Shown in pieces: positions 1-64,000 of a stretch of 64,000 nucleotides of DNA. Origin of the DNA: Collimonas fungivorans Ter331 (GTDB lineage Bacteria > Pseudomonadota > Gammaproteobacteria > Burkholderiales > Burkholderiaceae_D); the NCBI RefSeq assembly GCF_000221045.1, contig NC_015856.1, positions 5,069,424 through 5,133,423 on the forward strand, written 5' to 3'. The translations under genes and the position numbers were made by a program. Positions within the stretch are counted from its first letter, which is position 1. The number at the start of each line of letters is the position of its first letter. The notes below the pieces were generated by a model. The model was not told where the DNA came from. It saw only the letters and a program-made list of their open reading frames with translations, and searched no databases.

Positions 1-168
1 GCGCTGGAATCCGGCTGCATCCTGGAGCTCCCAGTGCCGGTGGACGACGCCCAGATCCGGCTGGTTTCGCATGGCCAGGTTCTGGCGTTTGGCGAACTGG
101 TAGCAGTCGGCGGCCAGCTAGGCCTGCAAATCCACCGCATGGCAGAACGCAATGACCGGCTCTCCTGA
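1..168 (+). CDS. sctQ: SctQ (HrcQ) C-ring protein, C-terminal end only
   Basis: Partial gene: the last 55 codons run in from the left edge and stop at 166-168. The visible part is a SpoA/FliN-type domain end, with the pattern ILELPVPV, a short loop, then GELVAVGGQLGLQI. Proteins of this family build the cytoplasmic sorting platform (C-ring) of the T3SS, where chaperone-effector complexes dock before export. It overlaps the start of sctR by 17 bases, so the two are translationally linked. The identity rests on the domain and on the following sctR-sctS genes. Confidence 0.85.
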   Translation, partial: ALESGCILELPVPVDDAQIRLVSHGQVLAFGELVAVGGQLGLQIHRMAERNDRLS

Positions 169-799
169 TATTGCGTCGCTGCTGATCGCAGCGCTTGCCC
201 TCGCCATCTTGCCGTTCGCCGCGATGGTGGTGACGTCTTATACGAAGATCGTCGTGGTGCTCGGTCTACTCCGCAACGCTCTCGGCTTGCAGCAAGTGCC
301 GCCGACTTCGGTGCTGAACGGCGTTGCCATCATCATTTCATGCTTCGTGATGGCGCCGGTCGGCATGGAAGCTGTCAAGCACGCGCAGCTATCGAGCGAA
401 CAAACCGCCGGATCGCAGATCATGCCGTTGTTCGATGCCGCGCGCGAGCCGTTTCGCACCTTTTTGCGCAAGCATACATCGGAACGCGAGAAGGCGTTTT
501 TCATGCGCTCGGCCCGCCAGATATGGCCGCCGGAGCGAGCCGCGGAGCTGAAACCGGACGACTTGATCGTACTGGCGCCGGCGTTCGTATTGAGCGAACT
601 GACCGCGGCTTTCAAGATCGGCTTCCTGCTATACCTGTGTTTCATCGTGATCGATCTGGTGATCGCCAATGTACTGATGGCATTGGGATTATCCCAGGTC
701 AATCCGAGCAACGTCGCGATTCCATTCAAGCTGCTGCTGTTCATATCGCTGGACGGCTGGTCCACCTTGGTCCACGGACTCATATCCACTTATCGGTGA
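152..799 (+). CDS. sctR: T3SS export apparatus protein SctR (HrcR/YscR)
   Basis: 215-residue FliP/YscR family inner-membrane protein. With SctS and SctT this family forms the helical core of the export gate. Visible features are an N-terminal hydrophobic helix followed by the family pattern TSYTKIVVVLGLLRNALG (about residues 28-45), a second hydrophobic stretch at about 55-75, a polar periplasmic domain at 75-150, and two C-terminal hydrophobic helices. Length is normal for SctR. The start lies inside sctQ and the stop is 4 bases before sctS, which indicates one operon. Confidence 0.97.
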   Translation: MTGSPDIASLLIAALALAILPFAAMVVTSYTKIVVVLGLLRNALGLQQVPPTSVLNGVAIIISCFVMAPVGMEAVKHAQLSSEQTAGSQIMPLFDAAREPFRTFLRKHTSEREKAFFMRSARQIWPPERAAELKPDDLIVLAPAFVLSELTAAFKIGFLLYLCFIVIDLVIANVLMALGLSQVNPSNVAIPFKLLLFISLDGWSTLVHGLISTYR

Positions 800-803
800 A
801 GCC

Positions 804-1064
804 ATGGAATACGACGCAATCACCCACATGACGACGCAGGCGTTGACGCTGGCCCTGCTGGTATCCCTGCCGGTTGTCGGCATTGCCGCAATCACCGGCC
901 TGGTAGTGGCTTTTCTGCAGGCGATTACCTCGCTGCAGGATTCCAGCATTTCGCAGGGCATTAAAATGATAGTCGTCACGGTGGTGGTGGTTATCAGCGC
1001 GCCATGGGCCGCCGCCGCGATCCAGAACTATGCGCGTTCGGTGTTCCAGGTGATCTTTCCATGA
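804..1064 (+). CDS. sctS: T3SS export apparatus protein SctS (HrcS/YscS)
   Basis: 86-residue FliQ/YscS family protein with two hydrophobic helices (about residues 14-37 and 52-74) joined by the conserved loop containing QAITSLQDSSISQG. In the export gate SctS subunits pack around SctR. The length is typical. The stop codon overlaps the next ATG as ATGA, so the following hpaA-like gene is translationally coupled. Confidence 0.97.
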   Translation: MEYDAITHMTTQALTLALLVSLPVVGIAAITGLVVAFLQAITSLQDSSISQGIKMIVVTVVVVISAPWAAAAIQNYARSVFQVIFP

Positions 1065-1939
1065 GCATCACACGTATCGGCAGCTGGGGCAACCTGAGCC
1101 AGGTGGAAGATGAGGAGCAGCCGATCCAGCTTCCGATTCCCGGCCATCATCGCCACCGGGCTTCTGCCCTGCGCGCCAGGCGGCAGTCGGCGCGGCGCGG
1201 CGCCAGCAGCGATCCAGAGCAGCTGGAATCAGGCGCCATGAGCGACGATTTGCTGATGATGCTGGAAGAGCATACCTCTTCGCAACGGAAAAAACTCAGC
1301 ACCGTAAATCTCCGCCAATCCGGCGAAGATGGCAGGCCGTCCGACCGCGACCAGCGCGAAGGCCGCCGCGACAGTGCCAGCCATGCCGGGCACATGCAAT
1401 TTCACGCCGCGGACGCGGCGCGAGTTATCGACACCATGCGGGTCGCCAAGCATCCCATCCGGGAAGAGGCCTCGTTGCTCGACACCTGGCCGTTGCCGCT
1501 CGGCGCCAAGTTGCCGTTGCAGGCCCAGGCGGCTGCCGAAACGGCATTGCTCGGAGCGCGCGACAACCTGGTTTCCGGCAAGGCGCAATCAGGCACAACC
1601 TACAGGATTCTGGCAATCATGCGCGAATTTTTGCAAATGCCGGTTGCAGCGCGCGCGCAGCCAACTACCTTGCACATGGTGCGCGACCGCCTGGTGGCGC
1701 TGATAGAAGCGGGAAAGCAGCCTGCATCGGCAGCAATTAAAGCCGGCGATCCGTCTTCCGCAATCCAGATGGTTCGATCCGGCCCGGCGTCCCGCCGAGC
1801 ACGCACTCCTGCCGAGGAAACCATGAGTCTGCTGTTGCCGCTGCTGTTGCTGAACCTGTCCCGCAAGCGCACAGACATGGAACGCGCGACCGGCATTGCG
1901 AAACTTTCCGCACTTATCCAGCGTGGCCGAGGATGGTAG
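1061..1939 (+). CDS. hpaA: HpaA-like T3SS export control protein
   Basis: 292 residues when started at the ATG overlapping the sctS stop; a longer upstream start would lie inside sctS and is unlikely. I assign HpaA mainly from its place between sctS and sctD, as in the Xanthomonas hrpD operon and in Ralstonia. Xanthomonas HpaA is about 275 residues, is secreted, and controls the switch to effector and translocon export. The sequence shows a very basic stretch at about residues 28-47 (HHRHR...RARRQSARR), like the nuclear-localisation-type stretches described for HpaA, a polar middle, and a leucine-rich C-terminal segment (MSLLLPLLLLNLSR). Function is inferred. Confidence 0.7.
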   Translation: MSITRIGSWGNLSQVEDEEQPIQLPIPGHHRHRASALRARRQSARRGASSDPEQLESGAMSDDLLMMLEEHTSSQRKKLSTVNLRQSGEDGRPSDRDQREGRRDSASHAGHMQFHAADAARVIDTMRVAKHPIREEASLLDTWPLPLGAKLPLQAQAAAETALLGARDNLVSGKAQSGTTYRILAIMREFLQMPVAARAQPTTLHMVRDRLVALIEAGKQPASAAIKAGDPSSAIQMVRSGPASRRARTPAEETMSLLLPLLLLNLSRKRTDMERATGIAKLSALIQRGRGW

Positions 1940-1944
1940 TCAAG

Positions 1945-2006
1945 TTCGTTCGCAAGCCAATGAATTCGCGCCTCGGCCTGTGGCCGGCAAACCGCACAGA
2001 TAGACT
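1945..2006 (+). promoter_or_regulatory. hrpII/PIP-type box and -10 ahead of sctD
   Basis: TTCG at 1945-1948 and TTCG at 1965-1968 are separated by exactly 16 bases. This matches the hrpII box (TTCG-N16-TTCG) of Ralstonia HrpB targets and the related Xanthomonas PIP box. A YANNNT-type -10 (TAGACT, 2001-2006) follows 32 bases after the box. Two more boxes in this window precede T3SS genes in the right orientation, which makes chance less likely. It suggests sctD is the first gene of its own transcript. Confidence 0.65.
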
Positions 2007-2083
2007 TGCATCAAAGCAGTAAGGTGGAAAGCGGCAGCAGCCAGATCGATCCCGATTCAACAGCCGAACAAGAGAGTTAGTCC

Positions 2084-3097
2084 ATGAATAAACAGATTCG
2101 CGTATTGACTGGTCATCACTCCGGAGCAGTGATCAATCTGGCCATTGGCGATACCACGGTCGGCTGCGACGCCGGGTCTGAAATTCAAATCTCGGACTGG
2201 GACGCGCCGGCCATGTTGCTTACGCTGGATGAACAAGGCAAGGTGGCGATAGGCATATCGAATGGCAGCGAGCAGCAGGTTCGGCTTGAAGATTTCGAAC
2301 CTCGCAGCTTCAGCGATATTGTTCTATGTGCAGGACCTGCAGACGAAACATGGCCGTCCGACATCAGCTTGCTGCGCCTGGTGTGCACTCGGCAAACCGA
2401 TCAGCAAGCCGTTGCGGAAAGTTCTCCGGACCAGGCGCCGGCAGCTCGGCATCCAGTCAAGGCCGTCCCCGTCTGGGCGCGCCACGCCACCATCAGCTGG
2501 CTGGTTTTGGCCTCGTCGCTGCTGGCGGCCGTGACAGCCACCGCAATGATCGTGCCCGGCGCGAATCCGCTGCGGAGCGGCGTTCTGCCACCGCCGCAAG
2601 CATCGCTGGAAAGACTGAAACTGGCTGTCGCGCACCTGAACCAGGACGGCCTGACCATTAGCGAGCAAGACGGCGTGCTTAACGTCAGCGGCATCGTCCA
2701 GCAGGAAGCTGCCGCGGCCATGGTCTATCAGGCGGCGCATGCCGTCGCAGCAGGGCATTTGAAGTGGAACGTCAGGGCGGCGGACGAAGTGGTGCGCGAT
2801 CTCAAGGAATCACTGCGCACCCCTGACGTAAATGTGCAATACAAGGGCAGCGGCGTGTTTGCAGTGACAGGAACCGTATTGCACCCTGAGGCCGTCCACA
2901 AAGTTGTCGAACAATTTCGCGCCGATCTGGGGCCGCTGGTCAAACAGGTCGATGTCAATGTCATGCGTGCCGACGAAATCGCGACTGCCAAGGATATCGG
3001 TTCCGCGCTGGCAGTCGACGGCCTGCAATATTTCGCGTCGAGCGACGGCACGAAAAGCTTCGTTTCGCCGCAACGCGCTTCGCTCCGCTTCCAATGA
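2084..3097 (+). CDS. sctD: T3SS inner-membrane ring protein SctD (HrcD/HrpD5)
   Basis: 337 residues. The N-terminal ~100 residues resemble the FHA-like cytoplasmic domain of SctD (VLTGHHSGA, then DTTVGCDAGSEI). One transmembrane helix follows at about 137-158, then a periplasmic part with repeated ring-building modules. The protein forms the outer of the two inner-membrane rings and joins the sorting platform to the basal body. It follows the hpaA-like gene after 144 bases that hold a hrpII-type box, and the next small gene starts 10 bases after its stop. Confidence 0.88.
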   Translation: MNKQIRVLTGHHSGAVINLAIGDTTVGCDAGSEIQISDWDAPAMLLTLDEQGKVAIGISNGSEQQVRLEDFEPRSFSDIVLCAGPADETWPSDISLLRLVCTRQTDQQAVAESSPDQAPAARHPVKAVPVWARHATISWLVLASSLLAAVTATAMIVPGANPLRSGVLPPPQASLERLKLAVAHLNQDGLTISEQDGVLNVSGIVQQEAAAAMVYQAAHAVAAGHLKWNVRAADEVVRDLKESLRTPDVNVQYKGSGVFAVTGTVLHPEAVHKVVEQFRADLGPLVKQVDVNVMRADEIATAKDIGSALAVDGLQYFASSDGTKSFVSPQRASLRFQ

Positions 3098-3107
3098 GGT
3101 AATTGCA

Positions 3108-3353
3108 ATGTACGAATATATGACAGAACCGCTGATCAAAACTTTAAACGCGCTACCTAAGTTAGCCGGCGATCCAGCCCATTCCTCCGAATTGAATGCG
3201 GTCGCTCAGGCGCTGGAACAGATGGCGCTCAGCGCCGCCGAGGCCAACCGGGCCAGCGCAGATCCGAGCGAGCGCCAGACCGGCGGCGTAATCGTGGATG
3301 GATTGAGAGCGGCAGCCGAATTATGCCGCAATGCAGTAGAACAGCTTGCGTAA
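3108..3353 (+). CDS. Small T3SS protein in the hrpD6 position
   Basis: 81 residues, predicted to be mostly alpha-helical, with no signal peptide or membrane segment. I do not recognise the sequence itself. Xanthomonas carries hrpD6 (about 80 residues) in this position, directly after the sctD homologue, so a HrpD6-like or needle-chaperone-like role is the best guess from synteny and length. It starts 10 bases after sctD and is probably co-transcribed. The ATG at 3108 has the spaced ribosome-binding sequence GAGGTAATTGCA before it; another in-frame ATG lies at 3120. Confidence 0.7.
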   Translation: MYEYMTEPLIKTLNALPKLAGDPAHSSELNAVAQALEQMALSAAEANRASADPSERQTGGVIVDGLRAAAELCRNAVEQLA

Positions 3354-3370
3354 TGTTGATCAGTCTTCAG

Positions 3371-3486
3371 TGCCATGCGGCTGCATTGCATGGCATCGAC
3401 CCAGTTTTGTGTAGCGCCCATACGGGAATTGCACATTTTAACCGGGCTCCTTACGGAGCCCATCTAGCCCGCTTCGAGATCGAAGC
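3371..3486 (+). promoter_or_regulatory. Leader with three inverted repeats before the mini-gene array
   Basis: The gap between the 81-residue gene and the first array gene holds three clean inverted repeats: TGCCATGC (3371-3378) with GCATGGCA (3388-3395); GGGCTCC (3444-3450) with GGAGCCC (3455-3461, 4-base loop); and GCTTCGA (3471-3477) with TCGAAGC (3480-3486), just before the ribosome-binding site. The later array spacers lack them. One may end the upstream transcript; the others may be operator sites or mRNA structures controlling the array. Function is not known. Confidence 0.45.
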
Positions 3487-3511
3487 ATGTTTTTCATCAA
3501 GGAGAATCAAA

Positions 3512-3661
3512 ATGGCAGGAGCAATCGCAGGTCTGGACACAGGTGCACAAATCGCTGAAATCGAAGCAGCAGCGGCAGCAGAAAACGCCATCAACCTGGC
3601 CAATACCTTGGCCAAGGTCCATACCATGGGCCTGAAGGCTGCAAAAGACATCGTCGGCTAA
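3512..3661 (+). CDS. T3SS-linked mini-protein, array copy 1 (49 aa)
   Basis: 49 residues beginning MAGAIAGLDTGAQ, then an alanine-rich helix (EIEAAAAAENAINLAN) and a C-terminal amphipathic helix ending KAAKDIVG. There is no signal peptide, and the N-terminus is small, uncharged and Gly/Ala/Thr-rich, like many T3-secreted proteins. Its place matches hrpE (Hrp pilin) in Xanthomonas, so a pilus/needle subunit or other small secreted structural protein is the leading guess, although 49 residues is far below normal needle or pilin length. Ribosome site AAGGAG, 7-base spacing. I do not recognise the family. Confidence 0.9.
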   Translation: MAGAIAGLDTGAQIAEIEAAAAAENAINLANTLAKVHTMGLKAAKDIVG

Positions 3662-3678
3662 TCAACGTAGCAAGCGGC

Positions 3679-3711
3679 CGACGCCTTTAAGGCGTCGACC
3701 AAGTTCTTTTT
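3679..3711 (+). terminator. Array hairpin 1 with T-rich tail
   Basis: CGACGCCTT (3679-3687) and AAGGCGTCG (3689-3697) form a perfect 9-bp stem with a single unpaired base between; in RNA the innermost pairs must open to form the loop. A T-rich stretch (TTCTTTTT) follows to 3711. It could be a weak intrinsic terminator or a 3' stabilising hairpin that gives each mini-gene its own processed mRNA. Confidence 0.6.
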
Positions 3712-3742
3712 AATCACACCACTTTCATCAAGGAGAATCAAA

Positions 3743-3892
3743 ATGGCAGGAGCAATCGCAGGTCTGGATACAGGTGCACAAATCGCTGAAATCGAAGCAG
3801 CAGCGGCAGCAGAAAACGCCATCAACCTGGCCAACACCTTGGCCAAGGTCCATACCATGGGCCTGAAGGCTGCAAAAGACATCGTCGGCTAA
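3743..3892 (+). CDS. T3SS-linked mini-protein, array copy 2 (49 aa)
   Basis: The peptide is identical to copy 1. Two synonymous base changes from copy 1 are visible (the Asp codon at residue 9, GAC to GAT; the Asn-Thr stretch, AAT to AAC). The same AAGGAG ribosome site lies at the same 7-base distance. The spacer in front is nearly the same as those of copies 3 and 4, so each copy carries its own full translation signal and 3' hairpin. Confidence 0.9.
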   Translation: MAGAIAGLDTGAQIAEIEAAAAAENAINLANTLAKVHTMGLKAAKDIVG

Positions 3893-3909
3893 TCAGCGTA
3901 GCAAGCGAC

Positions 3910-3943
3910 CGATGCCTTTAAGGCGTCGACCAAGTTCTTTTTA
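3910..3943 (+). terminator. Array hairpin 2 with T-rich tail
   Basis: CGATGCCTT (3910-3918) pairs with AAGGCGTCG (3920-3928). The one change from the other units (C to T at 3913) turns a C-G pair into a permitted wobble pair, so the stem is kept. A T-rich stretch follows. Confidence 0.55.
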
Positions 3944-3974
3944 ATCTACACCACTTTCATCAAGGAGAATCAAA

Positions 3975-4124
3975 ATGGCAGGAGCAATCGCAGGTCTGGA
4001 CACAGGTGCACAAATCGCTGAAATCGAAGCAGCAGCGGCAGCAGAAAACGCCATCAACCTGGCCAACACCTTGGCCAAGGTCCATACCATGGGCCTGAAA
4101 GCTGCAAAAGATATCGTCGGCTAA
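3975..4124 (+). CDS. T3SS-linked mini-protein, array copy 3 (49 aa)
   Basis: The peptide is identical to copies 1 and 2. Synonymous differences lie in the Lys codon after MGL (AAA instead of AAG) and the Asp codon before IVG (GAT instead of GAC). Ribosome site and spacing are the same. The total lack of amino-acid change among copies 1-4, alongside several silent changes, points to selection on the peptide or recent gene conversion. Confidence 0.9.
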   Translation: MAGAIAGLDTGAQIAEIEAAAAAENAINLANTLAKVHTMGLKAAKDIVG

Positions 4125-4141
4125 TCAGCGTAGCAAGCGGC

Positions 4142-4174
4142 CGACGCCTTTAAGGCGTCGACCAAGTTCTTTTT
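4142..4174 (+). terminator. Array hairpin 3 with T-rich tail
   Basis: CGACGCCTT (4142-4150) and AAGGCGTCG (4152-4160), the same perfect 9-bp stem as hairpin 1, followed by the same T-rich stretch. Confidence 0.6.
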
Positions 4175-4205
4175 AATCACACCACTTTCATCAAGGAGAA
4201 TCAAA

Positions 4206-4355
4206 ATGGCAGGAGCAATCGCAGGTCTGGACACAGGTGCACAAATCGCTGAAATCGAAGCAGCAGCGGCAGCAGAAAACGCCATCAACCTGGCCAATAC
4301 CTTGGCCAAGGTCCATACCATGGGCCTGAAGGCTGCAAAAGACATCGTCGGCTAA
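4206..4355 (+). CDS. T3SS-linked mini-protein, array copy 4 (49 aa)
   Basis: The coding sequence is identical base for base to copy 1 although copies 2 and 3 lie between them. This pattern is expected from gene conversion or unequal crossing-over inside the array. The front spacer (with AAGGAG and 7-base spacing) matches the other units; the spacer behind it is the first to diverge. Confidence 0.9.
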   Translation: MAGAIAGLDTGAQIAEIEAAAAAENAINLANTLAKVHTMGLKAAKDIVG

Positions 4356-4376
4356 TCAGCGTAGCAAACGGTCGGC

Positions 4377-4410
4377 CGGCACTCGTGGGAGTGTCGACCA
4401 GCCTCTTTTT
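4377..4410 (+). terminator. Array hairpin 4, new stem sequence in the same place
   Basis: CGGCACTC (4377-4384) pairs with GAGTGTCG (4389-4396) around a 4-base loop, with one G-T wobble. CTCTTTTT follows. The stem sequence differs from hairpins 1-3 but sits in the same place in the unit, so the structure has been kept while both arms changed. Confidence 0.55.
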
Positions 4411-4443
4411 CGATCTGCACCGCCTCTCTCAAGGAGCATCAAA

Positions 4444-4596
4444 GTGAAAAAATCAGTCCTTACAGGCATACATGCAAGTGCGCAAATCGCTGAAATTGAA
4501 GCGGCAGCCTGCGCAGAAAACGCCATCAACCTGGCTAACACTCTAGCTAAAGTCCACACGATGGGTCTGAAGGCCGCCAAAGATGTCGTCGGCTAA
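4444..4596 (+). CDS. T3SS-linked mini-protein, array copy 5, diverged (50 aa)
   Basis: 50 residues from a GTG start. The GTG lies 7 bases after AAGGAG, the same spacing as the ATG of copies 1-4, which decides the start. The N-terminus is rewritten and basic (KKSVLTGIHASAQ), but from AQIAEIEAAA onward it matches copies 1-4 closely, with one Ala to Cys change (about residue 23) and a final KDVVG. A single Cys in a family otherwise lacking it could be structural. Confidence 0.85.
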   Translation: MKKSVLTGIHASAQIAEIEAAACAENAINLANTLAKVHTMGLKAAKDVVG

Positions 4597-4607
4597 TTTT
4601 CAGGCAC

Positions 4608-4641
4608 GGCCGATCTTCTTTGACATGTCGGCCATTTTTTT
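4608..4641 (+). terminator. Array hairpin 5, intrinsic terminator-like
   Basis: GGCCGA (4608-4613) pairs with TCGGCC (4628-4633) around a 14-base loop and is followed by a run of seven T (4635-4641). This is the most terminator-like element of the array. The stem sequence again differs from those of the other units. Confidence 0.6.
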
Positions 4642-4672
4642 AAATGCAAAGCTCTAATCCGAGGGCGCCACA

Positions 4673-4819
4673 ATGTCTGCCATCACCGGTCTGAATACAG
4701 ATAAACAAATGGATATCATCGAAGCTGCCGCTGCGGCGGAGAACGCCATTGATCTGGCCAATACTTTGGCCAAAGTCCATACGATGGGCTTTAAAGCCGC
4801 CAAAGATATCGTTGGCTGA
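4673..4819 (+). CDS. T3SS-linked mini-protein, array copy 6, diverged (48 aa)
   Basis: 48 residues starting MSAITGLNTDKQMDIIEAAA. The N-terminal third differs from copies 1-4 and carries extra charge, but the C-terminal 27 residues match with only N to D and L to F changes and the same KAAKDIVG end. This fixes the conserved core as the C-terminal helix. Ribosome site is GAGGGCG at a longer spacing than the AAGGAG of copies 1-5, so expression may be weaker. It lies 110 bases before the HpaB-like gene. Confidence 0.88.
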   Translation: MSAITGLNTDKQMDIIEAAAAAENAIDLANTLAKVHTMGFKAAKDIVG

Positions 4820-4929
4820 CGGCCGGCTGCCTGCTTGCTGCTGTTCCGGATACCTGCCAATTTCCTTGACGAGATGCCATTTCGTATTTTGTCGAGCCCC
4901 CAGTTTCCAATTTCTCTTGGTGTAAATTT

Positions 4930-5385
4930 ATGAGCCTCAAACGCCGCGACGAATTGATTCGAGATCTGTGTGCGATTCGGCAAATTGCCGACGTCGATGG
5001 GGCGGTAAATTCAGGCTTGCTCGAAATTGACAGCTTCGAAGTGGCAATCGATTATTTCGACGACGACCCCAAAGCCATCTACGCCAATTTTCAATTGGGC
5101 ATCGTCACGGCCGGCCGTACGCTGCGTATCTTCAGGTTGCTGCTGGAAGCCAACCTTGCGGTCTATGCGCAAGACCAGGCGCAGCTTGGACTCGAGGTAG
5201 ATACCGGCGGCATCGTGCTGATCAGCCGCATTGCCTTGGACGATGAAATCGATGGGAAATGGCTGGTCGACCTCATCGATCACTATCTTGAGCATGGCCG
5301 TTACTGGCGCGACAACATGTTCCAGGCGCGGGACGACATGTTCGAAAATATCGCCTCTGGCGAATATGTCTGGATTCGTGCCTGA
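4930..5385 (+). CDS. CesT-family T3SS chaperone, HpaB-like
   Basis: 151-residue acidic protein with the alpha/beta pattern of Tir-chaperone (CesT) family class I chaperones, including the strand pair around LGLEVDTGGIVLISRIAL and an acidic C-terminal helix. In Xanthomonas HpaB (about 156 residues) follows hrpE and is a general T3 effector chaperone; size and position agree here. It could instead be a dedicated chaperone for the effector gene downstream (175 bases away). Start ATG at 4930; the ribosome site is weak. Confidence 0.7.
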   Translation: MSLKRRDELIRDLCAIRQIADVDGAVNSGLLEIDSFEVAIDYFDDDPKAIYANFQLGIVTAGRTLRIFRLLLEANLAVYAQDQAQLGLEVDTGGIVLISRIALDDEIDGKWLVDLIDHYLEHGRYWRDNMFQARDDMFENIASGEYVWIRA

Positions 5386-5468
5386 CGGCTTCATTTCGCA
5401 TTGCGCTCATCGTACTTGCTAGCCGTTGTCGTTTCCTGATAGCCCGTTGTCATCCTGTCGTCATCTGC

Positions 5469-5531
5469 TTCGCTATTTTCCGACTAAATTCGCCGCCGGC
5501 TTCTCAATAGCCGGCTTCCGGCCGCGAGAAT
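5469..5531 (+). promoter_or_regulatory. PIP/hrpII box ahead of effector gene
   Basis: TTCGC at 5469-5473 and TTCGC at 5489-5493 have 15 bases between them, the exact PIP-box consensus (TTCGC-N15-TTCGC) and also TTCG-N16-TTCG. A possible -10 (GAGAAT, 5526-5531) is weaker than at the other two boxes and lies 33 bases after the box. The effector ATG is at 5560. Confidence 0.7.
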
Positions 5532-5559
5532 GTAATGTCATCACATCATGGAGTAAAAA

Positions 5560-6918
5560 ATGGAAGTCACCAGAAGCGCACCCGCAACATCCCAGCATAT
5601 CGATACCGAAACAGCTGCAGAACAGCAAACCGCCAGCGCCGCACGCCGCAGCGGCAGCAGATCGCCAACCCGGGAATCGCTGCCCGGACTGGACTCGCTT
5701 TCCGGCAGCGGAAAGAAGGTAGCGAGCAGCAACCTTTTCGGCAGTAAAGGAAGCAGCTCACTGCCGGCTCCGGCAACTGAACCAGCGCCCCGGAAGCACG
5801 GCAGCTATAAAGGCGGGGTCAGCACTGCCGCGCTTGCAACGCATCTGCAGAACGCATTTACCAACATATCGCAGCTCGATGCCAAGATGGATGAAATGGT
5901 AGCCAAGGGTAAATTTACGGTCACAGAAGCAGATACAGTCATTAAGAGCCAGATGCAGACATGGTTGAAAAAGCCGGGGACCGAAGCTGCGCTCCATACG
6001 CAGGCAACCCAGAGTTTCACTCATAAAATCGGCAAAGAAGATTTATTTCCCGGATGCATTCTGGTGCGCAAGGAAAGCATTCCGGAATCGAAGGCGCACG
6101 CGTTTTCCCTGGGACTGCAAATGGTGCCCGATCTGAATGGCATCGAGAACAATCAAGGCGACGATAACTGTTTCCACATCATGATGTGGGCGCACGATCA
6201 GCATAATCCGGTCAAGACGGAGCTGGATGGAAAAGGCGAGGCAGAACAACTGGAAGCGCGCGGCGGACTCGGTACATCGAACACCATGCGTGTGCAGGCG
6301 TCCTCGATACAGGAAGGCCAATACTGGGTCTACAAACCCACCGACAGGAATGTGGGCGACTGGGCGGCCCAGGCGGGTCAAATGTGGCAGGACGTCCCTT
6401 ATAGCAAAACCATCCTGGGCACTTCGATGAAACCGGGCGACAAATTTACAAAATTTACCGATGCGGCCCAGAAGGATATCCTGCGGGTGGCGTCGGATCC
6501 CTTCACCCATGCGCCGCCGCAGGCGCAGCCCTCGGATGGCGTCCATTTCCTGTCCATGACACCGAAAGAACGTACCCCGGGAGAAATTTGCTCTAGCGTT
6601 GCCGTGCGCTTGTATCAGGCGGCGCATGCCCAGATTGCGCTGGCCAATCAGGTGGAAAAAAACCAGGAATTGCCGACCGACGACGAAGCAGAGGCAATGC
6701 TGGAAAAAATCGTTTCCGAATTCACCGGATTGATGGCCAATAACGCGGAAGGCGTTTCCCCCAAGAGCGTCGAGCATTTCTGCAAAGTCGGCAAGACGGC
6801 GGAAGGCGAACCACAATTTAATTTCCTTGGCGTATTGACGGTAGACGCCAAGGACGTCTTGTACCCGGAGGCCAGGTACGACTCTGAGAACAACAGGATT
6901 CCCGCAGCGCCGCGCTAA
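5560..6918 (+). CDS. Likely T3SS effector with permuted papain-like motif set
   Basis: 452 residues. Residues 1-80 are Ser/Ala/Thr/Gln-rich and disordered-looking, like T3 secretion signals. The rest shows, in order, GCILVRK (165-171), CFHIMMWAHD (204-213) and EICSSVAVRLYQAA (343-355). This order (GD/GxIL, then HV/HI, then a late CS) is that of permuted NlpC/P60 or YiiX/YaeF-type enzymes, with H206 and C344 as possible catalytic residues. These enzymes cut or transfer acyl or peptide bonds. The gene has a PIP box, an HpaB-like chaperone gene before it, and a good ribosome site (GGAG). The fold is my inference from short motifs; I recognise no named effector. Confidence 0.6.
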   Translation: MEVTRSAPATSQHIDTETAAEQQTASAARRSGSRSPTRESLPGLDSLSGSGKKVASSNLFGSKGSSSLPAPATEPAPRKHGSYKGGVSTAALATHLQNAFTNISQLDAKMDEMVAKGKFTVTEADTVIKSQMQTWLKKPGTEAALHTQATQSFTHKIGKEDLFPGCILVRKESIPESKAHAFSLGLQMVPDLNGIENNQGDDNCFHIMMWAHDQHNPVKTELDGKGEAEQLEARGGLGTSNTMRVQASSIQEGQYWVYKPTDRNVGDWAAQAGQMWQDVPYSKTILGTSMKPGDKFTKFTDAAQKDILRVASDPFTHAPPQAQPSDGVHFLSMTPKERTPGEICSSVAVRLYQAAHAQIALANQVEKNQELPTDDEAEAMLEKIVSEFTGLMANNAEGVSPKSVEHFCKVGKTAEGEPQFNFLGVLTVDAKDVLYPEARYDSENNRIPAAPR

Positions 6919-7173
6919 TTGCGTCATCGCGATCTGGTCTGGCTGCCAGCCGCTTTTACGGCTAAGTTGTCCTACCGGATCGCTGGTGCAATGCCTTGTT
7001 TTTAGCCTGCCATCCATTTTGTCCCCGCTCGAAACCTGCCCGCTGGTAGCCCCACGCCGATATCGGCTCCTGTATCATCTGGATGCAGGACCGGAGCCAA
7101 CTTACCGCATGCCGAAGCGGATCGTTAGCCGAGCCAGGCCAGTCGGACTACTCGATTAACCAGAGGATAAAAA

Positions 7174-8088
7174 ATGCAACTAGCATGGCTGGAGGATTTC
7201 GTCGAATTGGCTCGGACACGCAATTTTTCCCGAGCGGCAGAAAATCGTTTTGTCACGTCTCCAGCCTTCGGCCGCCGCATTCGCGCGCTGGAAGAATGGG
7301 TCGGCGCACCGCTGGCGGAACGCAAACAGCCGGTTTCCCTGACTCCAGCCGGCATGTTGTTTCTGGACGCGGCAACCCATTCGCTGGATGTCTTGCATGC
7401 AGCGCGCGCCCAGTTGCAAAACCCTGCGCCGCATGCGGAAGAGACGCTAAGAATTGCAACAGGCCGGACGCTGGCGAAAACATTTTTTCCTGACTGGTGT
7501 GAATCCATCAACCGCCGTTTCGGTCCATTCCTGGTGTCTCTCAGCACCGGCGGCGCGCAGGAGGGGATCATGCGCTTGTCGTCCGGCGATGTCGATTTGC
7601 TGTTGAGTTACGGCAGTCCATCCACCCGGCTGCTGATCGACCCCAATCTCTATGAATCCATCTTGCTGGATCACGAAACGTTATTGCCCGTCAGTGCGCC
7701 AAATGCAAAAGGACGCCCGCAATTCCGCATCTCTCCCACCGGCGATACGCCAATTCCCTGGTTGGCTTATTCTCCAACGCTGACCCTGCGCAGCGTGCTG
7801 TCCCAGCACCTGGCGAGCCTCACGCACAAATTGCCGCTGCACATGGTCTGCCAGGCCGATTCTTACGAAGCGATCCTGGAAATGGCCAAGCGTGGCGCCG
7901 GCTTGACCTGGTTGCCGCAGAGGCTGGTGCAGGATGAATTGAAGCTGGGCCACCTGGCGGTCGCTGGCGACGCCGGCATGCGTGTCAGCTTCGATATTTC
8001 GCTGTACCGCTCGCGCCGCAACAGCAATGCGCGGGTGGATGCGATCTGGCAGGGTCTGTCGTCGGCCACAAAACAAGTACGAAAATGA
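7174..8088 (+). CDS. LysR-family transcriptional regulator
   Basis: 304 residues with an N-terminal winged helix-turn-helix (residues 1-60, ARTRNFSRAAENRF then FGRRIRALEEWVG) and a C-terminal effector-binding domain. Length is normal. It runs in the same direction as the MHS transporter and amidohydrolase genes downstream and probably controls them in response to their substrate. Ribosome site AGAGGA lies before the ATG. It is not a recognised T3SS regulator and marks the left end of a metabolic block inside the T3SS region. Confidence 0.92.
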   Translation: MQLAWLEDFVELARTRNFSRAAENRFVTSPAFGRRIRALEEWVGAPLAERKQPVSLTPAGMLFLDAATHSLDVLHAARAQLQNPAPHAEETLRIATGRTLAKTFFPDWCESINRRFGPFLVSLSTGGAQEGIMRLSSGDVDLLLSYGSPSTRLLIDPNLYESILLDHETLLPVSAPNAKGRPQFRISPTGDTPIPWLAYSPTLTLRSVLSQHLASLTHKLPLHMVCQADSYEAILEMAKRGAGLTWLPQRLVQDELKLGHLAVAGDAGMRVSFDISLYRSRRNSNARVDAIWQGLSSATKQVRK

Positions 8089-8319
8089 CATCGCTTTCAT
8101 GATGCTCGGGGCCGAATATCGGGCCGTACTTCGCACCGTGCATTGCACTCCTTACGTGCATCACGGCACCAAATAAGCCCTTTTTGGGCTGTACCCAGCA
8201 CCGGTTGCGTGCACGCCAAACCGGCTACGCCGAATGAGCAGCGATCGCTGCCGAAATAGCAATGAGCGCAAAAAACATCGCCCTACACTTCTTGCTCATT
8301 ACTATTCCGGAGATATCTC

Positions 8320-9633
8320 ATGTCAGCTCAGTTTCGTTCCCCCGACCTAGGCGCAATGCCGGTCGCAAGGCGTAATCCCTGGAAGGAAATCTGTGCCGCC
8401 AGCATCGGCAACGCGCTGGAATTTTACGATTTGCTGATCTACGGATATTTCGCAATTGTAATCGGCAAACTGTTTTTCCCCAGCGCGGACGAAACCACAT
8501 CTTTGCTGCTCAGCGTCGGCACATTCGGCATTTCCTTCGTCATGCGCCCGCTCGGCGCCGTTATCCTGGGTTCGTATGCGGACCGCGCCGGACGCAAGGC
8601 ATCGCTGACACTATCGATTCTTTTCATGATGGCAGGCACGGCGATGATTGCTTTCGCACCGACCTATTCCCAGATCGGCATCATGTCACCGCTGATCGTC
8701 ATCGCTGCCCGCATGCTGCAAGGTTTTTCAACCGGCGGCGAGTTCGGTGCGGCTACCGCTTTCATGGTTGAACATGCGGACGCCAAGCGGCGCGGTTTCT
8801 TCGCCAGCTGGCAATTGTCGACACAAGGGCTGGCCACGGTGCTTGCCGCCGGCGTCAGCGCTCTTCTTAGCTATGTATTGACGGAGAGCCAGTTGAATGA
8901 TTGGGGCTGGCGGGTAGCTTTTTGCGTTGGCTTGCTGATAGGACCAGTCGGCCTGTATATTCGCAGCCAGATCGACGAAACGCCGGAATTCAAGAAACTT
9001 GCCGCCGCCAAGCAGGAGAAATCTCCGCTGAAAACGGTACTGGTCAACGATCGCTTGAATCTGTTGCTGGGTATCGGCGTGGTTGCTGGAGCGACTGCTT
9101 TCAACTACGTCCACAAAGTGTACATGCCGACTTACGCGTTGAAGCAATTGCATATTCCAGCGACGTCTTCATTTCTCGGCGCCATGGTGACAGGTTTCGT
9201 TCTGATGGTGACGGCGCCGATGTTCGGCACACTGTCGGACCGTCACGGACGATTCAAGGTACTGTCAATTGCGATGATGATGATCGGCGCCACCTCATAT
9301 CCGCTATTCCTGATGTTGACCACCTGGCCAACCGTGACGACCCTGATCATCGTGCAGGCGATAGTCGGGCTGTTGCTCGCGGCATGTCTTGGACCGATAC
9401 CGGCAATGCTGTCGGACATTTTTCCGACCAGCACCCGCGGCACCGGATTAGCCCTTAGCTACAATTTTTCAGTGACCATATTCGGCGGCTTTTCGCCTCT
9501 GATCGTTACCTGGATGATTGCTTTCACCAATAACAAGATGGCGCCCAGCTTTTATGTAATGACAACCGGCTTGATCAGCATTGTCGCGGTACTCGCACTG
9601 GGCCGCCGGATGGCTCGCCGCAAGCCATTTTAA
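8320..9633 (+). CDS. MHS-family (MFS) metabolite:proton symporter
   Basis: 437 residues, about 12 transmembrane helices. The start NPWKEICAASIGNALEFYDLLIYGYF is typical of the metabolite:H+ symporter branch (citrate, alpha-ketoglutarate and proline/betaine carriers). The MFS loop motif appears after helix 2 (GSYADRAGRK) and again in the second half (GTLSDRHGR). The substrate cannot be read from sequence; the neighbouring AstE/AspA-like hydrolase suggests an N-acyl amino acid or related carboxylate. A terminator follows the gene. Confidence 0.9.
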   Translation: MSAQFRSPDLGAMPVARRNPWKEICAASIGNALEFYDLLIYGYFAIVIGKLFFPSADETTSLLLSVGTFGISFVMRPLGAVILGSYADRAGRKASLTLSILFMMAGTAMIAFAPTYSQIGIMSPLIVIAARMLQGFSTGGEFGAATAFMVEHADAKRRGFFASWQLSTQGLATVLAAGVSALLSYVLTESQLNDWGWRVAFCVGLLIGPVGLYIRSQIDETPEFKKLAAAKQEKSPLKTVLVNDRLNLLLGIGVVAGATAFNYVHKVYMPTYALKQLHIPATSSFLGAMVTGFVLMVTAPMFGTLSDRHGRFKVLSIAMMMIGATSYPLFLMLTTWPTVTTLIIVQAIVGLLLAACLGPIPAMLSDIFPTSTRGTGLALSYNFSVTIFGGFSPLIVTWMIAFTNNKMAPSFYVMTTGLISIVAVLALGRRMARRKPF

Positions 9634-9683
9634 GCCCTGGTTGTTGTCACGGCTCATCTGCCATCACGCATTCACATTATTTC

Positions 9684-9716
9684 TGCCGGATCGTCATGCG
9701 CATCCGGCATTTTTTT
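9684..9716 (+). terminator. Intrinsic terminator after the MHS transporter
   Basis: TGCCGGAT (9684-9691) and ATCCGGCA (9702-9709) form an 8-bp stem with a 10-base loop, followed by seven T. It separates the transporter from the amidohydrolase gene that starts 18 bases later, so read-through or a second promoter would be needed for co-expression. Confidence 0.85.
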
Positions 9717-9733
9717 CAAGCAGGAGCAGAATC

Positions 9734-10720
9734 ATGAATACCTTGGAACAAATACGCGCCATGTTGCAAGCCTATCCAATGGAGGTGGCGTTTCCCGACA
9801 TCCGCAGATGGCAGCGCGGAACTGCCGGCGTGGACTATGTACATGCATTTGACAGCGGCGTCCCCGGTCCGCACGTGATGATCATGGCGCTGACGCACGG
9901 CAATGAAGTCAGCGGCGCGATCGCGGTCGACCAGTTGCTACGGGCCGAACTGCGCCCGCTTAAAGGTCGCGTCACACTCGGTTTTGCGAATGTCGAGGCT
10001 TATCATCGCTTCGATCGCAACAATCCGGACGCGACGCGTTTCATCGATGAAGACTTGAATCGCGTCTGGTCGGCATCCCGCCTCGACAGCGGCGACGATA
10101 CTGTGGAATTGCGCCGCGCGCGGGAATTGCGTCCAATTGTCGAAAGTGTCGATTTTTTACTGGATCTGCATTCGATGCACGAGGAAGCACCTCCATTATT
10201 GCTGAGCGGACCGTTGCAAAAAGGCATCCGCTTTGCCGCCGAAATCGGTGCGCCGGAACATGTGATCGTCGATGCCGGCCACGCGAACGGAAGACGGATG
10301 CGCGATTACGGCAGCTTTGGCGACGCAACCAGTCCGAAGAATGCATTGCTGATCGAGAGCGGACAGCATTTTTCGCTGCGGAGCCGGGACGTCGCGCTAG
10401 ACGCTGCGTCACGCTTCCTGCTCAAGACCGGAGTTGTCGCGGCAACTCAGCTGAATAGTTTTTTGACGCAAGACAGAACCTTAAGCCAGCAGTTTTTCGA
10501 GGTAACCCAGCCGATAGTCGCGGACACGACCGATTTTGAATTTACTCAAGATTTCCGCGGACTGGAGTTGATCGAGCGCGCCGGCACTGTCATCGCGCGT
10601 GACGGCGAGCGGGAGATTTTCACGCCTTACGACAACTGCGTCATCATCATGCCGTCGCTGCGCCATTTGGCGCCTGGCGTAACGGTAATGCGTCTGGCCA
10701 AGGTGCTTGACGATAAATAG
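9734..10720 (+). CDS. AstE/AspA-family zinc amidohydrolase (N-acyl amino acid deacylase type)
   Basis: 328 residues from the ATG after CAGGAGCAG. Zinc-binding residues of the M14 AstE/AspA family are visible: THGNEVSG (H55, E58) and DLHS (H146). FIDEDLNRVW (about 103-112) matches the conserved D-x-N-R substrate motif of aspartoacylase. Family members remove acyl groups from N-acyl amino acids (succinylglutamate, acetylaspartate). No other arginine succinyltransferase pathway genes are near, so AstE itself is less likely. Probably works with the MHS carrier and LysR regulator upstream. Confidence 0.8.
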   Translation: MNTLEQIRAMLQAYPMEVAFPDIRRWQRGTAGVDYVHAFDSGVPGPHVMIMALTHGNEVSGAIAVDQLLRAELRPLKGRVTLGFANVEAYHRFDRNNPDATRFIDEDLNRVWSASRLDSGDDTVELRRARELRPIVESVDFLLDLHSMHEEAPPLLLSGPLQKGIRFAAEIGAPEHVIVDAGHANGRRMRDYGSFGDATSPKNALLIESGQHFSLRSRDVALDAASRFLLKTGVVAATQLNSFLTQDRTLSQQFFEVTQPIVADTTDFEFTQDFRGLELIERAGTVIARDGEREIFTPYDNCVIIMPSLRHLAPGVTVMRLAKVLDDK

Positions 10721-10803
10721 CCGGCGGTGGGGAAAAATGCAAGATTACTCCGCTTGCTCGGAAAGATCGAAATCCATCCATATATTCAATCCAAGAACTT
10801 AAA

Positions 10804-11958
10804 ATGCCATTTAGACATATGCTTATCAGGTTAGTTGTATTCGTGGCAGTGTCGCATTTATTCTTTTCGGCGCATGCCGGCGAACAGACCGATATCGTCC
10901 TTGGTCAATCTGCTCCTTTAAGCGGGAGCTTCAGTGAAATGGGAGAAACCTATCGAGACGGCGCGCAAATCTACTTTGAAAAGATCAACAAGGAAGGCGG
11001 CGTAAACGGCCGGCGCATCCGTTTAATCACTCTGGATGACGGCTACGACGCCAAACGCGCTCAAGTCAACACCAAAGAATTGATCGAGCAACATCAGGCG
11101 CTGGCGCTGTTCGGTCACATGTTCACCAATACAGTCTTCGCTTCGCTGCCGCTGGCCACTGCTGCCGGCGTACCGTATGTCGGACCGTACGCCGGCAACG
11201 AGACGTTGTACGCAGGGCCGGTCAATCACATCCTGTTCATGACGCGCGCCAGCTATTCTACTGAACTGGACGCTTTGCTGCGCCATGTACAGGCGATGGG
11301 ATTAACGCGAGTGGCGCTGGCGCGCTACGATAGCCCCGGCGGCGCCATTTTGCAAAAAGACCTGGAAGAAAAATTGAAAGCAATCAAGCTAGCGCCGGTC
11401 GGCGTCGCGACGATGCAGCTCAATTCGACGCAACCGGCCGATGTCGTGCTCAAGATAATCAAGATGCACCCGCAAGCGATCCTGCTGGGCGTCTCCGGTG
11501 ACGATGCCGTTGCCTTCGTACGACAATTCAATCAGTCTGCCGATAAGTTTCCGGTCCAGTTTCTCGCGCGCAGTCTTATCGGCGGACATCAGCTGGTTGT
11601 AAAACTTGGCAGCGAAAGCAGGGGCATCGTGATATCGCAAGTAGCGCCGTCGCCGTTCAATGGCGAGACCCACATCGCCCGTGAATATCAGGCTGCATTG
11701 AAAGCTGCGAATGCGGCGGGGCGTAAACTGGTGGCGAGCTATATCGGCTTTGACGGCTATATCGCAGCGAAAGTGATGGTGGAGGGTTTAAGGCGCGCCG
11801 GGCCGAATCCCGGCAGGCCGGCATTGGTCAAGGCGCTGGAAACGATGCATCACTGGGATGCCGGCGATTTCATCGTGGATTACGATGAAAACAACCATAC
11901 AGGTTCGAAATTCGTCACGGTTACGGTAATCGGCGCGGGCGGTCATTACATCGAATGA
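10804..11958 (+). CDS. Periplasmic binding protein, Leu/Ile/Val-receptor family
   Basis: 384 residues with a signal peptide (cleavage near residue 25, AHA-G) and the type I periplasmic-binding fold (Peripla_BP_6): DIVLGQSAPLSGSF at the start, then INKEGGVNGRRIRL and FGHMFTNT. This family binds amino acids, amides or aromatic acids for ABC transporters or sensor proteins. No permease or ATPase gene is adjacent, so it is an orphan receptor that must use another transporter or a sensory partner. Unlike livK further right, it is not in a transporter operon. Confidence 0.85.
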   Translation: MPFRHMLIRLVVFVAVSHLFFSAHAGEQTDIVLGQSAPLSGSFSEMGETYRDGAQIYFEKINKEGGVNGRRIRLITLDDGYDAKRAQVNTKELIEQHQALALFGHMFTNTVFASLPLATAAGVPYVGPYAGNETLYAGPVNHILFMTRASYSTELDALLRHVQAMGLTRVALARYDSPGGAILQKDLEEKLKAIKLAPVGVATMQLNSTQPADVVLKIIKMHPQAILLGVSGDDAVAFVRQFNQSADKFPVQFLARSLIGGHQLVVKLGSESRGIVISQVAPSPFNGETHIAREYQAALKAANAAGRKLVASYIGFDGYIAAKVMVEGLRRAGPNPGRPALVKALETMHHWDAGDFIVDYDENNHTGSKFVTVTVIGAGGHYIE

Positions 11959-12151
11959 CTCGGAAGGCGCTGTATGGCTGCCCCGGCCTGGGCGTCCCGT
12001 CTAGGCGAGATAATGCTTGCCTACTGACTGAACGGTATTGCCGCAGGAGGCGTGGTTCAGGGAGTTTCTTTGGCGGAAACTTCATTCATGAAGAACGCGA
12101 TGCCCTGGTTTATCGTACATCCGTCCAGCGGCTGTCGGCTAGACGCTGCCG

Positions 12152-13069
12152 CTATTGCCCGGCCTTTATGCGCCGCAGGTTATTGATATAGCCGGCGGCC
12201 GTCAGCGGCACGAATCCTGAAAAACGCGCGTAGCGGTCGCCGTTCTCGAACAGATAGCTGGCGAACGCCGTAACTTCAGGCTTGGCTAATGCCGATTGGG
12301 CGATGTACACGTACAGCAGCCGGGTCAATGGCCCATAGGCTTCCGACAATACCGAGCTTGCATCTGGTATTACCGCCCCTTTTCCGAAATTGATCGGCAC
12401 CGGACGGACATTGCTCTTGCGCTCGACCAACGCGCCCAGAGAGACGAAGCCAATGGCGTTGACATCTTCCGATACCGCATCGATGATCTTGCCATGGTCG
12501 CTGAATATCGTGGTGTCGCCCCGCAAGAAGCCTCGCATGGCATTCACGCGCTCAGTGAAGAACATGGTGGTCCCCGACTTGGTATCGGGCGATACTATTT
12601 TCAGCGGCGCATCGCTATAGGCCATTCTTACCTGGTTCCAGTGAGTTACTTTGCCGTAAGACTCGGGGTGGAAAATCGATTTCAACTCTGCCATCGTCAA
12701 GTCATTGGTCCAATTGTTCGCCTTGTTGACGATCACCGCGACGGCGTCGTAAGCGATTGGCAACTCAAGATACGAAATTTTTTTATCCGCGCACGCTTTG
12801 GCTTGATCGGCCTGTATCTTGTTCGATGCCGGCACGATATCCGCTGCGCCTTTGCAAAGGTCCTTGAAACCGACACTGGTCCCCTTGAATTCGGCCTTGA
12901 TATCGCTTTTACTGCCGCGCTGATATTGGGTAACGGCAGTGGTGATCAGATTTTCTTCCGTATCGGAGCCGGAAATGCGCACGTCGGCTTGCGCCAGTGT
13001 CGACATCAGTCCAAAAACGGAAAACAGCGTAGCGCTGGCGGAGCGGAGATACATGCTGCGAATTTTCAT
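12152..13069 (-). CDS. PstS-like phosphate/anion-binding periplasmic protein
   Basis: 305 residues with a signal peptide (cleavage near 28, AQA-D). The start of the mature protein, VRISGSDTEEN, and SPDTKSGTTMFF in the middle resemble the anion-contacting loops of PstS-type proteins (PBP-like domain 2). No pstCAB genes are near, so it is an orphan. Many such orphans act in phosphate sensing, biofilm or surface attachment; the role here is open. Convergent with the preceding binding-protein gene. Confidence 0.8.
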   Translation of the reverse strand: MKIRSMYLRSASATLFSVFGLMSTLAQADVRISGSDTEENLITTAVTQYQRGSKSDIKAEFKGTSVGFKDLCKGAADIVPASNKIQADQAKACADKKISYLELPIAYDAVAVIVNKANNWTNDLTMAELKSIFHPESYGKVTHWNQVRMAYSDAPLKIVSPDTKSGTTMFFTERVNAMRGFLRGDTTIFSDHGKIIDAVSEDVNAIGFVSLGALVERKSNVRPVPINFGKGAVIPDASSVLSEAYGPLTRLLYVYIAQSALAKPEVTAFASYLFENGDRYARFSGFVPLTAAGYINNLRRIKAGQ

Positions 13070-13410
13070 CTTGCTTACTTTCGTACTATTGATATTTTCA
13101 CGAAGCCATTATTTTTTCCACATGCGTCAGTCCCGCCCAGGCCTCGTCTAGGAAAAGAGAAAACGCGGATGCAACGGCGCCTCGGTGAGCTCTGCCTGTA
13201 TGGCTTCTGCCGGCAGGCAACGCCGCGGCGCCATGCCGTTGCATGAACATGTCAGTATGCAGCGACAGGTGCAGAAAGCTATCGGGAAAGGTAGGTTTTT
13301 CGGTAGGGTTTTTCCTACGATCTCTGCGGCTTATTTGGGGCTGCACCAATCACCTCCAGATCGATGCTCAATCGCCATCGTCAAATGGGATAACCGGATA
13401 CTCGCCGCCG
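13070..13410. other. Intergenic region, no gene seen
   Basis: 341 bases between the PstS-like gene and the end of the large effector gene, both on the minus strand. Open frames here lack ribosome sites and family resemblance. An inverted repeat GTAGG...CCTAC with a T-rich centre near 13301-13317 could be a weak transcript end for the effector operon. It must also hold the promoter of the PstS-like gene. Confidence 0.5.
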
Positions 13411-15774
13411 TCACCCCTGGGGCTGCGTCCGGGTCGCAAGTTGCAGCATTTGTTGTTTTTGGTCTCGCGCCTGGTCCAATTCGGCGCCGAGGTCGTAAGC
13501 ATGAGCCTTGGTGTAGTCTTTCGCCGCATTCCAGACGTAATCGTTGATCGTGCTTTGCCCGAACTGCTGCAACAGGTTGCCGCTGGATTTATACGATTCC
13601 CCGGGCAGCGGACCCGGCGCGCCGCTGCGCAGAAATTGCGCCAGAAGCGGGCCGGTCCCGGCTTGCACAACACTCGAAGTCGTACTGGCAAGCATGACCC
13701 GGCATACATCTATGGTCTGGCCGACACGGCTGGCCCAGGTCTGTTTTGGCCCCAAAGTCTGTTTGACTAGCGCACCGGCTTCAACCAGGGTTCCGCCCAC
13801 GAAATGCGGCAAGCGTGCAATATCGCTCCAGCCTGCTGCAGGAATGTCGGGGTTCTTGACTTTGACGGAATAAAGATTAACGCGTTGCTTTCCACCTAAC
13901 AGGTTATCGACCTCGGTTTGTGCAAGGTGCGGAGTCGCCTTGGCCATGGCTATCAAAAATTTACTCAAGGCGCCGGCACTTGAGGAAGTTAGAAGAGTTC
14001 CGCCAAAAACCGGCAGTGGCTTTGTCAATGCGCTCGCGCTCGATACCACTCGGCGCAGCACATTCGCGGTACCCATCATTCCTGGCTGAAACCACGTTAC
14101 CAGCCCCTTCCCATCCAGAGCGCCTTGCTTCATCGACAATAAATTGCGGGTAGCCGTGGCTTCGTGCTTCAACGCCAGATGCGAGATGTTTTGCCCGGCC
14201 CCCAGGCTATTCTCCGCACCCTCGGAAGGAGCGCTTAAACCGCCGCCGGCCGCTGCCGGACGCCAGTATTCCTTTACGCCATCTTTCACACTTAGGCGCA
14301 CCGTTCCTGGAACAGGTATCAGCGCCTTCAGATCTACCGCCGCCAGCGCTGGGAAATTGGAGATTTTGGCGCGACGATCCATGGCCTGTATCAACCAGCT
14401 GTCCACGGCGTAAGCCGTCAGGCCGCTCGCCGCACCGCCCAGCAGGGCGGGCCCGATATCATTACCAAGCTCGCCGACCAGTTTTCCATTCTGAAGGCGC
14501 TGCCTGGTAGCCGTAACAATGGTGTTGCGCAGGGGAGAGCGTGACGTTCCCACGATGAATTGACGCGCGCCTTCATATAATGCCGCCAAGAGAGCGGAAT
14601 GCAATGGCGTCGACATGTCTTGCCGCATTGAATAGCCATGTCCGCCAAAGGCTTTCTGGCGCGCGGTCAGGACTTTCCCTGCCCATGTGACGTACTCTTT
14701 TTCAAGCCCCACTTGCTGGGTAAGGGATTCAGGCGAAAGGTGAGCCGGCCAGTGTAGTTTCTTAAGTTCATCGTTGACCTGCTGTTCCGGCAACAATTCC
14801 GGTATATCGATTACCACGTCCCCTCGGACCGGACGAGCCGGCCGGCCGGCATTGCCATGATCGGTGCGGCTATGTCCAGGCCGGCTCCGAAGATGAGATG
14901 CCGAAGCAGATCTGTCGTCAATCTGAATTTCCGATGAGGCAGGTAAACGACGCCTGCCGACGTTAATCGGAAGCGACTCGGTTCGTTCGCCGCTGCGAAT
15001 CGCCGCACTGTACTGAAATGGCGGAAATACGCCGGAACCGGACGCTGTCGTCGATTTACGGCCAGCCGCAGACGATTCCGGCATGTCTCCGCCGACCGGC
15101 GCCCGAGGCGGCAACCGTAGAGATGCAGATCCGCCCACTGAAGAATCTCTTGAGTGCGGACCACCAAAAATCATCCTCGAGTCAATGCTCCACTGCTTGG
15201 AGTCAGAACGCTCTCCAGCCCTTAGCAGGGATTCATGGTCGCCATGGCCTGGCGGCGCCGACTCATGCCGTTCCTCATGTCGGGGCGTGACATTTTCCAG
15301 AGTCGCCTGCACCGATTGTTCTTCGCGCCGAAACGATGCACCTGAATGCCGGGGCAATCCGATCGTTGACGCGGAACGTCTTACTTCGCCGCTATCGACT
15401 GAGGGTGTATTGGCGAATCGCGAGGAATGGAAACGCCTCTCTTGCGGCATTGCCGTACGGGGCAATGTGTTGGTTAAAGTTGTTGCCGGAGTTTGCGCCG
15501 CGTCGGCTACGCTGGCGCCGGCCTCAGGATCTACTGGCGAATGATGTACGGCCTGTAGCGACGCAAGATCCAATTCCCGCGAAGACGCATCCATCGACCG
15601 CATCCGCCTCCTGCCGGAAGACTCGGCCAGAGCCTGAAGCGGCCCGCCGCCCGGCTCCATCCGCTGCGAAGCGGTGCGGGGATTTGACACGGCAGGCCGG
15701 TCGTCCTCCGGCGTCGATATTGAAAGATCGTGCGGCAACCCCGTTGCGGGGCGTACTGGAACCGGAGAAGTCAC
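13411..15774 (-). CDS. Large T3SS effector candidate (787 aa)
   Basis: 787 residues. About residues 1-320 are Ser/Arg/Pro/Gly-rich and low-complexity, as in long T3 effectors. From about 330 (VVIDIPELLPEQQVNDELKK) the protein looks folded, with helices and mildly hydrophobic stretches around GPALLGGAASGLTAYAVDSWL and FGGTLLTSSSAGALSKFL. The C-terminus is charged. No catalytic motif is recognised. It starts 14 bases after a CesT-like chaperone gene and shares its box-bearing promoter, the usual chaperone-effector pairing. I cannot name a known effector family. Confidence 0.65.
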   Translation of the reverse strand: MTSPVPVRPATGLPHDLSISTPEDDRPAVSNPRTASQRMEPGGGPLQALAESSGRRRMRSMDASSRELDLASLQAVHHSPVDPEAGASVADAAQTPATTLTNTLPRTAMPQERRFHSSRFANTPSVDSGEVRRSASTIGLPRHSGASFRREEQSVQATLENVTPRHEERHESAPPGHGDHESLLRAGERSDSKQWSIDSRMIFGGPHSRDSSVGGSASLRLPPRAPVGGDMPESSAAGRKSTTASGSGVFPPFQYSAAIRSGERTESLPINVGRRRLPASSEIQIDDRSASASHLRSRPGHSRTDHGNAGRPARPVRGDVVIDIPELLPEQQVNDELKKLHWPAHLSPESLTQQVGLEKEYVTWAGKVLTARQKAFGGHGYSMRQDMSTPLHSALLAALYEGARQFIVGTSRSPLRNTIVTATRQRLQNGKLVGELGNDIGPALLGGAASGLTAYAVDSWLIQAMDRRAKISNFPALAAVDLKALIPVPGTVRLSVKDGVKEYWRPAAAGGGLSAPSEGAENSLGAGQNISHLALKHEATATRNLLSMKQGALDGKGLVTWFQPGMMGTANVLRRVVSSASALTKPLPVFGGTLLTSSSAGALSKFLIAMAKATPHLAQTEVDNLLGGKQRVNLYSVKVKNPDIPAAGWSDIARLPHFVGGTLVEAGALVKQTLGPKQTWASRVGQTIDVCRVMLASTTSSVVQAGTGPLLAQFLRSGAPGPLPGESYKSSGNLLQQFGQSTINDYVWNAAKDYTKAHAYDLGAELDQARDQKQQMLQLATRTQPQG

Positions 15775-15788
15775 GTTGGCCCTTTCGA

Positions 15789-16262
15789 CTATGGGTTTGG
15801 TTTGGCGCTGTCCAATAATTGCTGTACTGCCATTGCTCCAACCGCATTCATCAGATCGAGCGTTTTTACGATTTCATCGACTTCGTCGATCCAGGCAATC
15901 GAGCTGAGTTGCAACAGGCCCTCGGCGGAAACTCCCAGATACCAGCCGAACTCGGTGAGAAGCTTTCGTTGAATTTCCAGCAGTTGTCCAACTTCCGGCC
16001 CCATCAGCTCATTGGCGGAGAGCGGTAATGCGACTTCCGGAAAGACGGAGCATTGAGCGTCAAGCAAATGCAGCCGGCAGTCGAAACCCGATGGTCCGGA
16101 GAATGCCTTCGGCGCAATCAATTCTGTATATCTCGACACCGGGATGCCGAGCAGCACGGCAATCTGGATCAGGAAATTTTTTTGTTCTTCCGTGACCGTT
16201 TGCTTCTTGATTGAAGAATCCAGCGATCTACCGGCGGAAGAGGAATGCGATAATTTATTCAT
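15789..16262 (-). CDS. CesT-like T3SS chaperone
   Basis: 157 residues, acidic, with the class I chaperone layout: N-terminal helix, strands ending FDCRLHLLD, a central helix (VGQLLEIQRKLLTEFGWYLG), strand LLQLSSIAW and a C-terminal acidic helix (WIDEVDEIVKTLDLMNAV). Such proteins bind the N-terminus of one effector and hand it to the export gate. It lies directly before the 787-residue effector gene, which is its likely client. A hrpII-type box is 72 bases upstream of its start. Confidence 0.7.
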   Translation of the reverse strand: MNKLSHSSSAGRSLDSSIKKQTVTEEQKNFLIQIAVLLGIPVSRYTELIAPKAFSGPSGFDCRLHLLDAQCSVFPEVALPLSANELMGPEVGQLLEIQRKLLTEFGWYLGVSAEGLLQLSSIAWIDEVDEIVKTLDLMNAVGAMAVQQLLDSAKPNP

Positions 16263-16295
16263 GGCAGACGGTCTCGATTGGAAGTGAGTCGCTGC

Positions 16296-16357
16296 ATGTT
16301 AGGAACCGGGCAGACCGTCGGGCCGAAAAAAAGCGAAGCCAGCCGTCCGGCTACGAA
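16296..16357 (-). promoter_or_regulatory. hrpII-type box and -10 ahead of the chaperone-effector pair
   Basis: Read on the minus strand, TTCG (16357-16354) and TTCG (16337-16334) are 16 bases apart. A YANNNT -10 (TAACAT, 16301-16296) follows 32 bases after the box, the same distance as at sctD. The orientation fits the chaperone gene starting at 16262. Confidence 0.65.
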
Positions 16358-16544
16358 GTAGCTACGGAATTTTATGCTTTAACGGATTCGCATTTTCTCC
16401 ATTAGATCCTGGAGTGCAATATTCGCAATGATCGAGGTGTGTCATCCGCGGCGCCGCCAACTTCAGCGATAGCGCGATGCTTTACAGCAACGTTGTAGAA
16501 TGCTCTCAAAGATTTGCTACAGCGTTAACTCAATAGGAGAAAAA

Positions 16545-16742
16545 ATGAAAACAATCGGTGCATTGGTAATTCTTTTTAGCGTATTGGCCTGTTCAAAAGA
16601 AGAAACGCCAAAACCTGTTGTCGTTGCGCCCGATGCTGGGGCTTCGGCATCTGCAACTACGATTGAAAGCAAGGATATTCAAGCGTCGAGAAAAGCCGCC
16701 TTGGAGGCGCTCGGCGCCGCCAGTACACCCAGCAAGCCGTGA
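16545..16742 (+). CDS. Small lipoprotein of unknown function (65 aa)
   Basis: 65 residues from ATG 16545, preceded by AGGAGA at ideal distance; an earlier in-frame start at 16500 has no such signal. MKTIGALVILFSVLAC-SK is a clear lipoprotein signal with lipobox VLAC (Cys at residue 18). The mature part is short, Pro/Ala/Ser-rich and then charged. Function unknown. It may be a T3SS-region gene or an unrelated small lipoprotein. Convergent with the Ada-AlkA gene. Confidence 0.7.
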   Translation: MKTIGALVILFSVLACSKEETPKPVVVAPDAGASASATTIESKDIQASRKAALEALGAASTPSKP

Positions 16743-16792
16743 CGGCGGATATCTCACGAACTTGAATGGCAGCGCGCCAAGCCGAGGCAAAC

Positions 16793-18262
16793 TCAGGCCA
16801 GCGACGACCAAAGATGCTGTGCCGCATAAGCGCGCCACGGCCGCCAGGCTTCTGCCCGCAGCGTCAGTTCCTTTGCGTTCGGCCTGGCGCCTTCATGAAC
16901 CGCGATCGCGTGCATCAAGGCCACATCGGCCGCCGGAAACGCATCGGGCTCACGTAAATGGCGAAGCGCCATGTATTGTGCGGTCCAGTCGCCGATGCCC
17001 GGCAATGCGCGCAATTTCAATACCGCTTCTTCCAGGCTGACGCAGGTATCCAGCAACTGCGGGTCGGCCACCAGCGCTGCAGCTATCGCAGACAAGGTGG
17101 CGGCGCGCGTTTTTGGCATGCCCAGCGGCGCCAGGTCAGCAGCTGCCACGGCGGCGGCTTGCGGGAAGACGTGGGTCAGCCCCGGCCGGTCTGCGCAAGG
17201 ATCGCTGAGCGCTTCGCCGTACTGCGCTACCAGCTTGCCGGCCAACCGGATAGCGCCGAGCACGGTGATCTGCTGCCCCAGCACCGCCCGCATCGCCTGT
17301 TCGAAACCGTCCCAGCAGCCCGGTACGCGCAGGCCGGGCCGGGCTGCAGTGAGCCTGGCCATCAAGGGATCGGCCGACAGCTGGCGGCCGATGATTTCGG
17401 GATCGGCTGCCAGGTCGAACATCCGGCGCAGGCGGGCAATGATGGCTGACAACGACGACAATCGCGGGAAACGGATGGTGGCTTGAAGGGCATGGCCCTC
17501 GCCTTGCTGCACGACAATGGTTCCATGCGCGCCGTCGAGGCAGATGCTGCGGTAGTAACAGCCGTCCGCCACCAGTTCCACGCCGGCAATCGCGCGCGGG
17601 CTCAGGAACGCCAGCATGGCAGGCCAGTCGTAAGGCGGCCGGTAACGCAGCAACAGCGTTACTCCGGCTTGCGCCGATTGTTCCGGCTGGCTGCCATGGC
17701 GTAATGCGCTGGGCGGACGCCGGAACAGGTTTTGGAACACCTCGTTGAAACGGCGGACGCTGCCAAACCCGGCGGCGAAAGCGATTTCGGTAATCGGCAT
17801 GCGGGTTTCATGGATCAGCTGCTGGGCCAGCAGCACCCGGCGCGTCTGCGCTACGGCAACCGGCGACGCTCCCAGATGCTGGGCGAACAGGCGGCGCAGT
17901 TGCCGTTCGCCCACGCCCAGCCGCGCGACCAGCGCGTCCATGCCATTGTCGTCCAGCGCTCCCATTTCTATCAGCGCCAGTGCGCGCGTCACGGTATTGG
18001 ATACGCCGCTGTTGGCAACTCCGCGCCAGGCGCCGGAATCGGGCGCAGCTTCCGGGCGGCAGCGCAGGCATGGACGAAAACCCGCTTCCTGTGCAGCGGC
18101 GGCGGTGGGGAAAAACAAGACGTTTTCGGATTTGGCGGTACGCGCGGGGCAAATCGGACGGCAATAGATGCCGGTAGTTTTGACGCCGATGAAAAAACGT
18201 CCGTCAAAGCGTACATCGCGGCTGGCCAGCGCCCGGTAGCAGGTGTCGTGATCGAGTTCCAT
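16793..18262 (-). CDS. alkA: Ada-AlkA fusion: methyl-sensing regulator and 3-methyladenine glycosylase
   Basis: 489 residues. The N-terminal Ada zinc domain has Cys at 34, 38, 65 and 68 (YCRPICPA, FRPCLRCRPE), where one Cys takes a methyl group from methylphosphotriesters. An AraC-type DNA-binding domain (about 85-185) follows, then an AlkA N-terminal domain and an HhH-GPD glycosylase (LPGIGDWTAQYMALRHL, catalytic Asp in FPAADVAL). The protein should remove alkylated bases and switch on its own expression after alkylation damage. There is no O6-methylguanine transferase domain. This fusion is known in other bacteria. Confidence 0.93.
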   Translation of the reverse strand: MELDHDTCYRALASRDVRFDGRFFIGVKTTGIYCRPICPARTAKSENVLFFPTAAAAQEAGFRPCLRCRPEAAPDSGAWRGVANSGVSNTVTRALALIEMGALDDNGMDALVARLGVGERQLRRLFAQHLGASPVAVAQTRRVLLAQQLIHETRMPITEIAFAAGFGSVRRFNEVFQNLFRRPPSALRHGSQPEQSAQAGVTLLLRYRPPYDWPAMLAFLSPRAIAGVELVADGCYYRSICLDGAHGTIVVQQGEGHALQATIRFPRLSSLSAIIARLRRMFDLAADPEIIGRQLSADPLMARLTAARPGLRVPGCWDGFEQAMRAVLGQQITVLGAIRLAGKLVAQYGEALSDPCADRPGLTHVFPQAAAVAAADLAPLGMPKTRAATLSAIAAALVADPQLLDTCVSLEEAVLKLRALPGIGDWTAQYMALRHLREPDAFPAADVALMHAIAVHEGARPNAKELTLRAEAWRPWRAYAAQHLWSSLA

Positions 18263-18392
18263 CGGACCATGATCGCGCCGATATTTACCAATGTCTAGCG
18301 GTTTTCGGACATCGACATGATAGCGATGAAAACCGGAATGGATGAGGCCTGGGCGCCGTTTCCCGCGCCCCGAGGCCTGGCAGGATGGGAAC

Positions 18393-18752
18393 CTACTTGC
18401 CGTTCAGCGCGGACCACGAGCGCGGACCGCCGTCGCCGTAGCGTTCGTCAAAGCGTTGCAATACGGCTTCGCGCACCGGCTCCGACAAGCTTGGATATTT
18501 GTCGCCCTGTTCTATCGCGGCGTATTCTTCACCGGCTTTCGCGGGATCCGCGGGAATATGGAATTTAACGATGAAATCCTGCTGCCACTGCTCGGTAACC
18601 TTGAGGACGAGTGCTGCGCGCGCAGCAGGATTCAGGACACCGAACTCGCCGACGCCGGCCGTGATGTGCTGCACGGTTTCGGTCAGCCCCTCTTCGGTCG
18701 GCGGCGCCTTGGTGAACTCTTTAACGGCATGTGAACTACTCGTCTTACTCAT
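18393..18752 (-). CDS. Hypothetical protein (119 aa)
   Basis: 119 residues, soluble, no signal or membrane segment. I recognise no family. The middle contains a helical stretch (LNPAARAALVLKVTEQWQQDF) and the C-terminus is rich in Tyr, Gly and charged residues. A ribosome site (GAGGAGAGTGAC) lies before the ATG, and the gene fits neatly between its neighbours, so it is likely real. It may share a transcript with the methyltransferase gene upstream of it on the minus strand. Confidence 0.65.
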   Translation of the reverse strand: MSKTSSSHAVKEFTKAPPTEEGLTETVQHITAGVGEFGVLNPAARAALVLKVTEQWQQDFIVKFHIPADPAKAGEEYAAIEQGDKYPSLSEPVREAVLQRFDERYGDGGPRSWSALNGK

Positions 18753-18836
18753 GTCACTCTCCTCGGGTTAAGTGGTGCGATGGTGGACGGCCCGCTTGCG
18801 GCAGGCGGATGCTGCAAAACGATTGGGATGAATCTC

Positions 18837-19706
18837 CTAGGCTGCGGTAAAAAAACGTTCTTGCATTTCTTCCAGCCCCAGGGTGTGCAGGACTTCTTGC
18901 AGGCGTTCGGTCGGCCGCTTGCGCGGCAGGTCTTTGTAGCTGGCGATGATCAGTTCATTCTTCATCGAGTGCTCCCAACCCACCAGTTCGGTGACGCTGA
19001 CCTGGTAGCCATGCGCTTCCAGCTGCAGGCAGCGCAGCACGTTGGTGACCTGGCTGCCGAATTCGCGCGTATGCAGCGGATGGCGCCAGATTTCGGTCAG
19101 CGCTTCTTTCGCCAGCGATTTGCCCTTGTTCTTTTTCAGCACGGAGGCCACTTCCGCCTGGCAGCAAGGCACCAGCACCATGAAACGCGCCTGTTTCTTC
19201 AAGCCAAATTCAATTGCATCGTCGGTCGCGGTATTACACGCATGCAAGGCTGTAACGACATCGATACGGCCTGGCAGCAAAGCCGATCCTATCGATTCGG
19301 CCACCGACAAATTGAGGAAGGACATGCCCGGAAACTCCAGGCGCTGCGCCAGTTCCTGCGATTTCTTGACCAGCTCTTCGCGGGTTTCGATGCCGAAGAT
19401 ATGCGAGTTGTCGGTCAATGCCTTGAAAAACAGGTCGTACAGGATGAATCCAAGATAGGATTTGCCGGCGCCGTGGTCGACCAGCTGCACCCCGCCCTGT
19501 TCCTGCTGGATTTCCTGCAGCAGCGGCTCGATGAATTGATATAAATGATATACCTGCTTGAGCTTGCGGCGGCTGTCCTGGTTCAATTTACCGTCGCGTG
19601 TCAGGATATGTAACTCTTTGAGCAACTCTATCGACTGGCCGGGGCGGATTTCGTGCTTGGACGCTTGCGGGTTGGTGGAATTGGATTCTTGCTTGATACC
19701 GTTCAT
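18837..19706 (-). CDS. SAM-dependent methyltransferase (Methyltransf_32-like)
   Basis: 289 residues from the ATG at 19706 (the frame is open further upstream but without a likely start). VDHGAGKSYLGF is a SAM-binding loop; ALHACNTATDDAI and VPCCQAEV match the motifs of the Methyltransf_32 group, a family often placed with RNA or protein methyltransferases. Substrate unknown. The N-terminal ~60 residues are a charged helical extension. Neighbours give no pathway hint. Confidence 0.8.
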   Translation of the reverse strand: MNGIKQESNSTNPQASKHEIRPGQSIELLKELHILTRDGKLNQDSRRKLKQVYHLYQFIEPLLQEIQQEQGGVQLVDHGAGKSYLGFILYDLFFKALTDNSHIFGIETREELVKKSQELAQRLEFPGMSFLNLSVAESIGSALLPGRIDVVTALHACNTATDDAIEFGLKKQARFMVLVPCCQAEVASVLKKNKGKSLAKEALTEIWRHPLHTREFGSQVTNVLRCLQLEAHGYQVSVTELVGWEHSMKNELIIASYKDLPRKRPTERLQEVLHTLGLEEMQERFFTAA

Positions 19707-19809
19707 GGAACTTGCTTTCTGTCGGCCAGACTTACCGGCTATTCCACCAAGTATAACGGCTTCGACCGCACGAGGTCTCCAATGCACCGATATCCGCCCA
19801 AAAAAATCG

Positions 19810-20439
19810 TCAGAACGGCTGGCCGATCCGTCCCATCGTGCAGGAATACCGGCCCAGCTCGATGTCGTTGCGCAAGCCCATCTTTCTCATCGCCGAGGCC
19901 TTTTGCAAACCCACGGTCTTGACGCTCTTGTTGAGGCGGTCGGCGATTTCCCGCAGGCTGTTGCCGACCACGTACATCTTCAGCACCTCCGCTTCGCGCC
20001 TGGTCGGCAGCCTGCCGCTGGGGCCCTTTTTCAGCAACTGCAGCGCCGCCTTGCCGATATACGGCGCCGCATGCGAACCCTCCAGCATGGCCCGGCCGAG
20101 CTCGCTTATCTCGTCGCTCTTGTGCACCAACCCCTTCACGCCGCAATTGGTGATCTGGTACAGCACAGCGGGGATATCGATCATGGTCAGCACGATCAGC
20201 CCCAGCGTCGGGTAATTGCTCTTCAGCTGCCGGAACAATGCGCAGCCGCGGCCAATGCGGTTGATCGGCAGTGAAAATTCCGTGATCAGCAGGTCGCATG
20301 GCGTATCCAGCAGGCGTTCCGACAGTTCCGCTGTCGACGACGCCGTCGCCACCACGGTAAAACCCGGCATCTGCTCAATGTACTGGCGCGTCCCTGAAAT
20401 GATGGCCGGCTGGTCGTCGGCCAGAATAATCTTGGTCAT
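19810..20439 (-). CDS. RcsB-like response regulator, acceptor Asp replaced by Glu (copy 1)
   Basis: 209 residues from ATG (MTKIILADDQ). Receiver domain at 1-120: acidic pair DD, switch Thr in VLTM and Lys in VHKSDE are present, but the phospho-acceptor position reads LLITEFSLP, where the family has TDLSMP. The LuxR-type helix-turn-helix (REAEVLKMYVVGNSLREIADRLNKSVKTVGLQK) and the NDIELGRY end are RcsB-like. Glu at this site mimics phosphorylation in many regulators, so it may be constantly active. No kinase gene is adjacent. Divergent from a paralogue with the same change. Confidence 0.88.
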   Translation of the reverse strand: MTKIILADDQPAIISGTRQYIEQMPGFTVVATASSTAELSERLLDTPCDLLITEFSLPINRIGRGCALFRQLKSNYPTLGLIVLTMIDIPAVLYQITNCGVKGLVHKSDEISELGRAMLEGSHAAPYIGKAALQLLKKGPSGRLPTRREAEVLKMYVVGNSLREIADRLNKSVKTVGLQKASAMRKMGLRNDIELGRYSCTMGRIGQPF

Positions 20440-20686
20440 GAAATTGCCTCCCCGCAATTGATGAACGAACGATGTCTCCCTAGGTTTCTACTTATCGTTA
20501 TTGAATAGGAAGTATCGGGTTTGCACATTATTAAATATATAAGTAAATCTCTTAATTTCATAGTCCAATGAACAACTTAACAATAAAATAACTAGAATCA
20601 ACCACGCTGCAATACGGCGCCGGAGAATTGCGAAGTTTCCCGGGCCGTCTCCAACCCTGTCTGATATTTTCGATGGAGTAATCAAT
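20440..20686. promoter_or_regulatory. AT-rich divergent promoter region between two regulator genes
   Basis: 247 bases between the starts of the two divergent RcsB-like genes. The middle (about 20500-20600) is strongly AT-rich (runs such as TATTAAATATATAAG), unlike the GC-rich flanks. It must hold both promoters. I see no clear operator, but RcsB-like proteins often bind their own promoters. Confidence 0.5.
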
Positions 20687-21385
20687 GTGAGGATTGTTCT
20701 GGCGGACGACCACCCCGTGTTTACCGCAGGGGTGCGCAACTACCTCAACCACGTGCCGGATTGCCGCGTCGTGGCCTGCGTCACCAGCTCGGATGCGCTG
20801 GTCAGGTGCCTGGAGTCGACACCCTGCGACCTGGTCATCACCGAGTTCTCGATGCCGATGGTGCGCATCAGCGACGGCTTGCACCTGCTGTCTTACATCA
20901 GGCGCCATCATCCGCAAACCTGGCTGGTGGTGCTGACCATGAATGCACTGCCGGTGGTGCTGTACCAGATCGTCAACAGCGGCGTGAACGGCTTGCTGCA
21001 CAAAAGCGATGCAATCCCCGAACTCGGCAAGACCATCCGCCACCTAGGCAACGATTCGCCCTACATGGGACCGTCTTTCCAGGCCCTGCTGCAGAACGGC
21101 ATCAACGGCCAGGCCAAAAGCCGCATCCCGAGCCCGCGCGAAACCGAGGTGCTGCGCCTGTATGCGGCGGGCAACAGCCTGCGCGATATCGCCCAGCGCC
21201 TGAGCAAGAGCGTGAAAACGGTGAGCTTGCAAAAAGCTTCCGCGATGAAGAAACTGGGCCTTGGCAACGATATCGAACTGGGCCGCTACTGCGCCGCGGT
21301 AAGCGGCGATATTGTCCAGCCGCCGGGATGCGGCGACTGGTTTCTTTCAAATAACGAGAGCGATGACGACAGTGAAGAAACCTGA
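20687..21385 (+). CDS. RcsB-like response regulator, acceptor Asp replaced by Glu (copy 2)
   Basis: 232 residues from a GTG start; the ATG overlapping it runs straight into a stop, and GGAG lies 9 bases ahead. DD, VLTM and LLHKSD of the receiver are present, but the acceptor site is LVITEFSMP, again Glu for Asp. The LuxR/RcsB-type DNA-binding domain is intact (TEVLRLYAAGNSLRDIAQRLSKSVKTVSLQK, NDIELGRY). The C-terminus adds ~20 acidic residues not present in copy 1. Clearly a paralogue of the divergent gene. Confidence 0.88.
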   Translation: MRIVLADDHPVFTAGVRNYLNHVPDCRVVACVTSSDALVRCLESTPCDLVITEFSMPMVRISDGLHLLSYIRRHHPQTWLVVLTMNALPVVLYQIVNSGVNGLLHKSDAIPELGKTIRHLGNDSPYMGPSFQALLQNGINGQAKSRIPSPRETEVLRLYAAGNSLRDIAQRLSKSVKTVSLQKASAMKKLGLGNDIELGRYCAAVSGDIVQPPGCGDWFLSNNESDDDSEET

Positions 21386-21391
21386 AACGGT

Positions 21392-21733
21392 TCAGGGCTG
21401 CTCTTTCAGGTCAAAGATCTGCGTCATCGCCACCCATTTTTCTCCTGGCGGGGTCCATGGCGTCGCTGCCTGGAACTCCCACATCAGGGTTTCCCATTCC
21501 TGCACCTTGGGATCGGTGCGCGCGGCGTTCGCCATGCGCTCCGGGCTGTAAATCGCGTCGTCGGTTTCCATCAGCATCACCAGGCGCGTGCCGAGCCGAT
21601 AGATTTCCATACCGAGCACGCCATGCAAGCGCAGATGGGCGGCTATCTCGGGCCAGATGCGGCGGTGCAGGGTTTCATAACGGCCGATCAGGCTGGGGTC
21701 GTCCTTCAGGTCCAGCACCAGGCAGTAACGCAT
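21392..21733 (-). CDS. L-rhamnose mutarotase family protein (RhaM-like)
   Basis: 113 residues from ATG at 21733 (MRYCLVLDLKDD). RYxLxLDLKDDP, RRIWPEI and WETLMW fit the DUF718/L-rhamnose mutarotase family, which interconverts the alpha and beta anomers of L-rhamnose or L-fucose. The gene normally sits with deoxysugar catabolic genes. Here the only neighbours are an SDR remnant 41 bases upstream on the same strand and a divergent FadR-type regulator, so it is a leftover of a reduced locus and may no longer serve a full pathway. Confidence 0.85.
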   Translation of the reverse strand: MRYCLVLDLKDDPSLIGRYETLHRRIWPEIAAHLRLHGVLGMEIYRLGTRLVMLMETDDAIYSPERMANAARTDPKVQEWETLMWEFQAATPWTPPGEKWVAMTQIFDLKEQP

Positions 21734-21774
21734 ATTGTCGAGACTCCTAACTTGAATGGCTGCGCCGGCGCAGC

Positions 21775-21891
21775 CTAATGGGACCAGCCGCCGTCGATCA
21801 CATGGATCGCGCCGGTGGTGAACGCCGATTCGTCCGAAGCTAGCGCCGATACCGCGGCAGCCGCCAGAATGCGCTTTCCTTGTAATCTCAT
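21775..21891 (-). pseudogene. SDR dehydrogenase remnant with large in-frame deletion
   Basis: A 38-codon frame joins an SDR-type start (MRLQGKRIL) to a typical SDR end (LASDESAFTTGAIHVIDGGW). Normal SDR proteins are about 250 residues, so some 210 central codons, including the Rossmann glycine motif and the Tyr-x-x-x-Lys active site, are gone. The partner genes suggest it was an L-rhamnose or L-fucose dehydrogenase. The start lies between the divergent FadR-type gene and rhaM, the place of the first structural gene of such an operon. Confidence 0.85.
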
Positions 21892-22117
21892 GCGGCTGCC
21901 GCCGATTTTCTGGATTTACTCGGGTTAATATTTTATACTGAAAAGGTTTATTGGCTGGACCAATACTAGCATAGCAAAAATTCCGCGAGCAATCGGCCGG
22001 CGGCGCGCGCCCCGTTCCCGTCATTTATTGGCGGCTAAACGGGCCGTCGGCGCCACCTACTTTGGTTCGCAGCTAGCGCGCCGTGGCACAATATGAAAAA
22101 TATCTTTCCTTACTGCC

Positions 22118-22912
22118 ATGCCCATACAAGTTATACATAACCGCCGCCTGTATCAACAAATCGCCGACCAGCTGCGCGACATGATCCACCGCGGCGAATA
22201 CGGTCCCGGCGACAACCTGCCGCCGGAACGCGAACTGGCCAAGCAATTCGGCGTCAGCCGCACTTCCGTGCGGGAGGCCCTGATCGCATTGGAAGTGATC
22301 GGCGTCGTCAGCGTCCGCGTCGGCAACGGCGTGATGGTGTTGCCGCGTACCGAAGAGGAAACCGCGCGCGACAACGGCAGCCAGGCGCCGGCCTTGCAGC
22401 AGGCAGCGCATCGCAGCGGCTGGGAAATCGATCCGGAACTGGACCTGGAAATCAACCTTGGGCTGGATGACGAAATCCCGCCGTTCAAGCTGCTGCAGGC
22501 GAGACGCCTGGTGGAGCCGGAGACGGCGGCGCTGGCGGCGATGAATGCCAGCGATGAGCAGTTGCGCAGTATCGCCGAAGCGTATGCGCGCAATGTCGAG
22601 GATAACCGCAGCGGCTCGCACACCCATCCGGGCGACCGCCTGTTCCATATCCGCATCGCCGAGGCCAGCGGCAACCCGGCTTACCTGCTGCTGGTCAGCC
22701 ACCTGCTGGGACGCAAATACGGCATGATGTTCCAGCGCCTGCAGACGCTGTACAGCTCGAAAGACATGCCGAACCGTTCGGAGCATGAGCACCAGCTGAT
22801 CATGGAAGCGCTGCAGGCGCGCGATGCGGTGGCGGCGCGGCGCGCGATGCGGGCGCACATGGATTCCGTGGTACGGATCTTTTCCCGTTCGGTGCCGGAA
22901 TCAAGGCACTAA
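22118..22912 (+). CDS. FadR-family (GntR/FCD) transcriptional regulator
   Basis: 264 residues. Winged helix at about 10-75 (LRDMIHRGEYGPGDNLPPERELAKQFGVSRTSVREALIALE) and a C-terminal FCD ligand domain with metal-binding His residues (HTHPGDRLFHIRIAEASGN, then SEHEHQLIMEAL). Such regulators of sugar-acid and deoxysugar pathways respond to pathway intermediates. It is divergent from the SDR remnant and rhaM, its likely former targets. The protein itself looks intact, 10 bases before the end of convergent priA. Confidence 0.9.
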   Translation: MPIQVIHNRRLYQQIADQLRDMIHRGEYGPGDNLPPERELAKQFGVSRTSVREALIALEVIGVVSVRVGNGVMVLPRTEEETARDNGSQAPALQQAAHRSGWEIDPELDLEINLGLDDEIPPFKLLQARRLVEPETAALAAMNASDEQLRSIAEAYARNVEDNRSGSHTHPGDRLFHIRIAEASGNPAYLLLVSHLLGRKYGMMFQRLQTLYSSKDMPNRSEHEHQLIMEALQARDAVAARRAMRAHMDSVVRIFSRSVPESRH

Positions 22913-22922
22913 TCCCGTTAAA

Positions 22923-24965
22923 TCAGATATCGACCGGATCCACTTCCAGCGACCATTTGGCGCGCGTCTTGATCTGCCGCAGCTGAGCCATCCAGTCCGT
23001 CAGGAAAGCCTGCAGGCCTGGGCGCGAAGGACATTCGATCAGCAACTGCGCGCGGTCGACATTGGCGACCCGGGTCATGGTCATCGGAATCGGGTCGTGC
23101 ATGGTGATGCCGTCATGCTCGATGCAGTGCGCCGCCTGCTGTAAAAATTCAATCGCGATTTCCAGCTCCTTCGCCTCCGCCCTCAGCAAGGCCTGATAGA
23201 TGTAGGGCGGCAGGCAGGCTTGCGCACGCTCCTCCAGCAGCGAAGTGGCAAAGCGATCGTAGTCGTGGGCGATGACTGCCGCGTACAGGGGATGCTGCGG
23301 ATAACGCGTCTGGATCAGCACTTCGCTGGCGCTGCCGCCCTCTTTCTGCGCCGCGCGGCCGGCGCGCCCCGCCACCTGCATCAGTTGCGCAAACAGCCGC
23401 TCGCTGGCGCGGTAGTCGTGGGAAAACAGCGCCGTATCGGGATTGAGGATGCCGACCAGGGTCAGGTTCTTGAAATCATGCCCCTTGGCGACCATCTGGG
23501 TGCCGATCAGGATATCCACTTCGCCCCGGTGCACGCTGTCGAAAGCCGCTTGCGCACTGCCTTTGCGGCGGGTCGAATCGGCATCGATGCGCAGCACGCG
23601 CGCTTCCGGGAACATCGCTTGCAATCCCTCTTCCAGCCGCTGCGTGCCGCGCCCCAGCGGCTGCAGGTCGACGTTGCCGCAGGTCGGACAGGATTTCGGG
23701 ATCCTCAGCTCCAGGCTGCAATGATGGCAGCGCAGCCGATGTTCGGGTTTATGCAGCACCATGAAGGACGTGCAGCGAGTGCAGTTGCTGACCCAGCCGC
23801 AGGCGTCGCAGGCAATCACCGGTGCATACCCGCGTCGGTTCAGGAACAGCAGCGACTGTTCGCCCCGTTCCAGTCTTTGCTTGAGCGCGCTGACCAGGGT
23901 TGAGGTCAGTCCCTCGCTGGGCTTGTCGCGCTCCATGTCGATCCGGCGCACCAGCGGCAATACGGCATCCTTGACCGCGCGCTCGCGCAGTTCGAGTTTC
24001 CGGTAGCGGCCGGACTGGGTATGGTGCCAGGTTTCCAGCGATGGCGTGGCCGAACCCAGCACGATAGGAATCCCCAGCTGGTGGGCGCGCCATACGGCCA
24101 GGTCGCGCGCCGAATAACGCAAGCCCTCCTGCTGCTTGTAGGACGGGTCGTGTTCTTCATCGATGACGATCAGCTTCAGGTGCGGCAGCGAAGCCAACAC
24201 CGCCAACCGAGTGCCGAGGATGATGCGCGCCTGCCCCAGGTGCGCCGCCAGCCAGTGGCGCATGCGCTCGCCTTCCGCCAGGCCGCTGTGCAAGGTCGCC
24301 ACCATCACGCCCGGGAAACGGGCGCGGATGTTGCCTTCCAGCTGCGGCGTCAGATTGATTTCCGGCACCAGGATCAGGATCTGCGACGGGTTATCCGCGC
24401 CGTTTTCGCTGCGCGCCAGGATCTGCGCCGCCGCTTGCAGGTAAACCTCGGTCTTGCCGCTGCCGGTGACGCCGTACAGCAGCGTCGGCGCAAACCCGGT
24501 GGCGCTGGCAATGGCGTCGGCCGCCTGTTGCTGCGCCGGATTCAGCTGCGCGACGTCGATCGGCGTCGCATCGTGCGCGGCGCTGCTTTGCTGCAGTTTC
24601 TTCAAGCCGCGGTCCAGCGCCACGGTAGTCAGCGCGCGCAGGTTTTTCGGCAAGCCGGGCAACGCCACTTCACCCAGCGGCCGCTGATAATAATCGGCGG
24701 CAAAGCGACACAAGGCCAGCCATTGCGCCGACAGCGGCGGCAACTGGTGGCGCACGGCTTGCACATTTTTCAATTTTTCGGCGGGAACCTCGCTCTCGGC
24801 ACTGGTGCCGACAATCATGCCGACCACTTCGCGGCGGCCGAAAGAAAGCTGGACCAGCTGGCCGATTTGCGGCGCAGCTTCGCTTTCATCGCTGGCCTGC
24901 CAGCGATAATCGAAGCTGCTATCCAGGGGAGTGTCGAGGACGATTTGAAGAATGCTTTGTTTCAC
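22923..24965 (-). CDS. priA: Primosomal replication protein N' (PriA helicase)
   Basis: 680 residues, GTG start. Superfamily 2 helicase with Walker A GVTGSGKTE, Walker B DEEHD, and eight Cys in CDACGWVSNCTRC...CHHC...CPTCGN that bind two zinc ions. The N-terminal 3'-DNA-binding domain and C-terminal domain are complete. PriA restarts collapsed forks by loading the replicative helicase. Its start codon abuts the first copy of a duplicated DnaA-box repeat. Confidence 0.97.
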   Translation of the reverse strand: MKQSILQIVLDTPLDSSFDYRWQASDESEAAPQIGQLVQLSFGRREVVGMIVGTSAESEVPAEKLKNVQAVRHQLPPLSAQWLALCRFAADYYQRPLGEVALPGLPKNLRALTTVALDRGLKKLQQSSAAHDATPIDVAQLNPAQQQAADAIASATGFAPTLLYGVTGSGKTEVYLQAAAQILARSENGADNPSQILILVPEINLTPQLEGNIRARFPGVMVATLHSGLAEGERMRHWLAAHLGQARIILGTRLAVLASLPHLKLIVIDEEHDPSYKQQEGLRYSARDLAVWRAHQLGIPIVLGSATPSLETWHHTQSGRYRKLELRERAVKDAVLPLVRRIDMERDKPSEGLTSTLVSALKQRLERGEQSLLFLNRRGYAPVIACDACGWVSNCTRCTSFMVLHKPEHRLRCHHCSLELRIPKSCPTCGNVDLQPLGRGTQRLEEGLQAMFPEARVLRIDADSTRRKGSAQAAFDSVHRGEVDILIGTQMVAKGHDFKNLTLVGILNPDTALFSHDYRASERLFAQLMQVAGRAGRAAQKEGGSASEVLIQTRYPQHPLYAAVIAHDYDRFATSLLEERAQACLPPYIYQALLRAEAKELEIAIEFLQQAAHCIEHDGITMHDPIPMTMTRVANVDRAQLLIECPSRPGLQAFLTDWMAQLRQIKTRAKWSLEVDPVDI

Positions 24966-24967
24966 GA

Positions 24968-25240
24968 ACTTAATGTAATTCCCGAGGAAATAAGCTAACT
25001 ATCGGTTTCATAAGTGCTTTTGAAAATATCCACAAGATCTGTGGATAACTTTGTGGACAAGGTTGCGTAAACAACGTGGGAGCGCCTGTTTACGGTATAT
25101 CCAGGCTCTTGCCCAAACTAGTATCAATAAAAATACTATTTACAATCAAAGACTTAAATTGAACATTCTGGACAGGCAAAAAAATTTCCGTTTTTAAAAA
25201 ATCGCCTTGCGGAAACAAAATTATGTGCATAACTAAATTC
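24968..25240. repeat. DnaA-box repeat, copy 1
   Basis: Begins ACTTAATGTAA, then ATCGGTTTCATAAG, then boxes ATATCCACA (25026-25034), TGTGGATAA (25040-25048, a perfect consensus box on the minus strand) and TGTGGACAA (25052-25060). An AT-rich stretch with TTGCCCAAACTA follows, and TGTGCATAA at 25224-25232. Copy 2 shows the same order and spacing. Confidence 0.75.
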
Positions 25241-25432
25241 GGAATGCCCCAAAACAAAGCGAAAAAAGTAACAGAGGCGCGGCGAAAAAGGTAACAATCA
25301 GGTCCACATTCAAATTCATGGCCGTGCACCACCATGTCACTTTTTCCACCCATTCCATCAGTTTCGCACCGGAAAAATTAGCCCGATGTCAATTCCTTGA
25401 AATCGAGGGTAAACCCTAATTTCTAAGATTCC

Positions 25433-25710
25433 ACTTAATGTAAAACATGAGGAAATGCCCTAAGCATCGGTTTCATAAGCGCTTTTCAAATTATCCACAA
25501 TGTCTGTGGATAACTTTGTGGGTAACCTGCTCTTGACAGGCTGCAGCCTCATATTTGATGCGGGTTTCAATAAATTGCCTAAACTAAAAGCAGAAAATAA
25601 ATTCTTTTAAATCAAACACTTACAAAACAGTATCAAGTGGAAAATAAAAAATATAGATATAAATAATTTCCGTGGTGCAGCAGATTTATTTTGTGCATAA
25701 CTAGCGCGCG
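25433..25710. repeat. DnaA-box repeat, copy 2
   Basis: ACTTAATGTAA, ATCGGTTTCATAAG, then boxes TTATCCACA (25491-25499, perfect), TGTGGATAA (25505-25513, perfect, opposite strand) and TGTGGGTAA (25517-25525). Box spacings of 14 and 12 bases match copy 1 exactly. TTGCCTAAACTA and an AT-rich run follow, then TGTGCATAA at 25692-25700. Confidence 0.75.
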
Positions 25711-25804
25711 CCAATCTCCGGATTGCAAACGAATGTGTTATGCGTGACAGCGTGTAACACCATCCATCAGCAAGTAGCAGCCCTTGATTCTTGCCGGCAA
25801 GCTT

Positions 25805-26893
25805 CTATCCGCGCAATTTACGGCTGATTTCGTGCACGGCTTCAACCATGACGGCGACCGATTCCGGCGGCGTGAATTGCGAAATGCCGTGGCCCAGGTT
25901 GAATACATGGCCGCTGCCGGCTTGCGGCGCGCCGTAGGCGTTCAGCAGGCGCGCGACTTCGCTGCGGATCTGCTCCGGATTGGCAAACAGCACCGCCGGA
26001 TCAAGATTGCCCTGCAAGGCGACACGCTGGCCGATGCGGGCCCGCGCCTCGGCCAGGTTGACGGTCCAGTCGAGGCCGACGGCATCGGCGCCGATGTCGG
26101 CAATCTGTTCCAGCCATAGGCCGCCGCCCTTGGTGAATACGATCGCCGGAATCGGCACCCCATCTTTTTCACGCTGCAGCTGGGACACCACCTGGCGCAT
26201 GTAATCCAGGGAAAACTCCTGGTAGGCGCCGTCCGCCAGCGCTCCGCCCCAGGAATCGAAAATCATCACGGCCTGGGCGCCGGCGTCGATCTGCGCATTC
26301 AGGTAAGCAGCTACCGCCGCCGCATTGGTGCTGAGCACGTGGTGCATCAGGTCCGGGCGGTTGTACAGCATGGTCTTGACGGTATGGAACTCGCGCGAAC
26401 CTTCGCCCTCGACCATGTAGCAAGCCAGGGTCCACGGACTGCCGGCGAAACCGATCAGCGGCACCCGGCCGTTGAGTTCGGTGCGGATCTGGGTGACCGC
26501 CTTGAAAACGTAGTCGAGCTTGCCCAGGTCCGGGGTTTGCAGCGCCATCACATCTTTTTCATCGCGCAATGGACGATAGAACTTGGGACCTTCGCCGTCG
26601 GCGAAATACAGGCCCAGGCCCATCGCGTCCGGCACCGTGAGGATGTCGGAAAACAGGATGGCGGCATCCAGCGGGAAACGCTCCAGCGGCTGCAGCGTGA
26701 CTTCGGTAGCGTAATCGGGATTGGTCGCCAGCCCCATGAAGGAGCCGGCGCGGCTACGGGTTTTACGGTACTCCGGCAAGTAGCGGCCGGCCTGGCGCAT
26801 CAACCACAGCGGCGTGTAGTCGGTTGGCTGGCGCAGCAGCGCGCGCAGGAAAGTATCGTTCTTGAGCGGAGCGAATTGTGACATAAGAGGCAA
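25805..26893 (-). CDS. hemE: Uroporphyrinogen decarboxylase
   Basis: 362 residues, full length. [21 protein letters not shown] near the N-terminus and [16 protein letters not shown] are HemE signatures; FDSWGG and LGHGI are also present. It removes four carboxyl groups from uroporphyrinogen III to make coproporphyrinogen III in haem synthesis. hemE next to an origin-like region recalls Caulobacter and Rickettsia, where oriC lies beside hemE. Confidence 0.97.
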
Positions 26894-26980
26894 TCTGAAT
26901 GCGTGTAATAACGCCCCATTATCTCATCCAAACCGGCGGCCGCGACATCGGTTCCATGCATGGCAGTTATATGGCCGCCA

Positions 26981-27895
26981 TTACCCTGCCTCCCGGTGCT
27001 CCGCCGCCAGGTCATCCAGAAACGCCTGCAGCACTTCGCCGCGGCTGGACTGGCGGCGCGCCGCCATGTGCAAGGTGACCTCGTAGGAAAACAGCGCCGG
27101 GTTAAGCGCCGCCAGCAATCCCTGCTGCACCAAGGGTGCGGCAAAGTGCTGCGGCAGGAAACCAAGATGCTGCCCCGACAAGATCAGGACTGCGACCGCT
27201 TCCATGTTGTCGGCCAGCGCCGTCACGCGCGCCGGCGAAAATACGCCGCCCGGGCCGTCGGCCTCCGGCAGCGGATAACTGCGCCATACCCAGTCGTGCT
27301 GCGCCAACGCCGCTGGCGTCAATTTTCCGGCCTGCCTGAACAGCGGATGCGCCGCGGCGCAGTAAGCCATCTGATGTTCCGTATATAAAGGCAGGTATTC
27401 CAGGCTCGGCAAACGATGCCAGAAATAGCCGATGCCAAGGTCGAGGCGGCCATTGATCACCTCCTCCTCCAGCTGGCCCGGCGCCAGCACCGCCAGCGAC
27501 AGCGTCACCGCCTCGTCGCGCGCGCGGAACCGGGCGATGGCCTGGCCCAGGCGCGCGTTGGCGCTCATGGCGGCATGGCCGATCAGGCCCAGGTGCAATT
27601 GTCCAGACAGCTTGCGGCCGATCTGGCGCGCGTCCAGGCAAAAATGGTCGATGTTTTCCAGCAACTGGCGGCTGGACTGGGCAAACTGCTCGCCGCGCGG
27701 CGTCAGACGAAATCCGGCGCGGCCTCGCTCGCACAGGCGAAAACCGAGCCGCGTTTCCAGCGTCGCCAGCTGGGTGCTGATGGTGGACTGGCTGACGTTG
27801 AGCGCCGTCTGTGCGGCGGAAATGCCGCCGGCGTCCAGCACCGACAGGAATACACGGATCAGACGCAGGTCAAGATCGGATAGCTGGTTGAGCAT
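26981..27895 (-). CDS. LysR-family regulator, divergent from guanidino-acid hydrolase
   Basis: 304 residues. Helix-turn-helix in LDAGGISAAQTALNVSQSTISTQLATLETRLGF (about 15-55), then a standard co-inducer-binding domain. Divergent from the arginase-family gene at 28061, with a 165-base gap that holds both promoters; control of that gene is the likely role. Start at ATG 27895, standard length. Confidence 0.9.
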   Translation of the reverse strand: MLNQLSDLDLRLIRVFLSVLDAGGISAAQTALNVSQSTISTQLATLETRLGFRLCERGRAGFRLTPRGEQFAQSSRQLLENIDHFCLDARQIGRKLSGQLHLGLIGHAAMSANARLGQAIARFRARDEAVTLSLAVLAPGQLEEEVINGRLDLGIGYFWHRLPSLEYLPLYTEHQMAYCAAAHPLFRQAGKLTPAALAQHDWVWRSYPLPEADGPGGVFSPARVTALADNMEAVAVLILSGQHLGFLPQHFAAPLVQQGLLAALNPALFSYEVTLHMAARRQSSRGEVLQAFLDDLAAEHREAG

Positions 27896-28060
27896 GCCAG
27901 GTGGAGAAATAGGAAGTCAGATCGATCATACATCTATCCGGATCAATGTAAATATTCGATTACACAGATTTTTACTGATGTTAATTGCCGCTAGAGTAGC
28001 TTGTGCTCGGCTTGTGCTCATTCACTGCCCCACCCCATTCATCCCTTCCCGGAGACGATC

Positions 28061-29014
28061 ATGTCGGAAACCCCACTTTACCAACCGCTAGGCGGCAACG
28101 ACATGCCGCGTTTCGGCGGCATCGCCACCATGATGCGTTTGCCGCACGTCGCCAGCAGCGCGGAACTGGACGCCTGTTTTGTCGGCGTGCCGTTCGACCT
28201 CGGCACCTCGAACCGCTCCGGCACCCGCTTCGGCCCGCGCCAGATGCGTACCGAATCGGTGCTGCTGCGGCCCTACAACATGGCGACCCGCGCCGCGCCT
28301 TTCGACGCGCTGCGCATCGCCGACCTCGGCGACGTCGCCATCAATCCCTACAACCTGCTCGATTCGATCAGGCTGATCGAGACCGCTTACGACAGCATCG
28401 TCGCCTCCGGCTGCCGCCCGATTTCGCTGGGCGGCGACCATACCATCGCGCTGCCCATCCTGCGCGCCCTGCATCGCAAATACGGCAAGATCGGCCTGAT
28501 CCACGTCGACGCCCATGCCGACGTCAACGACACCATGTTCGGTGAAAAGATCGCGCACGGCACGCCGTTCCGGCGCGCGGTGGAAGAAGGCTTGCTGGAT
28601 TGCCAGCGCGTGGTGCAGATCGGCTTGCGCGGCACCGGCTACACCGCGGAAGATTTCGACTGGTGCCGCGACCAGGGTTTCAAGGTGGTGCAGGTGGAAG
28701 AGTGCTGGAACAAATCGCTGGCGCCGCTGATGGAAGAAGTGCGGGCCCGCCTGGCCGGCGGCCCGGTCTACCTCAGCTTCGACATCGACGGCATCGACCC
28801 GGCCTATGCGCCCGGCACCGGCACCCCGGAAATCGCCGGCCTGACCGTGCCGCAGGCGCTGGAAATCATCCGCGGCGCCTGGGGCCTGGACATCGTCGGC
28901 GCCGACCTGGTCGAAGTGTCGCCGCCTTACGACCCGGTCGGCACCACTGCCCTGCTGGGCGCCAATCTTGCGTATGAAATGCTATGCGTGCTGCCGGGCG
29001 TGCCGCGCCGCTAG
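28061..29014 (+). CDS. Arginase-family hydrolase, guanidinobutyrase-like (GbuA/SpeB)
   Basis: 317 residues from ATG 28061 (GGAG 10 bases ahead). Manganese-binding motifs are intact: GGDHTIALP, DAHADVND and SFDIDGIDPAYAPGTGTPE. The N-terminus (LGGNDMPRFGGIATMMRLP) resembles Pseudomonas guanidinobutyrase and guanidinopropionase more than agmatinase. It would release urea from 4-guanidinobutyrate to yield GABA, which fits the GABA locus 3 kb downstream. Agmatinase remains possible. Confidence 0.85.
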   Translation: MSETPLYQPLGGNDMPRFGGIATMMRLPHVASSAELDACFVGVPFDLGTSNRSGTRFGPRQMRTESVLLRPYNMATRAAPFDALRIADLGDVAINPYNLLDSIRLIETAYDSIVASGCRPISLGGDHTIALPILRALHRKYGKIGLIHVDAHADVNDTMFGEKIAHGTPFRRAVEEGLLDCQRVVQIGLRGTGYTAEDFDWCRDQGFKVVQVEECWNKSLAPLMEEVRARLAGGPVYLSFDIDGIDPAYAPGTGTPEIAGLTVPQALEIIRGAWGLDIVGADLVEVSPPYDPVGTTALLGANLAYEMLCVLPGVPRR

Positions 29015-29060
29015 CATTATTTTCATATACAAAAAGTAAGCGCTCGCCAAAAATCTTGAT

Positions 29061-29909
29061 TTATCGATATCGTTTCTTGAAATCGCTTGGACTGACGCCC
29101 TTGGCCGCGCGGAACTGGCGGTTGAAATGCGCCAGGTTGCGATACCCCGCTTCCTGCGCAATCACACCTATCGTCTTGTCGGTCTGGATCAGTTGCTGGC
29201 AGGCGCTGCCTATGCGCAGCTGGGCCAGGTAAGCGGTTACGGTCAACTGCGTGTGGCGCTTGAAGAAACGGTGGAAAGCTCCTACCGACAATGCCGCGCG
29301 CTCGGCCAGCAACTCGACCGACAGCGCCGCCTGGAAATGCGCATGCATGTAATCCAGCACCCGTCCCATGCGCTGGCGCTGGGTATCCACCGCAATCGAA
29401 GCGGAAGCTACCGAAGCCAGCGGCTGCGCCTGTTCATCTTGCGCCAGCAGCAGCAGCAGTTCCAGCAATAGCGGCAGGCGCTGCGCCGGTGCCAGTTTCT
29501 CCATGCGCAGCATCAGCGGCCTGACACCGGCCGCCGCCGCGGCCGAGAATTGCAATCCCCTGTCGGCTCGTTTACCCAGTTGCAGCAGGCCGCCCAGTTC
29601 CGGCAAACTGGTTTGCAGCTGCACCAGCCAGTCGCGCGAAAACCAGACCACGACCGCCAGCATCTGCTGCCCGGCGTCTATCCGTTCGCTGGCCGACCAG
29701 GTATGCGGCAGGTTCGGCCCCAGCAGAATCAGGTCGCCGTCGCTGAAATCGGCCAGGTGGTCGCCCACATATCGCTGGCCGCGCGCGTTCAGGGTCAGCT
29801 CGAACTCCGGATGGTAATGCCAGAGAAACGGCAGCTCCGGCAATTCGCGCCACAGCAGCTGCCAGGAATGGCCGGGAGAGAGGGTGAGATGCTCGTATTG
29901 CGGTCGCAT
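29061..29909 (-). CDS. AraC-family regulator with cupin sensor domain
   Basis: 282 residues. N-terminal cupin-like part (LPFLWHYHPEFELTL, with GDLILLGPNLPHTW) and a C-terminal AraC double helix-turn-helix (VELLAERAALSVGAFHRFFKRHTQLT... IGVIAQEAGYRNLAHFNRQFRAAKGVSPSDFKKRYR). Divergent from the PhyH-type dioxygenase gene at 30048, which it probably controls in response to a small molecule bound by the cupin. Confidence 0.9.
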   Translation of the reverse strand: MRPQYEHLTLSPGHSWQLLWRELPELPFLWHYHPEFELTLNARGQRYVGDHLADFSDGDLILLGPNLPHTWSASERIDAGQQMLAVVVWFSRDWLVQLQTSLPELGGLLQLGKRADRGLQFSAAAAAGVRPLMLRMEKLAPAQRLPLLLELLLLLAQDEQAQPLASVASASIAVDTQRQRMGRVLDYMHAHFQAALSVELLAERAALSVGAFHRFFKRHTQLTVTAYLAQLRIGSACQQLIQTDKTIGVIAQEAGYRNLAHFNRQFRAAKGVSPSDFKKRYR

Positions 29910-30047
29910 TCTGACCTTCCGATGGATGATTACATCAGAATAGTATCAATAAGCGGCAGTTGCGGCGAAACCGGCCGGCGCCCGGCGGCAGAGAATCGAG
30001 CTGCAATCAAACCAGGCCCAGCCGACAACACCCATCCGGAGACCTTA

Positions 30048-31004
30048 ATGAACCAGCCTTACGCCGCCGCCAAGCAAGCCCTCGGCAATCCGTCCGTGCT
30101 CTACCCCGACCAGGAGCAACTGCGCGACATACGCAAAACCCTGCCGCTGCGGGTATTGTCGGCCGCCGATTTCCAGCACTGGCAAACCTACGGCTACGTC
30201 ATCGTCAAGCAGGCGGTCTGCGCCGAGCAGGTGCAGCGCACCGTCGACTTCCTGTGGGAATTCCAGGAGCTGGACCGCAATGCGCCGGAAACCTGGAACC
30301 GGGCGCAGCTGCGCGACCATGAAATGAAGGAGCTGAACGGTTCCGGCATGGTCGAGGCCTATCACCACCAGACTTTCTGGGACAACCGCCAGACGCCGCG
30401 CATCGTCGACGCCTTCGTCGACATCTGGGACCGCGAAGACCTGTGGGTAACCATAGACCGCGCCAACCTGAATACGCCGAACCAGGGCGCGCGCCGTTTC
30501 GGCGGCTTCATCCACTGGGACGCCGATACCTCGCTGGAACCGCTGCCGGTGAACGTGCAAGGGGTGCTGGCGTTATCGGATACGACGCCGGAAGGCGGCG
30601 GTTTCCAATGTATTCCCGAGCTGTTCAAACATTTCGCCGAGTGGCGCAAGAGCGCGCCCAAGGACCGCAACCCGTGGCGCCCGGACGTTGAATCGCTGCC
30701 GTGGCAAGTGCAGTTCGTGCCGATGCAGGCGGGCGACCTGCTGATTTTCAACAGCTTGCTGGCGCACGGCATCCGCCCCAACACCTCGGCCGACCAGGTG
30801 CGGCTGGCGCTGTACATCGCATTCACGCCGGCGCGCGAAGAGGAAGCAGGATTGAAGGATTGGCGGCTGACAAGCTGGGAACAGCGGACGCCGCCGGACA
30901 GTTATGCCTTTCCCGGCGATCCGCGCGAATGGGAAAAGACCCGCTATCCCTTGGCGCAGCTGAGCGAACTGGGCGAGAAAATCCTGGGCAAGAAACCCTG
31001 GTAA
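30048..31004 (+). CDS. Phytanoyl-CoA dioxygenase (PhyH)-family Fe/2OG oxygenase
   Basis: 318 residues from ATG 30048, preceded by CCGGAGACC. HWDAD supplies the H-x-D pair and LLAHGIRPN the distal His, followed by an Arg for 2-oxoglutarate (VRLALYIAF). Family members hydroxylate acyl-CoA, amino acids or secondary metabolites. No pathway partner is adjacent except the divergent AraC regulator and an MFS carrier downstream on the other strand, so the substrate cannot be inferred. Confidence 0.85.
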   Translation: MNQPYAAAKQALGNPSVLYPDQEQLRDIRKTLPLRVLSAADFQHWQTYGYVIVKQAVCAEQVQRTVDFLWEFQELDRNAPETWNRAQLRDHEMKELNGSGMVEAYHHQTFWDNRQTPRIVDAFVDIWDREDLWVTIDRANLNTPNQGARRFGGFIHWDADTSLEPLPVNVQGVLALSDTTPEGGGFQCIPELFKHFAEWRKSAPKDRNPWRPDVESLPWQVQFVPMQAGDLLIFNSLLAHGIRPNTSADQVRLALYIAFTPAREEEAGLKDWRLTSWEQRTPPDSYAFPGDPREWEKTRYPLAQLSELGEKILGKKPW

Positions 31005-31014
31005 AGCCCGGCGC

Positions 31015-32187
31015 TTATTCGCTAGACGTCAGCGCCAGGCTGTTGTTGCGTTCGATCGAGGCCGACCACAAGGTCAAACCCAGCGCCGCCACCACTACCA
31101 CCACGCCGACGTAAGGCAAGGTGGTCAGGTGGAAGCCGGCGCTGATCGCCATGCCGCCGAACCAGGCGCCGCTCGCATTGCCGAGGTTGAAAGCGCCCTG
31201 GTTCAGGGTCGACGCCAGGTTAGGCGCGGCGCTGGCGCGTTCCACCACCAATACCTGCAGCGGCGGCACGATCGCAAACGCCAGCACGCCCCAGATAAAG
31301 ATCGTGATCACGGCCGGCAATGGCGTGCGCATGGTCAGGGTGAATACCGTCAGGACGATCGCCAGCGCCACCAGGAAACCGATCAGCGACGGCATCAGGC
31401 GCCAGTCGGCCAGCTTGCCGCCGAGCGCGCTGCCCACCGTCAGGCCCAGGCCGAACACCAGCAGCACCAGCGTCACGGCATGCGGCGTCAATCCGGTGAC
31501 GTCTTCCAGGATCGGCGTGATGTAGGTGAATACCGAAAACAGGCTGGCCGAAGCCAGTGCGCTGATCGCCAGCACCATCAATACCTGCTTGTCCTTGAGC
31601 ACCGCGAATTCCTGCAGCAGGCTGGTCTTTTGCATCTCGATTTTCTTCGGCAGCCAGAGCGCCAGCGCGATTGCCGCCAGCACCCCGATCACGGTCACCG
31701 CCCAGAACGTCGAGCGCCAGCCCAGCTGCTGCCCAAGTGCGGTGCCGAACGGCACGCCCAGCACATTGGCCAGGGTCAGGCCGGCAAACATCAGGGCGAT
31801 TGCCTGCGCGCGCCGGTTGGGCGCCACCAGCCCGGCCGCCACCACCGAGCCGATGCCGAAAAACGCGCCGTGGCAGAACGCCGTCACCACCCGCGCCAGC
31901 ATCAGCACCGCATAATTGGGCGACAAGGCGCACAGCACATTGCCGATGATGAACAAGCCGATCAGGCTCAGCAGCGCCGTCCGGCGCGGCATGTTGGCGG
32001 TGGCGATGGCGACGATCGGCGCCCCTATCGTCACGCCTAGCGCATATCCGGTCACCAGCATGCCCGCCGCCGGGATGGTCACCCCAAGGTCGCGCGCGAC
32101 GTCGGGCAGCAAGCCCATGATGACGAACTCCGTCGTACCGATGCCGAAAGCGGCAACAGCAAGGGCAAATAGGGGCAAAGACAGCAT
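31015..32187 (-). CDS. MFS transporter, DHA1 (AraJ/NepI-type) efflux
   Basis: 390 residues, about 12 helices. The start FGIGTTEFVIMGLLPDVARDLGV is characteristic of the DHA1 arabinose-efflux/AraJ group, which exports sugars, drugs or purines. The loop after helix 2 carries NMPRRTAL. Convergent with the PhyH gene (10 bases apart). Substrate unknown. Confidence 0.9.
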   Translation of the reverse strand: MLSLPLFALAVAAFGIGTTEFVIMGLLPDVARDLGVTIPAAGMLVTGYALGVTIGAPIVAIATANMPRRTALLSLIGLFIIGNVLCALSPNYAVLMLARVVTAFCHGAFFGIGSVVAAGLVAPNRRAQAIALMFAGLTLANVLGVPFGTALGQQLGWRSTFWAVTVIGVLAAIALALWLPKKIEMQKTSLLQEFAVLKDKQVLMVLAISALASASLFSVFTYITPILEDVTGLTPHAVTLVLLVFGLGLTVGSALGGKLADWRLMPSLIGFLVALAIVLTVFTLTMRTPLPAVITIFIWGVLAFAIVPPLQVLVVERASAAPNLASTLNQGAFNLGNASGAWFGGMAISAGFHLTTLPYVGVVVVVAALGLTLWSASIERNNSLALTSSE

Positions 32188-32427
32188 GATGATCGTCCGG
32201 AAATGGAACCGCCGAACAGCAGGAAAGCGCGGCGGTCTGAGGCGCGCACCGGGGCCATGGTGCGAAGCAACATTATAGCAACGGCGATTTATTTGTGTTA
32301 GCGCTACCAGATTTCGGCCTCAAAATGCCGTTGCCGACTGGGAAAGTGTTGGATTTTTGCGAAACGCCGTGCCTCAGGGGCGCGGCTTGCAGGACGCACA
32401 TGCATGCAAGGCGGCGCGCCGGAAACC

Positions 32428-33882
32428 TCAGATTCCGCCCATGCACAGGTACTTAATCACCTGGTAATCTTCAATCCCGTATTTCGACCCTTCGCGCCCC
32501 AGGCCCGATTGCTTGACGCCGCCGAACGGCGCCACTTCATTCGATATCAGGCCGGTGTTGATGCCGACCATGCCGCTTTCCAGGCCTTCGGCAATGCGCC
32601 AGATGCGGCCGATATCGCGCGAGTAGAAATAACTGGCGAGGCCGAATTCGGTATCGTTGGCCAGCGCCAGCACTTCGTCGTCGGTCTTGAAACGGAACAG
32701 CGGCGCCATCGGGCCGAAGGTTTCTTCGCGCGCCACCATCATGTCGGCGGTGACGTCGGCCAGCACGGTCGGCTCGAAGAAACTCTGGCCAAGCGCATGG
32801 CGCTTGCCGCCGGCCAGGACGCGCGCGCCTTTGGATACCGCGTCGGCAATATGCTGCTCGACCTTGGCGACAGCCTTCTGATCGATCAGCGGACCTTGCG
32901 TGACGCCTTCCTGCTGGCCATCGCCGACTTTCAGCTTGGCTACCGCAGCCACCAGTTTTTCGGCGAAGGCATCGTAGATGCCATCTTGCACATACAGGCG
33001 ATTGGCGCAGACACAGGTCTGGCCGGCGTTGCGGTATTTGGACGCCATGGCGCCTTCCACCGCCGCATCCAGGTCGGCGTCGTCGAACACGATGAACGGC
33101 GCGTTGCCGCCCAGTTCCAGCGACAGTTTCTTGATGGTGGCGGCGCACTGCTCCATCAGCAAACGGCCGACCCCGGTTGAGCCGGTAAACGTCAGTTTGC
33201 GCACCACCGGATTGCTGGTCATTTCCGCGCCGATTTCGCGCGCGGAGCCGGTCACCACGCTGAACACGCCGGCGGGAATGCCGGCGCGCTCGGCCAGCAC
33301 CGCCAGCGCCAGCGCCGAGAACGGCGTCGATTCGGCCGGCTTGAGCACCATGGTGCATCCTGCCGCCAGCGCCGGGCCGGCCTTGCGGGTAATCATCGCA
33401 GCCGGAAAATTCCACGGCGTGATCGCGGCGCAAACGCCGATCGGTTCTTTCACCACCACGATCCGCGAACCCGGCGACGGTGAAGGAATGGTGTCGCCGC
33501 CGGCGCGCTTGCCCTCTTCCGCAAACCATTCGATGAACGACGCGGCGTAGGCGATTTCGCCCTTGGCCTCGGCCAGCGGCTTGCCTTGTTCGACGGTCAT
33601 GATCAGCGCCAGGTCGTCCTGGTTTGCCAGCATCAGGTCGTTCCATTTGCGCAGCACGATGCTGCGTTCCTTGGCGGTCTTGCGCCGCCACTGGCGCCAG
33701 GCTTGATCTGCGGCGGCGATCGCGCGCCTGGTTTCGGCGGCGCCCATCAGCGGCACGCTGCCTATGGTTTCGCCGGTGGCCGGATTGGTCACGGCATGGG
33801 TGGCGCCGCTGTCGGCGCCGCACCACTCGCCGTTGACATAGGCTTGCTGGCGGAACAACGAGGGATCTTTTAATTGCATCAT
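32428..33882 (-). CDS. gabD: Succinate-semialdehyde dehydrogenase
   Basis: 484 residues from ATG 33882 (GGAG 7 bases ahead). ALDH motifs: LELGGNAPFIVFDDADLD with the general-base Glu, and NAGQTCVCANRLYVQ with the catalytic Cys; KPAESTPFSALAL and SRDIGRIWRIAE agree with GabD. It oxidises succinate semialdehyde to succinate with NAD(P)+, the last step of GABA use. It closes the gab locus after the ABC transporter genes on the same strand. Confidence 0.93.
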   Translation of the reverse strand: MMQLKDPSLFRQQAYVNGEWCGADSGATHAVTNPATGETIGSVPLMGAAETRRAIAAADQAWRQWRRKTAKERSIVLRKWNDLMLANQDDLALIMTVEQGKPLAEAKGEIAYAASFIEWFAEEGKRAGGDTIPSPSPGSRIVVVKEPIGVCAAITPWNFPAAMITRKAGPALAAGCTMVLKPAESTPFSALALAVLAERAGIPAGVFSVVTGSAREIGAEMTSNPVVRKLTFTGSTGVGRLLMEQCAATIKKLSLELGGNAPFIVFDDADLDAAVEGAMASKYRNAGQTCVCANRLYVQDGIYDAFAEKLVAAVAKLKVGDGQQEGVTQGPLIDQKAVAKVEQHIADAVSKGARVLAGGKRHALGQSFFEPTVLADVTADMMVAREETFGPMAPLFRFKTDDEVLALANDTEFGLASYFYSRDIGRIWRIAEGLESGMVGINTGLISNEVAPFGGVKQSGLGREGSKYGIEDYQVIKYLCMGGI

Positions 33883-33954
33883 GGGCTGACTCCTATGAAC
33901 ATTGAAGGCACGCAGTTGCGACATGCGTGCTGAAAAGCAGTGCCCTGCAAGCGG

Positions 33955-34788
33955 CTAGAATTTGGCGAGCGCCTTGTTGCGTCCGCGTATCCATTCCAGC
34001 ACCAGCAGCAGGCAGGTGGAAAACACGATCAGGATGGTGGCTAGCGCGGCGATGGTCGGGCTGATGTTTTCCTTGATGCCGGTGAACATCTGGCGCGGCA
34101 AGGTGGCTTGGCCGGGGCCTGCCACGAACAAGGTTACCACTACATCGTCGAACGAGGTGGCGAAGGCGAACAAGGCGCCGGAAATCAGGCCCGGCGCAAT
34201 CACCGGCAAGGTAATCCGGAAAAAAGTAGAGAGCGGATTGGCGCCCAGGCTAAGGCTGGCGCGCACCAGGTTCTGGTTGAAGCCTTGCAGCGTCGCCAGC
34301 ACCGTGGTCACCACGAACGGCGCGCCGAGCGCCGCATGCGCCAGGATCAGGCCAGTGTAGCTGTCGGACAGGCCGATCTGCGCGAAGAACAGATAAACGC
34401 CGACGCCGACCACCACCACCGGCACCACCATCGGCGAAATCAGCACCGCCATCAGCAAACCCTTGCCGTGGAAATCAGCCTTGTTCAGGCCGACCGCCGC
34501 CAGCGTGCCGAGCACGGTCGCCAGCACGGTAGCTAATGGCGCGACGATGAAACTGTTCTTGGCGGCGCTGACCCACTCGTCCGACTGCACCAGGTTCTGA
34601 TACCAGCGCATGGAAAAGCCGTGGATCGGATACACCAGGAAAGTACTGTCGCTGAACGACAGCGGAATGATGACCAGGATCGGCAACAGCAGGAACAGCA
34701 GCACCAGCAGGTTGAAGCCGCGCGAAAAATAGAACCAGACGCGTTCGGTCAATGAAATATAAGGGGGAAATTGCGGAAACAGTTTCAT
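33955..34788 (-). CDS. Polyamine/GABA-type ABC transporter permease (PotC/PotI-like)
   Basis: 277 residues from ATG 34788 (MKLFPQFPPY). Six hydrophobic helices. The ABC permease signature is in the cytoplasmic loop (RASLSLGANPLSTFFRITLPVIAPG). Belongs to the PotC/PotI permease group and pairs with the permease encoded 4 bases upstream. The position between gabT and gabD suggests uptake of GABA, putrescine or a similar amine for breakdown. Confidence 0.9.
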   Translation of the reverse strand: MKLFPQFPPYISLTERVWFYFSRGFNLLVLLFLLLPILVIIPLSFSDSTFLVYPIHGFSMRWYQNLVQSDEWVSAAKNSFIVAPLATVLATVLGTLAAVGLNKADFHGKGLLMAVLISPMVVPVVVVGVGVYLFFAQIGLSDSYTGLILAHAALGAPFVVTTVLATLQGFNQNLVRASLSLGANPLSTFFRITLPVIAPGLISGALFAFATSFDDVVVTLFVAGPGQATLPRQMFTGIKENISPTIAALATILIVFSTCLLLVLEWIRGRNKALAKF

Positions 34789-34792
34789 TTTC

Positions 34793-36088
34793 TTATCCCA
34801 TCGCCACGTCGTTTTTGGTGAAGCGGCGGTACACGCCGTACAGCACCAGCGTCGCGGCAAACAGCAAGGCGCCCAGTGCGCAAGCCATGCCCCAGTTGAT
34901 GGTCACATTCGTGAAATAGGCGATGTAATAGCTGACCATCTGCTCGTTCGGTCCGCCCAGCAGCGCCGGCGTAATGTAGTAGCCGACCGAGAGGATAAAC
35001 ACCAGCAAGGCGCCGGCGCCGATTCCCGGATAAGTTTGCGGCACGTACACGCGCCAAAAGGCGGCGAACGGATGGCTGCCAAGCGATACCGCAGCCCGCA
35101 GGTAGGTCGGCGGGATCGCTTTCATCACGCTGTACAGTGGCAGGATCATGAACGGCAGCAGAATGTGGGTCATGGCGATATACACGCCGATGCGGTTGAA
35201 CAGCAGCTCCAGCGGCGCCTGGGTCAGGCCGGTCGCCATCAATGCCTTGTTGACCAGACCTTCCGACTGCAGCAGCACGATCCAGGCCGCGACCCGCACC
35301 AGGATCGAGGTCCAGAACGGGATCAGCACCAGGATCATGAACAGGTTGGCACGCCGCTCCGACATGGTCGAGAGCCAGTAAGCCAGCGGATAGCCGAGCA
35401 CCAGGCAAGCCAGGGTGGCGACCAGCCCCATCCAGAAAGTGCGGCCGAAAATCTTTTGGTATACCGATGCGTCCGGATCGGCTTTTTCGATATGGCCGAA
35501 AACATCTTGTTTCAGGTCCAGCGCTGCCAGCAGGTAGTAAGGAGAATACGGTGCGCCGTTCTTGGCGATCACCTGCCAGTACGGCAATTGCTGCCACTGC
35601 TCATCGATATCGATCAGCGCCTGCTTGATTTGCGCAGGCGGCAGCGGCTTGCCGTCGGCATCCAGCAAGGGCAAGGCACGCGCGGTTTTCATGATGATGG
35701 AACGGGCGCCGGAGATTTCCGAGTTCAGGCGCCGCGCCAGCGAGCCGGCGGAGCTGTCTTCCCGCGCCTGCAGCAGGTCGGTCGCCAGTCCGGCATAGGC
35801 AGCATCCGGCGGACTGCTCTTGCGGTCCCAATTGCTCAGGGCGGCGACGGTATGCGGCAGCGTCGTCGCGATTTCCGGATTTTCCACGGCGCGCTTGAGC
35901 AGCATGGCGATCGGCACCAGGAAAGTCAGCAGCAGGAAAATCGCCAGCGGCGCAATCAGCGCCAGCGCGGCGGCGCGCTTGCGGAACTGGGCCTGGCGCA
36001 GTTCGCGCTTGAGCTGCGCATTGTGCGGCGCTGCCGGCGGGGCCATCGGCATCGGATTGGCGCCGGCGGAGGATGCAATAGAAGTCAT
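34793..36088 (-). CDS. Polyamine/GABA-type ABC permease (PotB/PotH-like) with large insert
   Basis: 431 residues from ATG 36088; PotB/PotH proteins are usually about 280-320. After the first membrane helix (about residues 35-60) comes an extra domain of about 140 residues before the second helix (WMGLVATLACLVLGYPLAYWL), predicted to lie in the periplasm. The permease loop is present (LRAAVSLGSHPFAAFWRVYVPQT). The insert may contact the binding protein or substrate. The stop is 4 bases before the second permease. Confidence 0.88.
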   Translation of the reverse strand: MTSIASSAGANPMPMAPPAAPHNAQLKRELRQAQFRKRAAALALIAPLAIFLLLTFLVPIAMLLKRAVENPEIATTLPHTVAALSNWDRKSSPPDAAYAGLATDLLQAREDSSAGSLARRLNSEISGARSIIMKTARALPLLDADGKPLPPAQIKQALIDIDEQWQQLPYWQVIAKNGAPYSPYYLLAALDLKQDVFGHIEKADPDASVYQKIFGRTFWMGLVATLACLVLGYPLAYWLSTMSERRANLFMILVLIPFWTSILVRVAAWIVLLQSEGLVNKALMATGLTQAPLELLFNRIGVYIAMTHILLPFMILPLYSVMKAIPPTYLRAAVSLGSHPFAAFWRVYVPQTYPGIGAGALLVFILSVGYYITPALLGGPNEQMVSYYIAYFTNVTINWGMACALGALLFAATLVLYGVYRRFTKNDVAMG

Positions 36089-36173
36089 GGTGATCCGGCT
36101 CTGGCAAAAAGATGAGTGCAAAGAACGGCCGCCGGCCACAGGGAGGTACTTCCCATGGCCAGCGGCAACCTGC

Positions 36174-37214
36174 TTACTTGGCAGCCCAGGCAGTGAAGCG
36201 CTGTTCCAGTTCTTCGCCATGGTCAGTCCAGAACGACTGGCTCAGCGCCAGGGCATCCTTGGCGTTGGTCGGCGAAGTCGGCAGGTTGGCCAGCACTTTC
36301 GGATCGAGCAGCTTGAGCGCCTGGTTGTTCACCGGGCCGTAGGAAATATTGCTGGCATAGGCTTTTTGCGATTCCGGCTTGCTGGCGAAGGCGACGAATT
36401 TCTCGGCGTCGGCCTTGTTCGGCGAGCCCTTCGGAATCACCCAGAAGTCGAGCGTGTAGATGCTGCCTGTCCAGCTGACCTTAAGGTTCTTGCCTTCGCG
36501 CTGGGCGGCATCGATGCGACCGTTGAAGGCGCTCGACATGACGACGTCGCCGGCCACCAGGAATTGCGGCGGCTGGGCTCCGGCTTCCCACCACTGGATA
36601 CTCGGTTTCAGCTCATCCAGTTTCTTGAAGGCGCGATCGACGCCGGCCTTGCTGCCGAGCAGCTTGTAGACATCTTTCGGCGCCACGCCGTCCGCCATCA
36701 GCGCGAACTCCAGGTTGTTCTGGGCGCCCTTCTTCAGAGCGCGCTTGCCGGGAAATTTCTTGGTATCCCAGAAATCGGCCCAACTCTTTGGCGCGCTCTT
36801 GAGCTTGTCGGCATCGTAGGCCAGCACGGTAGACCAGACGAAGGCGCCGACGCCGCATTCATGGATGGCGGCGGGATTGAAATCGGCCTTGTTGCCGATC
36901 TTGCTGAAATCGATCTTTTCCAGCAAACCTTCTTCGCAGGCGCGGCCGATATCGCCGGCATCGACTTCGACCGCATCCCAGCTGACTTTCTTGGCTTCGA
37001 CCATGGCTTTGACCTTGGCCAGCTCGCCGTTGAATTCGACCACCGTGATCTTGTCGCCGCTAGCCTTGGCGTAAGGATCGATATAAGCCACCTTCTGCGC
37101 CGCGCCGTTGGCGCCGCCGAAATTGACCACCGTCAGGGCTGCCGCCTGCGCCATGCCTACCGCAGCCAGCGCCAACACAGCGCTGGTAAAAACAGGTTTG
37201 AATATCGACTTCAT
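36174..37214 (-). CDS. Polyamine/GABA-type periplasmic binding protein (PotD/PotF-like)
   Basis: 346 residues from ATG 37214, with a signal peptide (cleavage near AQAA, about residue 24). The mature start LTVVNFGGANGAAQKVAYIDPY and VSWDAVEVDAGD, FVWSTVLAYD, WADFWDTKKFPGKRAL match the PotD/PotF family. It delivers substrate to the two permeases downstream. Usual length. Confidence 0.9.
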   Translation of the reverse strand: MKSIFKPVFTSAVLALAAVGMAQAAALTVVNFGGANGAAQKVAYIDPYAKASGDKITVVEFNGELAKVKAMVEAKKVSWDAVEVDAGDIGRACEEGLLEKIDFSKIGNKADFNPAAIHECGVGAFVWSTVLAYDADKLKSAPKSWADFWDTKKFPGKRALKKGAQNNLEFALMADGVAPKDVYKLLGSKAGVDRAFKKLDELKPSIQWWEAGAQPPQFLVAGDVVMSSAFNGRIDAAQREGKNLKVSWTGSIYTLDFWVIPKGSPNKADAEKFVAFASKPESQKAYASNISYGPVNNQALKLLDPKVLANLPTSPTNAKDALALSQSFWTDHGEELEQRFTAWAAK

Positions 37215-37273
37215 CACGTCTCCTCGGGATTTAATAACAAGTACGAACAAGTGCCAACAAGTGCGGAAAATTT

Positions 37274-38422
37274 TCAGATGAAAATGCGCAGGTGCTTGGG
37301 ATCTATGTCCAATGCAACCTCTGTGCCTTCGTATAATCCGGCCAGCGCCGGGTCGTTCAGGGAAAGCTTGACGAAGCAGTCGTCCTGCTGCGGGATTGCG
37401 CATCGCACCCGTACGTGGTCACCGAAATAGATCAGGCTGCTGACGCTCACGCGCAAAGCCTGTTGCGGCGCATCGGCCAGCGGCAACAGGTGGATCCGTT
37501 CCGGCCGGATGCAGGCGACTACCTGCCGGCCGACTTCGGCCTGGTTGGCATTGAGGCCGCTCAGCAAGCCGCCGTGCGGCAAACGCAGCGTGCCGTTGCC
37601 GCCTTCGCTGGCTGCCAGCACGCCGTTGAAGCGGTTGTTGTCGCCGATAAAACCGGCGACGAACTGGTTTTCCGGATATTCGTAGAGGCGGTCGACCACC
37701 GCCAGCTGCTGGATGATGCCCTGGTCGAAAACGGCGACGCGGTCTGACATGGTCAGCGCTTCGCTCTGGTCATGGGTGACGTAGACAAAGGTCACGCCGA
37801 GCCGCTTGTGCAGGGCTTTCAGTTCGAGCTGCATGTGTTCGCGCAGCTGCTTGTCGAGCGCGCCCAGCGGCTCGTCCATCAGCACCAGCTTGGGATCGAA
37901 CACCAGCGCCCGCGCCAGCGCGATACGCTGCTGCTGGCCGCCGGACAGCTGGGCCGGATAACGGTCGCCGAACTTGCCCATCTGCACCATGTCCAGCGCT
38001 TTCTTGACCTTGTCGGCGCGTTCGCTGCCGCCGATGTTGCGCACCCGCAGCGGATAGGCGACGTTCTGCGCCACCGTCATGTGCGGGAACAGCGCGTAGT
38101 TCTGGAACACCATGCCGATGTTGCGCTTATGCGGCGGCACCTTGTTGAGCAGCTGGCCGTCCAGGCGGATTTCGCCGCCGGTGGGGAATTCGAAGCCGGC
38201 CAGCATCATCAGGCAGGTGGTCTTGCCGGAACCGGAAGGCCCGAGCAGGGTCAGGAACTCGCCGCGCTGGATATCCAGGTTGAGGTTCTTGACCACCAGG
38301 TTTTCGCCGTCATAGGTTTTCTTGACGCCGGAAAACTGCACCAGGGTGTCCGGCGCGCCTGGCTTGTCGGCAACTTCTTTGGACACCAAGGGCAAGTGGG
38401 TAGTGATATTTTCTTGCTTCAA
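37274..38422 (-). CDS. Polyamine/GABA-type ABC transporter ATPase (PotA-like)
   Basis: Walker A GPSGSGKTT, signature LSGGQQQRIALARAL, Walker B LVLMDEPLGALD, switch His in YVTHD, then a C-terminal TOBE domain (VACIRPERIHLL). I place the start at TTG 38422 (LKQEN), 6 bases after GGGAG, because the only upstream ATG (38455) lies inside gabT. That gives 382 residues. It powers the transporter encoded by the next three genes. Confidence 0.9.
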   Translation of the reverse strand: MKQENITTHLPLVSKEVADKPGAPDTLVQFSGVKKTYDGENLVVKNLNLDIQRGEFLTLLGPSGSGKTTCLMMLAGFEFPTGGEIRLDGQLLNKVPPHKRNIGMVFQNYALFPHMTVAQNVAYPLRVRNIGGSERADKVKKALDMVQMGKFGDRYPAQLSGGQQQRIALARALVFDPKLVLMDEPLGALDKQLREHMQLELKALHKRLGVTFVYVTHDQSEALTMSDRVAVFDQGIIQQLAVVDRLYEYPENQFVAGFIGDNNRFNGVLAASEGGNGTLRLPHGGLLSGLNANQAEVGRQVVACIRPERIHLLPLADAPQQALRVSVSSLIYFGDHVRVRCAIPQQDDCFVKLSLNDPALAGLYEGTEVALDIDPKHLRIFI

Positions 38423-38441
38423 CTCATTCTCCCGACAAGTT

Positions 38442-39764
38442 TCAAGCCGCGGCAACGGTGCGCATCGCTGCGCTCAGGATGGCCAGCGCCTCATCCATCA
38501 AGTTATCCTCTATCGTCAGCGGAAACAAGAAGCGGATCGCATTACTGTAGACCCCGCAGCTCAACAACAGCAAGCCGTTTTTGAGAGCCTCGGCCTGGAC
38601 CTTCTTGGTGAACTCGGCATCCGGCTGGCGCGTGCCGGGCTGCAGGAATTCCACCGCCACCATCGCTCCCAGGCCGCGGATATCGGCGATCTGCGGGATC
38701 TCGGCGCGCAGGCCTTCCAGCACCTGTTTCAGCTTGGCGCCGAGCAGGTTGGCGCGCTCCACCAGTTGTTCTTCTTCGATCACATCCAGCACCGCCAGCG
38801 CCGAAGCGACGGCCAGCGGATTGCCGGCGTAGGTGCCGCCCAGGCCGCCGGGCGCCGCCGCATCCATGATCTCGGCGCGGCCGCACACGGCCGACAAGGG
38901 CATGCCGCCGGCCAGGCTCTTGGCCATCGTCATCAGGTCAGGGATCACGCCGGAATGTTCCACCGCGAACAACTTGCCGGTGCGGGCGAAACCGGTCTGC
39001 ACTTCATCCACCACCAACAGGATGCCGTGCTCGTCGCACAAGGCGCGCAGCGCCTGCATCAGGGCCGGCGGCGCAGCGTAGAAACCGCCCTCGCCTTGCA
39101 CCGGTTCCAGGATGATGGCGGCGACGCGCTTCGGGTCGACGTCGGCCTTGAACAGCATTTGCAAGGCCGCCAGCGAGTGTTCCACGCTGACGCCGTGCAG
39201 TTCGATCGGAAACGGCAGGTGGTAGACCTCGGCCGGGAACGGCCCGAAACCGACCTTGTACGGCACCACTTTGCCGGTCAGCGCCATGCCCATCATGGTG
39301 CGGCCATGGAATGCGCCACTGAATGCGATCACGGCGCTGCGGCCGGTGGCGGCGCGGGCGATCTTGACGGCGTTCTCTACCGCTTCGGCGCCGGTCGAGA
39401 AGAAAGTGGTTTTTTTGGCATGGTCGCCAGGCGTGACGGCGTTGATGCGCTCGGCCAGTTCGACATAACTGGCGTAGGGCACGATCTGGTAGGCGGTATG
39501 GGTGAATTTGCCGAGCTGCTCTTGGATCGCCGCCACCAGTTTCGGATGGCGGTGGCCGGTGTTGAGGACAGCAATGCCGGCGGCAAAGTCGATGAAACGG
39601 CGGTTTTCGACATCCCAGATTTCAGCGTTGAGCGCGTGCGAGGCATAAAAATCGCACATGACGCCGACGCCGCGCGGGGTGGCGGCATTTTTCCGTTGAT
39701 GCAGTGAGGCGTTGGTGTTTGCTACAGCGACAGCCGCAGCTGCGTGGTATCCGTCGTTTTTCAT
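38442..39764 (-). CDS. gabT: 4-aminobutyrate aminotransferase
   Basis: 440 residues, class III aminotransferase. FSTGAEAVENAVKIAR, AFSGAFHGRTMMGMALTGK, LEPVQGEGGF, VVDEVQTGFARTG and MAKSLAGGMPLSAV (PLP-binding Lys) are all present. It moves the amino group of GABA to 2-oxoglutarate and gives succinate semialdehyde for GabD. First gene of the locus, divergent from the MocR-type regulator gene. Confidence 0.95.
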   Translation of the reverse strand: MKNDGYHAAAAVAVANTNASLHQRKNAATPRGVGVMCDFYASHALNAEIWDVENRRFIDFAAGIAVLNTGHRHPKLVAAIQEQLGKFTHTAYQIVPYASYVELAERINAVTPGDHAKKTTFFSTGAEAVENAVKIARAATGRSAVIAFSGAFHGRTMMGMALTGKVVPYKVGFGPFPAEVYHLPFPIELHGVSVEHSLAALQMLFKADVDPKRVAAIILEPVQGEGGFYAAPPALMQALRALCDEHGILLVVDEVQTGFARTGKLFAVEHSGVIPDLMTMAKSLAGGMPLSAVCGRAEIMDAAAPGGLGGTYAGNPLAVASALAVLDVIEEEQLVERANLLGAKLKQVLEGLRAEIPQIADIRGLGAMVAVEFLQPGTRQPDAEFTKKVQAEALKNGLLLLSCGVYSNAIRFLFPLTIEDNLMDEALAILSAAMRTVAAA

Positions 39765-39842
39765 CTTGGCTCCTGGCGCCTGTTGTCATTCAATATGCGT
39801 TTTTTGTACAAGCTTTGATGCATACTAAGGCCGAGCTGGATC

Positions 39843-39884
39843 TATAATATAGTGCCACTTTCAGTTTTCTAATGGAGCCACTTT
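39843..39884 (+). promoter_or_regulatory. Promoter and direct repeats before the GabR-like gene
   Basis: TATAAT at 39843-39848 is a good -10. GCCACTTT occurs twice in direct orientation (39854-39861 and 39877-39884), 23 bases apart, the second covering the TTG start region. MocR/GabR proteins bind direct repeats spaced by about two helical turns, so these are candidate operator half-sites. The -35 is not clear. Confidence 0.4.
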
Positions 39885-41382
39885 GCGCATCGCCTCGCTC
39901 ACCGATTTTTTGCTGATGCGCATAGAGCGTGGCGCCAGACCCGCCAAGGGCGCCGGCGCGCCGCTCAACCGGCAGATTTACCAGGCCATCCGCGAAGCCA
40001 TCCTGTCGCAGCTGCTGCCGTCCGGCTGGCAACTGCCCTCCTCGCGCGACCTCGCGCGCGAACTGGCCATATCGCGCAATACCGTGACCTACGCCTACGA
40101 GCAGCTGATCGCCGAGGGTTACCTGGAAACCCGCGCCGGTTCCGGCACCTTCATCGCCGACACCACGCCCGACCAGATTCCCGAAATACGCCTGAACACG
40201 CCGCCGCTGACCGATCCCAGCGGCCAGTCGGAACTGTCGGCCCACGGCGCGTTGCTGATCCAGCAAGCCGGCGTCAGCGATTTGCAGTGGGGACCTTTCA
40301 TGCCGGGCGTGCCGGACGTCACCCTGTTTCCGAACAAGATCTGGAGCCGCCTGCAAAACAAGCACTGGCGCCGTTCGCGCGCCGAGCTGCTGACCTACGG
40401 CGACGCCGGCGGCTACCTGCCGCTGCGCGAAGCGGTGGCCGAATACCTGCGCATCGCGCGCTCGGTCAACTGCACCGCCAACCAGGTGATCATCACCACC
40501 GGCATCCACCAGTCGCTGGATATCGTGGTCAAGCTGCTGGGCGAGCACGGCGACAGTGCCTGGGTCGAAGATCCGTGCTATTGGGGCACGCGCAGCGTAC
40601 TCAACTCGCTCGGCATCAAGCCGGTCGCGATCCCGGTCGACGCCGAAGGCATGCGCATGCGCCTGGCCAACCTGCGCCAGCCGCCGCGCTTCATCTGCGC
40701 CACGCCGTCGCACCAGTATCCGCTGGGCATGGTGATGAGCCTGTCGCGGCGGCGCATGCTGCTCGAGTATGCCGCGACCCGCAAGGTCTGGATCATCGAA
40801 GACGACTACGACAGCGAATTCCGCTATGGCAGCCGGCCGCTGGCGTCCTTGCAAGGCATGGATACCGATGACCGCGTGCTATACATGGGCACTTTCAGCA
40901 AGACCATGTTTCCCAGCCTGCGCATCGGTTTCATGGTGGTGCCGGAAACGCTGGCGACGGCGTTTGCGATCGGCGTCTCCGAGCTGTACCGCGGCAGCCA
41001 GGTATTCATGCAGGCAGTCATGGCCGACTTCATGACCGAAGGCCATTTCGCCTCGCACATCCGGCGCATGCGGGTCCTGTATGCCGAGCGCCTGCACTTG
41101 CTGCAAGCCGCGATCGAACGCCATTTCGGCGACCGCATCACGCTCACCGGCGGCGAAGCCGGCCTGCACCTGGCGCTGGGCCTGCCGGAGCAATGCGACG
41201 ACCTCGCCATCAGCCGCGCCGCACGCGCCGAGGGCATCGTGGCGCGGCCGCTGTCGCGCTATTTCATGAACGCCGGGGCCAGGCACCAGGGCTTGCTGCT
41301 GGGTTATGCCTGCGTACCGAATGAACAGATTGCGCCGTCTTTCGACAAGCTGGCGGCGATCATAAAAACCCACTGGAAATGA
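39883..41382 (+). CDS. gabR: MocR-family regulator, GabR-like
   Basis: 499 residues from TTG 39883 (GGAG 5 bases ahead); ATG 39916 is an alternative. N-terminal GntR-type winged helix (QAIREAILSQLLPSGWQLPSSRDLARELAISRNTVTYAYEQL) fused to an aminotransferase-like domain with the PLP Lys (YMGTFSKTMFPSLRIGF) and EDDYDSEFRY. GabR senses GABA through PLP and activates gab genes. The divergent gabT, transporter and gabD genes are the obvious targets. Could also be PdxR-like, but context favours GabR. Confidence 0.85.
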   Translation: MRIASLTDFLLMRIERGARPAKGAGAPLNRQIYQAIREAILSQLLPSGWQLPSSRDLARELAISRNTVTYAYEQLIAEGYLETRAGSGTFIADTTPDQIPEIRLNTPPLTDPSGQSELSAHGALLIQQAGVSDLQWGPFMPGVPDVTLFPNKIWSRLQNKHWRRSRAELLTYGDAGGYLPLREAVAEYLRIARSVNCTANQVIITTGIHQSLDIVVKLLGEHGDSAWVEDPCYWGTRSVLNSLGIKPVAIPVDAEGMRMRLANLRQPPRFICATPSHQYPLGMVMSLSRRRMLLEYAATRKVWIIEDDYDSEFRYGSRPLASLQGMDTDDRVLYMGTFSKTMFPSLRIGFMVVPETLATAFAIGVSELYRGSQVFMQAVMADFMTEGHFASHIRRMRVLYAERLHLLQAAIERHFGDRITLTGGEAGLHLALGLPEQCDDLAISRAARAEGIVARPLSRYFMNAGARHQGLLLGYACVPNEQIAPSFDKLAAIIKTHWK

Positions 41383-41402
41383 TTTTTACCCAAGGAGATC
41401 AG

Positions 41403-42170
41403 ATGAAGAAGCTTATTGTCACGCTGGCGCTGACCGCGGCCGCCGCCTCGGCCTCGGCCCAGAACGCACCCTCGCGGCTGGACGAAGTCGTCAAATCAGG
41501 CAACCTGCGGGTATGCATGACCGGCGATTACAAGCCGTTTACGTTTTTCAAGAGCGACAACAGTTTCGAAGGCATCGATGTCGACCTGGCGCGCTCGCTG
41601 GCCAAGGCGCTCGGGGTCGAAGCGCGCTTCGTCAAGACCAGCTGGACCAACCTGACCGGCGATTTCCTGGAGAAATGCGATATCGCCATGGGCGGCGTAT
41701 CGGTGACGCTGGAACGGCAAAAGAAGGTATCGTTTTCGGCGCCACACATGGTGGATGGCAAAGCCGCGATTGCACGTTGCGCCGATGCCGCAAAATTCCA
41801 GTCGCTGGCGGCGATCGACCAGCCGTCCACGCGCGCCATCGTCAACCCGGGCGGCACCAACGAGCGTTTCGCCCGCGCCAACTACAAGCAGGCGCAGCTG
41901 ATCCTGCACCCGGACAACGTCACCATCTTCGACCAGATCGTGCAGGGCAAAGCCGACGTGATGGTGACCGACGCCAGCGAAACCCTGTGGCAGGCCAAGC
42001 TGCATCCGCAACTGTGCTCGATCCGTCCGGAGCAGCCGCTGCAGTTTTCGGAAAAGGCGTTCATGCTGCCGCGCGGCGACGTGCCGTTCAAGGAGTTCGT
42101 CGATACCTGGATGCACCAGCTGAAGGCGACCGGCGACTATGACCGGGTGGTCAATCAATGGCTCAAGTAA
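41403..42170 (+). CDS. pheC: Periplasmic cyclohexadienyl dehydratase
   Basis: 255 residues from ATG 41403 (AAGGAGATC ahead). Signal peptide (cleavage near ASA-Q, residue 20). The binding-protein-like fold carries RVCMTGDYKPF, DIAMGGVSVTLERQ, NPGGTNERFARANYK and HPDNVTIF, the signature of Pseudomonas aeruginosa PheC. PheC converts prephenate or arogenate to phenylpyruvate or phenylalanine in the periplasm. It lies 20 bases after the gabR-like gene, in the same direction. Confidence 0.85.
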   Translation: MKKLIVTLALTAAAASASAQNAPSRLDEVVKSGNLRVCMTGDYKPFTFFKSDNSFEGIDVDLARSLAKALGVEARFVKTSWTNLTGDFLEKCDIAMGGVSVTLERQKKVSFSAPHMVDGKAAIARCADAAKFQSLAAIDQPSTRAIVNPGGTNERFARANYKQAQLILHPDNVTIFDQIVQGKADVMVTDASETLWQAKLHPQLCSIRPEQPLQFSEKAFMLPRGDVPFKEFVDTWMHQLKATGDYDRVVNQWLK

Positions 42171-42191
42171 ACTGCTAAATAAGCTGCTAAC

Positions 42192-43007
42192 TCAGCCTTG
42201 CTTGCTTGCCGCCTGCTGCGCGGCCAGCTTGCTCTTCTTGATCGATTTCAGGTGGGCGGCGACAGCGGTCGCCAGCTGGCGCGCCCACAGGGAGACGCCG
42301 CTGGCCGACGGATGGTAGCCGTCGGACGCCATCAGGGCGCGGTCGTTGATATCGATCAGGATAGGCACCCGCGTCACCCGCAAGTGGCCGAGATCGGCCG
42401 GCAGTTCGGCGATCAGCTGCTCCACCGTTTCATCCAGCACCTTGGCTTTCAGGCCCAGCACGTAACGCAGGGGTTCCGGCAGCGCCGGGAAGGCATGGAT
42501 CGGCGGAATCCCGGATATCACGATCAGGCGCGGGTCCAGCTGCGCCTGCAAGTCGCGCATCAATTGCAGCAGCTCGGTCCGGTAGCGGCGGCAAGAGCGG
42601 AACGCGGTGGTGTCGTTGACGCCGAAAGCGATCAGCACGATATCCACCTTTTGCGAGGCCACCTGCGGCAGCATGGTCTTGACGGCGTCGCTCAGGGTGG
42701 CGCCGTTTTCGCCGACCGCCTGCCAGGTCACGGTACGCTGCAGGCGCATCGCCAGCGCCGCCGCAAACTGGCCGGTAATCGCTTCGTAATGGGTGGCGAC
42801 GCCGACCCCGGCTACCGGCGACTCGCCGATAGTCAGCAAGGCCAGCGGCCGCTGCGGCGGCTCAGTGCTGCCGGCGATCCGGGCCTGGCCGATGGTCGGT
42901 CCCATCGCTTCCGGCAGGCGTGGCGTGATGCGGCGCGTGCGACGGCCTTGTATCAGCAGCCATGGCAAGAGCGGTAATGCGATCAGTTCCGGCAACCAGC
43001 GGCGCAC
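42192..43007 (-). CDS. SGNH/GDSL-family hydrolase
   Basis: 271 residues from GTG 43007 (AGGAGA ahead). Block I is LLTIGES (GES in place of GDS), block II NGATLSD, block III FGVNDT and block V DGYHPS, giving a Ser-Asp-His set. A short hydrophobic N-terminal segment (LIALPLLPWLLI) may anchor or export it. Such enzymes are lipases, esterases or deacetylases of sugars or the cell wall; the substrate is not readable from sequence. Confidence 0.85.
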   Translation of the reverse strand: MRRWLPELIALPLLPWLLIQGRRTRRITPRLPEAMGPTIGQARIAGSTEPPQRPLALLTIGESPVAGVGVATHYEAITGQFAAALAMRLQRTVTWQAVGENGATLSDAVKTMLPQVASQKVDIVLIAFGVNDTTAFRSCRRYRTELLQLMRDLQAQLDPRLIVISGIPPIHAFPALPEPLRYVLGLKAKVLDETVEQLIAELPADLGHLRVTRVPILIDINDRALMASDGYHPSASGVSLWARQLATAVAAHLKSIKKSKLAAQQAASKQG

Positions 43008-43100
43008 GTCATGTCTCCTTGATTTTGCTATCGTCACAGATAAACTGTTTATATGATTTTGCTCAACGGCAAACAATTATAGTGGTTACTGTCCTTAAAT

Positions 43101-43907
43101 TCACTCTATCTTCAAGCCCTTTAATTCCGGCTTGACCGGCGGCGGCTTCAGTTTCAGATCCGCCAGGGTTTCCAGCAGGATGCTGGCGATCGCCAGGTTG
43201 CGGTGGGTCTTGGAATTGGCCGGGATCACATACCAGGGCGCGTGGTCGGCGTCGGTCGCCTGGATCGCCTTGCCGAACAATGCCTGGTATTTATCCCAGC
43301 TTTTGCGCTCTTCCAGGTCTTGCAGGTCGAATTTCCAGTGTTTGGCCGGATCGTCGATGCGTTCCTGCAGGCGGTTGCGCTGCTCGTCCTTGGAGATATG
43401 CAACAGGCACTTGATGACGGTGGTGCCGGTTTCCGCCAGCATTCTTTCGAAATCGCGGATCTGTGCGTAGCGGCGCTCGCATTCGGCGTCGTCAATCCAG
43501 TCGTGCACACGGGTGATCAGCACGTCTTCATAATGGCTGCGGTTGAAGACCACGATCTCGCCTTGCTGCGGCACCTGCTGGTGTACCCGCCACAGGTAAT
43601 CGTGGGCGCGCTCGATGGTGCTGGGCGCCTTGAAGTTGGCAATCTGGATACCCTGCGGATTGATCAGGTTGAACACCCCTTTTACGGTGCCGTCCTTGCC
43701 GCTGGTGTCGGTGCCCTGCAACACCACCAGCACTTTGTGCTGCTGGCCGGCATACAGCATTTCCTGCAGTACGGCGATTTCCGCCGCCAGCGCGGCTACC
43801 TGCTCCCGGTCCTTGACCTTGTCGCCGCTGGACAGCGGCTTCTGCTCGGCGTCGGCATCCTTGATCTTGGTCTGTTTGCCGGCGCGGAACTGCTTGCATG
43901 CTTTCAT
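43101..43907 (-). CDS. ppk2: Polyphosphate kinase 2 (PPK2 family)
   Basis: 268 residues from ATG 43907; the frame is open upstream but the PPK2 domain starts here. Walker A LQGTDTSGKDG, NLINPQGIQ, FKAPS, NRSHYEDVLITRVH and ERKSWDKYQ are PPK2 signatures. PPK2 proteins of this size phosphorylate nucleotides (AMP/ADP/GDP) using polyphosphate. No ppx or ppk1 gene is adjacent. Confidence 0.92.
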   Translation of the reverse strand: MKACKQFRAGKQTKIKDADAEQKPLSSGDKVKDREQVAALAAEIAVLQEMLYAGQQHKVLVVLQGTDTSGKDGTVKGVFNLINPQGIQIANFKAPSTIERAHDYLWRVHQQVPQQGEIVVFNRSHYEDVLITRVHDWIDDAECERRYAQIRDFERMLAETGTTVIKCLLHISKDEQRNRLQERIDDPAKHWKFDLQDLEERKSWDKYQALFGKAIQATDADHAPWYVIPANSKTHRNLAIASILLETLADLKLKPPPVKPELKGLKIE

Positions 43908-43960
43908 TGCTCTCTCCGATGACCTTGGGAAGGTATTGCTGCGCTTATTGTGACTGCGGG

Positions 43961-44401
43961 CTACAGAATGCCGTGCAGGTTGCCCAGCGCATGCTCGATC
44001 TTGATGCAGCTGTCCATCTCCACCTGGATGCCGTTGGCGCGCGCCTTGGCGGCCGCCGCTTCGTTGACGATGCCGAGCTGCATCCAGACGCAGCGGGCGT
44101 CGATCATGATCGCCTCGCCGACGATGGGTGGGATGTCTTCCGCCTTGCGGAAACAATCGACGATATCGATTTTCTGCTGGTCCGCCGCCAGCGCCTTGGC
44201 GGCGTCGAACAGGTTGGCGTAACAAGGCTCGCCCAGGATCTGGGCGCCGACGTGCATCGGATTGACCGGGATGATGCGGTAACCGCGTTCCTGCATGTAG
44301 CGGGCTACGCCGTAGCTCGGCCGGTCCGGTTTGGTGGACAGGCCGACGATGGCGATGATCGGGTTGGCGGCGTTGGGTACGGGAGCGGATGTGTTTGGCA
44401 T
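43961..44401 (-). CDS. CoA-binding domain protein (YccU-type)
   Basis: 146 residues. Rossmann-type CoA-binding fold with IAIVGLSTKPDRPSYGVARYMQERGYRIIPVNP and a later DARCVWMQLGIVNEAAAAKA. These stand-alone proteins resemble the CoA-binding part of succinyl-CoA synthetase; their role is not settled. The same transcript may include ppk2 (53 bases downstream on the minus strand). Confidence 0.88.
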   Translation of the reverse strand: MPNTSAPVPNAANPIIAIVGLSTKPDRPSYGVARYMQERGYRIIPVNPMHVGAQILGEPCYANLFDAAKALAADQQKIDIVDCFRKAEDIPPIVGEAIMIDARCVWMQLGIVNEAAAAKARANGIQVEMDSCIKIEHALGNLHGIL

Positions 44402-44515
44402 GGGTAGGGAAATCGTCTTGTCAGCCTAAGGGAAATCCTCGTGCACTTTGCATGATGCTTTTGCGTAATCTTACCGCGAGAACCTGATGTTCTGCCAGCC
44501 GCCCCAGGCACGCCG

Positions 44516-45286
44516 CTACTTGGCGAAGTAAGTAGCGTATATCTTGTCGTAGCTGCCGTTGCTGTGCAAGGTTTTCAGTGCGCCGTTAATCTTTGCCAGC
44601 AGGTCGGTGTCCGCCGGCCGTACCGCGATACCGTAATATTCTTTTTCGAACCTGTCGCTTTCGATCAGCTTGAAACCCTTGTCCTTGTTGAATTTCAGGT
44701 GATTCGCCACCGCGCCGTTATCGCCCACGGCCGCATCCACGCCGCCGTTGTCCACTTCCTTCAGCAGCAGCGGCAAACTTTCGAAACGCACCAGCGCATT
44801 ACTGGTTTTGCCAAGCATTTTCTGCATGATGGTATCGGCGCTGGTGCCGGCCGTGACGCCGACCCGGTGCGCCTGTTTCAAATCGTCCGGACTGCCGATG
44901 TTTTTGCCCGGCGACACCAGGATGACCTGCTTGGCCTCGAAATACGGATCGGAGAAAAGCATGCTTTGCTTGCGTTCATCGGTAATCGTGACGCCGGAGG
45001 CGATGATGTCGATGTCGGCATTGGCCAGGGTGGAGAAAATCCCTTCCCACGGCGTATTCACCCAGACAATCTTGATGCCGGCCTGGTCCGCCACCGCCTG
45101 CATGATGTCGACATCGAAGCCGACGATCTTGCCGTTGGTGTCTACCGAGCCAAACGGCGCGAATGCGGCATTCATGCCGACCCGGTAAACCTTGGGCGTA
45201 GGCGCGGTGTTGGCGGGTTTTTCGCAGGCGCACAGGCCGATTGCCAGCAAGGCGACGGTCAGGAAATGCAGCAGCCGGATTTTCAT
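44516..45286 (-). CDS. Amino-acid ABC transporter binding lipoprotein
   Basis: 256 residues, SBP family 3. Lipoprotein signal with lipobox LCAC (Cys 21). VGMNAAFAPFGSVDTNGKIVGFDVDIMQAVADQAG and PWEGIFSTLANADIDIIASGVTIT are typical of polar amino-acid receptors (ArtJ/GlnH group). No permease or ATPase genes are adjacent. Confidence 0.88.
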   Translation of the reverse strand: MKIRLLHFLTVALLAIGLCACEKPANTAPTPKVYRVGMNAAFAPFGSVDTNGKIVGFDVDIMQAVADQAGIKIVWVNTPWEGIFSTLANADIDIIASGVTITDERKQSMLFSDPYFEAKQVILVSPGKNIGSPDDLKQAHRVGVTAGTSADTIMQKMLGKTSNALVRFESLPLLLKEVDNGGVDAAVGDNGAVANHLKFNKDKGFKLIESDRFEKEYYGIAVRPADTDLLAKINGALKTLHSNGSYDKIYATYFAK

Positions 45287-45410
45287 TTTGCCTTCTCCAT
45301 TTTTGCAGGCAGCAGATGCCTGTGCTTTTCAGCCATCTTAGTGGAAGACCCCGGTGGCGTCATTAAAAAGCAGGATGACAAATGATAAAGATTGTCAGGT
45401 CGGACAACAA

Positions 45411-45432
45411 AAAAGCAGCCGAAGCTGCTTTT
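45411..45432 (-). terminator. Intrinsic terminator of the ATP synthase operon
   Basis: AAAAGCAGC (45411-45419) and GCTGCTTTT (45424-45432) form a 9-bp stem with a 4-base CGAA/TTCG loop. Read on the minus strand it ends in a T-rich run (45410 downward). It lies 46 bases after the atpC stop. Confidence 0.9.
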
Positions 45433-45478
45433 CCTTGTTGCCATCCGAACTGGCGCGAATTGGCTATTAGCTGCCGGA

Positions 45479-45904
45479 TCAGCGTCCTTTTTGACGCAAT
45501 TTCGCAATCGCCGCCAATTGTGCAATCGCTGCCGACAACTCGGACTGTGCTTTTGCGTAATCGATCAGGGATTCCTTGTTGGTCAGCGCTTCTTCAGCGC
45601 GGCGCTTGGCTTCGCTAGCCTTCGCTTCGTCCAGGTCGGCGCCGCGGATCGCAGTGTCGGCCAGAACGGTAACGTGGTTCGGCTGCACTTCCAGCAAACC
45701 GCCGGCAACGAACACGAACTCGTCCTGCGCCTGGCCTGCCACCTTGATCCGTACCGCGCCCGGCTTGATGCGCGTGATCAGCGGGGTGTGACGAGGATAA
45801 ATCCCCAGCTCGCCCGACTCGCCCGGCAACGCGACGAATTCGGCTTCGCCGGAGAAGATCATCTCTTCCGCGGAAACAACGTCTACGTGAATAGTGTTTG
45901 CCAT
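45479..45904 (-). CDS. atpC: ATP synthase epsilon subunit
   Basis: 141 residues from ATG 45904 ([14 protein letters not shown]). [30 protein letters not shown] is the standard beta-sandwich of subunit epsilon, and a two-helix C-terminus follows. It belongs to the F1 central stalk and inhibits ATP hydrolysis. Last gene of the operon, followed by the terminator at 45411-45432. Confidence 0.97.
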
Positions 45905-45984
45905 CTTAAACCCTTTGTTGTCCATGAAGTCACTAACGGGAAGCGCCGGAGCCGCTCAGCTGCGGCAGCTCCGGCGCTTGCCGC

Positions 45985-47418
<1,434 letters not shown>

Positions 47419-47434
47419 TTAAACGCAGTTTGCG

Positions 47435-48307
47435 TTACACCGCAGCAGCACCGGCGACGATCTCGGACAATTCCTTGGTGATCGCAGCTTGACGCGTCTT
47501 GTTGTAGACCAGTTTCAATTCGCCGATCACGTTACCCGCGTTGTCGCTGGCCGACTTCATCGCCACCATGCGCGCCGATTGCTCGGACGCCATGTTTTCT
47601 GCGACAGCCTGATAAATCAGCGCTTCCACGTAACGCACCAGCAATTCATCGATGACGCTTTGCACATCCGGCTCGTAAATGTAGTCCCAGGAATGCGAAC
47701 CTTCTTTATCGGCCTCAAGACGATCGCTCGACAGCGGCAGCAACTGCTGCAGCATCGGCTCTTGCTTCATCGTGTTGATGAACTTGGTGTACACCAGATA
47801 AACCGCGTCCAGGCGACCTTCCTGGTAAGCGTCGAGCAGCACCTTGACTGGCCCGATCAGCTTGTCCAGATGCGGCGTATCGCCCAGTTGCACGGCATGC
47901 GCAACGACCTTGGCGCCGATCCGGTTGAGGAAACCCAGACCCTTGTTGCCGATCGCTACTGCCTGAACCTTGTTGCCTTGTCCTTCCAGCTCACGCAGTT
48001 TCGCGGTCAGCAAACGCAAGGAGTTGGTGTTCATGCCGCCGCACAGACCTTTGTCTGTGGTGACGACGATGAAACCAACGTTCTTGGAGTTGTCCTGCTT
48101 CACCATGAACGGGTGCGTGTACTCTGGATTGGCTTGCGACAAGTTAGAAGCGATATTACGAATCTTGTCACTGTAGGGACGTGCCGCACGCATCCGGTCC
48201 TGCGCCTTGCGCATTTTGGATGCGGCGACCATTTCCATCGCCTTGGTGATCTTCTTCGTATTTTCTACGCTCTTGATCTTGCTGCGTATCTCTTTACCTG
48301 TAGCCAT
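47435..48307 (-). CDS. atpG: ATP synthase gamma subunit
   Basis: 290 residues. The N-terminal helix [33 protein letters not shown] and C-terminal helix ([28 protein letters not shown]) form the rotating coiled coil; [10 protein letters not shown] is conserved. It is the central rotor shaft linking F1 and Fo. Sits 49 bases before atpD in the operon. Confidence 0.98.
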
Positions 48308-48324
48308 TCCGTGCTCCAGTTAAA

Positions 48325-49866
<1,542 letters not shown>

Positions 49867-49922
49867 ATAAACTCCTAAAATTTTTCTCGTTGCTCACGCA
49901 GTTACGTAAATACGCAGGGGTC

Positions 49923-50462
49923 TCAGGCAGCCAAAGCCGCATGCAGCTCTTGCAGCTTGGCGCGTACCGAGGTGTCGAACACTTCGTCGCCGACTACTAC
50001 GCGTACGCCGCCGATCAGCGAGTTATCCACAGTTACCGATGGGTTCAGCTTGCGGCCGAACTTCTTTTCCAGCGTCGCGATCAGATCTTTCACCTGCGCT
50101 TCGGTCATTTCAAAAGCACTGGTGATCTCGGCATCGGCAGCGCCTTCTTGTGCATTCTTCAGCACTTGAAATTGCTCTGCGATTTCCGGCAAGGCGACCA
50201 GGCGGCCGTTGTCAACCAGCGTCGCGACGAAGTTCTTGGCTTCGGCGTTGGCTGCCTGCGGCGACTTCAACAGCGCCAAAAACGTATCCGCGACCTGCTG
50301 CTGCGAGACGGCCGGATTGTGGGCCAGCGCCTTGACATCGGAATGGACCGCTACCTGGCCCATTTCGGCAACCAGATTCGCCCACGCAGCCAGGTCTTGC
50401 GACTTGGCTACACGGAACAGCGCTTCTGCATAAGGACGAGCAATCGTTGCAAGTTCAGCCAT
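49923..50462 (-). CDS. atpH: ATP synthase delta subunit
   Basis: 179 residues. [16 protein letters not shown] at the N-terminus and [28 protein letters not shown] at the C-terminus are OSCP/delta signatures. It links the peripheral stalk (AtpF) to F1. Only 2 bases separate it from the atpF stop. Confidence 0.97.
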
Positions 50463-50464
50463 GA

Positions 50465-50935
50465 TTACAGCTCTGTTTTCAATTGGTTCAGCAAATCGGC
50501 ATGCGCCGCGCTGTTGACTTCGCGCTTGAGGATCTGTTCGGCGCCTTTGACCGCAAGGGTCGCAACTTCACCGCGCAGAGCTTCGCGTGCTTTAGTCATT
50601 TGCTGTTCCGCTTCGGCTTTAGCGTTAGCGATGATGCGAGCAGCTTCTTCGGAAGCCGTTTTCTTGGCTTCGTCGACGATCAGCTGGCCGCGCTTTTCAG
50701 CTTCGCCAATACGCTTTTGACCTTCGTCGCGCGCGGTCGCCAGTTCTGCCGTAGCGCGCTTTTCAGCGGCTGCCAGATCTGCCTTGCCGCGATCAGCGGC
50801 TGCCAGGCCGTCCGCAATCTTCTTGGCGCGCTCATCGAGCGCCTTGGTCAGTGGCGGCCACACGAATTTCATCGTGAACAGCGCCAGGACAAAGAAGACC
50901 ACGAACTGAGCAAACAATGTTGCGTTTAAGTTCAC
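50465..50935 (-). CDS. atpF: ATP synthase subunit b
   Basis: 156 residues. One N-terminal membrane helix ([23 protein letters not shown]) and a long charged coiled coil rich in Ala, Lys and Glu. A dimer forms the peripheral stalk. Typical length and place between atpE and atpH. Confidence 0.97.
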
Positions 50936-51001
50936 GGTAATTTCCTTCTCAGAATAACGTGTGCTGAAGTGTCTCAGCAGATTCGGCTACGCCTGATTAA
51001 A

Positions 51002-51280
<279 letters not shown>

Positions 51281-51338
51281 TTAATACAAAAAAACAAAAC
51301 CAAAACAAGAACAACTACTAATTCAAATCCGGCGCCGG

Positions 51339-52163
51339 TTAGTGCGCCTCATGTGCTTGGCCGATGTACACCAGCGTCAGCATCATGAAAATGAACGCTT
51401 GCAGCAACACGATCAGGATGTGGAAGATGGCCCAGATCGAACCGGCCACGACATGTCCAACAAAACCAAATGCGGTGGCGGTGGAACCGAGCAGCGCGAT
51501 CAGCAGGAACAACAGTTCGCCGGCATACATGTTGCCGAACAGCCGCATCGCCAGCGACACTGTCTTTGCAGCGAATTCGATCAGGTTCAGCAGCAGGTTG
51601 GCAGGGGCCAGCCAGATGCCGAAAGGAGCCGCCACCAGCTCATGCAGGAAACCGCCGAAACCCTTGATCTTGAAGCTGTAGTACAGCATCAGCACCAGCA
51701 CGCCGAGAGCGATGCCCATGGTGCCGTTGAGGTCGGCGGTCGGCACTACGCGATGATGGGAAATCAGGCCGTCAAGACCAACCATTTTGAAGAAAGTGGA
51801 GAACAGATCAACCGGCAGGAAGTCGAGCGAGTTCATCAGGGCGACCCAGATGAACACCGTCAGCGCCAGCGGCGCGATGAAGCTGCGGTCGCCGTGGACG
51901 ATGCCCTTGGCCTGGTCGTCGACCATCTCGACCACCATTTCGACGAACGCCTGGAAGCGGCCCGGCACGCCGGCAGTCGCTTTGCGCGCGGCGAGATACA
52001 TCAGCAGGCAGCCGACCACGCCGGCGAACACCGACCAGAAGATCGTGTCGATATTGATGATCGAAAAATCGACTATCTTGGATTGATGGCCAGTGGAAAA
52101 ATGTCCAAGGTGATGGACAATATACTCTGAGGGGGTTAGTGCGTCGCTTGAAGCTACAGTCAT
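51339..52163 (-). CDS. atpB: ATP synthase subunit a
   Basis: 274 residues with 5-6 membrane helices. The key Arg lies in the fourth helix ([21 protein letters not shown]), and the C-terminal helix ends [13 protein letters not shown]. It forms the proton half-channels against the c-ring. The start overlaps the atpI stop by 4 bases. Confidence 0.97.
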
Positions 52164-52504
52164 GATCGATGTCTAAAAAGTAAGATTATGTAACTTTTAA
52201 GTACCACGATGAAGCTGACGATGAATGCCGGCCAATTCAAATCGTGGTACAACCATACGACCGCGCCTACCAGCGCAATCGTTGTAGCAATTTTGACAAA
52301 CTCACCGATGAAAAAAGACATCGGGTTGGCGCCGCCTGGCTTGCGCGCGCTGATGTAAAGACGGAGAGCAAACAGTCCGTTGGGAACCGCGCAGCACACA
52401 CCACCTAAAAGCGCAGAACAGAATCCGGATACGCCGGCCAGTAAACCTGCCACACTTGCCAGCACTGCCGTAGTAACAAATTGCATAAGCACGATGCGCA
52501 GCAT
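52160..52504 (-). CDS. atpI: ATP synthase accessory protein AtpI
   Basis: 114 residues, four hydrophobic helices, with [17 protein letters not shown] and the [21 protein letters not shown] region typical of AtpI/UncI. The family helps c-ring assembly or magnesium supply. First gene of the operon; its promoter lies in the 293-base gap towards parB, in which I see no other gene. Confidence 0.93.
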
Positions 52505-52797
52505 ACTGACCCAATATTGTGCGAAGCCGCTGTTCTTGTAGCGTAGTTGACGAACGCGGCTGACGCAGTTGGCAGAAGCAGCTGATATGCTCAGTTAATG
52601 CAAGTCCACGGCTGATTTAGAAGCCCGAGGATTATAAAGGCTGGGCGCGGCTTTCGTCAAACTTTTGCTGCCGAATCATAAGCTTATGCAACAGATCCGC
52701 TTGCCTGCGGAAGCCCGTTTCGCGGGCCGTGCCACCGTATCGGCAATTGTCCTGATGGCGATTTTTGCACCAATAATGTGAAGTGCCTTGTTTTTTT

Positions 52798-53694
52798 CTA
52801 TTCAGCACCTTTGAGCCGGGCGATCAGGCCGTCCAGCGTATCCAGGTCGGAAAAGTCGATGATCAGCTGGCCGCGGTTTTTGGCAGTGGTCTTGATCGTT
52901 ACCTGGGTCGCCAGCAAATCCGACAATTCTTCTTCCAGCCGAGCGATGTCGCGCGACTTTTCCTTGTTCTTGGCCGGCCGGCCGGCGCCGTTGGCTTCGG
53001 TAGTGGCGCGCACCACCAGTTTTTCGGTGTCGCGCACCGACATCCGCTTGGCCACCACCTGGCTGGCCAGCGTGATCTGGGTCGCGGCGTCCACCGCCAG
53101 CAGCGCCCGCGCGTGGCCCATGTCGATATCGCCCGCCATCAGCATGGTCTGCACCGGCTTGGCCAGGTTCAGCAGGCGCAGCAGGTTCGACACCGCGCTG
53201 CGCGAGCGCCCTACCGACACCGCCGCCTGCTCATGGGTAAAACTGAAATCGGTGATCAGGCGATGGATGCCCTGCGCTTCTTCCAGCGGATTCAGGTCCT
53301 CGCGCTGCATGTTTTCGATCAGCGCCATCGCCGCCGTGGTCTGGTCGTCGACATCCTTGACCAGCACCGGCACCTCGATCAGGCCGGCCAGCTGGGCCGC
53401 CCGGAAGCGCCGTTCGCCGGCGATGATTTCATAGTGCTGGGCGCCGTTGTGCAAGGCGATCGGCCGCACCAGGATAGGCTGCAGCAAGCCCTGCTCCTTG
53501 ATCGACGCCGCCAGCTCCGCCAGCGCGCCCTCGTCCATGCGGGTGCGCGGCTGGTATTTGCCGGCCTGCATGACGCTGACCGCCAGCACCGACGGCGCAC
53601 CGTCAATGGTCGGCACAGCTTCAGTGATATCGGTCGATCCGCCTAACAGTGCCTCCAGGCCGCGGCCCAGTCCTTTTGATTTCTTCGTGACCAT
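52798..53694 (-). CDS. parB: Chromosome partitioning protein ParB
   Basis: 298 residues. KGLGRGLEALLGG start, CTP-binding box GERRFRAAQLAGL, helix-turn-helix (FTHEQAAVSVGRSRSAVSNLLRLLNLA) and a C-terminal dimer domain (RGQLIIDFSDLDTLDGLIARL). It loads at parS sites and slides as a CTP clamp; two perfect parS sites lie 4.4 kb away in front of mnmG. Iterons fill the 136-base gap to parA. Confidence 0.97.
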   Translation of the reverse strand: MVTKKSKGLGRGLEALLGGSTDITEAVPTIDGAPSVLAVSVMQAGKYQPRTRMDEGALAELAASIKEQGLLQPILVRPIALHNGAQHYEIIAGERRFRAAQLAGLIEVPVLVKDVDDQTTAAMALIENMQREDLNPLEEAQGIHRLITDFSFTHEQAAVSVGRSRSAVSNLLRLLNLAKPVQTMLMAGDIDMGHARALLAVDAATQITLASQVVAKRMSVRDTEKLVVRATTEANGAGRPAKNKEKSRDIARLEEELSDLLATQVTIKTTAKNRGQLIIDFSDLDTLDGLIARLKGAE

Positions 53695-53733
53695 CTTTTT
53701 CCTACCGTAGATTACTGATAACGTTCTAACAAG

Positions 53734-53821
53734 CTGTGGACAACCCTGTGGGTAAATCTGTGAACAAGCCTGTGATTAAAGCTGTATAAGCCTGTATATA
53801 AGTTGTAGATAAGCTGTGCGC
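53734..53821. repeat. Eight phased DnaA-box-like iterons between parA and parB
   Basis: CTGT (once TTGT) begins eight units at 53734, 53746, 53758, 53770, 53782, 53792, 53803 and 53814: spacings 12, 12, 12, 12, 10, 11, 11, about one helical turn. The first members read TGTGGACAA, TGTGGGTAA, TGTGAACAA and TGTGATTAA, close to the DnaA box read on the other strand (TGTGGATAA). The downstream members decay. No gene is present. Candidate DnaA or other helically phased protein array, and part of the parB leader. Confidence 0.75.
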
Positions 53822-53830
53822 TACTGTCCG

Positions 53831-54601
53831 TTACATGGTCTTGATGCGTTCCACCATCTCGGCCCCAAAAGCGATGTACGCCTGCGCGCCTTTGGATGCG
53901 GCGTCAAAGGTGACGCCCGGCATGCCGTAGGAAGGCGCTTCCGCCAGCCGCACATTGCGCGGGATCACGGTCTTGAACACCTTGTCGCCGAAATGCTTTT
54001 CCAGCTCGACCGACACCTGTTGCGACAAAGTCATGCGCGGATCGAACATCACCCGCAGCAGGCCGATGATCTTCAGGTCAGGGTTGAGGTTGGCGTGCAC
54101 CTTCTTGATGGTGTTGACCAGGTCCGACAAACCTTCCAGCGCGTAATATTCGCACTGCATCGGGATGATCACCCCATGCGCCGCGCATAAGCCGTTCAGG
54201 GTCAGCATCGACAGCGCCGGCGGACAGTCGATCAAGATGAAATCGTATTCGTCGGCCACTGCGATGAAAGCATCTTTCAGACGCTTCTCGCGGTTCTCCA
54301 GCTCGACCATTTCCACTTCGGCGCCGGCCAGTTCACGGTTCGCCGGCAATACATCGAAGCCGCCGGTTTCGGAGGTCTTGCGCACCGACTTGATATCCGA
54401 CATGCCCAGCAGCACTTCATAAATCGTGGCGGACAGCGTGCCCTTGTTGATCCCGGCGCCCATGGTGGCGTTGCCTTGCGGGTCAAGGTCGGCCAGCAAT
54501 ACGCGCTGGTTGAGTTGCGCCAGGCCGGCGGCCAGGTTCACGGCGGTAGTGGTTTTACCGACCCCGCCCTTTTGATTGGCGACACAAAATATTTTTGCCA
54601 T
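53831..54601 (-). CDS. parA: Chromosome partitioning ATPase ParA
   Basis: 256 residues. Deviant Walker A KGGVGKTTTAVNLA, Walker B IDCPPALSMLTLN and conserved VQCEYYALEGL-like stretch (MQCEYYALEGLSDL). ATP-dependent DNA-binding ParA forms the gradient that moves ParB-parS. Starts the parAB pair, 21 bases after the lysE-family gene's stop. Confidence 0.97.
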   Translation of the reverse strand: MAKIFCVANQKGGVGKTTTAVNLAAGLAQLNQRVLLADLDPQGNATMGAGINKGTLSATIYEVLLGMSDIKSVRKTSETGGFDVLPANRELAGAEVEMVELENREKRLKDAFIAVADEYDFILIDCPPALSMLTLNGLCAAHGVIIPMQCEYYALEGLSDLVNTIKKVHANLNPDLKIIGLLRVMFDPRMTLSQQVSVELEKHFGDKVFKTVIPRNVRLAEAPSYGMPGVTFDAASKGAQAYIAFGAEMVERIKTM

Positions 54602-54622
54602 GTATTGGTGTAAAGGTCGTGA

Positions 54623-55258
54623 TTAGTTAGTCGTTAATTTGATGCCAAAACCGATCAGGAAAATTCCCGCGGCCCTGGAAGCGAATGCGGCGATGCGACG
54701 GTTGTGCCCCAGACGCTTGGCGGCGGTATTCCCGAGCAGTACCAGCAGACTACCGTAAAACAGCGCGCAGCTGGAGATGATCGCGGCCATGGTAAGGAAG
54801 GTCAGGCTGCCGCGCTGCGTGGCCGGATCGATGAACAGCGGGAAGAACGCCATATAGAACACGATGGCCTTGGGATTGACCAGGGTCACCAGGAAACCGC
54901 GGGTGAAATTGCTGACGCCGGTGAAACCCACGGCGGCGCTTGCGCCCTCGCCCTTCCTGGCAAACAGCAGTTTGCAGCCAAGGTAGGCCAGGTAAGCCGC
55001 GCCCAGATACTGCACCGCCTTGAACACCATCGGATTGGCGGTCAGCAAAGCGGCCACGCCGATCGCCGCCAGGAACATCAGCACCGCATCGCCCAGCATG
55101 ATGCCGAACAGCGAGGCATAACCGCCGCGCACGCCTTCCCTGCCGGCGCTGGTCAGGATGCAGAAGGTGCCGGCGCCGGGCAGCGCCAGGAACACCATGG
55201 TTGCAACGATCAGTTGCCAGACATCGGTAATGCCGAGGGTGTGGAAAAAAGCGCTCAT
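54623..55258 (-). CDS. LysE/RhtB-family amino-acid exporter
   Basis: 211 residues with six hydrophobic helices. ALPGAGTFCILTSAGREGVRGGYASLFGIMLGD near the N-terminus and FLVTLVNPKAIVFYMAFFPLFID in the middle are the RhtB/LysE motifs. Exports amino acids or homoserine lactone-like compounds. It sits inserted between rsmG and parA, which are adjacent in many related genomes. Confidence 0.9.
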   Translation of the reverse strand: MSAFFHTLGITDVWQLIVATMVFLALPGAGTFCILTSAGREGVRGGYASLFGIMLGDAVLMFLAAIGVAALLTANPMVFKAVQYLGAAYLAYLGCKLLFARKGEGASAAVGFTGVSNFTRGFLVTLVNPKAIVFYMAFFPLFIDPATQRGSLTFLTMAAIISSCALFYGSLLVLLGNTAAKRLGHNRRIAAFASRAAGIFLIGFGIKLTTN

Positions 55259-55293
55259 GGTCGACTTGCTCCTGCTCTTGTTTGCGTTCGTTG

Positions 55294-55965
55294 TTACTTG
55301 CGTTTGATGAAAACCAGGTGACGTTCCGCATCCAGCCCCGGCACCGCCAGCGGCCTTGTTTCCGTGACTTGCCAGCCGGCCGGCAGGCGCGCGATTTCCT
55401 CATCCGGACGCACGCCCTTGAGGGCGATGAACCGGCCATCGTCGGTCAGCAAATGTTCCGACCAGTTGATAAAATCGGTTAACTCCGCAAATGCCCGCGA
55501 AGTGATCACATCGAATTTCTGCGCTACCTGCAACTGCTCTACCCGGGCAGTGTGAACACTTACATTGCCCAGGCCCAGCTCGGCTTTTACCTGGGTCAGG
55601 AATGCTGTTTTCTTGTGCACCGTGTCGATCATCGACACCCGCATCCGCGGCCTGGCCTTGCCGGCCCAGATCGCCAGGATCATCCCTGGCAGGCCGCCGC
55701 CGGCGCCTACGTCGAGCACATTCTCTGCCTCGGTAAAAGCCGGCACTACCGCCAGCGAATCCAGCAAATGGTGGGTCATCATCTGCGCCGGTTCGCGGAT
55801 CGAGGTCAGGTTATACACCTTGTTCCACTTCGCCAGCAGGTCCAGATAGGCCAGCAGTTGCTGCTGCTGCCCCTGGTCCAGCGCGATTCCCAGTGCCGAT
55901 GCCCCTTGCTGCAGGCTCGCTTCCAGCGCTTGTTTTGCCGCCGGCGCGGTCTGCGTTGAACTCAT
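55294..55965 (-). CDS. rsmG: 16S rRNA (guanine-N7) methyltransferase RsmG (GidB)
   Basis: 223 residues. SAM-binding VLDVGAGGGLPGMILAIW, then SMIDTVHKKTAFLTQV and FDVITSRAFAELTDFINW. It methylates G527 of 16S rRNA. It follows mnmG on the minus strand, the classic gidA-gidB order. Confidence 0.97.
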   Translation of the reverse strand: MSSTQTAPAAKQALEASLQQGASALGIALDQGQQQQLLAYLDLLAKWNKVYNLTSIREPAQMMTHHLLDSLAVVPAFTEAENVLDVGAGGGLPGMILAIWAGKARPRMRVSMIDTVHKKTAFLTQVKAELGLGNVSVHTARVEQLQVAQKFDVITSRAFAELTDFINWSEHLLTDDGRFIALKGVRPDEEIARLPAGWQVTETRPLAVPGLDAERHLVFIKRK

Positions 55966-56045
55966 GTTGCCATTCCTCGATTATGCGGGCAATTACCTTG
56001 ATGGTAGTGCTTAGGTAGTTGATTAAGTAGTTGATAACTAAGCGA

Positions 56046-57971
56046 TCAGGCGGCCTGATCATCTGCATTCAAGCGCTTCATGCCGCCCTTTTTCAGGTGC
56101 ACCAGCAGCAGCGACAAGGCGGCCGGCGTGACGCCGGAAATGCGCGAAGCCTGGCCGAAGGTTTCCGGCCGGTGCAGGTTCAGCTTCTGGCGTACCTCGA
56201 TCGACAGCGCCTGTACGTCCATATAGTCGAGGTCGGCCGGCAGCTTCAGGTTTTCATTGTGCTCGTGGCGCTCTACTTCTTTCGCCTGGCGGTCGATATA
56301 ACCGGCGTATTTGACCTGGATCTCGACCTGTTCCTTGACCGTGTCGTCCTGTACGCCCGGACCGCCCAGGTCCTGGCCATCCAGGCCCTTGAGCGTCATC
56401 AGTTGATCGTATGAAACATTTGGACGGCGCAACAGGTCGACCAGCGAATATTCGCGTTCGATGGCTTTGCCCAGCAAGCGCTCGGCTTCGGCTTCAGCCA
56501 CGATGCGCGGATTGACCCAAGTCGAACGCAGGCGCTCCATCTCGAGCGCCACCGCCTCGCGCTTTTTCTCGAACTGCGCCCATTGGGCGTCGCCGACGCA
56601 ACCCAGCTGGCGGCCGATCTCGGTCAGGCGCAGGTCGGCGTTGTCCTCGCGCAGGCTGAGGCGATACTCGGCGCGGCTGGTGAACATGCGGTATGGCTCT
56701 TGCACGCCTTGGGTGATCAGGTCATCGACCAGCACGCCGAGGTAGGCTTCGTCGCGGCGCGGAGTCCAGGCATCGCGTTCCTGTGTTTGCAGCGCCGCGT
56801 TCAAGCCGGCCAGCATGCCTTGCGCCGCCGCCTCTTCATATCCGGTGGTGCCGTTGATCTGGCCGGCGAAATACAGGCCCTGGATCGACTTGGTTTCCAG
56901 CGAAGCCTTCAAGGCGCGCGGATCGAAGTAATCGTATTCGATCGCGTAGCCTGGGCGCAGGATGTGGGCATTTTCCAGGCCGCGCATGGAATGCACCAGG
57001 GCCAGCTGCACGTCGAACGGCAAGCTTGTCGAAATACCATTAGGATAGAACTCGTTGGTGGTCAGCCCTTCCGGCTCCAGGAATATCTGGTGCGAATCCT
57101 TGCCAGCAAAACGGTGGATCTTGTCTTCTATCGACGGACAGTAGCGCGGCCCCACTCCTTCGATCACGCCGGTGTACATCGGGCTGCGGTCGAGGCCGGC
57201 GCGGATGATGTCATGCGTCTGTTGGTTGGTATGGGTAATCCAGCAAGGCAGTTGCGCCGGATGCATGGACGCATTGCCCATCACCGAGAATACCGGCACC
57301 GGATCGAGGTCCCCGGGCTGTTCCTGCATCCCGGAAAAATCGATAGTGCGGCCGTCGATGCGCGGCGGCGTGCCGGTTTTCAGGCGGCCTTGCGGCAGTT
57401 TCAGTTCTTTGAGGCGCGCCGACAGGGAAATCGCCGGCGGGTCACCAGCTCGGCCGGCAGAATAGTTATTAAGCCCAACGTGGATTTTCCCGTCGAGGAA
57501 AGTCCCGGCGGTCAGCACCACCGCCCTGCTGCGGAACTGGATGCCGACTTGGGTAACGGCGCCGACCACGCGATCGCCCTCTACCAGCAGGTCATCCACT
57601 GCTTGCTGGAACAGCCAGAGGTTTTCCTGGTTTTCCAGGCGCGAACGGATCGCTTGCTTGTACAGGATGCGGTCGGCTTGCGCGCGCGTTGCGCGTACGG
57701 CTGGCCCCTTGGAGGAATTCAGGATGCGGAACTGGATGCCTGCTTCATCGGTAGCGATCGCCATCGCGCCGCCCATTGCATCGACCTCTTTCACCAGGTG
57801 GCCCTTGCCTATCCCGCCGATTGAAGGGTTGCACGACATTTGGCCCAGGGTCTCGATATTGTGTGTCAACAATAGAGTCTTCTGGCCCATGCGGGCAGAC
57901 GCCAGCGCGGCTTCGGTGCCGGCGTGGCCGCCGCCGACGACGATTACATCAAAATGTGTAGGAAAAAGCAT
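56046..57971 (-). CDS. mnmG: tRNA uridine-34 modification enzyme MnmG (GidA)
   Basis: 641 residues, full length. FAD-binding [17 protein letters not shown], then [36 protein letters not shown] and [11 protein letters not shown]. With MnmE it makes 5-carboxymethylaminomethyl-U34. Two parS sites lie in its upstream region. Confidence 0.98.
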
Positions 57972-58067
57972 AGTGCGCCTCTTGGAGACGATGAAAAACA
58001 GTGGGCTGAGGCGTGATTATAAAGCATGCAGCCGCCGCTTACACTTCTACGGTTATGACTCAGCCGA

Positions 58068-58083
58068 TGTTTCACGTGAAACA
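58068..58083. other. parS site 1
   Basis: TGTTTCACGTGAAACA, a perfect 16-bp parS palindrome, extended to 18 bp by an outer A/T pair. ParB is expected to load here. Lies 97 bases upstream of mnmG. Confidence 0.97.
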
Positions 58084-58127
58084 TTGGCCGAGTCAAACTC
58101 ATCTGGCCCAAAAACAACAACGGCGAC

Positions 58128-58143
58128 TGTTTCACGTGAAACA
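58128..58143. other. parS site 2
   Basis: A second perfect 16-bp parS, 60 bases from the first (start to start). It is embedded in a longer imperfect palindrome of about 28 bp, with GGCGA on the left and TCGCC on the right, and one mismatched pair between arms and core. Confidence 0.97.
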
Positions 58144-58174
58144 ATCGCCGCTTCTGAAAAGCCGATTATGGAAA

Positions 58175-58948
58175 TTACTTAAGGAAGGCGTCGTAACCCG
58201 TTTTCAAGATCAGTACCGACACCACCATCAAAAACAGCTTACGCACAAAACCGCTGCCATGTTTGAGCGCCAGTCGCGTACCTACCAAAGAGCCGCCGAC
58301 ATTGCAGATAGCCATTATCAATCCAAGTTGCCAGATGATATGGCCGCTATATCCAAACCACAGCAAGGCGGCCAGGTTGGTCGCAACATTGATTACCTTG
58401 GATACTGCCGACGCAGCCAGGAAATCGAAGCCGAAAAACCGCACAAACAGGAAAATCAGGAAGCTACCTGTACCAGGGCCGAAAACACCGTCATAAAATC
58501 CGATACCGCCGCCAATCAGTACCGCGAACAGCTTCTCTTTCGAGCCGGTATGCAGAGGGGCATGGATACTGCCGAAATCTTTCTTCTTTATCGTATAGAT
58601 GGCGACCGCCAGCAAGATGAAAGGCAGCGACTTGCGGATTGCCTCGGTAGGTATATGGGTTACGGTGTATGCGCCCAGGAAGGAAAACAGGAAGGCCGCC
58701 CCTGCGGCAGGGAGCGCAGCGCTCCAGGCCAGCTTGACGCGTTTCGCAAAATTGACGGCAGCGGCGCCAGTGCCGAATATCCCGGCCAGCTTGTTGGTTC
58801 CGAAGATAGTTGCCGGTGCGCTGTTCGGCAGCATGGAAAACAAGGCGGGAATCTGGATCAGGCCCCCTCCTCCAACCACGGCATCAATCAGGCCGGCAAC
58901 AAAACTGGCAAGGGCGAGGATAAGGAAATCGGGGAATAATTCAGGCAT
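58175..58948 (-). CDS. TSUP (TauE/SafE)-family permease
   Basis: 257 residues from ATG 58948 (MPELFPDFLILALASFVAGLIDAVVGGGGLIQIPAL). Eight or so helices, and the second-half motif GFYDGVFGPGTGSF. Family members export sulfite, sulfoacetate or organosulfonates or act as anion carriers. No sulfur genes are adjacent; the substrate is unknown. A TTG at 58978 is a possible earlier start. Confidence 0.9.
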   Translation of the reverse strand: MPELFPDFLILALASFVAGLIDAVVGGGGLIQIPALFSMLPNSAPATIFGTNKLAGIFGTGAAAVNFAKRVKLAWSAALPAAGAAFLFSFLGAYTVTHIPTEAIRKSLPFILLAVAIYTIKKKDFGSIHAPLHTGSKEKLFAVLIGGGIGFYDGVFGPGTGSFLIFLFVRFFGFDFLAASAVSKVINVATNLAALLWFGYSGHIIWQLGLIMAICNVGGSLVGTRLALKHGSGFVRKLFLMVVSVLILKTGYDAFLK

Positions 58949-59117
58949 GATGAATGATGCGATATTGAAGACACGCAATTCTACGTGCCTGAGTCCGGGC
59001 CAACATGCTGGACAGCTATGTTATTTACTCATAGCTATCCAAGTAATTCGATTGGCTGAATAGGACAGTAAACTATCTGCCTATTATTTAAGCAGATCGG
59101 GCTAGCCTGATGCGGAA

Positions 59118-59153
59118 ATAAAAAACCCGTACCAGCCAGGCTGCGTACGGGTT
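59118..59153 (-). terminator. Intrinsic terminator of the liv genes
   Basis: AACCCGTAC (59124-59132) and GTACGGGTT (59145-59153) form a 9-bp stem with a 12-base loop. On the minus strand TTTTTTATTT follows. It lies 25 bases beyond the livM stop. Confidence 0.88.
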
Positions 59154-59178
59154 GTTTTGGCGCGCGGCCAGGATTACA

Positions 59179-60186
59179 TCATCCTGTCCGGGAAGAGCGC
59201 TTGAGCAAGGCCGAAATTTCGCCGACAATCCCGCGCCGGAAAGCCAGCACGCAGACGATAAAGATGAAGCCAGTGACGATGGTGACCGATTCGCCCAGGC
59301 CGTTGAACCAGTCGATATGAGTCACCGAAGCCAGCCAGTTGCCGATATCGCCCAGCTTGTTTTCCAGCACAATGATGATCAGCGCGCCGACAATCGGCCC
59401 GATGATGGTGCCCAAACCACCTACCAGAGTCATCAGCACTACCAGGCCCGACATGGTCCAGTGCACGTCGGTCAGCGTTTCAAAACCCAGCACCAGCGTC
59501 TTGGTGGAACCAGCCAGGCCCGACAGCGCCGCCGACAGCACAAACGCCAGCAGCTTGTAGCGGTTGACGTCGTAACCCAGTGAAATGGCGCGCGGCTCGT
59601 TTTCCTTGATCGCTTTCAGCACCTGGCCGAACGGAGAATTCACGGTGCGCATGATCAGGGCGAAGCCGGCCACGGCAATCGCCAGCACCACGTAATACAA
59701 GGTCAGGTCGCTGCCAAGGTCGATGAATCCCAGCAAATGTCCGCGCGGCACGCCTTGCAGACCGTCCTCGCCGCCCGTGAACGGCATCTGCAGGCAAACG
59801 AAATACAGCATCTGCGCCAGGGCCAGCGTGATCATGGTGAAATAAATCCCTTGCCGCCGGATCGCCAGGCTGCCCATCACCAGGCCGATCAGCGCACCGG
59901 TGGCGGTGCCCGCGAGCAACCCTACTTCGGTCGGCAAGCCCAGTGTCTGCAGCGCATATCCGGCAATGTAGCCGGCGCCGCCGAAGAACGCGGCATGTCC
60001 AAACGACAACAAACCGGTAAAGCCGATCAGCAGATTGAACGCGCAGGCAAACAGCGCGAAGCAGATGATCTTCATCAGGAACACCGGATAGATGCCGAAC
60101 GGCGCCGCCAACGCGGCCGCCAGCAGCAAGCCGTAGCCGATTTTTTTATTCACGATTGCATTCATAGACATAGCCGCTCCGCTCAT
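59179..60186 (-). CDS. livM: Branched-chain amino-acid ABC permease LivM
   Basis: 335 residues, about 9-10 helices. CFALFACAFNLLIGFTGLLSFGHAAFFGGAGYIAGY and the permease loop around AIKENEPRAISLGYDVNRYKLLAF are typical. It overlaps the livH stop by 4 bases (ATGA). With LivH it forms the membrane channel of a high-affinity Leu/Ile/Val (or related amide/aromatic) transporter. Confidence 0.94.
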   Translation of the reverse strand: MSGAAMSMNAIVNKKIGYGLLLAAALAAPFGIYPVFLMKIICFALFACAFNLLIGFTGLLSFGHAAFFGGAGYIAGYALQTLGLPTEVGLLAGTATGALIGLVMGSLAIRRQGIYFTMITLALAQMLYFVCLQMPFTGGEDGLQGVPRGHLLGFIDLGSDLTLYYVVLAIAVAGFALIMRTVNSPFGQVLKAIKENEPRAISLGYDVNRYKLLAFVLSAALSGLAGSTKTLVLGFETLTDVHWTMSGLVVLMTLVGGLGTIIGPIVGALIIIVLENKLGDIGNWLASVTHIDWFNGLGESVTIVTGFIFIVCVLAFRRGIVGEISALLKRSSRTG

Positions 60187-61067
60187 TTCTCTTTGCCGAA
60201 CAGGCCTGCCGGCCGGATCATCAGCACAATCGCCATCACGATGAACACCACCGTGGCCGACGCTTCCGGATAAAACACGCGGGTCAGTCCCTCGATCACG
60301 CCCAGCCCGAGGCCCGTGATGATGGAGCCCATGATGGAACCCATGCCGCCGATCACCACAACCGCGAATACGACGATAATCAGGTTCGAACCCATCAGTG
60401 GCGAGACCTGGATCACCGGCGCCGCCAGCACCCCGGCAAAGGCCGCCAAAGCGACGCCGAAGCCGTAGGTCAAGGTCACCATCAGCGGCACGTTGACGCC
60501 GAACGCTTCCACCAGCTTCGGATTCTCAGTGCCGGCGCGCAGGTAGGCGCCCAGCTTGGTCTTTTCGATCACGAACCAGGTCGCAAAACACACCGTCAGC
60601 GACGCCAGCACCACCCAGGCGCGGTAGTTAGGCAGCACCATGAAGCCAAGGTCGGTGGCGCCGCTCAGCAGCTCAGGCACCGAAAACGGCTGGCCGGAGA
60701 CGCCGTAGAAAGAGCGGAAGATGCCCTCCACCATCAAGGTGATGCCGAAGGTCAGCAGCAAGCCGTACAGGTGGTCCAGCTTGTACAGCCAGCGCAGCAT
60801 GGTCCTTTCGATGACGATGCCGAACAGCCCCACCAGCAGCGGCGCCAGCGCCAGCATCACCCAGTAATTCAGGTTGAAATAAGTCAGCCCGATCCAGGCC
60901 AGGAAGGCGCCCATCATGTACAGCGCACCGTGGGCGAAATTGATCACGTTGAGCAGGCCGAAGATCACCGCCAGGCCAAGCGACAGCATGGCGTAGAACG
61001 AACCGTTGACGAGCCCCAGCAGCAGCTGGCTCATCAAGGCTTGAAAGGGAATGCCGAATATTTCCAT
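60183..61067 (-). CDS. livH: Branched-chain amino-acid ABC permease LivH
   Basis: 294 residues, about 8 helices. LGLVNGSFYAMLSLGLAVIFGLLNVINFAHGALYMMGAF is the LivH signature, and the permease loop carries GTENPKLVEAFGVNVPLMV. Pairs with LivM, with which it overlaps. Confidence 0.95.
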   Translation of the reverse strand: MEIFGIPFQALMSQLLLGLVNGSFYAMLSLGLAVIFGLLNVINFAHGALYMMGAFLAWIGLTYFNLNYWVMLALAPLLVGLFGIVIERTMLRWLYKLDHLYGLLLTFGITLMVEGIFRSFYGVSGQPFSVPELLSGATDLGFMVLPNYRAWVVLASLTVCFATWFVIEKTKLGAYLRAGTENPKLVEAFGVNVPLMVTLTYGFGVALAAFAGVLAAPVIQVSPLMGSNLIIVVFAVVVIGGMGSIMGSIITGLGLGVIEGLTRVFYPEASATVVFIVMAIVLMIRPAGLFGKEK

Positions 61068-61220
61068 GGCAATGTCATCAAAAGATCACTCGTGCGAGTG
61101 AATAACTATCGAACAGCGCGCCACGCAGCGCAGGGAAACCGGTCCCCTTGCACTGCGCGGCGCGCCGGGCATATCTTCAGCGTCGAGCTGCGCCCTCTCA
61201 ATTGCGGCGCGGCAGCCCTG

Positions 61221-62435
61221 TTACTTCCACAAGGCGCATTTGCTCTCGGCCTTGGAGGCAAAAGCCTGTTCGCCAGGAATGGTCTGGATCTTGTTCAGGT
61301 AATCCCATGGATATTTCGAATCGGCCGGCGCCTTGACCTGGTACAGCGTCATGTCATGCACCACGCGGCCATCCGCGCGCAGGTAAGCGTTCTTGGCGTA
61401 CATGTCGTTGAACTTGGCCTTGCGCAGCTGTTCCATCACCTTGTCGCCGTCATCGGTGCCGATCGTCTTGACAGCGGCCAGGTACTGCATCGCTGCGGAA
61501 TAATCGCCGGCCTGCAGGCTGGACGGTTCCTTTTTCATTTTCTCGAAATAACGCTTCGCCCATTTGCGCGACTCGTCGTTCTGGTCCCAGTACCAGCTGT
61601 CGGTCAGGTACATGCCCTGGGTCTGTTTCAGGGTCAGCGAATGGATGTCGTTGATGAACACCAGCAGGCCGGCCAGCTTGGCATTCTTGGTGACGCCGAA
61701 TTCATTGGCGGCCTTGACCGAGTTGATCAGGTCGCCGCCGGCGTTCGCCAGGCCGATGATCTGTGCCTTGGACGATTGCGCCTGCAGCATGAAGGAAGAA
61801 AAATCGGAGGCGTTGAGCGGATGCTTGACCGCGCCCAGCACGGTGCCGCCGGAGGATTTCACCACCGCGGTCGTATCTTTTTCCAGCGAGGCGCCGAAAG
61901 CATAATCGGCCGTCAGGAAGTACCAGCTCTTGCCGCCCTGCTTGACCACCGCCGAACCGGTGCCATGGGCCAGAGCGTAGGTATCGTAAGCATAGTGGAC
62001 TGTGTAAGGCGTGCATTCCTCGTTGGTCAGGCGGGTGCTGCCGGCGCCGATTTCGAAGAACGGTTTTTTCTTTTCCACCGCAATCTTCGCCATCGCCAGC
62101 GCGGTGCCGGAGTTGGTGCCGCCGATCAGCATGTCCAGGCCTTGCTGGTCAAACCATTCGCGCGCCTTGCTCGATGCGATGTCAGCCTTGTTCTGATGAT
62201 CCGCCACCACCAGTTCGATTTTCTTGCCGTTGATGGCGCCGCCCATGTCGGCGATCGCCATCTTGATCGCTTCCGCGCCGCCGGGGCCGTCGATGTCGGA
62301 ATAGACGCTGGACATGTCGGTGATGAAACCGATCTTGATGGTGTCCCCGGAAATCTGTGCCGATGCCTGCGTAGCAAGACCGAGGGCAAGCGTGCTGCCG
62401 ACCGCGACTGCTAAAGTCTTTAATTTGATATTCAT
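61221..62435 (-). CDS. livK: Branched-chain amino-acid-type binding protein (LivK-like)
   Basis: 404 residues from ATG 62435 (GGAGAAGACA ahead). Signal peptide with cleavage near AQA (residue 27). SGDTIKIGFITDMSSVYSDIDGPGG, VVADHQNKADIASS and MLIGGTNSGTALAM resemble the LivK/amide-binding family, and its size is above E. coli LivK (about 370). The ligand could be an aromatic or branched substrate. It is the receptor for LivH/LivM, encoded 153 bases downstream. Confidence 0.9.
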   Translation of the reverse strand: MNIKLKTLAVAVGSTLALGLATQASAQISGDTIKIGFITDMSSVYSDIDGPGGAEAIKMAIADMGGAINGKKIELVVADHQNKADIASSKAREWFDQQGLDMLIGGTNSGTALAMAKIAVEKKKPFFEIGAGSTRLTNEECTPYTVHYAYDTYALAHGTGSAVVKQGGKSWYFLTADYAFGASLEKDTTAVVKSSGGTVLGAVKHPLNASDFSSFMLQAQSSKAQIIGLANAGGDLINSVKAANEFGVTKNAKLAGLLVFINDIHSLTLKQTQGMYLTDSWYWDQNDESRKWAKRYFEKMKKEPSSLQAGDYSAAMQYLAAVKTIGTDDGDKVMEQLRKAKFNDMYAKNAYLRADGRVVHDMTLYQVKAPADSKYPWDYLNKIQTIPGEQAFASKAESKCALWK

Positions 62436-62515
62436 TGTCTTCTCCATTTTTTTACACGACCCTTGTTTATGCGACTTATTTTTCTCGCCACCGCAATCAG
62501 CGAGACTCCCCAGAC

Positions 62516-63274
62516 TTACACACCCAACAAAGCATTCAGCACCGGCATCTTCTGCTCCAGCTGCGACGACGCAAACGACTCCACGATCTGGCCGTGTTCC
62601 ATCACATAAAAACGATCCGCCAGCGGCGCGGCAAAACAGAAGTTCTGCTCCACCATCACGATCGTGTAACCCTTGGCCTTCAGGGTGGTGATCATGCGCG
62701 CCAGCGTCTGCACGATGACCGGCGCCAGGCCCTCGGATATCTCGTCCAGCAGCAGCAGGCGCGCGCCGGTGCGCAAGATGCGCGCCACCGCCAGCATCTG
62801 CTGTTCGCCGCCCGACAAGCGTGTGCCCTGGCTGTTCCGGCGTTCTTTCAGGTTGGGAAACATGTCGTAGATTTCTTCGACAGACATGCCTTTTTCAGTA
62901 GTCGACAGCGACGGCGGCAGCAGCAGGTTTTCTTCCGTCGACAGCGAAGAAAAAATGCCGCGCTCTTCCGGACAATAACCGACGCCGTGATGCGCAATCT
63001 TGTAGGTCGGCAGTCCTATCGTCTCGACTCCGCCTATTTTGATCGACCCTTTGCGCACACCGGTCAGGCCCATGATCGCGCGCATGGTAGTCGTGCGGCC
63101 GGCGCCATTGCGGCCCAGCAGCGTCACTACCTCGCCCTTGTTCACGCTCAGGTTGACGTTGTGCAGGATGTGCGATTCGCCATACCAGGCTTGCAGGTTT
63201 TCGATGCTGAGCGCAACCGTGCCCGCTGTACCTTGAGCCACGGCGCCGATGCTTGGAGATTGGACAGCGGACAT
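62516..63274 (-). CDS. livF: Branched-chain amino-acid ABC ATPase LivF
   Basis: 252 residues from ATG 63274, which overlaps the livG stop as ATGA. P-loop GRNGAGRTTTMRAI (Arg in place of the usual Lys of GKTT), signature LSGGEQQMLAVARIL and Walker B LLLLDEISEGLAP. The Lys to Arg change in the P-loop is unusual and could lower ATP hydrolysis. The order livG-livF-livK-livH-livM runs on one strand. Confidence 0.93.
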   Translation of the reverse strand: MSAVQSPSIGAVAQGTAGTVALSIENLQAWYGESHILHNVNLSVNKGEVVTLLGRNGAGRTTTMRAIMGLTGVRKGSIKIGGVETIGLPTYKIAHHGVGYCPEERGIFSSLSTEENLLLPPSLSTTEKGMSVEEIYDMFPNLKERRNSQGTRLSGGEQQMLAVARILRTGARLLLLDEISEGLAPVIVQTLARMITTLKAKGYTIVMVEQNFCFAAPLADRFYVMEHGQIVESFASSQLEQKMPVLNALLGV

Positions 63275-64000
63275 CAATGCGCTCCTGCCAGTGCTTCGGT
63301 GCTGGTGCCCATATAGGCTTCCATCACCAGCGGGTTCTTCGATACTTCTTCATAGCGGCCTTCCGCCAGCATGGCGCCGCGCTGCAGTACGCTGATCTTG
63401 TCGCAGATGCCCGACACCACGTTCATGTTGTGCTCCACCATCAGGATGGTGCGGCCAGCGGAAACCTTCTTGATCAGCGCCGTGACGCGATCGACGTCTT
63501 CGTGGCCCATGCCCTGGGTCGGTTCGTCCAGCAGCATCAGCTCCGGCTCCATGCCCAGGGTAGTGGCGATCTCCAGCGCCCGCTTGCGGCCGTAAGGCAG
63601 ATCGACAGTCAGGGTATCGGCAAACTCGGTGAGGTCGACTTCGGCCAGCAACGCCATGGCGCGCTCGTTCAGCTGCGCCAGCGACTTACCGCTTTTCCAG
63701 AAATGGTAGGAGGTCCCCAGCGTACGCTGCAAGCCGATGCGCACGTTTTCCATCACGCTCAGGTGCGGAAACACGGCGGAAATCTGGAACGAACGGATGA
63801 TGCCCTGGCGCGCGATCTGGGCCGGCGCATCGGTGGTGATGTCGCGGCCGTTGAACAGGATCTGGCCGGAAGTCGGCACCAGGAATTTGGTCAGCAGATT
63901 GAAGCAGGTTGTCTTACCTGCCCCGTTGGGACCGATCAGCGCGTGGATATGGCCGCGCTCGACCTGCAGGTTAACGCCATTGACGGCCGTAAACCCCCTG
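63274..64000 (-). CDS. livG: Branched-chain amino-acid ABC ATPase LivG, 5' end cut by window
   Basis: The frame runs off the right edge. Visible are IHALIGPNGAGKTTCFNLLTKF (Walker A), a long LivG-type insert (RQGIIRSFQISAVFPHLSVMENV), Walker B LMLLDEPTQGM, and a switch His in MVEHNMNVV. It has the normal GKTT Lys, unlike LivF. The start codon is outside the window. Confidence 0.94.
   Translation of the reverse strand, partial: RGFTAVNGVNLQVERGHIHALIGPNGAGKTTCFNLLTKFLVPTSGQILFNGRDITTDAPAQIARQGIIRSFQISAVFPHLSVMENVRIGLQRTLGTSYHFWKSGKSLAQLNERAMALLAEVDLTEFADTLTVDLPYGRKRALEIATTLGMEPELMLLDEPTQGMGHEDVDRVTALIKKVSAGRTILMVEHNMNVVSGICDKISVLQRGAMLAEGRYEEVSKNPLVMEAYMGTSTEALAGAH

What the first reader, a model, noticed from the sequence alone, without database searches (positions are those of the whole stretch)
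3512..4819. Six tandem genes for ~49-residue peptides in the Hrp-pilin position of a T3SS locus
Six ORFs of 48-50 codons sit between the hrpD6-position gene and an HpaB-like gene, where Xanthomonas carries the single hrpE pilin gene. All share a C-terminal helix core (AENAI...LANTLAKVHTMG...KAAKD.VG); N-termini vary. Each has its own ribosome site and hairpin. I know of no described T3SS with a multi-copy pilin or needle gene of this size. They could be a minimal, gene-amplified pilus/needle subunit, a filament coat, or small secreted peptides. Known: hrpE position. Seen: array and sequences. Inferred: function.
Basis: partly seen in the sequence, partly recalled or inferred. Interest (0 to 1): 0.87.

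Follow-up and report, generated by a model that had tools for sequence, protein, structure and literature searches.

The report
Tandem mini-pilin genes of an injectisome
A soil bacterium's protein-injection machine carries, where relatives have one or two genes for the hollow pilus, six tandem copies of a gene for what looks like a pilus subunit cut down to about 49 residues, roughly the part of known subunits that is thought to polymerise.

Summary
In detail: six genes (48-50 codons) lie between hrpD6 and hpaB of what reads as a complete Hrp2-type T3SS. Four encode the same 49-aa protein (alpha); the fifth (beta, GTG start) and sixth (gamma) differ mainly at the N-terminus. They are real genes: alpha copies of the window differ only at synonymous sites, and between species pS is far above pN. 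In 392 genomes of the family the peptide occurs in 8, the same 8 that pass the HrpD5/SctD cut-off. The genome has one recognisable injectisome and no other recognisable pilin. Homology is shown: two Massilia carry one such gene in the slot, Robbsia and Paraburkholderia a 50-52-aa form, and profiles link these to 66-74-aa slot pilins, some of which match the Xanthomonas HrpE model. The array is best read as a shortened Hrp pilin, little more than the conserved C-terminal half, amplified in one genus (5-6 copies in the four uninterrupted arrays). Two-copy pilin slots occur elsewhere; 3 or more were seen only here. A 2017 paper had called short ORFs here 'pilin-like'; its text does not describe the array (figure not seen).

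The parts
3512..3661 (+). alpha mini-pilin gene, copy 1 (49 aa)
3743..3892 (+). alpha mini-pilin gene, copy 2 (49 aa, identical protein)
3975..4124 (+). alpha mini-pilin gene, copy 3 (49 aa, identical protein)
4206..4355 (+). alpha mini-pilin gene, copy 4 (49 aa, identical protein)
4444..4596 (+). beta mini-pilin gene (50 aa, GTG start, calculated pI 7.9 against 4.9 for alpha)
4673..4819 (+). gamma mini-pilin gene (48 aa, weaker Shine-Dalgarno)
3676..3700 (+). stem-loop in spacer 1, followed by a U-rich stretch
3910..3931 (+). stem-loop in spacer 2
4139..4163 (+). stem-loop in spacer 3
4370..4403 (+). stem-loop in spacer 4
4608..4633 (+). stem-loop in spacer 5
152..799 (+). hrcR (SctR), export apparatus
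   Evidence: TIGR01102 273 bits, cut-off 208.6
804..1064 (+). hrcS (SctS), export apparatus
   Evidence: TIGR01403 84.7 bits, cut-off 76.5
2084..3097 (+). hrcD (HrpD5 family, SctD)
   Evidence: NF041525 336.5 bits, cut-off 300
3108..3353 (+). hrpD6-like gene
   Evidence: NF041505 E 6e-6, 26 bits (cut-off 100 not met); synteny
4930..5385 (+). hpaB-like chaperone gene (CesT family)
   Evidence: PF05932 23.7 bits (cut-off 22); 51-69% identity to the slot-flanking gene in seven loci of other genera

Best explanation
The six genes encode the filament (pilus) subunit of this Hrp2-type type III secretion system. It is a shortened relative of the HrpE-type Hrp pilins: compared with the 66-74-aa subunits in the same slot of related systems it lacks some 17-25 N-terminal residues, leaving a short N-terminus plus the conserved C-terminal half. 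I infer that alpha, with the strongest ribosome sites and four gene doses here, is the bulk subunit exported and polymerised into the conduit, and that beta (GTG start, basic) and gamma (weaker ribosome site) are minor subunits or spare copies. Shown: genes, selection, slot, co-occurrence, homology, copy numbers. Inferred: export, polymerisation, dosage purpose, subunit roles.
For: Slot and synteny hrcD-hrpD6-[array]-hpaB inside a T3SS. Co-occurrence: peptide in 8 of 392 family genomes, the same 8 handles that exceed the HrpD5 cut-off among 392; 6 of 15 in the genus, the same six as. Six further family genomes with HrpD5 matches below the cut-off (197-294 bits) have longer pilin-like genes in the slot instead. 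Only six profile hits in the own genome at E up to 1, all in the array; one injectisome SctR over the cut-off, the second SctR-like hit (193 bits) lies below it, as a flagellar FliP would. Homology: a seed profile of five short proteins finds slot ORFs of Cupriavidus (7e-10, 3e-9), Pandoraea (1e-8) and Caballeronia (1.4e-7) among 487 slot ORFs; hhalign of 13 short proteins (A3) against 12 Ralstonia/Cupriavidus-type ones (A4): probability 98.5, E 1.9e-15, 44 columns, 34% identity; A4 against A5 (9 proteins of the HrpE-matching kinds): 98.7, E 2.6e-16; 0 of 100 column shuffles reach any of the three scores; hydropathy profiles of A3-type rows correlate 0.75 with A4-type and 0.48 with A5-type rows (0 and 7 of 10,000 permutations as high). 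NCBIfam HrpE_Xanth hits 3 of 8 relatives scanned: Paraburkholderia L109 (5.9e-6), Duganella L085 (7e-6), L088 (0.0027). Selection: alpha copies of the window differ by 0-3 synonymous and 0 nonsynonymous changes over 44 codons; alpha copies of unlike species differ at pS 0.27-0.48, pN 0.01-0.06. One change explains the short form on an HpaB tree of 31 rows, support 88/80, 87% of bootstrap trees. Passages read: HrpE residues 53-93 are the conserved, most helical half, the N-terminal half is variable (PMC6026121); the C-terminus is the proposed polymerisation domain (PMC5217246).
Against: No expression, secretion, microscopy or structure data. None of 13 short proteins matches HrpE_Xanth or any other NCBIfam model at E up to 10, none of 12 A4 proteins matches HrpE_Xanth, and the direct comparison of short and HrpE-matching sets is moderate (probability 58.5, E 9.6e-5); the strong link runs through A4. 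hhalign E-values are for one pairwise comparison. The type III export signal of Xanthomonas HrpE lies at the N-terminus, the part shortened here (PMC6026121), so export is not assured. Dosage alone does not explain beta and gamma, and G011 lacks beta. Homogeneity of alpha is not general: in G004 alpha copies differ by up to 9.4%. The structure tool accepted no job.
Confidence: 0.82

Rival explanations
1. Only some copies are filament subunits; beta and/or gamma have taken on other tasks (base adaptor, cap, length or export regulator, translocon helper). The array is then a small gene family with divided roles, not just dosage. This is partly compatible with the best explanation.
For: Three classes in fixed order, recognisable across species; beta keeps a GTG start in 5 of 5 genomes that have it, and the window's beta is basic where its alpha and gamma are acidic. 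Ralstonia-group loci also carry two clearly divergent slot pilins.
Against: The C-terminal core is largely shared by the three classes (76-79% identity of beta and gamma to alpha); G011 has no beta and two gamma copies; no neighbour or motif points to a separate task.
Confidence: 0.35
2. The peptides are small secreted substrates (effectors, elicitors or antifungal peptides) encoded by chance in the pilin slot, and the real filament subunit is unrecognised.
For: T3SS loci of this kind often carry genes of secreted proteins near hpaB (recall); no Pfam, NCBIfam or PDB relative of the short form; tandem arrays suit secreted products.
Against: Profile homology to slot pilins, some of which match HrpE; a single homologue is the pilin candidate of the slot in two Massilia; no other pilin-like gene in the genome with profile A6.
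Confidence: 0.07
3. The extra copies are a neutral by-product of tandem duplication or a store for antigenic variation, with no gain from dosage.
For: Units are long direct repeats that recombine easily; duplications of this slot also arose in other genera; Hrp pilins are said to be under diversifying selection (PMC5483457 passage); alpha copies of G004 differ by up to 9.4%.
Against: Arrays of 5-6 are kept in all four genomes whose array is uninterrupted, and alpha proteins of the window are identical, which does not suit a variation store; decay would be expected if neutral.
Confidence: 0.15
4. Assembly artefact or misread non-coding repeat.
For: Near-identical repeats; two draft genomes break inside the array.
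Against: G000, G004 and G012 each show six copies on one contig, with sequences that differ between genomes, and codon-level purifying selection is clear.
Confidence: 0.01

Closest known systems
HrpE, Hrp pilus subunit of Xanthomonas (NCBIfam NF041507, HrpE_Xanth)
   Same: Slot between hrpD6 and hpaB (Xanthomonas gene order by recall and the gene list in PMC12376730); conserved C-terminal half, variable N-terminus; homology through intermediate slot pilins.
   Different: 93 aa in X. citri (PMC6026121) and single copy (recall), against 48-50 aa and 5-6 copies; the short proteins do not match the HrpE_Xanth model.
Slot pilins of the Ralstonia pickettii group, Cupriavidus, Pandoraea, Caballeronia (set A4; by recall of the HrpY type)
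   Same: Strongest profile match; 44 aligned columns with a shared C-terminal motif around K-A-A-K-D.
   Different: 66-89 aa; one or two copies per slot. That they are HrpY is recall, not tested: I looked for no Ralstonia solanacearum sequence.
Pilin-like short ORFs of Collimonas fungivorans Ter331 and Robbsia (Paraburkholderia) andropogonis ICMP2807 (PMC5483457, 2017)
   Same: Very probably the same locus, and its Robbsia counterpart (L104 is the same strain); called possibly pilin-like on position (passages read).
   Different: The main text says nothing that I found of copy number, homology, selection or distribution of these ORFs: 'tandem' does not occur and 'copies' concerns other proteins. 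Figure 2 was not seen.
Animal-type T3SS needle subunit (Pfam PF09392)
   Same: Analogous role expected.
   Different: No match of three array proteins or eight relatives; no match in 15 genus genomes, but the control genomes were silent too.
Multi-flagellin gene families
   Same: Several near-identical plus divergent genes for one filament (recalled analogy).
   Different: Unrelated protein; recalled, not tested.

Membership tests
Hrp2-type slot pilins (HrpE/HrpY-like, broad sense) | Gene lies between hrpD6 and hpaB of a Hrp2 T3SS | tested here: met
Hrp2-type slot pilins (HrpE/HrpY-like, broad sense) | Homologous, conserved C-terminal region | tested here: met
   moderate for the HrpE-matching subset, strong for the Ralstonia/Cupriavidus subset
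Hrp2-type slot pilins (HrpE/HrpY-like, broad sense) | Size in the reported range, 66-113 aa for plant pathogens (PMC3973906, passage); a description, not a definition of the family | tested here: not met
   46-52 aa in the short group where a ribosome site and the alignment support the start
Hrp2-type slot pilins (HrpE/HrpY-like, broad sense) | Type III-dependent export and assembly into a filament | not testable with these tools
   needs microscopy, secretion assay, mass spectrometry
NCBIfam NF041507 HrpE_Xanth (equivalog) | Score over the 90-bit cut-off | tested here: not met
   0 of 13 short proteins match at E up to 10; 3 of 8 relatives reach 18-26.6 bits
Pfam PF09392 T3SS needle | Model match | tested here: not met
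   no match for three array proteins or eight relatives at E up to 1
Phage coat proteins (PHROGs) | Model match | tested here: not met
   3 families matched by 1 of 13 members each, best E 0.087, none with a named function; no relative in viral contigs

The most novel reading that the evidence does not exclude
This injectisome builds its conduit from a T3SS filament subunit smaller than any in the ranges I saw reported, essentially the polymerisation half of a Hrp pilin with almost no surface domain, supplied by a tandem array, and mixes three subunit classes (bulk alpha, basic low-expression beta, gamma) that mark different parts of the filament.
Probability: 0.35. Interest if true: 0.82.

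Novelty: new variant of a known kind. Interest (0 to 1): 0.62.

Why it matters
The size ranges I saw reported start at 66 residues for pilins of plant pathogens and 63 for rhizobia (PMC3973906), and the profile search found no related sequence among solved structures. A natural subunit of 46-50 residues would come close to the minimal part that can polymerise and still pass cargo, which makes filament assembly testable with a tiny peptide. Identical alpha copies beside divergent beta and gamma copies offer a natural test of dosage against division of labour in an injectisome filament. It also shows that short genes in T3SS clusters can be traced by slot and by profile where single-sequence searches fail.

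Tried and rejected
Family searches with single peptides gave nothing useful, nor did a profile search of the PDB (three weak unrelated matches, best E 0.59). Phage-coat origin: no support. PF09392 needle in the genus: nothing, with silent controls, so not counted as strong evidence. Spacer hairpins as strict intrinsic terminators: not supported by the scan; consensus folding showed only one pair with a double change, so a conserved RNA structure is not claimed, although each spacer is predicted to form a stem-loop on its own. A hrpII/PIP box (TTCG-N16-TTCG; motif from recall and PMC5483457) directly before the array: no exact match, one with a single mismatch at 3473; the nearest exact one is at 3059-3082 before hrpD6. 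In the window as a whole such boxes are not above chance (6 against 4.1); in L008 they are (8 against 1.1). A link of the short form to fungus feeding was considered and dropped, because Robbsia andropogonis (a plant pathogen, by recall) has it too. Expression data for the array: none found; the transcriptome paper that I tried was not held, and the titles listed (12 of 25) named no such data. PMC5282467 and PMC3487950 (passages) did not help; HrpE in Herbaspirillum rubrisubalbicans is another protein (YscL/FliH family). Rows dropped: pairs with G006a_1 in the pS/pN table, cut by a contig end and out of register; slot pairs of L122 and L174, the first below its best shuffle and the second level with it. 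52 of 80 named slots gave no pilin at E below 1e-3 with the iterated profile and were not examined further. The automatic start choice gave 62, 88, 88 and 88 aa for L101, L102 and the two genes of L106; I labelled them short because internal starts align with Robbsia, so those lengths and labels are uncertain. The HpaB tree holds only loci with a recognised pilin (28 of 80) plus window, G004 and G012.
Full report
WHAT IS THERE. Between hrpD6 and an hpaB-like gene the window carries six ORFs of 48-50 codons in one orientation, start to start 223-241 nt apart. Genes 1-4 encode an identical 49-aa protein (alpha), gene 5 a 50-aa variant with a GTG start (beta), gene 6 a 48-aa variant (gamma). The window lies at 5,069,424-5,133,423 of a single-contig genome of 5,186,898 bases. 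I take the organism to be Collimonas fungivorans Ter331 from recall of its genome size and from the cluster described in PMC5483457; no tool names it, but named Collimonas records carry the same locus.

THE NEIGHBOURHOOD. Upstream lies what reads as a full T3SS gene set; the gene names outside the window are my reading of the ORFs and were not scored. Scored in the window: SctR, SctS and HrpD5-type SctD over their cut-offs, a weak HrpD6 match, and a CesT-family chaperone after the array. The genome has one SctR over the TIGR01102 cut-off, at this locus; the other SctR-like hit (193 bits, cut-off 208.6) is below it, as a flagellar FliP would be. PMC4690342 (passages) speaks of a second T3SS in this strain, which I did not find with this model. 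A profile of 29 slot pilins finds six places in the whole genome at E up to 1, all in the array.

ARE THEY GENES? Alpha copies of the window differ by 0-3 synonymous and no nonsynonymous changes over the last 44 codons; alpha copies of different species differ at pS 0.27-0.48 but pN 0.01-0.06, leaving out the near-identical pairs G000/G012 and G006/G008 and the cut copy G006a_1. Each copy has a Shine-Dalgarno sequence; in the window it is strongest for alpha, weaker for beta and gamma (in G011 alpha and gamma are alike).

DISTRIBUTION. In the genus 6 of 15 genomes carry the peptide, the same six that exceed the HrpD5 cut-off. In 392 genomes of the family 8 carry it, the same 8 handles that exceed the HrpD5 cut-off in a 392-genome draw. 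Six more family genomes with HrpD5 matches of 197-294 bits have longer pilin-like genes in the slot. Order and class samples with the wider profile gave only the own genome (1 of 349; 1 of 321), and viral contigs gave none. Copy numbers: six in G000, G004 and G012, each on one contig; five in G011; contigs of G006 and G008 end inside the array, with 4 and 5 pieces seen. Order is alpha (3-4 copies where the array is whole), beta, gamma, except G011, with three alpha and two gamma and no beta.

HOMOLOGY. An HpaB profile brought 80 named loci, the best of 163 confirmed matches. In their slots a seed profile of five short proteins found genes of Paraburkholderia, Robbsia, Cupriavidus, Pandoraea and Caballeronia at E 1.4e-7 or better among 487 ORFs, and Ralstonia-group genes at 2.6e-4 to 1.2e-3; iteration gave 42 genes in 28 of 80 loci among 1064 candidate peptides (iterated E-values are self-reinforcing). 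Separate profile-profile tests: A3 (13 short) against A4 (12 Ralstonia/Cupriavidus-type) 98.5%, E 1.9e-15; A4 against A5 (9 of the HrpE-matching kinds) 98.7%, E 2.6e-16; A3 against A5 58.5%, E 9.6e-5. 0 of 100 column shuffles reached any of these scores, and reversed profiles scored 11-14. Of 8 relatives scanned, 3 match NCBIfam HrpE_Xanth (5.9e-6, 7e-6, 0.0027; all below its cut-off); 0 of 12 A4 and 0 of 13 A3 proteins do. In the 29-row alignment the last 44 or so columns are free of internal gaps, three residues are invariant (N25, K42, K45 of the window protein), and the short proteins lack the N-terminal part.

HOW IT AROSE. On an HpaB tree of 31 rows (only loci with a recognised pilin) the short form sits on one side of one branch (support 88/80; one change in 87% of bootstrap trees), beside Paraburkholderia/Trinickia systems with 68-72-aa pilins. 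Three or more copies were seen only in Collimonas. Alpha copies within the window genome differ by 0-2.2%, and by 9-14% from those of species other than the close G012; in G004, however, alpha copies differ by up to 9.4%. This suits gene conversion or renewed amplification; I cannot tell which.

MECHANISM. PMC6026121 (passages) divides Xanthomonas HrpE into a variable half, residues 1-52, and a conserved, most helical half, 53-93, and places the export signal at the N-terminus; PMC5217246 (passages) reports the C-terminus as the likely polymerisation domain. The 49-aa protein is thus close to the conserved half with about ten residues in front. I infer that it is exported by the T3SS and polymerises into the conduit, that the alpha copies raise the supply of the bulk subunit, and that beta and gamma are minor subunits. 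Export, polymerisation and roles are not shown, and no structure could be predicted.

WHAT IS KNOWN. PMC5483457 (2017; [quoted passage not shown] fungivorans Ter331 and P. andropogonis ICMP2807; its main text has no 'tandem', and 'copies' there concerns other proteins; its figures were not seen. PMC4690342 (passages) notes hrp clusters in three Collimonas strains. PMC3973906 (passages) gives 66-113 aa for pilins of plant pathogens and 63-71 aa for rhizobia. Searches for multi-copy or tandem T3SS pilins or needles (in an open-licence library) listed no title or start of abstract that describes such an array; of the papers in these listings I read passages only of PMC5483457, PMC5217246, PMC6026121, PMC3973906 and PMC9409176 (not informative).

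VERDICT. Confirmed observation; the pilin reading moves from position alone to position plus homology plus co-occurrence. It is a new variant of a known kind: shortened and amplified. It is not a member of the HrpE_Xanth equivalog as curated, and the filament itself has yet to be seen.

Noticed in passing
window 3660-3745, 3891-3977, 4123-4208: The U-rich stretch after the first three spacer stem-loops is predicted to pair with the Shine-Dalgarno of the next copy, which could couple or damp its translation.
   Followed up: partly
window 3400-3514: The leader of copy 1 folds far better than shuffles (z -4.1, 0 of 200), with hairpins that include two GC-rich ones.
   Followed up: no
L115, L116, L117, L120, L124: Ralstonia pickettii-group T3SSs carry two divergent pilin-like genes in the slot; the second ends directly before hpaB.
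   Followed up: partly
   Followed up: partly
L008 (own genome, T3SS region): TTCG-N16-TTCG boxes are enriched in the T3SS region: 8 against 1.1 expected, 0 of 200 shuffles.
   Followed up: no
window 13411-16262 (-): A 787-aa and a 157-aa ORF side by side without Pfam match at E 0.01; size and order look like a secreted protein with its chaperone.
   Followed up: no
window 5560-6918 (+): 452-aa ORF without Pfam or NCBIfam match behind a TTCG-N16-TTCG box at 5469-5492.
   Followed up: no
window 19810-20457 (-) and 20687-21385 (+): Two divergently placed, similar LuxR-type response regulators.
   Followed up: no
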